DNA of 43,241 nt from contig CALLKY010000046.1 in NCBI GenBank assembly GCA_938083135.1, positions 1 to 43,241 of the forward strand, in the 5' to 3' direction. The notes under the pieces were generated by a model, which worked only from the letters and a program-made list of their open reading frames with translations, ran no database searches and was not told the DNA's origin. This stretch comes from an uncultured Alphaproteobacteria bacterium (GTDB lineage Bacteria > Pseudomonadota > Alphaproteobacteria > Bin95). Every line of letters starts with the position of its first letter. The stretch's first letter is position 1. This document shows positions 1-43,241 of the stretch, piece by piece. The translations under genes and the position numbers were made by a program.

Positions 1-142
1 ACGCGCAGAGGCGACAGATTGGCTTCACCCTCTGGGGTCCGCATTGAAGTTGCCCTCGAACCATTCCAACAGACTGAATATTATATCTAATTCATGGTGA
101 GGTGGGGTGAAAATTACCGATCATCTGGGAAATGCGGGTTGA
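1..142. mobile_element. probable end of an insertion element (family unresolved)
   Basis: The RTX gene to the right loses similarity to its own upstream internal repeat at about 140-142, and everything left of that point looks foreign to it. Bases 101-140 are a compact AT/GC-mixed tract that includes GGTGAAAATTACCGATCATC. This resembles the terminal repeats of IS21-like elements, but that is memory of a pattern and not an alignment. A plus-strand frame is open from the left edge to a TAA at 88-90, about 50 bases short of the supposed end. That spacing would fit the 3' end of a transposition gene, but I do not recognise the 29-residue tail. An alternative is ordinary intergenic DNA after a naturally ending RTX gene. 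Confidence 0.3.
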
Positions 143-1342
143 ACCGACGACGTTTTCAACAGAGACCAGAGTGTCATTCTCACCACCTGCTGTGGCACCC
201 GCAGTTCCGGTGACAAGGACAACCGTCATTGCTTCTTGTCGGGCTGACAACACGAGCGTGTCTGTGCCAGCGCCGCCATCAATAATATCGCTGCCGAGAC
301 CGCCAATGAGCGAGTCATCGCCATCACCGCCGAATAACTGATCATCGCCTTCGAAGCCTTGCAGCTGGTCAACGCCAAACCCGCCGCGAAGAATATCGTC
401 ACCGAGATTGCCGGCTAGTAGGTCATCGCCGCTCTGTCCGTTGATCTCATCGTTACCATCGCCGCCAGACGCCCTGTCGTTACCAGCATTACCGAAAATG
501 CGGTCTGCGCCTGCGTCGCCGGTCAATTCATCGGCACCGCCATTGCCAACAATGCGGTCATTGCCATCACCGCCAGTGATGATGTCATCGCCGTCACCGC
601 CATCAAGTTGGTCATTACCGGTGCCGCCATCAAGCCTGTCGTCGCCAATACTGCCGCTCAGGTTATCGTCCCCTGCAAGGCCATTGATAACGTCGTTACC
701 AAACCCGCCTTGAACCTGTTCGTTTGCGACATTGGCTGTAATTGTATCGCCGAAGTTACTGCCGATCACCGCTTCAATAGAGATCAGCGTGTCAGTCTCA
801 CCGCCAGCCGTTGCACCTGCGGTCCCGGCACTCAGGTCAATGGTAATGCTTTCCTGCCTGCTAGAGACATCCAAGGTATCGATACCCGCACCGCCGGTGA
901 GGGTATCATTGCCCAGGCCCCCAACTAAGAAATCATCCCCTTGATCGCCAAAGAGCTGATCATCGCCTTCAAAGCCCAGCAGATTGTCAGATTCAGAACC
1001 ACCCCGAAGGATATCATTGCCTAGGTTCCCGGCGAGTAAGTCACTTCCAGCTAGGCCAAAGAGTTCGTCGTCGCCATCCTCGCCAGCGAGCCTGTCATCG
1101 GCTTCGCCGCCATTGATGGTGTCATCACCTGCGTCGCCAAACATCAAATCATCATCAAGGCCGCCGTTGATGATGTCGTCGCCATCGCCGCCACGAATTA
1201 AATCATCGCCCTCATCGCCATTCAGCCGGTCGTCACCATCCAGGCCGAATACTTCGTCCTCGCCGGCAAGGGCGTTTATAAGATCGGCTTCTGCTGTGCC
1301 AGTAAGTGTTTCGCCATTTGCGGTACCAGTGATATCGGCCAT
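92..1342 (-). CDS. RTX calcium-binding repeat protein, probably 3'-truncated
   Basis: The 416-residue acidic protein is built from glycine/aspartate nonapeptides of the GGxGxDxLx type. They form two blocks, at about residues 25-155 and 209-360. Such repeats form calcium-filled beta-rolls in proteins that usually leave the cell by a type I secretion system; no such system lies in the window. Residues 102-195 recur at 308-401 with a period of 206 residues, including the non-RTX linker with the shared stretch TAGATAGGE. In the second copy similarity stops after VVGS, and 16 unrelated residues (STRISQ to the end) follow before the stop. The original protein was therefore probably longer. No catalytic domain and no N-terminal signal peptide are visible, which suits type I export. 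The gene lies 149 bases downstream of the 2OG-oxygenase gene on the same strand. Confidence 0.85.
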
Positions 1343-1491
1343 GAAATAATTCCCAATGTCTGTTCAGATGTGCAGGTTCAATTGCTAAGCGATGGACCGC
1401 GCAGCACCTGCGTTCATACTTTCTTAACCATTTTATTTGGATCGGTGGCGCTTGCCCATATCGCGTTGGCAGAAATCAGGCGGTTGTTGGC

Positions 1492-2631
1492 TTAAGCCAC
1501 ATCAAAGGCAACGGATACGCGTTCTTCATCACCCTGGAATGGTTCCGTCCAATGCCAAAGATAAGATGGGAAACAGACCAACAGGCCCGCTTCCGGGGCA
1601 AGGAAGCGCGTTAGGGGCGGGCGGACGCTTGGAATTCCGTAGCCGGGCTTGCCAAACCCAAGCCACCCGGCGTGGTCGGCGTCACCGATTGAAACGGTCG
1701 CTGGGACTTTTGGGTAATAGACGCCGCTCATCCAACCCAGATTATGGATGTGCGCGGCTTGCACGCCCTGTCCCGGCATCAGGTTAGCCCAAGTGATGAT
1801 TTCGAGAGGGGATTTCGCCCGTCTGCCAAGGAATGGGTGGCCTGAAACAGTTGCCAATTCTGCAGAAATTTGGCTCACAGCTTCGGTAATTAGCGCCCGG
1901 AAAGCCTCGATAACGGGAGGGACGGGGACGCCCTCTCCAAGCAGGTTCTCCGTGACGCGCCCGCCACGGGCTGCACGTTGGGCTGGGTCCCAGGTTTCCG
2001 TGAGCGTTGGGTGTGCTTCGAATGCAGCGACTAAGTCCTGATTAAAAGCTTGAATGCTGGCATACCCATTCGGCGCTGATGGTTTGCGCGTGAATACGAA
2101 TTGACCCGGATCAAGCAGAGCCAACGCCTGATCGTCCTCACCAAGTTCCCACAATGCCTGCGCCCGGTAAGCAGCGACATTAGCACTTAATGCGCCTGTC
2201 GCCATGTGTTGGTCGGTCAGTTTGAGGGCATCGGAGAAGCGCCCGAGCTTCAAGAGGCAAGCTGCGTAATTGCTAAGTTGGGGTGGAGCGCCAGGGCCAA
2301 GAGCGAGGCCTTCTGCATATAAGCCAGCGGCCCGGTTGATCTCACCATCGCTCTGCAGGATGTCTGCCAAGTCTAACCTAGCTGGTCCATAGCTGGCATC
2401 TGCATTGATGGCGCGCTCCAGCAACGTCCTTGCGGCTTGCTGGTCACCATACCGCCGCCCTATACCAGCCAGCCGTCGAAGGGCGGCTGGATGTTTTGGT
2501 GCGACTTGAAGAATGGCCCGGTAACTTGCTTCTGCAAAACGGAAATCCCCCTGCTTTTCAGCTGCAAGTGCAGCTTGCCAACGGGTATTCAATTCAGCGG
2601 TGGAGCGGATCATGGCAGGGGATGTCACCAT
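1492..2631 (-). CDS. TPR-repeat 2OG-Fe(II) oxygenase family protein
   Basis: The protein has 379 residues. Residues 1 to about 190 are helical TPR-like repeats (alanine/leucine-rich, for example AEKQGDFRFAEASYRAILQ). The C-terminal third resembles the putative 2OG-Fe(II) oxygenase family often attached to TPRs. It has His294-x-His296 followed by SGVYYP, a glycine-rich strand near GFGKPGYG, then FPSYLWHW with His360 as likely distal iron ligand. Arg371 in RVSVAF is the likely 2-oxoglutarate-binding residue. Such enzymes hydroxylate proteins or small molecules using iron, oxygen and 2-oxoglutarate; the substrate here is unknown. The ATG overlaps the end of the sulfatase gene by 7 bases, so the two are probably translationally coupled. 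A second in-frame ATG at codon 7 is possible. No signal peptide is seen. Confidence 0.8.
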   Translation of the reverse strand: MVTSPAMIRSTAELNTRWQAALAAEKQGDFRFAEASYRAILQVAPKHPAALRRLAGIGRRYGDQQAARTLLERAINADASYGPARLDLADILQSDGEINRAAGLYAEGLALGPGAPPQLSNYAACLLKLGRFSDALKLTDQHMATGALSANVAAYRAQALWELGEDDQALALLDPGQFVFTRKPSAPNGYASIQAFNQDLVAAFEAHPTLTETWDPAQRAARGGRVTENLLGEGVPVPPVIEAFRALITEAVSQISAELATVSGHPFLGRRAKSPLEIITWANLMPGQGVQAAHIHNLGWMSGVYYPKVPATVSIGDADHAGWLGFGKPGYGIPSVRPPLTRFLAPEAGLLVCFPSYLWHWTEPFQGDEERVSVAFDVA

Positions 2632-4202
2632 TCACCGATAATGAAGCCGCGCTTGACCTGGCCTGGCCTGCCAGCGCGCGCACTTAGCGCTGCGTCAGAT
2701 ATTGTTGTCCGTGTGCGGCGGGCGCGGAAATGGGCGAATAGGCGCTCGTGCAGGTCCGTTTCTGCAGAGAATCCTTGCCCGGCAAGGTCATTTTGCTCTT
2801 GGGGATCGTTAATGCGATCATAGAGTTGCGGGGGATTCTTCTCCCAAAATATATACTTCCATTCCGCACTGGCGATCATATAGCCGCGTGCCTCTGCTGG
2901 GTTGAGGCCTAGCCGCTTGGCAGCATCGCGCATGGCGAAATCTGTTTCAGAAACAACGGTTTCACGCCATTCCTTCACGTCACCACCGTCGCGTAGCAAT
3001 GGCAGGAGTGAGCGGCCTTCGAGCCGCTGCCCATCATCTGTTCCACCTAGCGCATCAAGGAAAGTAGACGCTAGGTCAATGCTCTCTGTCAGGCGGTCAT
3101 CCACGCTGCCGCGGGTGGCATCAGCGCGGGCGTCGGGGTCATAGATGATGAGTGGCACGCGTACACTTTCGTCGTGCATCAATTCTTTCTCACCAAGCCA
3201 ATGGTCGCCCAAATAATCACCGTGATCGCTGGTGAAGACGATCAGGGTGTCGTCCATGCGCCCGCGCTCTTCCAGGAATTGGAAAAGGCGTCCCAGCCAA
3301 TCATCAATCTCACGGATCAGGCCCATATAGGCTGGAATAACGGCCTGCCGTACGTCATCGCGGGCGAAGGTCGCGCTGTCCACATGCTCCATGAAGGCAC
3401 CATGGACGGGGTGCGGATTATTCCGTTCAGCTTGGCCCTTATTGGCAGGCAATATCTGGTTAGCGGAATACATGTCGTGATAGGGGGCGGGAGCGATATA
3501 GGGCCAGTGGGGCTTGATATAGGAGAGGTGAAGGCACCAAGGATCTTCACCCGCTTCATCAATAAAATCGAATGCACGCTTGGTCATATAGGCAGTTTCT
3601 GAATGTTCTGCCGCAACACGGGCGGGCAGGGGGGAATGGCGCATGCTCCATCCAGACAAGACCTCGCCGTTCGGTCCTTCAGCGGAATTTGCGTAGTCGT
3701 TCCAGGGATTGTCTCCTGGATAGCCTTGCTCATTCAGCCAGCGATTATATCGCAAGTTCGGATCGACGCTGGGGTGTGGATGCAGGCCGTCATCGCGTTC
3801 ATAGGGTTCAAACCCGCATTGGGATATCAGAACGCCAAGCTCTGAATTCCGTTCAATGCCAAGCCTGGCCATGCCCTCAGCGTCTGCCGCCATGTGTGTC
3901 TTGCCGACAAGGGCGGTGCGCACGCCAAGCGGCCTCAGGTAATCGCCAATGGTGTGTTCCGCGACGCTAAGGGGGATATTGTTCCAGTGCGCGCCGTGGG
4001 TGGTCATATAGCGGCCGGTATAGGTACACATCCGGCTGGCACCGCAAATGGGTGACTGGCAGTAAGAATGCCTGAACAGCACGCCCTTTGCTGCAAGCGC
4101 ATCCAGGGCCGGGGTCTCCAGCGTCGGATGGCCGCTGGCACCTAGGTAGTCCCAGCGCTGCTGATCAGTCATGATGAACAACACATTGCGGACAGCACCC
4201 AT
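2625..4202 (-). CDS. sulfatase / alkaline-phosphatase-superfamily hydrolase
   Basis: A type I sulfatase of 525 residues from the chosen start. The N-terminal strand (NVLFIMTDQQRWD) carries the first metal ligands. Cys53 lies in CGASR, the C-x-A/P-x-R signature whose cysteine is converted to formylglycine. The later block DHGDYLGDH supplies the remaining metal ligands, and HDESVRVPLIIYDP follows. The overall pattern is closest to the arylsulfatase/phosphonate monoester hydrolase branch, so the substrate may be a sulfate or phosphonate ester. A longer frame opens at 4259, but the ATG at 4202 has GGAG 8 bases upstream and starts directly at the conserved strand. No signal peptide is evident, suggesting a cytoplasmic enzyme. 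No formylglycine-generating enzyme gene is in the window. It overlaps the 2OG-oxygenase gene by 7 bases. Confidence 0.87.
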   Translation of the reverse strand: MGAVRNVLFIMTDQQRWDYLGASGHPTLETPALDALAAKGVLFRHSYCQSPICGASRMCTYTGRYMTTHGAHWNNIPLSVAEHTIGDYLRPLGVRTALVGKTHMAADAEGMARLGIERNSELGVLISQCGFEPYERDDGLHPHPSVDPNLRYNRWLNEQGYPGDNPWNDYANSAEGPNGEVLSGWSMRHSPLPARVAAEHSETAYMTKRAFDFIDEAGEDPWCLHLSYIKPHWPYIAPAPYHDMYSANQILPANKGQAERNNPHPVHGAFMEHVDSATFARDDVRQAVIPAYMGLIREIDDWLGRLFQFLEERGRMDDTLIVFTSDHGDYLGDHWLGEKELMHDESVRVPLIIYDPDARADATRGSVDDRLTESIDLASTFLDALGGTDDGQRLEGRSLLPLLRDGGDVKEWRETVVSETDFAMRDAAKRLGLNPAEARGYMIASAEWKYIFWEKNPPQLYDRINDPQEQNDLAGQGFSAETDLHERLFAHFRARRTRTTISDAALSARAGRPGQVKRGFIIGEW

Positions 4203-5037
4203 GGCGAAAACTCCACATAAACCGAACAAGCACCGGAACCGTACGCCGGATATTCCCAAGCGCTCCTCTAGGAATCGCTTTAACCGGCATCGAGTAGAGC
4301 CCGGCGGCTACGATTCTGTCGAGGGTGTTCACACGCCAAAGCAGTATTTTGGCATCGCCCCAGATATTGATCTAGCGACGCGCGTACTTTTTCAGGACCG
4401 TATGCTGCTGGTGATCGACAAACCTGCGGGCATTCCCTGCCATGCAGGACCGTCGGGGCAGCCGAACCTTGAAGCAGGCCTCGACCAATTGCGGTTCGGC
4501 TCCAAAGATCGCCCAACGCTGGCGCACCGGCTGGATCAGGATACGTCTGGATGTCTTGCCATTGCACGGGGTGCTAAAGGGGCCAAGCGGCTGGGGCGCC
4601 TATTTCAGGACGGCTTGGCCCAAAAAACCTATTGGGCCGTCGTTGAAGGCGGACCAGCAGAAGATGCTGGCCGGATCGACGCGCCGCTCTTAAAGATCAG
4701 CAGCAAGGAAGAAGGCTGGCGGATGATTGTTGATTCCACCGGCAAGTCCGCCGTCACAGAATGGCGTGTCCTCGGCCGGGCGAACGGTCGGGCTTGGATT
4801 GAGTTCAAACCGCAAACGGGCCGCACACACCAAATTCGTGTCCATGCTGCGCATCTCGGCTGCCCGATTGTCGGCGATATCCGGTATGGTGCCTCAGAAG
4901 AATCGCTACTTTGCCTGTTGGCGCGGTCGCTCATTTTACCGGTCTACAATGAACGTCCAAACGTAGTGGCAGAGGCCGAGGCTGCGCCCCATATGGCAGC
5001 AGCGCTAGAAGCTTTTTCTACCGTCGCCACGCCTTAA
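4201..5037 (+). CDS. RluA-family RNA pseudouridine synthase
   Basis: The protein (278 residues from this start) has the RluA-family signature HRLDQDTSG with catalytic Asp112. It also has the N-terminal strand LLVIDKPAGIPCH and the C-terminal GRTHQIRVHAAHLGCPIVGD block. The family isomerises uridine to pseudouridine in rRNA or tRNA. There is no S4 domain, so it is the RluA/TruC-like form rather than RluC/D. The first 45 or so residues are unusually rich in Arg, Lys and Pro and may be an RNA-contacting tail or an over-called start. Codons ATG at 4171 and 4174 are also in frame. The chosen ATG overlaps the divergent sulfatase start in a CCATGG palindrome. The 3' end overlaps the convergent aminotransferase gene by 20 bases. 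Target site unknown. Confidence 0.88.
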   Translation: MAKTPHKPNKHRNRTPDIPKRSSRNRFNRHRVEPGGYDSVEGVHTPKQYFGIAPDIDLATRVLFQDRMLLVIDKPAGIPCHAGPSGQPNLEAGLDQLRFGSKDRPTLAHRLDQDTSGCLAIARGAKGAKRLGRLFQDGLAQKTYWAVVEGGPAEDAGRIDAPLLKISSKEEGWRMIVDSTGKSAVTEWRVLGRANGRAWIEFKPQTGRTHQIRVHAAHLGCPIVGDIRYGASEESLLCLLARSLILPVYNERPNVVAEAEAAPHMAAALEAFSTVATP

Positions 5038-6160
5038 TCCGCTTTGCTGCTTCCTGAACGTCCGCACGGCTGGCGCAGAAGCTGAAGCGGGCGGATTGGC
5101 TGCCGCGTATGGGATCGAAATCTAGGCCAGACGTGGCTGCAACGCCTGTTTCATTCAGCAGTGATGTGCAGAAGCTCGGGCTATCATTGGCGACCGGCGA
5201 TGTGTCCACATAGATGTAGAATGCGCCATCGGGCGGGGCTGCGGGGGTGAGGCCGCGGGCGCTTAGGGCATCCAGCAGGTCCAGACGGTTCGCGGCGTAG
5301 ACGTCGCGGTAGCCCTGCAGTTCCTCGTGGCAATCAAATGCGGCTGCAGCGGCGATCTGGGAGATCGCTGGCGGTGAGATGAAGAGGTTCTGGGCCAAGC
5401 GTTCAATAGGCTTGCACAGGTCTTCCGGCAGGATGGCCCAGCCAATCCGCCAGCCGGTCATAGCGAAATATTTGGAAAAGCTGTTGACGACGATGGCGGA
5501 AGGGGAGCCCGCCGCTGTTTCCCCATCCTGGCCATAGGTGAGGCCGTGATAGATTTCGTCGGAGATCAGGCGGATGCCAGCCGTGTGGCACCAATCCGCC
5601 AGTCGACCAAGCTCACCGGGTGCAAACATGGAGCCTGTAGGATTGCCGGGGCTTGCCACCACGACGCCATCTAGCGGGCCAAGCCCTGCCAGCGCCTCAG
5701 GTGTCGGCTGGAATGCTGTGGAGGCATCAACTGGGATCGCAACAGCCTCAACGCCAACGGCTTTCAGGATGTTGCGGTAGCAAGGATAGCTTGGGTCCGC
5801 CAATGCCACGCGGTCGCCCGGTGCAAAGCAGGCCAGGAATGCCAGCAGGAATCCGGCGGATGAGCCTGTCGTGACCGCAATCCGGCTTTCGTCGATATCC
5901 ATGGTGTATTGGTCGCGATAATGCGCGCAGATCTTGCTGCGCAGGTCTGGCTGGCCAAGCGCATTGGTGTATCCAAGCGTTTCCGTTTCCAGCGCCTTCG
6001 CGGCTGCGAGACGCGCGCCTCTGGGTGCTGGGAAGCCGGGTTGGCCGACTTCAAGGTGAAGCACGTCCTTACCAGTCGCTTCGCGCTCTGCCGCCGCGCG
6101 CATGACTTCCATCACCAAGAAAGGCGATACATCACCCCGTTCGGACAGTTTAAGCGCCAT
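5018..6160 (-). CDS. pyridoxal-phosphate class I/II aminotransferase
   Basis: A 380-residue fold-type I PLP enzyme. Lys230 in SFSKYFAMTGWRIGW is the Schiff-base lysine. SPGNPTGSMF carries the conserved cofactor-site Asn, SDEIYHGLTYG the Asp that pairs with the pyridine ring, and Arg358 in ARFSFCAS should bind the substrate carboxylate. It is an aspartate-aminotransferase-like class I enzyme, but substrate preference cannot be read from the sequence. The frame is open upstream to 6253. The ATG at 6160 was chosen because it begins the conserved MALKLSERGDVSPF segment and lies 5 bases after the gamma-glutamyltransferase-like gene, implying a two-gene operon. Confidence 0.9.
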   Translation of the reverse strand: MALKLSERGDVSPFLVMEVMRAAAEREATGKDVLHLEVGQPGFPAPRGARLAAAKALETETLGYTNALGQPDLRSKICAHYRDQYTMDIDESRIAVTTGSSAGFLLAFLACFAPGDRVALADPSYPCYRNILKAVGVEAVAIPVDASTAFQPTPEALAGLGPLDGVVVASPGNPTGSMFAPGELGRLADWCHTAGIRLISDEIYHGLTYGQDGETAAGSPSAIVVNSFSKYFAMTGWRIGWAILPEDLCKPIERLAQNLFISPPAISQIAAAAAFDCHEELQGYRDVYAANRLDLLDALSARGLTPAAPPDGAFYIYVDTSPVANDSPSFCTSLLNETGVAATSGLDFDPIRGSQSARFSFCASRADVQEAAKRIKAWRR

Positions 6161-6165
6161 TGGAT

Positions 6166-7755
6166 TTACCTTGCTGTCGCGGCGAGGCCGTTGCCGCGCC
6201 AGTCCGTTCGGATATCGCAGAATTCTTGGTTCGCAGGCAGGCCGCGCGGGCAATAGGCACCATTGATGCGCCCAATGGAGCCGCCGTCTTCGATCTTATA
6301 GCCCCGCGCTTTCAAGGCAGCTCGTGCCGCCTCGCCAACGTCTTTCTCCACGGAAACAGTCGCCGGGCCGCCGGAACGGCTGAAGCGCGGCGCGCCAATG
6401 GCTGGATTGATCTGCGCATCACCAAGCATGATTTCAGTGGCGACAGTGACCACTGTCGTTGCGGACCCGCTGCCAGCGCCTGCAAGTGCGAGATAAAAAT
6501 CGCCAGTGTGCTTGTTGCCGATGACGATAGGGCCAACAGAGCCGGATAACACACCCGGCGGCGGCAGCAATGCAGGAGGTGAGCCAATGCCTGGCAGCAT
6601 GCGCCCAGCCCCAAATGGCCGGAATAGCGTGAAACCGCAGGCGGCGGCATTGCCCCGATTATCGACAGCAACAACCGATGTACCGGACGATTCGCTTGGA
6701 ACGGGCTTCACGCCTTGCAGCCATGCGCTAATCGGTTGAGCCTTGTTGGGATTGAAGGCCTTGAAGCGACTCTCAACGCTTTGAAGGGCGGCATCATCAA
6801 GAACCGCTAAGTCGGACCCAGGTAATGCGGCCCATTGCGCGAAATCAGCATGGGCGGCGACCGATGCTTCGGCGATCACGTGCAGCCGCTCATCACGGTC
6901 GGCACGGGGCAGGGCGCGGTTTTCGGCCAAAATCTGCCAGAGCCTTGCCTGCTGCGGACCATTGGAGTTCGCCATTGGCAGGAATGCGATTATGTGATTT
7001 CCAGCAGGGCGCTCGATGGCTGGAATGGCGCGAGGCGTATAGGCGCGCAGCGTTTCTATCGGCAGGTCACCGCCAATTGCCGCGACGGCATCTGCATATT
7101 GGCGGGCAAGCGGGCCGCTGAAAATAGCACCGGCACCGCGCTGGCGAATACTGGAAAGTGCTGCGGAAAGTTCCAGCTGCTGAATTTGATCACCTTCTTT
7201 GACGAATCGGCCACCGGGACGACCAAATATGGCGACCATGCTTGGTGATTTTGCGAGCTCTCCAGCCCTGGCTTCAATATCAGTGGCGAGGCTCCGCGAT
7301 ACGGCGTGGCCGAACCGGGCGAGCGCTTCGGCTGGGCCAACAAGCTCTGCCCAAGGCATCTGGCCATAGCGGGCCTGCATTGCCGCCATGCCACGCACAG
7401 CCGCTGGCGGCGCGATACGGGGCCTGCCGGATGCACTTTGCTGCGCCGGTCTTGGCATGAAGTCATAGGCCAGGAATTCTTCTGAATCCGCAGCGAAGTG
7501 GACGCAACCACCGACCGCACCCAAGCTGGCCATAGACGGTTTGGTGACCGTCAGTGTGAAGAACATTGCCGTCGCAGCATCCGCTGCAGACCCACCCCGG
7601 CCCAGAATATCCCGGCCGACCAGTGCCGCACGTGGCTCGTCCGCTGCGACACCGCCAACGAAGCCAGTAATGAACCCTGGCTCGCCAACCTTCTTGCTTT
7701 CGCCGCATGCAGATAACGCCAATGCGGCGGCTAACGCGGTCAGCGATAACCGCAC
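6166..7755 (-). CDS. gamma-glutamyltransferase-family lipoprotein, divergent active site
   Basis: Homologous to gamma-glutamyltransferases. The N-terminal GRGGSAADAATAM block matches the family GGNAxDAAVA segment. VRGMAAMQARYGQMPW matches the VPGxxxGLxxxHxxYG region, and VVAVDNRGNAAACGFTLFR the start of the small subunit. The usual nucleophile motif T-T-H/T-S-H is here G-T-S-V with no His and one residue fewer; Thr359 is the best nucleophile candidate. The usual GSPGG loop reads GAGSGS. Activity or specificity may therefore differ from true transpeptidases. From the GTG at 7755 the protein (529 residues) starts as an ideal lipoprotein signal, RLSLTALAAALALSAC, with Cys17 as lipidation site. 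In-frame ATGs at 7821 and 7830 are alternatives, and neither start has a strong Shine-Dalgarno. Probably exported and followed by the aminotransferase in an operon. Confidence 0.78.
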   Translation of the reverse strand: MRLSLTALAAALALSACGESKKVGEPGFITGFVGGVAADEPRAALVGRDILGRGGSAADAATAMFFTLTVTKPSMASLGAVGGCVHFAADSEEFLAYDFMPRPAQQSASGRPRIAPPAAVRGMAAMQARYGQMPWAELVGPAEALARFGHAVSRSLATDIEARAGELAKSPSMVAIFGRPGGRFVKEGDQIQQLELSAALSSIRQRGAGAIFSGPLARQYADAVAAIGGDLPIETLRAYTPRAIPAIERPAGNHIIAFLPMANSNGPQQARLWQILAENRALPRADRDERLHVIAEASVAAHADFAQWAALPGSDLAVLDDAALQSVESRFKAFNPNKAQPISAWLQGVKPVPSESSGTSVVAVDNRGNAAACGFTLFRPFGAGRMLPGIGSPPALLPPPGVLSGSVGPIVIGNKHTGDFYLALAGAGSGSATTVVTVATEIMLGDAQINPAIGAPRFSRSGGPATVSVEKDVGEAARAALKARGYKIEDGGSIGRINGAYCPRGLPANQEFCDIRTDWRGNGLAATAR

Positions 7756-7819
7756 CGTGCGTTGACGTTGGATGGCAGGATGCCTAGGTATGTGGGGTAC
7801 GCGTAGGGACAGGTTCAGC

Positions 7820-9160
7820 ATGAAACTCACGATGCGAATTATGTCAGCCGCCGTTGTGCTTTGGATGGCGCTTCAGCCAACCACGCTCAGCGCCCGGCCG
7901 GCAGTAATCCGGGACGCTGAGATCGAAAATATCATTCGCGGCTACGCGACGCCACTGCTGCAAGCAGCGGGCATCGCGCCGGGCGATGCTCGGTTGATAC
8001 TGGTCCGGGATAATCAGATCAACGCCTTTGTCGCCGGTGGCATGAATATCTTTATTTACACTGGCCTATTGCGCAGCGTTGATAGCCCCGATGAAATCCG
8101 TGGCGTGCTTGCTCATGAGATCGGCCATATCGCGGGTGGCCATATCGCCAGACTCGGTGCCGAGCTGGAACGGGCTTCAGCGCAAGCGCTGTTAAGCACG
8201 ATCCTTGGCGTTGCAGTGGCGGTTGCTGCAGGTAGGGCGGATGCTGGGGCAGCCGTGATTGCGGGCGGATCAGGCTCCGCACAGCGCGGCTTGCTAGCGC
8301 ACACGCGCACCCAGGAAAGTGCGGCAGATCAAGCGGCGTTCCGGTATCTTGAAGTTAGTGGCCTGTCCGCAGCGGGCATGGTCGCCATGTTGGACCGTCT
8401 CGCCGGGCAAGAACTCGTATCGGACACCTATCAAGATCCTTATGTGCGCACCCATCCCTTGTCGCGGGATCGTGTGCGCTCGGCTAAGGCATTTGTCGCT
8501 CGGGCTCGCAATCCAGGCCGGACGGCCAGTCCGGCTGAGCTGGCAACCTATGACCGGATCAAGGCCAAGCTCGCCGGGTTCATTGATCCGCCACAACGCA
8601 CGCTTGATCGCTATGCCGCGAATGACCCAGGCGTACCTGCACAATACGCCCGCGCCATCGCGCAATACCGCAGGGGTGATCTTGTGGCCGCATTGCGGGG
8701 CATCGATGGATTGATCCAGCAAGCGCCGAATGATCCCTATTTCCATGAGCTTAAAGGTCAGATGCTCTACGAGAATGGCCGCGTGCAGGAAGCGGCTTTG
8801 GCGTATGAATCTGCCGTTGCACTCCTGCCAAGCGACCCTGCGCTGATGGGCCCAGCAGCAAAAGCAATGATGGAAGCCGGTGGGGTAGAGCGCACGGCCC
8901 GCGCAATTCAGATGCTGGAACGCGTGACGCTGCTGGAGCCGCGCAATCCTAGTGCGTGGCTGCATCTCGGCATCGGCTACGGCAAGATGGACCGGATCGG
9001 CGATGCGTCTGTCGCACTGGCGGAAGCGAATATGTTGAACGGCCGAAAGGCGGATGCGGGGCTGCAGGCCCGCCGCGCCCAGCATCACCTGAAAGAGGGT
9101 ACGCCCGGCTGGTTGAAGGCGGAGGATATTCTGCGCACGATTGAGCAACAGAAAAAATAG
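7820..9160 (+). CDS. M48-family metalloprotease with TPR tail (BepA-like)
   Basis: A periplasmic zinc protease of 446 residues. An N-terminal hydrophobic segment (about residues 8-25) ending near LSARP looks like a cleavable signal peptide. HEIGH (His99, Glu100, His103) is the zinc/catalytic motif, and Glu166 in QESAADQ is the third ligand with Asp170 nearby. Residues from about 260 on form TPR-like helices such as YFHELKGQMLYENGRVQEAA. This order matches BepA/YfgC, which assists or degrades outer-membrane beta-barrel proteins and LptD. The ATG at 7820 was preferred to the in-frame ATG at 7772 because it begins the signal peptide. It is divergent from the gamma-glutamyltransferase-like gene and followed after 12 bases by the enoyl-CoA hydratase gene. 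Confidence 0.88.
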   Translation: MKLTMRIMSAAVVLWMALQPTTLSARPAVIRDAEIENIIRGYATPLLQAAGIAPGDARLILVRDNQINAFVAGGMNIFIYTGLLRSVDSPDEIRGVLAHEIGHIAGGHIARLGAELERASAQALLSTILGVAVAVAAGRADAGAAVIAGGSGSAQRGLLAHTRTQESAADQAAFRYLEVSGLSAAGMVAMLDRLAGQELVSDTYQDPYVRTHPLSRDRVRSAKAFVARARNPGRTASPAELATYDRIKAKLAGFIDPPQRTLDRYAANDPGVPAQYARAIAQYRRGDLVAALRGIDGLIQQAPNDPYFHELKGQMLYENGRVQEAALAYESAVALLPSDPALMGPAAKAMMEAGGVERTARAIQMLERVTLLEPRNPSAWLHLGIGYGKMDRIGDASVALAEANMLNGRKADAGLQARRAQHHLKEGTPGWLKAEDILRTIEQQKK

Positions 9161-9172
9161 GGTTGCTGAGCA

Positions 9173-10036
9173 ATGTCTGACTTTGAAACCATCCGCTATG
9201 AAAATCCCGCCCCCGGCGTCGCGCGCATTGTTCTGGCGCGGCCTGACGCCCGGAATGCGCAAGATTTGTCGATGACCTATGAAATCGACGAGGCCTTCAA
9301 GCTGGCTGGTGCTGATGATGCGATCAAGGTCGTGATTTTGGCGGGTGATGATCCGCATTTCTCATCTGGCCATGATCTGCGCGGTAAATCCGGTAAGACC
9401 ATGGATGATTTCGAGCAAGTCACCATGTGGGGGGCGTTCGACGCAGGCGGCGCTGAAGGCCGCTTGAGCCGCGAGATGGAAATTTATCTTGGCATGAGCA
9501 AGCGTTGGCGGGATTTCCCTAAGCCGACAATCGCTGCCGTCCAGGGAAAATGCATTGCTGGCGGCCTGATGTTGGCCTGGGTTTGTGATTTGATCCTGGC
9601 TTCAGATGATGCGCAATTCCGTGACCCCGTGATTGATCTTGGTGTGTGCGGTGTTGAATGGTTCGCCCATCCTTGGGAGCTTGGTTGGCGGAAAGCCAAG
9701 GAATTGCTGTTCACGGCAGATTGGTTTTCTGCCGAGGAAGCCCGTGAATTCGGCATGGTCAACCGCGTGATCCCGCGCGCAGAGCTGAATGATCATGCAT
9801 TGAAATTGGCGGAACAGATTGCCAGCAAGCCAGCATTTGCGCTGAAGGCGACGAAGCTGGCCATCAATCAGGCGCAGGATGCCGCCGGGTTCCAAAACGG
9901 CATGAACACAGTGTTCGCATGGCATCAGCTCTGCCACGCGCACAATATGCAGATGTTCAATTTGGCGGTCGATCCGTCCGGCCTCGCACCTTCTGTGAAA
10001 GGCCGAACGGATGCGCGCTTAGCGCCGAAGAAGTAG
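9173..10036 (+). CDS. enoyl-CoA hydratase/isomerase family protein
   Basis: A 287-residue crotonase-fold protein. The two oxyanion-hole segments are FSSGHDL (residues 63-69) and CIAGGLMLAWVCDL (from residue 127). The region where hydratases carry the catalytic glutamates reads QFRDPVIDLGVCGVEWFAHP, so the acid/base arrangement is not that of classical enoyl-CoA hydratase 1. The actual reaction on acyl-CoA (hydration, isomerisation or other) is open. The helix AEEAREFGMVNRVIP is typical of the family. It starts 12 bases after the protease gene, perhaps co-transcribed, and ends 4 bases from the convergent NIPSNAP gene. Confidence 0.88.
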   Translation: MSDFETIRYENPAPGVARIVLARPDARNAQDLSMTYEIDEAFKLAGADDAIKVVILAGDDPHFSSGHDLRGKSGKTMDDFEQVTMWGAFDAGGAEGRLSREMEIYLGMSKRWRDFPKPTIAAVQGKCIAGGLMLAWVCDLILASDDAQFRDPVIDLGVCGVEWFAHPWELGWRKAKELLFTADWFSAEEAREFGMVNRVIPRAELNDHALKLAEQIASKPAFALKATKLAINQAQDAAGFQNGMNTVFAWHQLCHAHNMQMFNLAVDPSGLAPSVKGRTDARLAPKK

Positions 10037-10040
10037 ACGC

Positions 10041-10367
10041 TTATTTGACGCTGGAGAACGCCGTCGGCTGCAGGAATGAATTCGAGTAGCCGGAGATCAA
10101 TGGGCCGTTTTCTTCAGTCTTAGCGCGTTTGGTCGTCCATTCTGGATCAACCATGAACTTGCCCCACTTCTCCTCGCGATCAGCGAGTGAGTCCCAAGCG
10201 AGCAGGTAGTAAAGATCCTGATTGCTTTCGCCGACAAGCACGGTCCAAAATCCGGCTTGGCGAATGCCCATGCGTTCCCAGATTTTCAGGGTGATGGTGT
10301 CGAACCGATTGAGCAGGTCCGGCATACGGCCGGGCATGGCGTGATAGACGCGAAGTTCATAGATCAT
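10041..10367 (-). CDS. NIPSNAP-family protein
   Basis: A 108-residue protein beginning MIYELRVYHAMPGRMPDLL. The hallmarks are an alternating hydrophobic first strand, a helix, GFWTVLVGESNQDLYYLLAW, then WGKFMVDPEW. This is the dimeric ferredoxin-like alpha/beta barrel of bacterial NIPSNAP proteins, whose biochemical role is undefined. It is the last gene of the minus-strand thrC to lactate-permease run, 72 bases downstream of the permease gene, and converges on the enoyl-CoA hydratase gene. Confidence 0.85.
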   Translation of the reverse strand: MIYELRVYHAMPGRMPDLLNRFDTITLKIWERMGIRQAGFWTVLVGESNQDLYYLLAWDSLADREEKWGKFMVDPEWTTKRAKTEENGPLISGYSNSFLQPTAFSSVK

Positions 10368-10439
10368 TGGCTTTGTCCCAAGATTGTGTGAATGGATGGA
10401 AACTATCTTGGATCAGACGCGAGCGCCCCGGCAAGGGCT

Positions 10440-11873
10440 TTAGCTGAACGCAATCGCCACCCAGCCGACGACTAATACCGCCAATGCAAATGGTGCCAAC
10501 TTGCGGACGATTGCGGCTTCCTGGCCGATCAGCCCAAGGGCCGCAGCCGCCATTGCGACGCGCATGGGGGACAACATGGTGTAGGCGCTGGCGACAACAT
10601 TCTGCGTCGTGATGGAGATTGTGCCGCCTTCGCCCGTCGCCACGCCAAGTGCGGCTTGAAGCTCTGCCAGCATGCCGTGGGCAGCCGCGTTTGAACCCGT
10701 CAGCCATCCAGCAAGAGCCGCGAAGATCGGCGTGGCATAGCCCGCGCTTTCGCCAAGCGCACCAGCCACGGCGGATGCGATTACTGTCTGTGAGCCAGCC
10801 CCCGACATGCCTTCACCCAACACCACATAACCGGCTGTGACCACAGTCGGGACCCATGCAAGCTTTAGGGCGGCTTGGGCTTGTGTGCCGATGGACCTCG
10901 GTGTCATGCCTTTCGCCAAGCCAAACAAAATTGCAATGATGATGAGCCACGTGGCAGCGTGTGCTGCCGGGGGAAAGCCATATAGGTCTGACCAAGGCTG
11001 GATCGTCCATAGGGAGGCCAGGGTTGGTGTGACGCCAGGTATTAGCCGCAAGGCGATCAGCGCTGCTGCCAGGATCGCGAATGGGCCAGCCCGCAATGGT
11101 TCCCGCCCGCGCGCGCGGTCTATCAGCCATCGCAGTGCAAACAGCGCGCCGCCTGCAATAACGCCAGCGACATTAACAACGCCCATGCGGTTCGTGAAAT
11201 AGAGGATCGTCAACAGTGCAGTGAGCCAGAGCGCTTCCGGTAACATGGCCGAGGGCTTGAATCCCCCTGGTGCCCAAAACCAAAACAGAGTCAACGCTGC
11301 TGTCAGCACCGGTATGGAGAGGATCGCACTGTCTGCTCCGAGCGTGGCCAAGGGCGTTTCGGTGAGGCCTGATGCGATCTGTGTGCCGATGGCAAGCGCG
11401 CCCCAGGGCACGAGCGACAGGGAAAGCAGGGCCAGCGGTGCAATCCGGTCGCGCGGCAGGCCGGAGCCTTGCAGGACCGCCACGGCAGCAACAGCACCAA
11501 GGCCGAACCCGCTAGCACTTTCTACGAATACGCCGAGTAGGAAGATTGCGGCGAAGGCTCGGCGCCGGGCGTCGGCTTCGCTGGCAGCCATTTCTGCAGG
11601 TGCAAAGGCTTCAGGCGAGGCGGTGAGGGCGACCCGTTGGAAGAATAAGCCCGTGATGATGATCGAGATCGCCTGCCACGCGACCCAGAGGCCACGCCCG
11701 CCAGAATCTGCGGCGGCGAACACGCGCGCAAAGGCGTCACCGTCTGTAACGACTGCCACATATATCAGCGCGATTAGGGCACCAACACATCCAGCGCGGG
11801 CGATGCTTGCCCGGCCGCTTAGCACCAAGGCAAACGCGGCTGCGAGCGGCAACAGCGCGAGCAGCAGCGTCAT
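10440..11873 (-). CDS. LctP/LldP-type lactate permease family transporter
   Basis: A very hydrophobic protein (477 residues) with about a dozen transmembrane helices. Family landmarks are FVESASGFGLGAV, matching the FxEGAAGFG motif of L-lactate/glycolate permeases, and GWLTGSNAAAHGMLAELQAA, matching the LTGSNxxxNxxF motif. Members import lactate or glycolate with protons, but the E-to-S and N-to-H differences mean the substrate could be another small carboxylate. An in-frame ATG at 11918 exists inside the M16 peptidase gene. The ATG at 11873, 10 bases after that gene's stop, starts right at the first membrane helix and is preferred. Confidence 0.83.
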   Translation of the reverse strand: MTLLLALLPLAAAFALVLSGRASIARAGCVGALIALIYVAVVTDGDAFARVFAAADSGGRGLWVAWQAISIIITGLFFQRVALTASPEAFAPAEMAASEADARRRAFAAIFLLGVFVESASGFGLGAVAAVAVLQGSGLPRDRIAPLALLSLSLVPWGALAIGTQIASGLTETPLATLGADSAILSIPVLTAALTLFWFWAPGGFKPSAMLPEALWLTALLTILYFTNRMGVVNVAGVIAGGALFALRWLIDRARGREPLRAGPFAILAAALIALRLIPGVTPTLASLWTIQPWSDLYGFPPAAHAATWLIIIAILFGLAKGMTPRSIGTQAQAALKLAWVPTVVTAGYVVLGEGMSGAGSQTVIASAVAGALGESAGYATPIFAALAGWLTGSNAAAHGMLAELQAALGVATGEGGTISITTQNVVASAYTMLSPMRVAMAAAALGLIGQEAAIVRKLAPFALAVLVVGWVAIAFS

Positions 11874-11883
11874 CAGGCTAGCG

Positions 11884-13143
11884 TCACGCTGCGATGTGGC
11901 GGCGGATTGCCTCCACATCTGGCGCGTTGGCGACGGGGCCGACCATGGTCAGCGTCGGCGGGCCGCTCAGTGCTTTGGCTGCAAATGCGCTAACGGCGGC
12001 GGCGTCTACAGCATCCACCCGTTCGCGCACTTCTTCGGTCGTCAGCGGGCGACCATGGATTAGAATTTGCTGGGCCAATTGCTCGGCGCGCATGGAGGTG
12101 CTTTCGCGGGACATCAGCAGACTAGCGCGGAGCTGCGCTTTGGCCCGGTTCACTTCTTCCTCACCAGCATGGTCCGCCACGGACTTCAGCTCATCAATCG
12201 CGACCTCAAGCACTTGGCCCGCTTGTTCGCCATCTGACCCTGCATAGATACCCATCATGCCGCTATCTGTCATGGCAGATAGAAACGAATATATAGAATA
12301 GCATAGGCCGCGTTTTTCGCGCACTTCCTGGAACAAACGAGAGGACATGCCGCCGCCATAAAGGGTCGAGAAAACGTGGCCAGCATAGTAATCTGGCGCT
12401 GTCAGCGGCACGCCCGGAAGGCCAAGCAAGACATGCGCTTGTTCCGAATCTTTGACGATCCGTGCTTCGCCGCCGAGATATTCAGACGCCGCTAGTGCGG
12501 GCGCTTCACCCGCCGGCATGTCACCGAATAGGTTGGTCGCCAGATCAACGAATGCGCCATGATCCACCTTGCCCGATGCACAGACAATCATGTCCCGCGG
12601 CTGGTAACGGGCTGTCATGTAATCGACAACGCCCTGGCGTGGCATAGTGCGGATGATCTCAGGCTCGCCCAAAATTGGCCGCCCAACGGACTGGCCGGGA
12701 TAAGCTGCGGCCTGGAATGCGTCATGGGCGACATCCTCTGGCGTATCGGCAGCCTGGCCGATTTCCTGCAGAATGACGGTGCGCTCACGATCAAGCTCAT
12801 CTTCGGCGAAGGTGGAATTGCGCAGGATGTCCGCCAGAATATCAAGCGCTAGGGGCGCGTCCTCTTTTAGCACGCGGGCGTAATAGGCTGTCACTTCCCG
12901 GCTGGTATAGGCGTTTAAGTGTCCGCCAACAGCCTCAATCTCGCCCGCGATATCTGCCGCACTGCGGCGCTCGGTGCCTTTGAAAGCCATATGCTCCAGC
13001 AGATGGGCGACGCCATTATTCTCCGCTGTTTCGGAGCGCGCGCCACTGCCGACCCATACGCCGAGCGCGGCGCTCTCCACCCCGTCAATCCGATCTGTCG
13101 TGATGGTAAGGCCATTGTTCAGGCGCGTGACGTCTACGGTCAT
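11884..13143 (-). CDS. M16-family zinc peptidase, mitochondrial-processing-peptidase-like
   Basis: A 419-residue single-ring M16 peptidase. The inverted zinc motif HLLEH (His47, Glu50, His51) is followed by MAFKGT, and the glutamate-rich helix around residues 122-140 (RERTVILQEIGQ) holds the third ligand. The second half contains the glycine-rich GGGMSSRLFQEVREKRGLCYS segment characteristic of mitochondrial processing peptidase beta and its bacterial relatives. Such proteins act as dimers degrading peptides; the bacterial substrate is not known. The start overlaps the thrC stop by 4 bases (ATGA), so it is translationally coupled to threonine synthase. This thrC-M16 pairing is frequent in alphaproteobacteria. 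Confidence 0.92.
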   Translation of the reverse strand: MTVDVTRLNNGLTITTDRIDGVESAALGVWVGSGARSETAENNGVAHLLEHMAFKGTERRSAADIAGEIEAVGGHLNAYTSREVTAYYARVLKEDAPLALDILADILRNSTFAEDELDRERTVILQEIGQAADTPEDVAHDAFQAAAYPGQSVGRPILGEPEIIRTMPRQGVVDYMTARYQPRDMIVCASGKVDHGAFVDLATNLFGDMPAGEAPALAASEYLGGEARIVKDSEQAHVLLGLPGVPLTAPDYYAGHVFSTLYGGGMSSRLFQEVREKRGLCYSIYSFLSAMTDSGMMGIYAGSDGEQAGQVLEVAIDELKSVADHAGEEEVNRAKAQLRASLLMSRESTSMRAEQLAQQILIHGRPLTTEEVRERVDAVDAAAVSAFAAKALSGPPTLTMVGPVANAPDVEAIRRHIAA

Positions 13144-14537
13144 GAAATGCGGTTCCGGAATTTGCGGACATGGTTTTGGATGACGGACAGAGTATTCGGC
13201 AACGTTGCGTAATGCTCTTCTTTGGCAAACACAGCGGCTAGGCGTTCAGGCAGTTCGGGCTCGGCTCCGGTTGCTTCCTTGATGGCCCCGGCGAACTTGG
13301 CCGGATGGGCCGTCGCCGCAACAACCATAGCCGAATCTGCAGTAGGATGCGCCTCAGCCGCGAGTAGGCCGACAGCTGTGTGCGGGTCCATAAGATAGCC
13401 GCTGGATTTCTGCCAGCGGGCGATTCCTGCCATTGTTTCTTGGTCGTCAAAACGGGCCGCGCTGAACATATCTTTGGCCGCCGCATGGCGGTTTTCGCCA
13501 ACCTGCAGCACGCCGGATGCTCTGAATGTCTGCATGGCGTCTGCGGTCGCAGCGCCGTTCCGGTCATACAAATCAAACAACAGCCGCTCAAAATTCGAAG
13601 AGACTTGGATATCCATGGACGGGGAAATTGTCGGCTTAACGGGCCGCATGGTCATGTCGTCGGATTCAAAGAAGCGCGTCAGGATATCATTGGAGTTCGA
13701 GCCGATGACAAGTTTGGCGATGGGAAGGCCCATCTGCCGCGCGGCATAGGCTGCGAACACATTGCCGAAATTGCCTGTTGGCACTGCAAATGAAACCCGC
13801 CGGTCTGGCGCGCCAAGGCGAACGGCTGAATAGACATAGTAGACAATCTGCGCCATCACGCGCGCCCAGTTGATCGAGTTGACGGCAGATAGATTGACTT
13901 CGTCCCGGAATTCCGTGTCCGCGAACATCGCTTTAACAATATCCTGGCAAGCGTCGAAATCGCCCTCTACAGCGATGTTTGAGACGTTCTTTGCGGATAC
14001 TGTCGTCATCTGACGCCGCTGCGCTGCGGACGTCCTGCCACTTGGATGCAGGATGCAGATATCAATGTTGTCGCGATCCCGGCAGGCCTCAATCGCGGCG
14101 GAGCCGGTATCACCGGATGTCGCGCCGACAATGGTGATCCGCTTGCCGCGCTTCTCCAGCACATGATCAAACAATCTGCCCAGAAGCTGCATCGCAACGT
14201 CTTTGAACGCCAGGGTCGGGCCATGAAAAAGCTCAAGCGCCCACAGATCGCGGTCCAGCTGGACGAGGGGCGTGACGGCTGGATGGCCGAACGCAGAATA
14301 GCTTTCGGTCAGGATGCGCCGGTAGGCGTCCGCATCAATGGGGCCGCGTACGAAGGGCCAGGTTACGCGAAAGGCCGTTTCGACATAATCCAGGCCGCGC
14401 AAGTCACGCAGTGCCTGGGCGCTCAGTTGTGGCCATTCTTCTGGCACGTACAAGCCGCCGTCTTCGGCCAGGCCCGCCAACAGGACGCCTTCAAAGTCTA
14501 AAACCGGCGCCTGGCCGCGCGTGGAGATATATCGCAT
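13140..14537 (-). CDS. thrC: threonine synthase
   Basis: Converts O-phosphohomoserine to threonine with pyridoxal phosphate, the last step of threonine synthesis. The 465-residue protein has the short-form, bacterial/fungal type architecture. It begins MRYISTRGQAPVLDFEGVLLAGLAEDGGLYVPEEW. The PLP lysine is Lys112 in PTLAFKDVAMQLLGR, and the phosphate loop is VGATSGDTGSAA. The ATG at 14537 is preferred to an in-frame TTG two codons upstream. The gene opens the minus-strand operon thrC - M16 peptidase - permease and diverges from the DMT transporter gene with about 120 bases between. Confidence 0.96.
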   Translation of the reverse strand: MRYISTRGQAPVLDFEGVLLAGLAEDGGLYVPEEWPQLSAQALRDLRGLDYVETAFRVTWPFVRGPIDADAYRRILTESYSAFGHPAVTPLVQLDRDLWALELFHGPTLAFKDVAMQLLGRLFDHVLEKRGKRITIVGATSGDTGSAAIEACRDRDNIDICILHPSGRTSAAQRRQMTTVSAKNVSNIAVEGDFDACQDIVKAMFADTEFRDEVNLSAVNSINWARVMAQIVYYVYSAVRLGAPDRRVSFAVPTGNFGNVFAAYAARQMGLPIAKLVIGSNSNDILTRFFESDDMTMRPVKPTISPSMDIQVSSNFERLLFDLYDRNGAATADAMQTFRASGVLQVGENRHAAAKDMFSAARFDDQETMAGIARWQKSSGYLMDPHTAVGLLAAEAHPTADSAMVVAATAHPAKFAGAIKEATGAEPELPERLAAVFAKEEHYATLPNTLSVIQNHVRKFRNRIS

Positions 14538-14657
14538 CGTCAAGTCCGCTTCGCTGTGGACGCCGCATCTGGCGCTGCTTGGATCGAGGAATATACCTTT
14601 CCCGCCGGAGCGTATAGGGAGTAGCCTGAATTGCTCTGACCCAGGATTTCCCTATTT

Positions 14658-15545
14658 ATGGCCCGCACTTCAAACCGCCCGATCTACGGCATTGTCATGA
14701 TGCTGATTTCGATGAGCTGCATCGCGATTGTTGATGCGCTCGGCAAGCGCGTGATTGCGACCATGCCGCAGCTTGAAGTGGTCGGCTTGTACTTCCTCAT
14801 TATCTGGATCCTGTCGCTACTTTATGCCTATGCGAACAGCGTCCCTGTGCGGGTTCTGGTGCGGACGGAAGCGCCATTTCTGCAGCTCGCACGTGGCATG
14901 ATGCTCGTTTGCTCGCTCTCGTTACTGTTCATTGCGCTCAAGTATTTGCCATTGGCTGAAGCGACGGTGATCAGCTTTACCTCACCCCTATGGGTTGTCG
15001 CATTCTCGGCACCGTTCTTAGGCGAAAAGGTTGGCTGGCAGCGCTGGGCGGCCGTGGGTGCTGGGCTCATCGGTGCGGCTATAGTGATGCGCCCGGGGAC
15101 AGAGATATTCCAGTGGATGGCTCTGCTGCCACTAATCGGCGCGATGTTCTTTGCTGGATACACCATTATCACCCGGATGCTGGCGGGCCGGGACCGATTT
15201 GAGACCACGTTGTTTTACAGCTTTCTGGTGGGATCAACCGTCGTACTCGGCGCTGCATATGTTGTTGGTTGGCAGGAGCCAACGTTTGCGGAATGGATCC
15301 AGCTGGCAGGCATGGGCGCGCTTGGCATGGTGGCGCATCTGACCATGTTGCAAAGCTTGGAATCAGCAGATGCCTCATTGGTGGCACCATTCAACTACGT
15401 CCGAATTATCTGGGCGGTCGCGTTGGGGTACCTTTGGTTTGGGACAGCGCCGGGCATGGCTACTATCATTGGCGGTGGGGTTATCGTCGCAAGCGGATTG
15501 TTCGTTTTGTGGCGGGAAACGCGCATTAAAAAATCATCTGAATAA
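14658..15545 (+). CDS. EamA/DMT-superfamily transporter
   Basis: A 295-residue membrane protein with about ten helices arranged as two five-helix EamA repeats. The first repeat ends in the motif LKYLPLAEATVISFTSPLWVV and the second in SLESADASLVAPFNYVRIIWAVALGYLWFG, both typical of the drug/metabolite transporter superfamily. Such proteins export or import small metabolites; substrate not predictable. It is followed after 14 bases by an SDR gene, probably in the same transcript. Confidence 0.88.
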   Translation: MARTSNRPIYGIVMMLISMSCIAIVDALGKRVIATMPQLEVVGLYFLIIWILSLLYAYANSVPVRVLVRTEAPFLQLARGMMLVCSLSLLFIALKYLPLAEATVISFTSPLWVVAFSAPFLGEKVGWQRWAAVGAGLIGAAIVMRPGTEIFQWMALLPLIGAMFFAGYTIITRMLAGRDRFETTLFYSFLVGSTVVLGAAYVVGWQEPTFAEWIQLAGMGALGMVAHLTMLQSLESADASLVAPFNYVRIIWAVALGYLWFGTAPGMATIIGGGVIVASGLFVLWRETRIKKSSE

Positions 15546-15559
15546 GTAGGAATGACAGC

Positions 15560-16309
15560 ATGGAATTAGGCTTGCAGGGCAAACGTGCCATCATCACCGG
15601 TGCCAGCCGCGGCATTGGTTTTGCTATCGCAGACGCATTGGCCGCAGAAGGATGTGCTGTATCGATCTGCGCACGGGGACAGGCTGGCCTGGATGCAGCG
15701 GCAGCGAAGATCAGCGCACGTGGCAGCACGGTTCACGCAGCGGCCTGTGATGTGTCAGATAAAGATGCGCTAGAGGGCTACATGGATAGCGCCATCGGGG
15801 CACTCGGCGGGCTTGATGTGCTGGTGAACAATCCATCGGGCTTTGGTCGTACCGATGATGAGGAGGGCTGGCGTGTCGGCTTAGAGGTTGACCTGATGGC
15901 GCTGGTTCGCGCCTCCTGGAAAGCCGTGGATGCCATGCAGGCGGTAGGCGGCGGGTCCATCGTGCATATTTCGTCGATCTCCGGCCTCACGTCATCAACG
16001 CGGACGCCGCCTTATGGTGCGGTGAAAGCAGCTGTTATTCAGTACACATTAACCCAAGCAGCCCAGCTAGCTCCGGATGGCATCCGCGTGAACTGCATCG
16101 CCCCGGGCTCCATTGATTTCCCTGGCGGCACTTGGGATGACGCCCGGCAGAACAATCCAGCCCTCTATGAAGGCATCCGCCAGTCGATCCCGTCCGGTCG
16201 CTTTGGCGCGCCGGAAGAGGTCGCCAACCTCGCCGTATTCCTGGCCTCCAATGCCGCCAGCTGGGTCACGGGCCAGACCATTGCGGCAGACGGCGGGCAA
16301 ATGCTTTAA
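15560..16309 (+). CDS. SDR-family oxidoreductase
   Basis: A classical short-chain dehydrogenase/reductase of 249 residues. TGASRGIG (14-20) binds the dinucleotide, NNPSG (90-94) takes the place of the NNAG motif, and Ser139, Tyr152 and Lys156 (YGAVK) form the catalytic set. The C-terminus ITGQT-type segment (VTGQTIAADGGQM) is typical. The sequence resembles 3-oxoacyl-ACP reductases, but cofactor and substrate are unknown. It lies 14 bases after the DMT transporter gene, and a long palindrome directly follows the stop codon. Confidence 0.9.
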   Translation: MELGLQGKRAIITGASRGIGFAIADALAAEGCAVSICARGQAGLDAAAAKISARGSTVHAAACDVSDKDALEGYMDSAIGALGGLDVLVNNPSGFGRTDDEEGWRVGLEVDLMALVRASWKAVDAMQAVGGGSIVHISSISGLTSSTRTPPYGAVKAAVIQYTLTQAAQLAPDGIRVNCIAPGSIDFPGGTWDDARQNNPALYEGIRQSIPSGRFGAPEEVANLAVFLASNAASWVTGQTIAADGGQML

Positions 16310-16355
16310 GGCAATTCCCGACCAATCTGGATCAGATTAGTCGGGATAAATTGCC
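16310..16355. terminator. long inverted repeat, probable bidirectional terminator
   Basis: The left arm GGCAATTCCCGACCAATCTG (16310-16329) pairs with the right arm at 16333-16355 around a GAT loop. One mismatch and a 3-base insertion interrupt roughly 19 pairs. It begins at the last base of the SDR gene's TAA stop codon and faces the convergent pepN gene 53 bases further on. No long T tract follows, so termination is inferred from position and stem strength. A REP-like repeated element is the alternative. Confidence 0.55.
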
Positions 16356-16408
16356 CGCAATCAATGTGATAGAGCGCCGGGCTGCGTAGCCAAGCGACGC
16401 ACGGCACT

Positions 16409-19006
16409 CTAGCCGTTCAGCGCTTTATCCGCGATTTCAAAAATATCGCGTGAGATGTTTTGGGTGGCAAGAATGCGATATAAGGCGGCTTGCATTTGCG
16501 ACTGGCGTGCGGAATCCATACGTTTCCAGCGGCCAAGCGGGGCGAGCATGCGGGCTGCCGTTTGTGGATTAAGCTTGTCGATCGCCAGTATTTGTTCCGT
16601 GAAGAACTTGTAGCCAGTGCCATCTGCAGCATGGAATGCCGTTGGATTAGACGCCGCAAATGCGCCAATCAGAGACCGGGCCTTATTCGGATTGCCGAGT
16701 GTGAATGTCGGGTCCTCCATAGCCCGGCGGATGTCCGTGAGGGCATCAGGCCCAGGTGCCGTCGCGGTAAGGACAAACCATTTGTCTAGTGTGAGGGGAT
16801 CCCCAGCATAGCGGTCATGGAAAGCGGCTATGGCTTCGGTGCGGGCATCGCCGGGTTGATCGTTGAGTGCAGCCAAGGCTGACATGCGATCGGTCATATT
16901 ATTCGCGGAGTGGTAGGCATTCAGGGCGCGTTCCGTTCCGCCTGACAGTGTCGCCAGGTAGCCAAGGGCTGCTCCGCGTTCAGCACGCTGGCCAGCGGAT
17001 GCAGCATCCGGTGAAAACTGGTTGTTCGCATCGGTTCTGGTCGCGATTGTATCCAGTTCTTTTTCAAATGCTTCGGCGAGGGTGCGGCGCAAGTGTTGCC
17101 GCACCTTGTGTACGGCATTTACATCGGCGGTCGTCATTGCATCCGCCAGATTATCCTCACTTGGCAATGTCATGAGCAATGCGCGGAATGCCGGTTCAAT
17201 TGTTGCATCTGTGAGTGCCTGGCCCCAAGCGGCGACGAAGGCCGCGGACGGATTGAGGCTATTGCCGGACTGCAATTGATCTACCATCGACCGCATTGCA
17301 TCCATCGCAAAGCGCTGGCCGGCTTCCCACCGATTGAACGGGTCGCTGTCGTGGGCCATACGAAACGCACGGGTTTCAGGCACTTCTTCCATTTCAAGAC
17401 GGATCGGTGCCGAAAAGCCCCGGTTTATGGAAAGGACAGGCTTGGTCCGCAGGCCATTGAACGTCCAGGTTTGCTCAGCATCCTTCAAGATCAGCAATTC
17501 AGACGCTATGTCATTGCCATCAGGCCCAATCAGACCGAGCCGGATCGGCATAGTCAGCGGCATGGGAGATGACTGTTTGGTCACGATTGGGGTTTGTTGA
17601 AGCAAAGTGAGTGTCAGCGTATCGCCTGCAAATGCCGCATCGACCGACACAACCGGTGTGCCTGCTTGGGAATACCAGCGCTGGAATGACGTCAAATCGT
17701 GGCCGCTAGCACCAGCCATCGCGTTCACAAAATCATCGCAGGTCGCCGCCGTGCCATCGTGGCGGTCAAAGTAGAGATCGATCCCTTTATAATAGGCGTC
17801 TGACCCCAGCAGCGTGTGCATCATACCAATGACTTCAGCGCCCTTTTCATAGATGGTCGCGGTGTAGAAGTTATTGATTTCTATGTAGGAATCAGGGCGA
17901 ATGGCGTGGGCAAGGGGGCCTGCATCTTCCGGGAATTGGCGTGCACGCAGTCGCTTCACATCGTTGATGCGCTGCACGGCAGCGGAGCGTTCATCAGCAG
18001 AGAATTGTTGGTCCCGAAATACCGTCAGGCCTTCTTTTAGGGAAAGCTGGAACCAGTCCCGGCACGTAACGCGATTGCCTGTCCAGTTATGGAAATATTC
18101 GTGTGCGACGACGCTTTCGATGAAGGCATAGTCTGTATCAGTTGCTGTATCAGGCTCGGCCAGAATGTACTTCGCGTTGAAGACATTGAGGCTCTTGTTT
18201 TCCATAGCGCCCATATTGAAGGCGGAAATGGCGACAATGTTGAATTGCCCAAGGTCATATTCCAGGGCGTAAACGCGCTCATCCCAGGCAAATGAGCGCT
18301 TGAGCGCATCCATTGCGTAAGCGGCTTTATGATCTTGGCCGGGATCAGTCCAAATATGGAGGTCGACTGTCTTGCCGGATTTCGTCGTAAATGTATCCGA
18401 TAGCCTGCCGAGATTCCCGGCAACAAGCGCGAAGAGATAGCAAGGCTTGTTCCATGGGTCGCGCCAGCGCGCAAAGTGGCGGCCGTCATCCAACTGGCCC
18501 TCATCAACCAAATCTCCATTAGAGAGGAGTGTTGGTAGGACCGCTGCATCACCTTGGATTTCGACATCATACGTGGTCATCACGTCGGGCCGGTCAAGGA
18601 AATAGGTGATGCGCCGGAAACCTTCGGCCTCGCACTGGGTGCAGTAGATGCCGTCAGACAGATAGAGACCTTCAAGACGTGTGTTCTTCGCCGGGTTGAT
18701 CTCAACTTCGGTATGAAGCGTGAAGGGGGTACTTGGTGGCGCGAAGATTGTTAGCGTTTCAGGGTTGATGGCGTAACTGCTCGATTGCAGAGGCTCTCCG
18801 TTAATGGCGATTGAGGTTAGTTTGAGGTCCTCGCCATCGAGGATGAGTTCGCCGCCTTTTAAGCCAGTCCAGCGCTCAAAGCCAATCTCTGCAGTTACTT
18901 TGGTTGCGATTGGATCAAGGTCAAAGGTCAGCTTGACCGATGTTATGGCGTAAGGGGGCGGCGCGTAATTTTCCCGCCGGATCGTGACAGGGTCTTCCGT
19001 GCGCAT
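16409..19006 (-). CDS. pepN: aminopeptidase N (M1 family)
   Basis: A zinc aminopeptidase of 865 residues, close to the usual length of the gammaproteobacterial PepN type. It has YFLDRPDVM (about residue 135), the substrate-binding GAMEN motif (266-270), HEYFH (His302, Glu303, His306) and Glu325 of HExxH-x18-E. The C-terminal third is the helical PepN domain. It trims N-terminal residues from cytoplasmic peptides. AGGAG precedes the ATG. It lies 10 bases after coq7 and so probably forms the operon dsbB-coq7-pepN. Confidence 0.96.
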   Translation of the reverse strand: MRTEDPVTIRRENYAPPPYAITSVKLTFDLDPIATKVTAEIGFERWTGLKGGELILDGEDLKLTSIAINGEPLQSSSYAINPETLTIFAPPSTPFTLHTEVEINPAKNTRLEGLYLSDGIYCTQCEAEGFRRITYFLDRPDVMTTYDVEIQGDAAVLPTLLSNGDLVDEGQLDDGRHFARWRDPWNKPCYLFALVAGNLGRLSDTFTTKSGKTVDLHIWTDPGQDHKAAYAMDALKRSFAWDERVYALEYDLGQFNIVAISAFNMGAMENKSLNVFNAKYILAEPDTATDTDYAFIESVVAHEYFHNWTGNRVTCRDWFQLSLKEGLTVFRDQQFSADERSAAVQRINDVKRLRARQFPEDAGPLAHAIRPDSYIEINNFYTATIYEKGAEVIGMMHTLLGSDAYYKGIDLYFDRHDGTAATCDDFVNAMAGASGHDLTSFQRWYSQAGTPVVSVDAAFAGDTLTLTLLQQTPIVTKQSSPMPLTMPIRLGLIGPDGNDIASELLILKDAEQTWTFNGLRTKPVLSINRGFSAPIRLEMEEVPETRAFRMAHDSDPFNRWEAGQRFAMDAMRSMVDQLQSGNSLNPSAAFVAAWGQALTDATIEPAFRALLMTLPSEDNLADAMTTADVNAVHKVRQHLRRTLAEAFEKELDTIATRTDANNQFSPDAASAGQRAERGAALGYLATLSGGTERALNAYHSANNMTDRMSALAALNDQPGDARTEAIAAFHDRYAGDPLTLDKWFVLTATAPGPDALTDIRRAMEDPTFTLGNPNKARSLIGAFAASNPTAFHAADGTGYKFFTEQILAIDKLNPQTAARMLAPLGRWKRMDSARQSQMQAALYRILATQNISRDIFEIADKALNG

Positions 19007-19016
19007 GGCCGGACTC

Positions 19017-19577
19017 CTAAACGCGCTCTGACAACCAAATGGCTAACTTTGAACCACGCTTAATAACGTGGGTCAGTATATCATATCCTGGTGCCAATTC
19101 CGCCTCTCTTTCAAGGCCAATATCGCGATGCTCTAATTCTTCAGCACGAAACTCTTCAATGGCCTCTTTTAGTGGTGCTTCTTCAGGGCCGAGTGCATCC
19201 AGTTGGCCTTGATAATGCTCATCAATCGCTTCCTCGACCGCGACCGTGCAGGCCATCGCAGCGCGTGGACCCATTAACGCTGTTGCAGCACCTAATGCGA
19301 ATCCAGCCGCATGCCACACAGGCAATAACGCGGTCGGGCGGACGCCACGATCGCCAATCGCGTTCTCGAAATATTTGAGGTGCTTTTCTTCCTGTTCCGC
19401 CATATGGCGCAGGATCGGGCCGTGTTCGCCGTCGCCCAATACAGAAAGCTGGCCGGCATAGATCCGCTTGGCACCATATTCACCGGCATGATCAACGCGC
19501 ACAAAGCGTTCAACCATCTCTTCAGGGTTGGGATCGCCCGGCAGGCGTTCATGGGCAGTTGGTTTGTCATTGCTCAT
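19017..19577 (-). CDS. coq7: demethoxyubiquinone hydroxylase (COQ7 family)
   Basis: A 186-residue diiron enzyme that hydroxylates demethoxyubiquinol in ubiquinone biosynthesis. The ligand pattern is complete: Glu33 (RVDHAGEYGA), Glu63-x-x-His66 (EEKH), Glu115 (VEEAIDEHY) and Glu147-x-x-His150 (EELEH). This COQ7 form is typical of alphaproteobacteria and mitochondria. The start overlaps dsbB by 4 bases and the stop lies 10 bases before pepN. The C-terminus is amphipathic, in line with a membrane-associated protein. Confidence 0.95.
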   Translation of the reverse strand: MSNDKPTAHERLPGDPNPEEMVERFVRVDHAGEYGAKRIYAGQLSVLGDGEHGPILRHMAEQEEKHLKYFENAIGDRGVRPTALLPVWHAAGFALGAATALMGPRAAMACTVAVEEAIDEHYQGQLDALGPEEAPLKEAIEEFRAEELEHRDIGLEREAELAPGYDILTHVIKRGSKLAIWLSERV

Positions 19578-20134
19578 ATCGAACTGGCGCGTCCCTGGCG
19601 GATATTTAAGGTATCTCTAACTACGATATAGAGCGCACCAATGCCTGCGGCGAGAGCGACAAGGCCGTTCCAGCCTGCCATCGAAATACCGAGCATCGAC
19701 CAAGCGACCTGATCGCAGCGCACCATCGGGCGGTTCAGCAATTGCTCGCGCAGGTCGGCGATACCGCCCTGGCCGAACCCACTAAACCCAGCGCCGCATG
19801 CTTTCGTTCCGGCCCACCATTGTTGCTCGACACCAACATGAAACGCTGCGACGCCAGCCCCTATCAGCACCGCGATACCGGCAAGGGCCAGCAAAGCCAA
19901 CGCCACGGCAATCCGGCTTTTGCCTTCTGCAAACAGTGCAAGTGTGGCCAGAACGACGCCTGCGGCCCAAGCCTTGCGTTGCTCAATGCAGAGATTGCAT
20001 GGCTCCAGCCCGCCCCAATATTGGAACGCTAGGGCTGCACCCAGCATGAGCAATCCAATGGCGGCAATCAGGCCGGCTGCATTGAACCGGGGCATGGTCA
20101 AGAGTTTGTTCATGGCCGCAATATAGTCCGACAC
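19574..20134 (-). CDS. dsbB: disulfide bond formation protein B family
   Basis: A membrane protein of 186 residues with four predicted helices. The first periplasmic loop carries Cys46-Asn-Leu-Cys49 (LEPCNLCIEQR), and the second carries Cys113 and Cys140, the two redox pairs of DsbB. The family reoxidises DsbA-like thiol oxidases and passes electrons to quinone, fitting its coupling with the ubiquinone gene coq7 (4-base overlap). An internal ATG at codon 8 (20113) is an alternative start. Confidence 0.9.
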   Translation of the reverse strand: MSDYIAAMNKLLTMPRFNAAGLIAAIGLLMLGAALAFQYWGGLEPCNLCIEQRKAWAAGVVLATLALFAEGKSRIAVALALLALAGIAVLIGAGVAAFHVGVEQQWWAGTKACGAGFSGFGQGGIADLREQLLNRPMVRCDQVAWSMLGISMAGWNGLVALAAGIGALYIVVRDTLNIRQGRASSI

Positions 20135-20189
20135 TGGCGTTCAGCACGGGCGACGCGTCGTCTCACTCTATCAGTCTAAGGTCAGGCCC

Positions 20190-21299
20190 CTAGTTTGGGC
20201 GGGTGATGATCACACCCTGATCGACCGGCTTCTCGCCAGCGATAGCGCTCCAATTGCTTTTGAGCGCTATCAGCGAGTCGCGCTGGCGTTCGGTGTCAAT
20301 GATCGCTTCAACGGACATACCGGCACGCAGCAGGTCTAAGCCAGGACCGGGCTCAAGCCGCAGCCTGACAGGAAGCCGCTGCACGACTTTCACCCAGTTA
20401 CCCGTTGCATTCTGGGGCGGTAGAATTGCGAATTCAGCACCTGTCGCGGGGCTAATGCTTGCGACAACGGCGGTGATCTTCACGTCCGGATAAGCGTCCG
20501 GGGTCACGGTCGCGCGCTGCCCAAGCTCAATATGGGTAAGCTCTGTTTCCTTCAGGTTTGCGACAACCCAATGGGTGCGGTCTGCAATTAGGCTGAAGGC
20601 CGGATCACCGGTCTCAAGATGCTCACCAACCTGTAGGCGCATATTGGAGATAATGCCAGGTGTTGGCGCTCGGATGACGGTGCGCGCCAAATCAAGCTTC
20701 GCAGCTTCAAGGACTGCGGCGCGTTCGCGATAAAGCGCACGTTCCGGCAGGGGCAGATCAGGATTGCCGCCAAGCGCTGCTTCAAGCCGCTGAACCTTGG
20801 CCCTGGCAGTGCGAAGTCGTTCACGGGCAACGGAAAGCTCAAGTTCAGCTGCGTCTGCTGTGGACCGTGTGGTCACACCGCGTCTAAGCAGGCTCCGTTG
20901 GCGCTTAACCGTCTTGTTATAATAGCCGATCCGGCTACGGAACTCGCCAACTTCAGTTTGTGCCTCAGCCAATTCGGCGCGCATATGCATGAATGTCGTT
21001 GCGACCTTCGCCAGATCAGCCTCAGCTTTGGCGACGGCGATGCGGAAGGGGGCTGGGTCAAGTCGGAACAGGACTTCGCCCACATCTACTCTGTCATGGT
21101 CGCGCACCAGAACATCGGTGACACGGCCATCAAGGTCCGGGCTAATTTGTACAATATCAGCTTTGACATAGGCGTTCTCGGTCGAAACATAACGACCGCC
21201 GGTCAAATAGACATATGCGGCAGCACCGATGACGATGGCAGGTAGGCAGAGCAGTAGAATAAACCGCAATGCGCCTCGGGATAGTCTTTTCGATACCAT
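20190..21299 (-). CDS. HlyD/EmrA-type membrane fusion protein
   Basis: A 369-residue periplasmic adaptor. One N-terminal transmembrane helix (about 12-33) is followed by a lipoyl-like strand (VSTENAYVKADIVQISPDLDGRV) and a coiled-coil hairpin at about residues 85-205. The beta-barrel half then carries the EmrA landmark FAILPPQNATGNWVKVVQRLPVR. EmrA proteins couple an inner-membrane EmrB transporter to an outer-membrane channel. Here no EmrB (14-helix MFS) is adjacent; the nearby MFS gene is a 12-helix type. It follows marR by 5 bases and is presumably controlled by it. Confidence 0.88.
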   Translation of the reverse strand: MVSKRLSRGALRFILLLCLPAIVIGAAAYVYLTGGRYVSTENAYVKADIVQISPDLDGRVTDVLVRDHDRVDVGEVLFRLDPAPFRIAVAKAEADLAKVATTFMHMRAELAEAQTEVGEFRSRIGYYNKTVKRQRSLLRRGVTTRSTADAAELELSVARERLRTARAKVQRLEAALGGNPDLPLPERALYRERAAVLEAAKLDLARTVIRAPTPGIISNMRLQVGEHLETGDPAFSLIADRTHWVVANLKETELTHIELGQRATVTPDAYPDVKITAVVASISPATGAEFAILPPQNATGNWVKVVQRLPVRLRLEPGPGLDLLRAGMSVEAIIDTERQRDSLIALKSNWSAIAGEKPVDQGVIITRPN

Positions 21300-21304
21300 A
21301 TTCG

Positions 21305-21790
21305 TTACTCCGCCGCTGCAGTTGCTGCGAGCGTTGCCGGGGCGCTGGCGGTGACAATGCTAGAGAGGCGCGCGCGCACGGATTCCATCAGTGTCATCAA
21401 AGTCTCTCGTTGTTCTGCGTTCAGATCACTCAATGCATCATCGACAATGGCGTCAGCGACGGCGCGCATTTGGTCTTGCTGGCCGGTCGCCAGTTCCGTT
21501 GGGAACACCCGGCGCACGCGTCTGTCAGTTGGGTCCGGTTCGCGGCGAACAAGGCCGTTTTCTTCCAGGCGATCAACGAGGCGGCCTGCAGTGGCACGCT
21601 CCATTTCCATCATGTCGGCAAGTTCGGTTTGGGAGCAGCCGGGCCGCCGTGCGAGCCGGGCCAGCACCATCCATTGCGCCCGTGTCACGCCAAGGGCTGA
21701 AACCTGGCGGTCGAACTCCGTCCGCATCAACCGAGAAATGTCAGCGGAGAGAAAGCCGACATGCCGATCATCATCAAATTTCGGCACCAT
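21305..21790 (-). CDS. MarR-family transcriptional regulator
   Basis: A winged-helix regulator of 161 residues. The recognition-helix region is QTELADMMEMERATAGRLVDRLEENGLV and the wing is RREPDPTDRRVRRVFPT. MarR proteins usually repress an adjacent efflux operon and release DNA on ligand binding. The position 5 bases before the EmrA-type gene, with a palindromic promoter upstream, fits autoregulation together with that adaptor. Ligand unknown. Confidence 0.92.
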   Translation of the reverse strand: MVPKFDDDRHVGFLSADISRLMRTEFDRQVSALGVTRAQWMVLARLARRPGCSQTELADMMEMERATAGRLVDRLEENGLVRREPDPTDRRVRRVFPTELATGQQDQMRAVADAIVDDALSDLNAEQRETLMTLMESVRARLSSIVTASAPATLAATAAAE

Positions 21791-21826
21791 ATTGGAGCCC
21801 CTGTCAGAATCGATTTCACCTGTGAG

Positions 21827-21869
21827 AGAGCGGTTATAATCGCGGCTCTTATTGTCGTCCAGACTATTG
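21827..21869 (-). promoter_or_regulatory. candidate marR promoter with overlapping inverted repeat
   Basis: Reading the minus strand, TGGACG and TATAAC are separated by 17 bases, a passable sigma-70-type promoter, about 45 bases before the marR ATG. The perfect arms AGAGC and GCTCT (21845-21849 and 21827-21831) flank the -10 hexamer with 13 bases between. That is where a repressor such as the MarR protein could bind. The arms are short, so a chance match is possible. Confidence 0.35.
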
Positions 21870-21893
21870 TTGCATCAGATAATGTAACGCAGA

Positions 21894-23117
21894 TTACTTT
21901 TTTGTGAGCGCGTCCGGTAAATACCAAGCTGCCATAGCCAGAGATACGCAAATCATAGCGCCAAATCCCACCTCATAAGAGCCATTGGCGGACAGCGCGG
22001 CTGACAGTGCCTGGGGGAATGCCATGGACCCAAGGAAGGTCAGCGCCAGCACACCGCTTGTAGCCATGCCGACCTGACCAGGCGGCGCTTGGCGCGCCAC
22101 TTCTGTCAGCATCAGGCCATTCCAGGCGATCACCGTTGCGCCCAAGCTGATCGCGACGGCGAAGACCGCCAGCAGGTCCCAAGAGCTATCCACCATGATG
22201 AGCCCGATCATGGCTGCGGCCATGGCGATGGGTAGCAGCATCAGGAGCACGGACGTTCGCACATAGTCAGCAGCGCCACCCCACAGAATACGTCCAGCGA
22301 TGGCGGTCAAATTTGCGATGGCCAGGGCCTGCGCAGCTTGCTGATTTGAATAGCCGTGCTTGGTTTCCAGGTAGACAACCATGAACGACGTCACAGTGAC
22401 TTGCACACCGGCGAAAGCCAAGCTGGCGCAGGCGATACGCCGGAGGCGGCGCACCGTCCACACCATGCCAAGGGCCAGTCGAGCGCCAGCAAACCCAATC
22501 CGCGCTTCGGGGCTTCGATCCACATCCAGAATAGCAACCGCAAGGCCGATTAGAATTGCTGCGATCCAGCAGACAATGGCAACAATGATGATCGTTGTCT
22601 GCCAGCCATATATTTCGTTCAGGATGGGTAATGATATCCCAGCGAGCGCATAGCCAATGGGCACACCCGTCTGTTTGATCGACATGACGAGCCCCAGCCG
22701 GTTCGCCGGTGCCCATCTGGACAGAACAATTGAGCTTGCGGGCGTCATCGGACCATAGCCCGCGCCGATAATCAGCGCCGAAGCAATGAACGCAACTGGG
22801 TGGCCTATTGCAGCAAATGAGATTCCGATGGCAGTCAGCAGCGCTCCGATCTGAACGGCACGGACACCGCCGTACCGCATAATCAGGCCGCCGCCTCCAA
22901 GCGTCGCGATGGCAGATGCGAGGAATACAGTACCGGTGTAGATGCCGATCAAGCTGGCATCTAAGCCCGTATCCTTCGCAATAAAGGTTGCGAGGACGGC
23001 TGGTGATAATTGTGCAGCAGCACCCAACGCCTGCCCGCTCATGGTCGCGGCCAGGGCCAGCCAGGTGCGGCTGTCCCATTGCTGCTGAACGGCGGCGCCA
23101 GGTGTGTCTGTGGTCAC
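21894..23117 (-). CDS. MFS transporter (12-helix)
   Basis: A 407-residue protein with twelve hydrophobic segments in two six-helix halves. The loop after helix 2 reads GGLIMRYGGVRAVQIGALL, a G-x3-D/R-R-x-G-G/R-like motif A typical of the major facilitator superfamily. The central charged loop falls at about residues 200-215. The start overlaps the NTF2-like gene by 4 bases, so it belongs to the hyuA-hyuB-hydrolase operon and may import its substrate. It is too short for EmrB. Substrate unknown. Confidence 0.88.
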   Translation of the reverse strand: MTTDTPGAAVQQQWDSRTWLALAATMSGQALGAAAQLSPAVLATFIAKDTGLDASLIGIYTGTVFLASAIATLGGGGLIMRYGGVRAVQIGALLTAIGISFAAIGHPVAFIASALIIGAGYGPMTPASSIVLSRWAPANRLGLVMSIKQTGVPIGYALAGISLPILNEIYGWQTTIIIVAIVCWIAAILIGLAVAILDVDRSPEARIGFAGARLALGMVWTVRRLRRIACASLAFAGVQVTVTSFMVVYLETKHGYSNQQAAQALAIANLTAIAGRILWGGAADYVRTSVLLMLLPIAMAAAMIGLIMVDSSWDLLAVFAVAISLGATVIAWNGLMLTEVARQAPPGQVGMATSGVLALTFLGSMAFPQALSAALSANGSYEVGFGAMICVSLAMAAWYLPDALTKK

Positions 23118-23584
23118 TCTTGCAGATGCCGGGTGTCGGCGTGGCGCGCCCGCAGGCTATCGGCGGCTTTGCCGACAATACGGGCGATCCGATCAGGGGC
23201 AAAAGCCGTTTGGCTGAGCGCGATACCCATATCGAACACTTCATCATAGCGCTGGATCATGCCGTCGTTCAGCCGAAACCGGCTCATGCCTTCAAACAGA
23301 ATGCGCTTGCCGACAGCGCCTTCCAGCCTGGATTCATAGGAGAATGACCAGTTGGAATAGCCGATGCCACCGCCTTCAAGCGGTTCGCGCATATCCCAGC
23401 GGAAGGCTTTTGCATCTCGCCAGAAATGGTTGTCCAGCATATCCTGAATGGCGTCTCGGCCTTTGAATTCGCCGTAGAACGTGTCGTGGTACACGCCGTC
23501 TTCCGTGAACAACGCTGCCAGCGCATGCCCATCGCCTGCTTCAACAGCGGCAGTGAACTGGCCCAGAATATCGGTGAAAGCCAT
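23114..23584 (-). CDS. NTF2-like / SnoaL-like domain protein
   Basis: A 156-residue protein starting with a helix, then HALAALFTEDGVYHDTFYGEFKGRDAIQDMLDNHFW. This is the classical opening of the NTF2-like cone fold used by SnoaL-type cyclases, steroid isomerases and many unassigned hydrolases. The remaining strands include WSFSYESRL and GMSRFRLNDGMIQRYDEVFD. The reaction is unknown. It overlaps the MFS gene by 4 bases and follows the alpha/beta hydrolase gene by 5 bases, so it is part of the same operon. Confidence 0.83.
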   Translation of the reverse strand: MAFTDILGQFTAAVEAGDGHALAALFTEDGVYHDTFYGEFKGRDAIQDMLDNHFWRDAKAFRWDMREPLEGGGIGYSNWSFSYESRLEGAVGKRILFEGMSRFRLNDGMIQRYDEVFDMGIALSQTAFAPDRIARIVGKAADSLRARHADTRHLQE

Positions 23585-23589
23585 TGCGT

Positions 23590-24528
23590 TTAGCCGTGGA
23601 GCTTGGCGCGAAGGAAGTCTGTCATAGCATTGAACGCCTTCGCGGCGTCAGGGCCAGTAATGCGGGCGCGGGCAAAACCGTGGATCATGCCTTCGGCCCG
23701 GTAGTATCCGGTCTCAACGCCAAAGCCCATCAGTTTGGCGGCATAGATCAAGCCATCGTCCAGCAGCGGGTCAAATTCCGCGACCAGCACATATGCAGGC
23801 GGCAGACCGGTAAGATCAGCAGCGACCATTGGTGTTGCCAGTGGGTCTGTGGATGCGCCAGACATCGCTTCGCCCAAATACTTGTCCCAGTATCCGCGCA
23901 TGTTGGATGTTGTTAGGCCGGGTGCGTCTGCGTTTCGTTGATAGCTATCAAACTCCAGCTTATCCGTCAGGCAGGGATAGATCAGGCCCTGGCATTTGAG
24001 AGCGGGGCCGCCATGGTCCCGCGCCCAAAGTGCCACAGCAGCGGCGAGGTTGCCGCCAGCACTATCACCAGATACGCCGATCAGGCTGCCGTCCACGCCG
24101 TAATCGCCGGGGTTCTTTGCGACATGCTCTAGGGCTGCCACGCAATCGTGGAGCGCTGCTGGGTAGGGGTGTTCTGGCGCTAAGCGGTAATCCACGCTGA
24201 TCACGACAGCGCCCGTTTCCCCAGCAAGGCCCCAGCCATTGGTATCACTGGTATCGCAATCGCCCTTAACAAACCCGCCGCCGTGGTAATAAAGCAGCGC
24301 CGGTTTTGCCCCAGCGCCTGCAGGTGTGTAGATGCGGATTGGCACGGCATTGCCGTCACGGCCTGGAACCATGCGGTTTTCGACCATCATCCCAGCAGGA
24401 GGCGGGACGGCATTGGCACGGGCGTATTCAGACCAAATCTGCCTGTCTTCGGCCAGGTTCTGACCTTGTGGCAGGCTTGCGCGGGCCGCGATCAGGGGCT
24501 GTACGTCTGGGTGCAGGTCAAAGCTCAT
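23590..24528 (-). CDS. alpha/beta hydrolase, hormone-sensitive-lipase type
   Basis: A 312-residue esterase-like enzyme. HGGG (82-85) forms the oxyanion hole, Ser156 lies in GDSAGGN, Asp253 in AEFDPLLDDG and His283 in MIHGFA. This is the complete catalytic triad of the HSL family. It probably hydrolyses a small ester or amide arising in the pathway. It overlaps hyuB by 4 bases. Confidence 0.92.
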   Translation of the reverse strand: MSFDLHPDVQPLIAARASLPQGQNLAEDRQIWSEYARANAVPPPAGMMVENRMVPGRDGNAVPIRIYTPAGAGAKPALLYYHGGGFVKGDCDTSDTNGWGLAGETGAVVISVDYRLAPEHPYPAALHDCVAALEHVAKNPGDYGVDGSLIGVSGDSAGGNLAAAVALWARDHGGPALKCQGLIYPCLTDKLEFDSYQRNADAPGLTTSNMRGYWDKYLGEAMSGASTDPLATPMVAADLTGLPPAYVLVAEFDPLLDDGLIYAAKLMGFGVETGYYRAEGMIHGFARARITGPDAAKAFNAMTDFLRAKLHG

Positions 24529-26267
24529 GGCATATCCTCATGTTTCGCTTGTTTTAATAATGCGGCGGGGTCTGCTGCGCCATAGGCTCTTGTTGCTGCA
24601 TCGGGCGTTACATATCCATCTAGCAGGTCCAAACCGATCGCCGCTGGATCGCGCCCGCTGACAGCACCGAACCCGCCGGACCCTGGCGTTACCATGTCGA
24701 CCACCGATCCACCGGGTGCCGCGAAGGCCCCTTTGCTTGGCAAGCTGCGGGTTGCACCATCGGGTGTTGTCACCGTCACCGTTGCTGGAATGCCGGGGGC
24801 TCCCCCCGCCAAGCCGAAGGGTGGGGATGTCATGCGCTCCATACACAATGCGCCGGTTGCATCTGCGCCATCTAGCATCCGCCAAGTGCGGCGCGCACCG
24901 GCACCGCCCCGGAATTTGCCTGCACCACCCGAATTCGGCTCAATCTCATAGCGCTCGACCCGCACAGGGAATGCCATTTCCAGCACTTCAACGGGCGTGT
25001 TCATGGTGTTGGAAATACCGCTCGCGACGACGTTGATGCCGTCCTTATTGGGCCTGGCCCCGAACCCACCCTTGACGGTTTCATAGGACACATAGCGCCG
25101 CCCATTGCGCGGATCGAGCCCGCCCAATGTCAACACGGCGGAGGTGCCTTGGCTGCAGGCCATCACCTGGTCCGGCATGAATTCAGCCAGCGCGCCCATC
25201 ACCATATCGGCCGTCCGGTGGGACATTTCATGATTGGCGTACACAACAGGTGCCGGGAATTCGACATTGACGACTGTGCCCTTGGGGGCCGTGACCTCAA
25301 TCGCGCGCCAGCACCCAGAATTCGGTGGAATCAGGCTATTGGGATCAATCGCTGTCTTCAGTCCGCAGAATACGCCAGAAGCGGAAACGGAAAGCGGCGC
25401 GTTCATTGGGCCGGCGACCTGTGCGTCCGTGCCAGCGAAATCAACGGTGATCCGGTCGCCGAACTTCTTCACCCGCATCCGGACCCAGAACGGGGCGTCG
25501 CTGCCGTCTGCATGGTCTGGAATGCCGTCGCCGTCGCAGAAGTCTTCGAAATAGCCTTCCCCATCTGGTAGTTCGCTAAGGGCTGCGCGCATCAACCGGT
25601 CAGAATAGTTCATGACATCGGCCATATATTCGACCAGCCGTTCGGCACCGTATCGGTCCGCCAGTGTTTTCAACCGCTCTGCAGCACGCAGGGTCGCTGC
25701 GAGTTGGGAGCCAAGATCGCCTTTGCGCTCATCCGGCGTGCGGACATTGGATAGAATGACGGCTTCCAGCGCTTCATTCAACACGCCTTTGTCGTAGAGA
25801 CGTACTGGTGGGAGGCGAAGTCCCTCGCCATAAATTTCTGTCACGGCGCCATAGCTGCCGGGTGTCGCGGAGCCAACGTCTGGCCAATGGGCGCGGAGAC
25901 AGGTGAAGCCCAGATGCACGTCACCATGGAATGCAGGCCGGACCACATTCACATCCGGCAAATGGCTGCCGCCGAAATACGGATCATTGTGAATGAATAC
26001 GTCACCTTCATAGACGTCATCGCCAAAGGCTTGCACCACGGCACGCACGGCATCTGGCATAGAGCCTAGATGGATTGGTAGGTCCGGCCCTTGCGCAACC
26101 ATATCCCCGGCGCGGTCAAACACGCCGCAGGAATAGTCGCCAGCGGACTTGAGGATTGGCGAGTAGGCGGTTTTAGCCAGTACGACCCGCATTTCCTCCG
26201 CGATCTTATAGAGGCTGTTTTTGACGATTTCGAATGTCGCGGGATCATTCTGATTTGGCCTGCTCAT
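24525..26267 (-). CDS. hyuB: hydantoinase B / oxoprolinase family subunit
   Basis: A 580-residue HyuB-type subunit. It opens with DPATFEIVKNSLYKIAEEMRVVLAKTAYSPILKSAGDYSCGVFD, then HNDPYFGGSHLPDVNVVRPAFHGD and the C-terminal GGAGKFRGGAGARRTWRM block. All three are diagnostic. With HyuA it forms ATP-dependent enzymes that open five-membered cyclic amides (N-methylhydantoin, 5-oxoproline) or carboxylate ketones such as acetone and acetophenone. The exact substrate cannot be assigned. Four-base overlaps with hyuA and the hydrolase gene imply tight coupling. Confidence 0.93.
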   Translation of the reverse strand: MSRPNQNDPATFEIVKNSLYKIAEEMRVVLAKTAYSPILKSAGDYSCGVFDRAGDMVAQGPDLPIHLGSMPDAVRAVVQAFGDDVYEGDVFIHNDPYFGGSHLPDVNVVRPAFHGDVHLGFTCLRAHWPDVGSATPGSYGAVTEIYGEGLRLPPVRLYDKGVLNEALEAVILSNVRTPDERKGDLGSQLAATLRAAERLKTLADRYGAERLVEYMADVMNYSDRLMRAALSELPDGEGYFEDFCDGDGIPDHADGSDAPFWVRMRVKKFGDRITVDFAGTDAQVAGPMNAPLSVSASGVFCGLKTAIDPNSLIPPNSGCWRAIEVTAPKGTVVNVEFPAPVVYANHEMSHRTADMVMGALAEFMPDQVMACSQGTSAVLTLGGLDPRNGRRYVSYETVKGGFGARPNKDGINVVASGISNTMNTPVEVLEMAFPVRVERYEIEPNSGGAGKFRGGAGARRTWRMLDGADATGALCMERMTSPPFGLAGGAPGIPATVTVTTPDGATRSLPSKGAFAAPGGSVVDMVTPGSGGFGAVSGRDPAAIGLDLLDGYVTPDAATRAYGAADPAALLKQAKHEDMP

Positions 26268-28339
26268 GCGCTTGCTCCCGTGATGCGGATATAGCCATCG
26301 CTATCCATTTCGGCCTGCCATCCCGGAGGCACAAGGATGGTGCTTTCCAAGGATTCAATGACGGATGGGCCTATGGCAGTGCGCCCTTTAGGCATTTTTA
26401 CCCGGTCCAGAATTTCCGCCTGCAGTGTCTCACCTCTGAACAGAACGGCGCGGCTGCCCTTTATGGGCTCAGCGCCGACCTGTGGTTCCTGGCGGATCGC
26501 GAGTGCGGGAATTTTACCGATGGCGGACACACGAAGGCTGACAATCTGCACCGGTTCCCCCCGGTTATCATGCCCATAAGTTTGCCGATGCCGGTCGTGA
26601 AATGCTTCTGCAGCGCTGGCCAATGCGTTTGCATCAAAGGATGACGCGGCAGGCACGCTCAATTCGTAGGATTGGCGCTCATAGCGGGCATCCATCGTGC
26701 GTTGGAATTGCCTGCGCTCTGGCGGTGTTCCAGCGCGGTCGAGTATGGCGGCACCCTCTGCCTCCAATTCTGCGAAAGCGGCCTCCATGGCGGCGGCGTC
26801 GGCGGTGTCAGTTGTGACATATACTGTGCGAACATAATCCCGCTGCAAATCAGACCCGACCAAGCCAAGGGCAGAGAATGCGCCCGGGATTGGTGGGCAG
26901 ATCACCTCTGCCATGCCGAGTTCTTCGGCAAGTGCGACCGCATGGAGTGGCCCAGCACCGCCAAATGCGGCAAGGGTGAAATCGCGGGGATCATGCCCGC
27001 GCTCGACGGAGACAATTTTAAGCGCCTCGGCCATGGCGTGGTTCACGATATCGATGACGGCCGCCGCTGCTGCACGGGCGTCTATGCCAAGCGGCTTGGC
27101 CAGCTTCTCTGTGATGGCGGCTTCTGCGGCATCGAAATCAATCTCCATCTCGCCAGCCAGCAGGGAGCTTCGATCCAAATATCCAAGCAAGAGATTGCAA
27201 TCCGTCACAGTGGGTTCTGTTCCGCCGCGACCATAGCAAACCGGTCCCGGTTCAGCGCCCGCACTGCCGGGCCCGACGCGAAGGCCGCCTGCTGCATCGA
27301 CCCAGGCGATGGACCCGCCGCCAGCCGATACTTCTGCCAGATCGATCACAGGTACCCGAATTGGATGGCCGGTGCCGTTCATCCAGCGATTGGCACTGGC
27401 ACCGCCGCCAACTTCATATTCCGGCGTGGTTTCATACTTGCCGTTCTGGATCAGGCTGGCTTTGGCCGTCGTCCCGCCCATGTCAAAGGAAAGCAGATCA
27501 GGCCGCCCACATTGTGCTGCGGCCAGGGCTGCAGCGACGACGCCTGCAGCAGGTCCGCTTTCAACCGCCATGGCGGGCATCGCCACACCTTCTGCCGCTT
27601 CAAACACGCCGCCATTCGATCCCATGACATACATTGGCGGCAGGCCAAGTGCTTCCGTGGCTTGTACTAACCGATCCAGGTATGACGCCAGAATGGGGCC
27701 GACATAGGCGCAGACGGCCGTGGTAGATGCGCGCTCAAATTCCTTGATTTCGGGCAAGACTTCGCAGGAAAGATATATGGGAACGCCCGGAAGCCCCGCG
27801 CGCAAGCGCTCGCCAAGGCGCTGTTCATGGGCGGGGTTCAGGAAGCTGAACAGTAAGGATACGGCGACGGCCTCGACCTTATCCGCTTTAAGCGTCTCAA
27901 TCAGCGCATCGATTTCATCTTCAGCCAGCGGTGTGACGATTTCTGCGTCGGCGCCAATCCGTTCCGTGATCTCGAAGCGGCGGCGGCGTGGGGCCAGCAC
28001 TGCGGGTGCGTCCTGGAATAGGTCATATAGGTCTGGCCGGGCGGAGCGGCGAAGCTCAAGCACATCCCTGAACCCACGCGTCATGATAACGGCGGCGCGG
28101 GCACCCTTCTCCTCAAGCAGTGCATTGGTAACGACTGTCGTTGCATGCGCCAGGAGCCCAACATCAGCCGCCTGAACGCCATATCGCTCCATCGCTTGAG
28201 CGAGTGCGGAGAGGACCCCAGCGGCAAAATCCTGCGGCGTTGTAGGTGCTTTCGCAACGCCAATTTCGCCTGTCGCGTCATCCACAAGTGCGACGTCCGT
28301 AAAGGTGCCGCCAATATCCACGCCAATTCGCCAAGCCAT
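26264..28339 (-). CDS. hyuA: hydantoinase A / oxoprolinase family subunit
   Basis: A 691-residue HyuA-type ATPase subunit. It opens with the actin-like phosphate loop VDIGGTFTDVALVD, then HATTVVTNALLEEKGARAAVIMTRGFRDVLELRR. The second phosphate region is LSFDMGGTTAKASLI, and FGGAGPLHAVALAEELG follows. It supplies ATP-driven activation for the HyuB partner. GGAG lies 8 bases before the ATG. It is the first gene of the minus-strand operon, divergent from the flavin monooxygenase gene; the shared 134-base gap should hold both promoters. Confidence 0.94.
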   Translation of the reverse strand: MAWRIGVDIGGTFTDVALVDDATGEIGVAKAPTTPQDFAAGVLSALAQAMERYGVQAADVGLLAHATTVVTNALLEEKGARAAVIMTRGFRDVLELRRSARPDLYDLFQDAPAVLAPRRRRFEITERIGADAEIVTPLAEDEIDALIETLKADKVEAVAVSLLFSFLNPAHEQRLGERLRAGLPGVPIYLSCEVLPEIKEFERASTTAVCAYVGPILASYLDRLVQATEALGLPPMYVMGSNGGVFEAAEGVAMPAMAVESGPAAGVVAAALAAAQCGRPDLLSFDMGGTTAKASLIQNGKYETTPEYEVGGGASANRWMNGTGHPIRVPVIDLAEVSAGGGSIAWVDAAGGLRVGPGSAGAEPGPVCYGRGGTEPTVTDCNLLLGYLDRSSLLAGEMEIDFDAAEAAITEKLAKPLGIDARAAAAAVIDIVNHAMAEALKIVSVERGHDPRDFTLAAFGGAGPLHAVALAEELGMAEVICPPIPGAFSALGLVGSDLQRDYVRTVYVTTDTADAAAMEAAFAELEAEGAAILDRAGTPPERRQFQRTMDARYERQSYELSVPAASSFDANALASAAEAFHDRHRQTYGHDNRGEPVQIVSLRVSAIGKIPALAIRQEPQVGAEPIKGSRAVLFRGETLQAEILDRVKMPKGRTAIGPSVIESLESTILVPPGWQAEMDSDGYIRITGASA

Positions 28340-28473
28340 GCGTACGCTCCAGATTTTCCGGTGTGAGAATGCTATGCGGTAACGCCCTCTAACAGCAATG
28401 GTCGAAGGTATGGCGGATGGCTTGGCGTCGCCTGTTTGCTGGGGCAGATTGGGCCATCACTTGTGAGGGAATC

Positions 28474-29781
28474 ATGTCAACCAAACGTATCGCCGTTATT
28501 GGCGCAGGTGCCGCTGGGCTTTGTTCGGCAAAGTATTTGAAGGCTGCCGGGTTTGACGTGACGATCTTTGAGATCGGTAGTGAGATTGGCGGTATGTGGC
28601 GTTATCAGAACGATAATGGCCTTTCAAACGCCTATCGCACGCTGCATATCAATACCTCGCGCACCGTCACGCGTTTCCATGATCTGGACTTTGATGACGG
28701 CGTGCAGTCGTTTCCAGATCATGCGGATATGCATCGCTATTTGATGAAATACGCCAAGCATTTTGGCATCGATGCGTTGATTAGATTCAACACGCCGGTT
28801 CGGCAAATTGCGCCTGCTTTTGATCCTGCAAAGGGGGAAGCACCGCAATGGCGTGTGGAAACGGACAGCGGCGTTGAGACCTTCGATGCGGTTTTGTGCG
28901 CCACTGGCCACCTTTCCAAGCCACGCCATGTGCCAATGTTCGAGCAAGGCTTTGGCGGCGAGTATCTGCACAGTTTCTATTATCGCCGCCCGGAGGATTA
29001 TGTTGGCAAGCGCATCTGCGTGATCGGCGTTGGCAATAGTGCCTGCGATATCGCGAGTGATGTATGTGTAACGTCTGCGCGGACGGTGCTGGTGGCCCGG
29101 TCCACGCCGATTATCTTGCCGAAGCTGATGTTTGGGCGCCCGTTCACAGAAATCACACGCAAGATCCAACGACCCTGGATTCCGGCTGGCATCCGTAGGC
29201 GTCTCACGCGCTTTCTGGCCTATGTGGCCCACGGTGATCTGACGAAGCTTGGGTTTCGTCCGCCATCTGCGGAGCGCCTGCACGTCACCTCCAACGGCAC
29301 AATTGTAAACGATATCGCCTATCGCCGCGTGGAGCTAAAACAGGATATCCAGCGGATCGAAGGCAAGGTCATTCACTTTAATGATGGCGCGTCCGATGTG
29401 TTCGATACGATCATCGCCGCCACCGGATATAAATGCGATTTATCGTTCCTGGCGGATGGCCTTGTTACGGGTAACCCGGACGAAAACAAGCTTGATTTAT
29501 ACAAACGTATTGTGCCGCCAGAATGGCCCGGTCTCTACATGATCGGCTTTTTCAATACCGACACAGCGCTGAATATGGTGTTTGAACATCAGGCGCGATG
29601 GGTGCGAGATATCATTGCGGGCAAAGTGCAATTGCCGCCGCCTGATGTCATGCGCCAGAATGTTGAGGCGAAGGCGGAATGGGTTCATACGCACTTTAAG
29701 CAAACGCCACGGCATGGCATCGAGGAAGAGCATGTGCCGTATCTGGCGGAATTGAAAAAAGCAGGCGCGCCGCCCGCATGA
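28474..29781 (+). CDS. flavin-containing monooxygenase (FMO-like)
   Basis: A 435-residue FAD/NADPH monooxygenase. GAGAAG (10-15) binds FAD. The motif F160-G-G162-x3-H166-x3-Y170 is the FMO fingerprint FxGxxxHxxxY rather than the Baeyer-Villiger form ending in W. VIGVGNSACDIA (from 183) binds NADPH, and ATGYKCDLSFL is the C-terminal ATGY motif. It could oxidise an amine, sulfide or ketone. The ATG at 28474 has GAGGGA 4-9 bases upstream; an in-frame ATG at 28417 lacks such a site. Its place opposite hyuA suggests a shared catabolic role. Confidence 0.9.
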   Translation: MSTKRIAVIGAGAAGLCSAKYLKAAGFDVTIFEIGSEIGGMWRYQNDNGLSNAYRTLHINTSRTVTRFHDLDFDDGVQSFPDHADMHRYLMKYAKHFGIDALIRFNTPVRQIAPAFDPAKGEAPQWRVETDSGVETFDAVLCATGHLSKPRHVPMFEQGFGGEYLHSFYYRRPEDYVGKRICVIGVGNSACDIASDVCVTSARTVLVARSTPIILPKLMFGRPFTEITRKIQRPWIPAGIRRRLTRFLAYVAHGDLTKLGFRPPSAERLHVTSNGTIVNDIAYRRVELKQDIQRIEGKVIHFNDGASDVFDTIIAATGYKCDLSFLADGLVTGNPDENKLDLYKRIVPPEWPGLYMIGFFNTDTALNMVFEHQARWVRDIIAGKVQLPPPDVMRQNVEAKAEWVHTHFKQTPRHGIEEEHVPYLAELKKAGAPPA

Positions 29782-29812
29782 TTGGTCGGCCTAAGATTGG
29801 GAGCATTACGGA

Positions 29813-30571
29813 ATGACAGGACTTCTTGATGGCCATTTGGCCTTCGTTACGGGCGGTGGATCAGGCATCGGCCAGGGCATTGCTGAAGGCTATGCGCGGG
29901 AAGGCGCACGGGTCATCGCAGCTGATGTGAATTTGGCGGGTGCTGAAGAAACCGCCAGCCACATCAAGGATGCTGGCGGTGAAGCCTGGGCGATGAAGCT
30001 GGATGTCACGGACATGCAGGGCGTTCAATCCATCGCGCGAAAGGTCGAAGCGGATATCGGCCCGGTCTCCATTTTGGTGAACAATGCCGGCATTGTGCGC
30101 CGTGCCACCATCGATAGCGGCAATGCGATTGATGATTGGAATGATACAGTCGCGGTCAATATCACTGGCCTCTTCAATTGCGTGCATTCCTTCCAGGACC
30201 AGCTTAAAGCGACCAAAGGACGGGTGATTAATATCGGCTCAATCCAGAGCTTTGTGCACACGCCAAACTCGGTCGCCTATACGACTTCTAAGGGTGCGGT
30301 GAAGAACTTCACCATTGGCATGGCGGCGGAACTGGCACCGTTTGGCGTGCGCGTAAATGCCATCGGCCCCGGCCTTATCTTCACGCCGCTGAATGAAGCT
30401 GGCATCCAGCAGCAGCCAGAGATGCTGGAACGCTTCATGCGCCATATCCCCATGGGCCGCCCAGGTAAGCCAGAGGATATCGTCGGCCCAGCAATCTTCC
30501 TCGCCAGCGATCTCTCACAATATGTCACCGGTGTCCTGATCCCAAGCGACGGCGGTTATTTGACCGTTTAA
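29813..30571 (+). CDS. SDR-family oxidoreductase
   Basis: A classical 252-residue SDR. TGGGSGIG (13-20) is the cofactor loop, NNAGI begins at 90, and Ser143, Tyr156 and Lys160 (YTTSK) form the catalytic set. The C-terminus is YVTGVLIPSDGGYL. The Asp at 38 after the second strand favours NAD over NADP. It follows the FMO gene by 31 bases with a GGGAG Shine-Dalgarno, so it may oxidise or reduce an alcohol or ketone in the same pathway. Confidence 0.9.
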   Translation: MTGLLDGHLAFVTGGGSGIGQGIAEGYAREGARVIAADVNLAGAEETASHIKDAGGEAWAMKLDVTDMQGVQSIARKVEADIGPVSILVNNAGIVRRATIDSGNAIDDWNDTVAVNITGLFNCVHSFQDQLKATKGRVINIGSIQSFVHTPNSVAYTTSKGAVKNFTIGMAAELAPFGVRVNAIGPGLIFTPLNEAGIQQQPEMLERFMRHIPMGRPGKPEDIVGPAIFLASDLSQYVTGVLIPSDGGYLTV

Positions 30572-30591
30572 CGCATTCATTGGAAGCAGAG

Positions 30592-31293
30592 ATGACACTC
30601 GCCCCGCTTTCTTTGAATGGCGAGCATGTGCAGTTGACGCCGGAAGGTGGGTTGTTCCTGGCGGCATGCCGCACGCTCGTCGTGGCCGACCTGCATTTCG
30701 AGAAGGGCTCGGCTATGGCGGCGCGGGGGCGGCGGCTGGCACCACCCTATGACACGACGGCGACGCTAGACCGGTTGCAACGGCTAGTCAGGCGGATGCA
30801 GCCGAAGCGCGTCGTGGCGCTGGGGGACAGTTTTCACGACGGGGCTGGGCCGCTGCGTTTAGGCGATGCTGAGGCCAGGCGTATTCAGGCGTTGACGAAA
30901 ACTGTGGAGTGGGTGTGGATTGCAGGCAATCATGATCCTGATCCACCGGCCGCACTTGGTGGTACCGCAGCGACGGAGCTTTTGGCTGGCAGTCTATTGC
31001 TCCGTCATGAGCCACGGTCTGGACCGCGTCCGGGCGAAGTCGCTGGCCATCTTCATCCAAAGGCCGCTGTCGCTACATCTGCCCGCAGGGTTAGTGGTTT
31101 CTGTTTCGTGACAGATGGCCAGCGCATGATTTTGCCTGCATTTGGTGCCTATACGGGTGGGTTGGATGTGCACACGCCTGTAATCCGGGATCTGTTCAAA
31201 CGGGGCCTCAAGGTTTTCCTGTTGGGGCAGGAGCGGCTCTACCAATTTCCGATGAGTAAGCTTAGCAAACCGCGCCGGGTATCGACCTTGTAG
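30592..31293 (+). CDS. pdeM: ligase-associated DNA damage response endonuclease PdeM
   Basis: A 233-residue calcineurin-like metallophosphoesterase. Metal-binding motifs in order are ADLHFEKGSA (D-x-H), ALGDSFHD (GD), AGNHD (GNH[DE]) and AGHLHPKA (GHxH). The segment MAARGRRLAPPYDTTATLDRL after the first motif and LPAFGAYTGGLDV near the end are characteristic of PdeM. That protein is usually encoded with an ATP-dependent DNA ligase, an exonuclease-like protein and an Lhr-like helicase; none of those is here. The ATG at 30592 is preferred to an in-frame TTG at 30580, and GGAAG precedes it. Confidence 0.88.
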   Translation: MTLAPLSLNGEHVQLTPEGGLFLAACRTLVVADLHFEKGSAMAARGRRLAPPYDTTATLDRLQRLVRRMQPKRVVALGDSFHDGAGPLRLGDAEARRIQALTKTVEWVWIAGNHDPDPPAALGGTAATELLAGSLLLRHEPRSGPRPGEVAGHLHPKAAVATSARRVSGFCFVTDGQRMILPAFGAYTGGLDVHTPVIRDLFKRGLKVFLLGQERLYQFPMSKLSKPRRVSTL

Positions 31294-31381
31294 ATAACTT
31301 TGGGTGTTTGGATTTGCGGCGAGCGGCGGCATCCGCTATCAACCGACGCAACATCTAGTATCTAATGAATGGCTCAAGCGC

Positions 31382-31849
31382 ATGACGGCGACTGCCTGGA
31401 TCCTAAACGGCCCCAATCTGAACATGCTCGGCATTCGCCAGCCTGAAATATACGGCTATGCGACGCTGGCGGATGTAGAAGCGATGTGCCGGGAAAAAGG
31501 AAAGGCGTTGGGTTTTGGCGTCGATTTCCGACAATCCAATCATGAGGGCGACCTTATCACCTGGGTGCAGGAAGCGCGGACTGCCGCCGCTGGTGTCATT
31601 ATCAACGGCGCTGGGCTAACGCACACCTCCGTTGCACTGATGGACGCGCTGATGTTGATTGAGGCCCCCGTCATTGAAGTCCATCTCTCCAACATTCACA
31701 GGCGTGAGGCTTTCCGGCATCACTCCTATATCTCGAAGGCCGCGACCGGTTCTATTGCGGGCTTTGGTCCAAACACCTATGTCCTGGCGATGGACGCGCT
31801 CGCTGGTTTAATCGGCGACAAAGACCCCGAAGGAAGGATCACCGCATGA
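31382..31849 (+). CDS. aroQ: type II 3-dehydroquinate dehydratase
   Basis: Dehydrates 3-dehydroquinate to 3-dehydroshikimate in the shikimate pathway. The 155-residue protein has [17 protein letters not shown] with Arg19 and catalytic Tyr24. It also has [15 protein letters not shown] (Asn75, His81), [11 protein letters not shown] (His101) and Arg112. The length is typical of the dodecameric type II enzyme. The ATG at 31382 was chosen because it starts at the first conserved strand, though the frame is open from 31304. The end overlaps accB by 4 bases, the widespread aroQ-accB-accC arrangement. Confidence 0.96.
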
Positions 31850-32307
31850 GCGGCTTTGACGTAAACGTGGAGGCCGTGGCGGCGCTCGCTGGCATTCTGG
31901 AAGACAAAGGTCTCGGTGAGATTGAATATCAGGACGGCGAGAGTTTCATCCGCCTGTCCAAGGCCGGCCCGGCGGCTGTCGCGGTCGCAACTGCTGCGCC
32001 AGCGCCGGTTCCTACTGCCCCTGCGGCTGCGCCTGCCGCACCCCAGCCGGAAGCCAAGCCGGAGCCATTGTCTGCAGGTGCAGTGATGTCGCCGATGGTT
32101 GGCACAGCTTACCTGCAGTCCGGCCCAGGTGAGCCGCATTTCGTGAAGCCGGGCGACCGGGTGAAGGCGGGTGATGTGCTGCTGATCATTGAAGCCATGA
32201 AGGTGATGAATCAGATTACGGCCACGCAATCCGGTGTCGTGCAGGAAATCAACGTTGAAAATGCACAACCGGTCGAGTTCGGCGAATTGCTGATGGTGGT
32301 CGAATGA
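31846..32307 (+). CDS. accB: acetyl-CoA carboxylase biotin carboxyl carrier protein
   Basis: A 153-residue carrier. The N-terminal helical part is followed by an Ala/Pro-rich hinge (about residues 42-75) and the biotinyl domain. Lys119 in EAMKVMN is the biotinylated residue. It shuttles carboxybiotin between AccC and the carboxyltransferase in the first step of fatty acid synthesis. It overlaps aroQ by 4 bases and precedes accC by 19 bases. Confidence 0.97.
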
Positions 32308-32326
32308 CCTCGGTGGGCTTGGCGTA

Positions 32327-33667
32327 ATGTTCCAGAAAATTCTTATCGCCAATCGCGGCGAGATCGCACTCCGCATTATCCGGGCTTGCCGGGAAATGGG
32401 GATCGGCACGGTCGCGATCCATTCGACAGCGGATGCGGAAGCCATGCACGTGCGCATGGCGGATGAAAGTGTGTGTGTGGGGCCCCCGGCGGCCAGGGAC
32501 AGCTATCTGAACGTACCAGCGATTTTGACAGCGGCAGAGATTACCGGTGCCGATGCAGTGCATCCGGGCTTGGGCTTCCTTGCGGAAAATTCACGGTTTG
32601 CCCAGATCGTCGAAGATCATGGCAAGGTCTTCATTGGCCCGACGCCTGAGCAGATTGAAATGCTGGGCGATAAAATTCAGGCCAAACGCGCTGCGGAAGC
32701 GGCCGGGCTGCCCATCGTGCCAGGCGGTGTTGACCTTATTCCAGACGCTATCGCGGCCGCTGCAGCAGCCGAAGCGGCAGGCTATCCAGTACTGATCAAG
32801 GCATCTGCTGGCGGCGGTGGTCGCGGTATGCAGCGGGTTGAGCGGGCAGAGAATTTGGCCCGCGCATATGAAGTCGCCTCTAGTGAGGCCGAAGCGGCAT
32901 TTGGCGATGGCTCCGTTTATGTCGAGAAAGCCATTGACCGGCCCCGGCATATCGAAGTGCAGGTGCTGGCGGACGGTGAGGGCCATGCGGTCCATTTGGG
33001 GGAGCGTGACTGCACCGTGCAACGTCGCTTCCAGAAGGTGATCGAAGAGGCTCCGTCGCCCGTTCTAACACCTGAAGAGCGTGCCGCAATCGGTGAACAT
33101 GGTGCAGCATTGGCCCGCAACATTAACTACCGTGGGGCAGGAACGGTCGAGTTCCTGTATGCCGATGGTCAGTTCTACTTCATCGAAATGAATGCCCGCC
33201 TCCAGGTAGAGCATCCGGTTACGGAGCTTATCACGGGCGTAGATATTGTTGAACAGCAGATAAAGATTGCTGCCGGCGAAGGTCTTCCCCTGCAACAGAG
33301 CGATATTGAGTTCCGTGGCCACGCAATTGAAGCGCGGATCAACGCGGAGGACCCGGAACGGTTCATCCCAAGCCCGGGGACTGTCGAGCGGTATCACCCA
33401 CCCGGCGGGTCTGGCGTGCGTGTGGATAGCCATATGTTCCAGGGTGCTAAGGTGCCGCCACACTACGATAGCCTTGTCGCGAAACTGATTGTGTACGGTG
33501 TGGACCGTGAGGCCTGCCGTGCGCGGATGCGCCGGGCGCTGCATGAATATGTGATTGATGGAATCGCCACAAATCTGCCGCTGCACGCACGGATTATCGA
33601 TTCCCAGGATTTCATTGATAGCGCGATCGATGTCGTGTGGCTCGAACGCTGGCTTAACAGCCAGTAA
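32327..33667 (+). CDS. accC: acetyl-CoA carboxylase biotin carboxylase subunit
   Basis: A 446-residue ATP-grasp enzyme carboxylating the biotin of AccB. It has the N-terminal ILIANRGEIALRIIRACREMG, the ATP lid KASAGGGGRGM, EVQVLADGEGHAVHLGERDCTVQRRFQKVIEEAPS, and EMNARLQVEHPVTELITGVDIVEQQ. All catalytic segments are intact and the length is standard. It is the third gene of aroQ-accB-accC. Confidence 0.98.
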   Translation: MFQKILIANRGEIALRIIRACREMGIGTVAIHSTADAEAMHVRMADESVCVGPPAARDSYLNVPAILTAAEITGADAVHPGLGFLAENSRFAQIVEDHGKVFIGPTPEQIEMLGDKIQAKRAAEAAGLPIVPGGVDLIPDAIAAAAAAEAAGYPVLIKASAGGGGRGMQRVERAENLARAYEVASSEAEAAFGDGSVYVEKAIDRPRHIEVQVLADGEGHAVHLGERDCTVQRRFQKVIEEAPSPVLTPEERAAIGEHGAALARNINYRGAGTVEFLYADGQFYFIEMNARLQVEHPVTELITGVDIVEQQIKIAAGEGLPLQQSDIEFRGHAIEARINAEDPERFIPSPGTVERYHPPGGSGVRVDSHMFQGAKVPPHYDSLVAKLIVYGVDREACRARMRRALHEYVIDGIATNLPLHARIIDSQDFIDSAIDVVWLERWLNSQ

Positions 33668-33691
33668 GGCGGATTTCACGCCCTAGAAAGC

Positions 33692-33720
33692 TTGACCAAC
33701 AGGGTAGCAAACCGTATAAG
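33692..33720 (+). promoter_or_regulatory. sigma-70-type promoter of rpmB
   Basis: TTGACC (33692-33697) and TATAAG (33715-33720) are separated by exactly 17 bases and lie 46 bases before the rpmB start codon. The match to the housekeeping consensus is strong. It indicates independent transcription of rpmB after accC. Confidence 0.7.
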
Positions 33721-33765
33721 CGCGGCTCGTATTTGATTCAATCCAGCTTTGATTAGGGAATCGCC

Positions 33766-34071
33766 ATGGCTCGCAAGTGCGCCATCAGCGGCAAAGGCGT
33801 AATGGTTGGCAACAATGTCAGCCACGCCAACAACAAAACCCGCCGGACTTTCCGTCCGAATGTGCAGCATGCCACGCTGCTGTCCGATATCTTGGGCGTT
33901 AAGGTACGCCTGAAATTGACAGCGCAGGGGCTTCGCACGATTGAGCATAATGGGGGCCTCGACTCCTATCTGCTCAACACCGGTTCATCCCGGTTGACGG
34001 AAGAAGCGGCGAAACTGAAGCGTCGCATCCAGCGCTCCAAAGCACGCGCTGAAGCGAAAGCCGCCGCCTAA
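33766..34071 (+). CDS. rpmB: 50S ribosomal protein L28
   Basis: A basic protein of 101 residues, the length usual in alphaproteobacteria. It begins [32 protein letters not shown], and the core [25 protein letters not shown] is diagnostic. The L28 zinc-ribbon cysteines are not all present; only one Cys is seen, at position 5. AGGGA lies 7 bases before the ATG. Promoter and hairpin terminator bracket it as a single-gene unit. Confidence 0.97.
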
Positions 34072-34105
34072 CTGGCGACGCGCTGCTACAGCGGCAAGAC
34101 GATCA

Positions 34106-34136
34106 GGCGGCGGACCATCGGGTCCGCCGCCTTTTT
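34106..34136 (+). terminator. Rho-independent terminator of rpmB
   Basis: A perfect 11-bp stem, GGCGGCGGACC (34106-34116) with GGTCCGCCGCC (34121-34131), has the tetraloop ATCG. It is followed at once by TTTTT (34132-34136). It sits 35 bases after the rpmB stop, and the stem could also serve the minus-strand gene ending at 34168 only weakly, as the T run is on one side. Confidence 0.92.
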
Positions 34137-34167
34137 GCGTTCCGCTCTTTTTGCGGTTATCTGCGGT

Positions 34168-34896
34168 TTAGCTGAAGACGTCTGCCAACTCTTCAAGGCT
34201 GGCACCTTCTTTCGCGACCCGGAGGCGAACGAAGGTATGGGCCGTTGCGATCGCACTTAGCACGCCGACCATCACTACAATCGCGGTGATCCCAACCATG
34301 ATGCCATCGTTCTCCGATGCGCCCGGCCATGCTGCCTCGGCGCCGAGTATAAGCCCAAACGCTACGAATATCGCAGCTAGCGTTAGGATGATCGACAAGC
34401 CGAATATGGGCGAACGATAGCCAGAGGTTAGGTCGAGGCTGCGGGAGAAAGCGCTGCGCATTCCCCGCCCCTCAACCACTACCGCTGGAATAACGACAAA
34501 TAGGATTGTCATGAAATACAGCCCTGGAATGATAAAGAACGCGGTCCCGAAGCCAACAATCAGGCTGTAGATAAAGCTGGTGAGAAAGACCGCGCCAAGG
34601 CGTGGGCTAATGGCAGATATCGTTTGGCCGAGCGTGACCGGACGACCGCTGGCGAGCATCACGATTTCGTATGTCGCGATGGCTGCAAACACGCTTGAGC
34701 AGACTGTTCCTAGAATGCTTTCGAAGGTTGACCCGAAGGTGCTTGATCGGAACTCATCTCCAAAAAGCATGAACAAGAACACTGGCACATAGCAGAGCAG
34801 CGCTAGGGGCACGAAGTGAACGAAGCGCCCGAAGAATGTCGAAAATGAAGCGCCAATGACGCCGCCGATGGAAAATCGGTTCGGTTCGCTCTGCAT
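34168..34896 (-). CDS. polytopic membrane protein, tandem paralogue 3 of 3
   Basis: A 242-residue membrane protein with about six helices. It shares landmarks with the next two genes: an N-terminal FSIGGVIGASF followed by PLALLCYVPVF, a central IPGLYFMTILFVVIPAVVVEGRG then SLDLTSGYRSPIFGL, and a C-terminal LRVAKEGASLEELADVF tail. The central motif resembles the membrane domain attached to some glycerophosphodiester phosphodiesterases, but no catalytic domain is present, so function is unknown. GGAG lies 7 bases before the ATG. It is the last gene of the operon begun by the AhpD-like gene. Confidence 0.82.
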   Translation of the reverse strand: MQSEPNRFSIGGVIGASFSTFFGRFVHFVPLALLCYVPVFLFMLFGDEFRSSTFGSTFESILGTVCSSVFAAIATYEIVMLASGRPVTLGQTISAISPRLGAVFLTSFIYSLIVGFGTAFFIIPGLYFMTILFVVIPAVVVEGRGMRSAFSRSLDLTSGYRSPIFGLSIILTLAAIFVAFGLILGAEAAWPGASENDGIMVGITAIVVMVGVLSAIATAHTFVRLRVAKEGASLEELADVFS

Positions 34897-34935
34897 AGAA
34901 AGACTCCGGTAATTCTGGGCTTGTTTTAGGTTCGC

Positions 34936-35721
34936 TTAATCAAAGACTGCGGCCAACTCTTCCACGCTGGCACCCTCTTTGGCAATCTTCAGCGCAACAT
35001 AGGTATAGGCAACGGCAAGGGCGCTCAACACGCCGAAAGTGGTTATGCCCAGGTACCCGATACCCGTTAGGAAGTACACGTTGGCGATCTCTGATGTGGC
35101 CAAAATCAGGACGAGACTAAGCGCCCATTGCAGGATGAACACCAGGATGATGAACAGCACAATCAGCCCAAACACACGCCACCGGTAGCCTTTGGTGAGG
35201 TTAGCGCTGCGTTTTAACGCGGCGATCGGACCAAGCCCCTTCATAACGACTGCGGGCACGGTGACCCAGAGCATCGTGAGCAGGAATAACCCAGGTATGA
35301 ACAGAAGTATCATTCCTGCATAGACGATGATCGTGAACAGAATACTTGCCAGGACCACTGGGAGAATGCGTGGCGCGGCTGCTGCAATTGCTTCGCCTAG
35401 TCCAGGACGCGCGCCAGTTTCATCCATGACGACTTCATAGATTGCAACTGCCGCAAATACGCCTGCGCAAACCATGGGGAGCAGAAAGCTGAGTGCCATC
35501 CAAGTGATACTGTTATTCACCAATGCCTCTGCGAGGTCGCTTGAGTGCTTAAGGTCCACAAGGGCCTGATTTTGGATGTAGTTCATGATGCCGACAGGCA
35601 GATAGCAGAGCAATCCAAGCGGTAGAAAATGCGTAATCCGGCGGAAAAAGGCAGAGAACGTCTGCTTTAGAACATGACCGATGGAAAATTGATTCACGGG
35701 ATTAGCGGCGAGGTCAGCCAT
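34936..35721 (-). CDS. polytopic membrane protein, tandem paralogue 2 of 3
   Basis: A 261-residue membrane protein with the same layout as its neighbours: FSIGHVLKQTFSAFFRR, LGLLCYLPVG, then IPGLFLLTMLWVTVPAVVMKG and SANLTKGYRWRVFGL. It ends in the soluble tail KIAKEGASVEELAAVFD. The frame is open to 35781, but the ATG at 35721 has GGAG 8 bases upstream and starts near the conserved part. It precedes paralogue 3 by 39 bases. Function unknown; the tandem set suggests subunits of one membrane assembly. Confidence 0.82.
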   Translation of the reverse strand: MADLAANPVNQFSIGHVLKQTFSAFFRRITHFLPLGLLCYLPVGIMNYIQNQALVDLKHSSDLAEALVNNSITWMALSFLLPMVCAGVFAAVAIYEVVMDETGARPGLGEAIAAAAPRILPVVLASILFTIIVYAGMILLFIPGLFLLTMLWVTVPAVVMKGLGPIAALKRSANLTKGYRWRVFGLIVLFIILVFILQWALSLVLILATSEIANVYFLTGIGYLGITTFGVLSALAVAYTYVALKIAKEGASVEELAAVFD

Positions 35722-35814
35722 GCTCTGGTCTCCGACACATTCGGTTTGCCAAAATCGTAAGGGTTGTGATTGGTCTGTCAATAAAAGCCAGAAACGTGTG
35801 GTGAAATTGCTAAC

Positions 35815-36624
35815 CTATTTGAAGATATCTGCCAATTGCGCGCCAGATTTTCCTTCTTTAAGGCGTCGCAAGTGCACGAACGAATACGCAGCGGCAATGC
35901 CGCTCAGCATGCCGAACACGGCTTGGTTCAGCAAAAGCGTTAAGGTAGTGCCAAGGACATAAGAGCTGAGGTCCCGCGCACTCGACATCAAGAGATTGAT
36001 CCCGAAATATTGCGAAAACCCACCAATGATTCTCTCCAATAGCGCTGTGAAAATAAAGAAGAGCAGCACCAGGCCGAGGATGTGCCAACGATAGCCTCTG
36101 ATTAAGCTATCGCTGCGCCTGATTGCAGCGATAGGTCCAGTGCGGTCAGTGATTGCGACCGGAACGGCAACCCAAGTGATGATCATGATGTAGAGGCCGG
36201 GGATCAGCAGGATTATGAAGCCTGTCCAGCTGAGAATGGCGACTAGCAACCCGCAAATGTAGATTGGAATGATGCGGACTAGCGTGGTCTTGAGGCTCAC
36301 GCCATCCGTATCAAGGGAACCGCTGATCTTGCTGATCTGAGCAAGCGCCAGCGTCATAAAAAGGGAAGCGCATAATACGTCCGTCAGCGTTTCTGCCGCA
36401 AAGCGCATCAAGCCAAGGTAGGCACTATTGGATGTGAGGGTGACGAACTGCGCAATCCAGATCATGCCGTAACCCAAGAAGGCCACAGGCACGTAGCAAA
36501 GCAGTGCAAGCGGCAGAAAAATGTGGACGCGGCGTATGGCCAGCATGAACGTCGCGCCAATAACCGCACCCGTGCTGAAGCGCCCCTCCAGCCTGCGGTT
36601 CAGCGCATCCTGCAGGCTGCTCAC
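35815..36624 (-). CDS. polytopic membrane protein, tandem paralogue 1 of 3
   Basis: A 269-residue membrane protein starting at a GTG 6 bases after the AhpD-like gene's TAA. It carries the shared elements FSTGAVIGATF, PLALLCYVPVAFLGYG, IPGLYIMIITWVAVPVAI, SDSLIRGYRWHILGL and the tail LRRLKEGKSGAQLADIFK. The C-terminal tail is the most diverged of the three. Close spacing to the AhpD-like gene indicates co-transcription; 93 bases separate it from paralogue 2. Function unknown. Confidence 0.82.
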   Translation of the reverse strand: MSSLQDALNRRLEGRFSTGAVIGATFMLAIRRVHIFLPLALLCYVPVAFLGYGMIWIAQFVTLTSNSAYLGLMRFAAETLTDVLCASLFMTLALAQISKISGSLDTDGVSLKTTLVRIIPIYICGLLVAILSWTGFIILLIPGLYIMIITWVAVPVAITDRTGPIAAIRRSDSLIRGYRWHILGLVLLFFIFTALLERIIGGFSQYFGINLLMSSARDLSSYVLGTTLTLLLNQAVFGMLSGIAAAYSFVHLRRLKEGKSGAQLADIFK

Positions 36625-36630
36625 TGTCGC

Positions 36631-37728
36631 TTAGCCCCGGCCGTCCCGGAAAGCGTCCAGGCCGATTGCTGCGCGCAAATCGGCTGAGAGATCGACTTTT
36701 GCTGGCTCCAAGGGAATGCCCGTTGCGTCTGCGACACGATCAATCGCGTTGAACGTGGCGGCCACACCTGCTGCGTCCACCCAACCAGCATCGCCGACGG
36801 CCTGCCTTAAGGTCGAGATTGCTGCTGCCAATTGGCCAGGGTCAGCGGCCACAAGCGCCTCCGCGAAGGCTGCCAGTTCGCTGCCTGCTGGTACACCGCC
36901 GTCGGCACCGGTCATCAAGGCTTCAAGATCGTATTCGCTACCAGAGTGTTCGCCGCTCGCACGGAGCAGAAGCGCATGGCTGGTCGTTCAGTAGAGGCAT
37001 TGGTTGAGCGCTGATATGCGCCCAGCCAGGAATTCCATTTGTGCATGGGTGATCGCGCGCGGTTCTTGGTCAAAGTCCCGCATTTGGGCGCTTGCAAGAT
37101 ATTGGGCACTGACAAGCTTGAACCAGCTCCGTTGCTCATCGGGCACCAAGGTCAACGCTTGCTGCACATTGGCACCAATCATACCGTCGTAGATATCCGC
37201 CTCATCGCCGAATTCATCGCCGGGCGGGATGACTGGAACGTAAGCGCCGGTATGGCGCGCGCTTGCTGGTCGATACCCGCTTGGCGCGCCGTCAGTGGCC
37301 TTGGGCAGTGGGCGGGGTGCCAGGCCGATGCCGCGCGCGAAGGTATCGAGCGAGATGGTGTGGATGACGACACTGACAGCTTCCACATAAGCCGCATCCG
37401 CCAAGCCTGCCGCCAAGATGCCCTCATACCAGGACCGCGACAGTCGGGCCGGGTCTGTCGTGATCCGGTGGATAACCTCCACCAGGGTTTCCGATAACAC
37501 CCCACCGTGGGTATGGTCGCCAGAGACGGCATTGGGAGAGAGAGCGTCTTTCCGCGTCTGACAAAATGGGCATTCAAGGGCAAGCCGCGTTTCTGCCGCG
37601 ATAGCAACCCGTTCCGTTCCGCTGAACCATGCGCCGGGTGCCGCTATATGCTGCAAAGCGCGGGCATGGTGCTGCAGAATATCATCCCGGATGGGCGTCT
37701 TTGCCTCCGGGTAAAGGTCTGTCGACAT
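36631..37728 (-). CDS. AhpD-like alkylhydroperoxidase-related protein, candidate selenoprotein (in-frame TGA = Sec247)
   Basis: Read as one frame of 366 codons with a single internal TGA at 36988-36990, the product has 365 residues. Around the TGA it reads QCLY-U-TTSHALLLR, i.e. Cys244-x-x-U247-x-x-x-His251. This is the redox motif CxxCxxxH of AhpD/carboxymuconolactone-decarboxylase-type peroxidases, with the TGA exactly at the resolving cysteine. A further pair, Cys53-Pro-Phe-Cys56, lies in the N-terminal half. Coding continues for 118 codons after the TGA to TAA at 36631-36633 without other stops. A hairpin suited to a bacterial SECIS follows the TGA. The ATG has GGGAG 8 bases upstream. AhpD-like selenoproteins are, from memory, known in bacteria. 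The expected role is thiol/selenol-dependent peroxide or disulfide chemistry; the partner is unknown. The alternative is a Cys-to-stop nonsense mutation. It heads an operon with three membrane-protein genes. Confidence 0.8.
36940..36990 (-). promoter_or_regulatory. candidate bacterial SECIS hairpin next to the Sec TGA
   Basis: Directly after the TGA (36988-36990) there are 24 bases to an apical loop CGTGC (36959-36963). That loop is closed by CTGCTC (36964-36969) with GAGCGG (36953-36958), six pairs including one U-G. An outer helix ACCAG (36980-36984) with CTGGT (36940-36944) encloses it. The known bacterial rule is a stem-loop whose apical loop lies roughly 16-37 nt after UGA with a G in its first two positions; here G is second and is followed by U. 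Pairing was found by eye, with no energy calculation. Confidence 0.55.
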
Positions 37729-37809
37729 GGCGCTGCTCCCAACTCGATTGGTCGATAGGCTTTCTATATCATCGCAGAAATTATGACGGTGAGAAGGAGC
37801 GCGCGCGGC

Positions 37810-39408
37810 ATGATCTGGGAGCCAACGACGATGGGTGCTGCCCTAAGGGCGGCGACAGCGCGCGCAGGTGATCAAACCTTCGTTGTTGAGGCGGATGGAC
37901 AGGAACGCCGCTATAGCTTCCAGGACTTTGACGGCATGGTGGATGATCTGGCGCGGGGGCTCATCGGGCTCGGGCTGAAACGCGGGGACCTCCTCGCACT
38001 TTGGATGACAAATCGGCCGGAATGGGTGCTGGTCTGGCTCGCAGCTGCCCGCATTGGGGTGGCATTGGCACCGATCAACACGCGCTATAAAACCGAAGAA
38101 GCCGCCTACATCATCGGCCAATCAGAGGCTAAGGCCCTGATCGCCATGGATCGCTTTTGGGGTATCGATTATCTGGCGATGATTGAGGAGATGCGGCCTA
38201 GCTTGCCAGACCTCAAAACAGTTGTGATCTGGGGGGCGGAGGCACCACCCGGCATGATGGCCTTAGAGGCGCTCATAGCGGAGGGGGCAATATCATCCGT
38301 TGACTTGGCTGCGGCTGAAACCGTCGTTACACCCGACGATCCGTTGATCATTGTCTATACGTCTGGAACGACGGGGCAGCCCAAGGGGGCCGTGCACAGT
38401 CACGTCACCCTCCGTAACGCGCAGAACCTGTGCCGCGCCATGCATATTGAACCGGGCGATGTGGTTCTGGGGCATATGCCATTTTACCATGTAGCGGGGG
38501 CTATCGCTGGTCTCCAACCCGCCCTTCTGCAGGCAGGAACGCTGGTCACAATGGCTGAATGGAACCCCGCACATGCGCTGGCTGTCATCGCGCGTGAACG
38601 GGTGAATATTCTGGGCGGTATCCCAACCCACTTCATTGATCTGATCGACCAGAAGCGCGTCGATCCCGTAGATACAAGCTGCCTCAAAAGTGCCTGGATC
38701 GGTGGTGCAGATGTATCACCTACGGTCGCCAGCGCTGCCTATGATGTGCTGGGCTTGGATGCACTAATGGCCGTATATGGCATGACTGAAACCAGCGCCT
38801 GCACCACGCTTGCGCGCTTCGAGGACCCGCTGGAGGTTACCTGCGACAATCGCGGATTGCCCATCGGCGACTATGAAGTGCAAGTGGTGGACGTTGAAAC
38901 GCACAAACCTCTGCCGCCCGGCAAAGATGGTGAAGTCTGCGTGCGCGGCCATATTGTCATGCTCGGGTATTACCGGGATGAGGACGCAACAGCCGCCGCG
39001 ATAGATGCCGACGGCTGGTTCAAAACCGGTGATCTTGGCCGGTTTGACGCTGAAGGCTACTTAAAGATCACGGGCCGGGCGAAGGAGATGTTCATCGTCG
39101 GCGGTTCAAACGCTTATCCGGCGGAGATTGAGCGCGTGCTGCAAGCGCATGATGCAGTGAAGCAGGCCGTTGTCGTCGGTGCGCCGCATCCGCGCCTGGG
39201 GGAGGTGTGCTATGCCTATGTCCAGCTTGAGGACGGTGCGGCTGAAGATGCGAGCGCTATCATCCAGTGGTGTAAAGCCCGCCTTGCGGACTACAAAGTA
39301 CCGCGAACCATAGCATTCGTAGACGATTTTCCCCGCACAACGACCGGCAAAATTCAGCGGTTTATTTTGGCCGATAAAGTCAGGCTTGCGGCGGCAGGGC
39401 AGGCGTGA
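37810..39408 (+). CDS. acyl-CoA synthetase / AMP-dependent ligase
   Basis: A 532-residue adenylate-forming enzyme that activates a carboxylic acid to acyl-AMP and then acyl-CoA. Core motifs are YTSGTTGQPKG (183-193), YGMTETSA, GWFKTGDLGRFDAEGYLKITGR, and the C-terminal PRTTTGKIQRF with catalytic Lys514. It resembles medium- or long-chain fatty-acid and aromatic-acid ligases; substrate undefined. The start at 37810 (MIWEPTT) has AAGGAG 10 bases upstream, while an in-frame ATG at 37783 lacks a site. It diverges from the AhpD-like gene across about 80 bases and is followed by the DUF3604 gene after 36 bases. Confidence 0.92.
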   Translation: MIWEPTTMGAALRAATARAGDQTFVVEADGQERRYSFQDFDGMVDDLARGLIGLGLKRGDLLALWMTNRPEWVLVWLAAARIGVALAPINTRYKTEEAAYIIGQSEAKALIAMDRFWGIDYLAMIEEMRPSLPDLKTVVIWGAEAPPGMMALEALIAEGAISSVDLAAAETVVTPDDPLIIVYTSGTTGQPKGAVHSHVTLRNAQNLCRAMHIEPGDVVLGHMPFYHVAGAIAGLQPALLQAGTLVTMAEWNPAHALAVIARERVNILGGIPTHFIDLIDQKRVDPVDTSCLKSAWIGGADVSPTVASAAYDVLGLDALMAVYGMTETSACTTLARFEDPLEVTCDNRGLPIGDYEVQVVDVETHKPLPPGKDGEVCVRGHIVMLGYYRDEDATAAAIDADGWFKTGDLGRFDAEGYLKITGRAKEMFIVGGSNAYPAEIERVLQAHDAVKQAVVVGAPHPRLGEVCYAYVQLEDGAAEDASAIIQWCKARLADYKVPRTIAFVDDFPRTTTGKIQRFILADKVRLAAAGQA

Positions 39409-39444
39409 TGTGCTGCTCAATATCCAGATTTATGAGGCGATTCC

Positions 39445-41754
39445 ATGACCGATCCACGTGATAACCTGCTCGATAGCCTGCTTGTTGGGGAAGGCGGCTC
39501 GAACGTCGAGCCAGCCAGCGACCCAACGCTTTATGGCCACGTGACACTGGATGGCCAGACTGAAGGCATCGAGGCCCGCAGCTATCAGACATTCCGCCTG
39601 ACATACACCGTCGGGCGTTATGGATTGGATGACACAGGTGCTATTCGCATCGCCTTTCGCGCCATGTCGGATTTCGGACGCCTGCAGATGGCGGACCCGA
39701 CAGCAGCGGGCTACACGACGGCCACGGCCAGCAATGGCTGCCGTTTGGCTTTGACCTATGAGCCACGCGGGCACAATCGGCCCCGTTTCAAGAGCCTGAC
39801 CATCGCCGTTGGCGGCGGGTACTTGCGGGAAGGGGATACGATTACGGTCGTGTTCGGCGATACCTCCAAAGGCTCACCCGGTATGGCGATGCCGACGTTT
39901 ATTGATCCGGCCTTTGAATTCAAAGTCTATGCAGACGTGGTCGCGACTGGCCATTTCACGCCGGTTCCGGGCACGCCTGCTGTTGAAGTGCGCCCAGGGC
40001 CGCCGGTTGTGTGGCGCGCCGTGCTTTCAAGCCTGCGCCGACCGGGGGAATTGTTCCAGTTTGGCGTTAAAGCAGAGGACAAATGGGGCAATCCGACGGA
40101 GCTGGCCGAAGCCAACTTGGCATTTGAAACAACACTGCCCGTCAACGGCTTACCGAGCAATTTTGCTTATGAGAAAGGCAATCGTTCCCATGCGTTTGAA
40201 GGCCTGTCGGTGGATGAGGAAGGTGTTCTGCGCATCACCGTCCGCAACGCAGACACAGGCGAAGCACTGGCTGAATCCCATCCGATGGTCATCCGCAAAG
40301 GTGCGGTTAGTGGCTATTGGGGCGATATGCATGGGCAGAGTGGCGAAAGCATTGGTGTCACGACAGCGCGCCATTATTTCGATTTTGCCCGCAATAAATC
40401 CTTCCTAGACGCTACCAGCCATCAGGCGAATGATTTCCAGATCAACAATGCCTTCTGGGCGTACTTGCAGGAACTCGCTGCGGAATATAATGAGCCGGGC
40501 CGCTTCTGTGTGCTGCCAGGCTATGAGTGGTCCGGTAATACGGGTGTTGGCGGCGACCGGAACGTGTTCTTCCGCGAGGAAGGCCGCCAGATCCATCGTT
40601 CCAGCCATGCGCTGCTGACGGACCGGTCTGATATCAACACGGATGCGCCGGACGCCAATATCCTGTTCGAGAAACTGAAGGACGAAGACGTCTGCATCTA
40701 CGCCCATGTCGGCGGCCGCTATGCGGACATCAACTTCGCCCATGATCCCAAGCTTGAAACGGCCATGGAAATTCATTCAGCCTGGGGCACGTTTGAATGG
40801 TTGCTGACGGATGGTTTCCCGCTTGGCCACCGTTCTGGCCTCGTTTGTAACAGTGATGGCCACAAAGGCCGCCCTGGTGCCAGCTATCCTGGTGCAGCCA
40901 CTTTCGGTGCCTATGGCGGCCTGACATGTTTCATAACGGATGAGCTTAGCCGCGACGGCTTATTCGATTGCCTGCGCAAACGCCATCACTACGGCACCAC
41001 CGGCACACGTATGCATTTGGATGTGCGCGCAAGCTTCAACGGTGACGCCGCGTTGTTCGACAAGGACCCGAATGCCTGGGATGACGCCCAATCTGCGCCC
41101 GCAGAGAGCATCATGATGGGCGACATCGCGCAGGTGACCGGCGATACGGCCACAGTCTCCGTTGAGGCGATTACCCAAGCACCGATTGAGCGGATTGAAG
41201 TGCGGAACGGCATGGATGTGATCCACACCTTGCGCGGCTTCGACAAGCCGGACCTTGGCGCGCGGTTCCGGGTTATCTGGAGTGGTGCTGAATACCGTGG
41301 ACGGGGCCGCCAGTCTGAATGGCGGGGCCGGGCGCGCTTCGGTGGATCGACCATTAAGCGCATGTCTAAGATCAACGCTTGGAACCTGGAGCGCCGCCTC
41401 GAAGTCTCCAGTGCTGACACCATTGCGTTCGACGCCATGACTACCGGTAATTTCGGCGGGTTCGACGTTTGGTTGGATGAAGACCCAGACGGCATGATCG
41501 AGATCGCGACCAATCACGGCTCCCTGAAGGTCCGTGCGGGCGACGTTGGCATGGAGGATACCTTATTAGATGCCGGCGGCCTCGAGCGCCGCATCCGCGT
41601 ATTCCGCCTGCCAGAAGACAACACTTGCCGCGAGCTCAGCCGGGACGTCGATGTGCCGCTGAAGCCAAAAGGCGACAACCAACTCTGGGTCTGCGTCACC
41701 ACAGAAGACGGCTTCCAGGCTTGGTCCAGTCCAATGTTTGTGTTTAGGGGGTAA
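39445..41754 (+). CDS. DUF3604-domain protein
   Basis: A large soluble protein of 769 residues. The first 285 residues are beta-rich. The second part opens with GDMHGQSGES (from residue 293) and ATSHQAND (from residue 323), then LPGYEWSGN, AHVGGRYAD and CNSDGHKGRPGASYP. The spaced His/Asp residues recall PHP-type metal sites, and this order is characteristic of DUF3604 proteins, whose function is unproven. No signal peptide is seen. GAGGCG precedes the ATG. Probably co-transcribed with the acyl-CoA synthetase gene. Confidence 0.86.
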   Translation: MTDPRDNLLDSLLVGEGGSNVEPASDPTLYGHVTLDGQTEGIEARSYQTFRLTYTVGRYGLDDTGAIRIAFRAMSDFGRLQMADPTAAGYTTATASNGCRLALTYEPRGHNRPRFKSLTIAVGGGYLREGDTITVVFGDTSKGSPGMAMPTFIDPAFEFKVYADVVATGHFTPVPGTPAVEVRPGPPVVWRAVLSSLRRPGELFQFGVKAEDKWGNPTELAEANLAFETTLPVNGLPSNFAYEKGNRSHAFEGLSVDEEGVLRITVRNADTGEALAESHPMVIRKGAVSGYWGDMHGQSGESIGVTTARHYFDFARNKSFLDATSHQANDFQINNAFWAYLQELAAEYNEPGRFCVLPGYEWSGNTGVGGDRNVFFREEGRQIHRSSHALLTDRSDINTDAPDANILFEKLKDEDVCIYAHVGGRYADINFAHDPKLETAMEIHSAWGTFEWLLTDGFPLGHRSGLVCNSDGHKGRPGASYPGAATFGAYGGLTCFITDELSRDGLFDCLRKRHHYGTTGTRMHLDVRASFNGDAALFDKDPNAWDDAQSAPAESIMMGDIAQVTGDTATVSVEAITQAPIERIEVRNGMDVIHTLRGFDKPDLGARFRVIWSGAEYRGRGRQSEWRGRARFGGSTIKRMSKINAWNLERRLEVSSADTIAFDAMTTGNFGGFDVWLDEDPDGMIEIATNHGSLKVRAGDVGMEDTLLDAGGLERRIRVFRLPEDNTCRELSRDVDVPLKPKGDNQLWVCVTTEDGFQAWSSPMFVFRG

Positions 41755-41761
41755 GGCCTGC

Positions 41762-42448
41762 CTAGATTTGGCCTCGGGCGAGCACGAGTTCGTAAAGGCC
41801 AACGGTCACCTTGCTGTCCGCGCAATGGCTGATCTGCTCAGCTAAGTTCGTCTCCTTAAGTGCCGTTTGTGCGGCTGCTTCGGAGGTGGCTTCGATCATG
41901 ACGGTCCATACCGGTGGGTTTTCTTCATGGGCGCGGAGTTTGGCTTCTGCTGTGCCAGCGGCGGCGTCAGCTTGGCTTGGGCGCCAGGCTTGAGCGGCGA
42001 CAATGCCGGGATAGGCTGTGAGCGCCTTTACCAATTGCGTGAGGCCTGCTGATACAGCGTCCGCCAATCCATCAGCACATGTGAAGCTTAAGCTTGCGGC
42101 GATGCAGCCCAGCCCACCACCTGATTTGGCGATGCGGGCAGAGGTGACGCGGGTGACGTTCAGGAATTCCGGCATAATGCGGGATGTCCATTCCGTCGGG
42201 TTCGCCTGGCGCGCGCCATAGGCGTCACTGCCAAGCACATCTGGCGACGTGACCTCATACCAAGCCAGATATTTTGCCGGCGCATCCCCAACCACCTTGT
42301 AACGTCGCCCATTCAAAAACCCCGGAACGCCAACCCGTTCTTCCAGGTGCTGATGGTCATACCAGCGATTGAAGTCCTCCTCCGCCGCCGGTCTGATATC
42401 CGTCCAGATGACGAGGGCGCCTGCTTTATCCTGCTCAGTATCAATCAC
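41762..42448 (-). CDS. dimeric alpha/beta-barrel domain protein (EthD/DUF4286-like)
   Basis: A 228-residue protein. The N-terminal domain reads ALVIWTDIRPAAEEDFNRWYDHQHLEERVGVPGFLNGRRY then KYLAWYEV, the pattern of ferredoxin-like alpha/beta barrels related to EthD-type proteins. Residues from about 105 look like a second, weaker copy of the fold. Such proteins bind or transform small molecules as dimers; this one's role is unknown. It ends 7 bases from the convergent DUF3604 gene. The 200 bases upstream (42449-42648) hold no recognisable gene. Confidence 0.75.
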   Translation of the reverse strand: MIDTEQDKAGALVIWTDIRPAAEEDFNRWYDHQHLEERVGVPGFLNGRRYKVVGDAPAKYLAWYEVTSPDVLGSDAYGARQANPTEWTSRIMPEFLNVTRVTSARIAKSGGGLGCIAASLSFTCADGLADAVSAGLTQLVKALTAYPGIVAAQAWRPSQADAAAGTAEAKLRAHEENPPVWTVMIEATSEAAAQTALKETNLAEQISHCADSKVTVGLYELVLARGQI

Positions 42449-42648
42449 GCGCTATTCTCCGCCTTTAAATCATGGCCGAAAGGATTACCAGCAGCTTGGC
42501 CGCTGTCCACCAGAAACTTCGCGAATGGGGTCTGAGGCGACCTTAGATCATTCAAATTAGGCCCTTGGAAACCTGCGCCTGCTCAAATGCAGCTGCGTAA
42601 GGGCGCTCGCCGCTAGATTGCGCAATTCATTTCTGACGGAGCTGATCC

Positions 42649-43122
42649 TTGTCGACAACACCGCAAATTTTAGAACAGATGCACGCCCTCGCCGAAGCCG
42701 CCACAGAAGGGCCGGAAGCAATTACGATGTTGATGGGACCGGTTCTTGTTGAAGCGATACGACCTTCTATCTCAGGACCAGAAAATCAAATCGAAGTCGC
42801 GGATGGCATCGCAAATATCAAGGCCGAGAACCCAACGTCTGATGCCGCTTACACTGTAACTTTTAACGCTACTAATAATGTCCTTGAGCTGCGGAACCTT
42901 ACGACTGGTGAAAGCCAAGGAATTGCTATTGGAGGCACAGCAATCACAAATGGCGACATTCAGGACGTGGAATTTGTTGGGCTAGGCATAACTGTCAGTT
43001 TGAGCGCCGCATTCGATAAGACAACTGACATTGACACCGTTGGAGGACACCTATCGGCGTCAGCGGGCAGCACTGGGCTAATTTCAAGTGAGACATTAAA
43101 AAAAAGGGGCTGGCCTATCTAA
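42649..43122 (+). pseudogene. unidentified protein gene, 3' end replaced by IS1595-type element
   Basis: It starts at a TTG with GGAG 7 bases upstream, giving 157 residues. The first 40 are helical; the rest is Thr/Asn/Gly-rich beta-type sequence such as LELRNLTTGESQG and VEFVGLGITVSLSAAFDKT, as in surface or flagellin-like insert domains. I cannot name the family. No signal peptide is seen. The coding character ends at an A8 run (43098-43105); the last residues RGWPI come from the element end. The true C-terminus is therefore missing. Confidence 0.6.
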
Positions 43123-43241
43123 GGGTTTCGGTTCAGAGGTTTGCCCACTTGCGTAATACTTTCAAGAGGTTTTCGGTGGGCCTGTGATTGAAGCGCCATT
43201 CGCACTCTTTGAGATAGAGGTGAAAGTGCTGGCTAGGGACG
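43106..43241 (-). mobile_element. IS1595-family insertion sequence, one end, continues beyond the window
   Basis: The element end is placed at GGGGCTGGCCTATCTAAGGG, starting at 43106. The supporting facts are that it follows an A8 run, interrupts the plus-strand gene, and is followed after 27 bases by the transposase stop codon. The GG-rich CTG-containing end fits IS1595-type termini as I remember them. The target duplication (8 bp in this family) cannot be checked because the other end is outside. Confidence 0.6.
43133..43241 (-). CDS. IS1595-family transposase, C-terminal fragment
   Basis: The last 35 codons of a minus-strand gene entering from the right edge, ending in TGA at 43133-43135. 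The residues HLYLKECEWRFNHR followed by LLKVLRKW match the C-terminal HxYLxExxxRFNxR segment of IS1595 (ISXO2-like DDE) transposases. That segment follows the third acidic catalytic residue. The catalytic DDE/N residues themselves lie outside the window. Confidence 0.75.
   Translation of the reverse strand, partial: VPSQHFHLYLKECEWRFNHRPTENLLKVLRKWANL

Follow-up and report, generated by a model that had tools for sequence, protein, structure and literature searches.

An in-frame TGA very probably read as selenocysteine in a two-domain AhpD-like protein of family NF041238 from an uncultured alphaproteobacterium

The reverse-strand gene at positions 36631 to 37728 of the window, by which we mean the whole stretch of 43,241 nucleotides analysed from an uncultured alphaproteobacterium, is at the level of sequence a well-supported new member of NF041238, a selenoprotein family known since 2005. 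The gene comprises 365 codons followed by TAA, and very probably encodes a full-length selenoprotein with SelB-dependent insertion of selenocysteine (Sec) at codon 247 and a two-domain AhpD-like product, likely to act in the reduction of hydroperoxides or other oxidised substrates. The in-frame TGA read here as Sec (36988 to 36990, reverse strand) lies in the context NQCLY-U-TTSHALLLR and is the sole interruption of the 365-residue translation, being followed by 118 sense codons before the TAA. Translation confirmed the first-pass annotation, made from the letters of the sequence, in the coordinates of the interrupted frame, the position of the TGA and the placement of U at 247, and translation table 11 returned ORFs of 246 aa (36988-37728) and 95 aa (36631-36918, TTG start), the second of the length that it had given for a standard reading. 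It also expected standard annotation to cut the gene short, which is doubtful given the dedicated model that NCBI now has for the family. An open run of 118 codons has a probability of about 0.015 by chance, given the base composition, and the argument is thus carried by homology and conservation. When TGA is translated as U, several further ORFs of the window become longer.

The read-through protein matched the NCBIfam model NF041238 with 463.9 bits (cut-off 175) over residues 13-361 of 365 in one stretch, the match running on past the TGA into the downstream part, and the same model was matched by all 42 aligned members. NF041238, the "alkylhydroperoxidase-related (seleno)protein", corresponds to the former Sargasso Sea "hypothetical protein 1" with the motif CxxU (2026 review, PMC13188914), for which the Sargasso Sea study of 2005 had reported four sequences, the CxxU motif and stem-loops resembling SECIS elements, but no function (PMC1088965). 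The window protein resembles the family (AhpD_rel_CFYUT) in its full-length match, its CxxU, the stem-loop after the TGA and the Sec site, and the only difference seen was CLYUT in place of the CFYUT of the family name. A second NF041238 gene is present in the same genome (L073:5765-6838, on contig C30 of G000), is 45% identical to the window copy, and has its own single TGA and SECIS-type loop. Other AhpD-like selenoproteins, i.e., NF041047 and those with the CxxU of the TIGR01926 type, share CxxU in an AhpD-like protein, but the TIGR01926-type proteins are single-domain and about 180-200 aa long, unlike the two-domain window protein. An example is a separate single-domain AhpD-like ORF in one of the collected loci (L037:28-630; TIGR01926, 122.7 bits), whose CFYUTQSH contains an in-frame TGA and whose CGUGC loop, identical to that of the window, is closed by a different stem. 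This ORF is likely a selenoprotein of the other AhpD-like kind.

Conservation of the TGA across the family bears directly on whether it is a true stop, that is, whether the gene for a Cys protein has suffered a nonsense mutation or been misread in sequencing, leaving a pseudogene or two separate proteins. The two table 11 ORFs are what such a reading would give. Every NF041238 match above the cut-off, both among 95 relatives and among 385 genomes of the class (the two sets overlap), contained exactly one internal stop, and this was always TGA. In the alignment, the TGA occupied the position of codon 247 in 41/41 full-length members, some of them only about 32% identical to the protein of the window, while the partner Cys at 244 was encoded by TGC or TGT. 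The first-pass annotation had proposed to look in homologues for Cys or Sec at this site, and it was uniformly TGA that was found. No Cys version of NF041238 above the family cut-off was seen in the 95 relatives and 385 class genomes. Since dozens of relatives carry the same TGA, an error of sequencing can for practical purposes be dismissed, and the family-wide conservation refutes the true-stop reading, which we consider extremely improbable also in view of the absence of a Cys version, the synonymous constraint just 3' of the TGA and the Sec machinery of the genome (both below). The method of the 2005 study demanded Cys-containing homologues (PMC1088965); homologues of that kind were seen neither in the plasmid collection nor in 398 genomes drawn from the phylum. 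The plasmid collection yielded no relative, and the phylum draw no member outside the window's own genome.

The genome from which the window derives (4.15 Mb, 99.99% complete) encodes the four components of Sec biosynthesis and insertion that the first-pass annotation had named as a check. These are a tRNA-Sec (67 bits, over the cut-off, and called SeC with anticodon TCA by ARAGORN), selA (531.5 bits) and selB (451.8 bits) as adjacent genes, and selD (289.4 bits). Across genomes, the presence of NF041238 tracked that of selB, the family being found in 14/22 selB-positive versus 2/73 selB-negative genomes (Fisher p 1.5e-9, uncorrected for kinship). Both of the selB-negative genomes with a family member are fragmented drafts that have tRNA-Sec, and one of them also has selA. 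Furthermore, an NF041238 gene adjoins selA-selB in one locus (L086), and a gene for an oxidoreductase-SelD fusion adjoins a family member in three genomes (L057, L071/L090 and L072; of these, only L090 was scored for the fusion). Such neighbours fit a selenium-linked role.

The surroundings of the window gene are less widely shared. A gene for a putative membrane protein (35815 to 36624, reverse strand) lies directly downstream and likely belongs to the same operon; it starts 6 bases beyond the stop, as previously annotated, provided that its GTG start is correct. A divergent acyl-CoA ligase gene begins upstream, and this order of ligase, selenoprotein and membrane protein is common to one close relative only (L020/L079). 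An operon partner common to the whole NF041238 family was sought and not found. The downstream gene is one of three successive reverse-strand membrane-protein genes (34168-36624) that are mutual paralogues of about 31-41% identity; the trio is also present in L020 and gave only weak profile matches (UPF0259/YciC, GPDPase_memb). In several family-level relatives, the selenoprotein gene has a hydantoinase-B-like gene on its downstream side (L076:1894-3693, also L077, L081, L082 and L083), which is about 40% identical to the hydantoinase B of the window (24525-26267). As a partner in the window the hydantoinase was rejected, the window genes being about 8 kb off with plus-strand genes between. 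At the left end of the window, a reverse-strand gene (92-1342) encodes an RTX protein with 12 matches to the calcium-binding repeat.

A SECIS-like element was located 24 nt after the TGA, with the core GCUC-CGUGC-GAGC at 36952 to 36970 on the reverse strand (arms 36964-36970 and 36952-36958, loop CGUGC at 36959-36963). Published bSECIS rules describe an apical loop of 3-9 nt, a stem of 4-16 bp, a G in the first two loop positions, a distance of 16-37 nt from the UGA and an MFE of at most -7.5; the window element has a 5-nt loop, a stem of 4-6 pairs, G in the second loop position followed by U, and an MFE of -8.8 (31 nt) or -15.4 (51 nt). The outermost of the seven stem pairs of the family is unformed in the window copy. 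The strongest evidence for the element, as judged from sequence, is codon choice. With each gene's own codon usage as baseline and 329 columns of the same genes for comparison, codons 255-258 were the top four of all columns for synonymous constraint (z 13-14, relatedness ignored), and the best six-column window was 254-259. Leu255 was CTC in 40/40 and Arg256 CGT in 37/40, while codons varied freely at other conserved Leu and Arg columns. Stem pairing was kept in 86.9% of cells compared to 35-53% when the partner was slid. The covariation of the stem was modest (its score was reached by 25/500 shuffles) and the folding energy of the single sequence was ordinary against shuffles (z -0.15), hence the SECIS claim stands on synonymous constraint and loop conservation. 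Rfam returned no bacterial SECIS match in the stretch, the two weak hits being far below their gathering scores.

The frame beyond the TGA would likewise stay open if the codon were read as Trp or Cys through a near-cognate tRNA or failure of the release factor, producing a regulated C-terminal extension. However, the codon falls exactly on the position of the catalytic Cys of AhpD, has a SECIS-type element behind it that stays inside the published limits, and belongs to a family that tracks selB, making ordinary read-through very unlikely. We therefore favour Sec, a reading supported by the sel machinery, the family-wide TGA, the constrained SECIS-type loop and the position in the AhpD relay, and the earlier call of selenocysteine is upheld. 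In the cell, SelB carrying Sec-tRNA(Sec) would bind the stem-loop, which starts 18 nt past the UGA, and selenocysteine would be inserted at codon 247.

The AhpD-type active site extends over codons 232-251 (36976 to 37035, reverse strand) and contains E232, C244, Y246, U247 and H251. In PA0269 and the AhpD of M. tuberculosis, the relay consists of Glu, Cys, Tyr/His, Cys and His at fixed spacing. The same pattern, Glu-x11-Cys-x-Tyr/His-Cys-x3-His with Sec counted as Cys, is found in the window protein, and its residues are kept in 40-41/41 members. Conservation of both residues and spacing thus puts Sec at the position of the second active-site Cys, as the first-pass annotation had proposed from the motif around the TGA. 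The AhpD and peroxidase-related enzymes (TIGR00778, TIGR01926; M. tuberculosis AhpD, P. aeruginosa PA0269, PDB 6k40 and 2prr) thus share the five relay residues with the C-terminal half of the window protein, and their fold corresponds to that half. In contrast to these enzymes, the window protein has Sec for the second Cys, twice the length, and a second AhpD-like half, and it stays under their curated cut-offs. The selenol of U247 would hence stand in for the second Cys with C244 as its partner, and E232, Y246 and H251 would form the proton relay. A hydroperoxide or other oxidised substrate would probably be reduced, whereupon a C244-U247 selenenylsulfide would form and be reduced by a thiol donor.

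Generic models for this chemistry scored below their cut-offs, both for AhpD (TIGR00778, 22.2 versus 27.8 bits) and for Pfam CMD (15.7 versus 23 bits), and we therefore infer peroxidase-type chemistry from the relay and the predicted fold, as we infer Sec insertion in the cell and a role for the N-terminal CxxC. These scores would suit a selenoprotein that is no peroxidase, such as a thiol-disulfide oxidoreductase, an adaptor, or an enzyme of AhpD fold acting on another substrate, as would the lack of a family-wide operon partner and the use of the fold for several chemistries; structures of the debrominase Bmp8 also matched the model of the window protein (Z 12.6-12.8). Since the five proton-relay residues of AhpD are conserved with correct spacing, we regard this alternative as somewhat less likely, although a serious one, and the product as a probable peroxide-handling enzyme.

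The predicted structure provides good support for a two-domain AhpD-like architecture. The AlphaFold2 model had a mean pLDDT of 95.1, and Foldseek retrieved AhpD-type structures and Sestrin2 at weak E-values and high probability. In the structural comparison, human Sestrin2 was best (Z 17.6 over 236 residues) and spanned both halves, while single-domain AhpD-type structures reached up to Z 13.6, mostly on the C-terminal half. When the two halves were compared by profile, the N-terminal C53-P-F-C56 (37561 to 37572, reverse strand) aligned with C244-L-Y-U247 (P 2.8e-4, one comparison). This N-terminal CxxC was present in 37/41 members, the segment being absent from four diverged ones (L067 twice, L068 and L069), and it comes without the relay Glu and His, so it is no second full active site. 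The first-pass description of an AhpD-like protein was right as to the C-terminal active site, but missed that two AhpD-like halves stand in tandem, which makes the protein more than a plain AhpD.

Fused AhpD dimers, E. coli YciW included, have been put forward as sestrin analogues, and Sestrin2 superposes on an AhpD-type dimer (PMC4674687, PMC11429811). Like Sestrin2 and YciW, the window protein has two AhpD-like domains per chain, whereas its catalytic half is C-terminal and that of sestrins N-terminal, and it has Sec where they have a single Cys. None of the 42 members matched the Pfam sestrin family (E up to 10, HMMER filters on), indicating a likeness of architecture and not membership of the sestrins. 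Just after the CxxU helix, a conserved xxYDL stretch (SEYDL in the window, 36925-36939, reverse strand, codons 264-268; DDYDL in 9/41 members) recalls DDYDY, the motif of the GATOR2-binding hinge in the second domain of sestrins, a resemblance that may be due to chance. In a non-exhaustive literature search we found no text that links NF041238 to a two-domain sestrin-like architecture. The N-terminal CxxC may relay electrons to the U247 site or be structural. It is conceivable, though on balance improbable, that the protein is a fused sestrin-like AhpD dimer whose halves divide the work, the N-terminal CxxC feeding electrons to the C-terminal CxxU in a self-contained selenoperoxidase.

In conclusion, the analysis confirmed a selenocysteine that had been called with nothing but the raw sequence at hand. 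For NF041238, it adds a search of close to 400 class genomes that gave no Cys version above the family cut-off, a clear SECIS footprint in synonymous codon choice, selA-selB or SelD-fusion neighbours in some lineages and a predicted sestrin-like two-domain architecture. If true, the division of work between the halves would mirror in bacteria the way in which sestrins split their domains, and the two redox motifs in one chain offer a concrete hypothesis for NF041238 that is testable in vitro.
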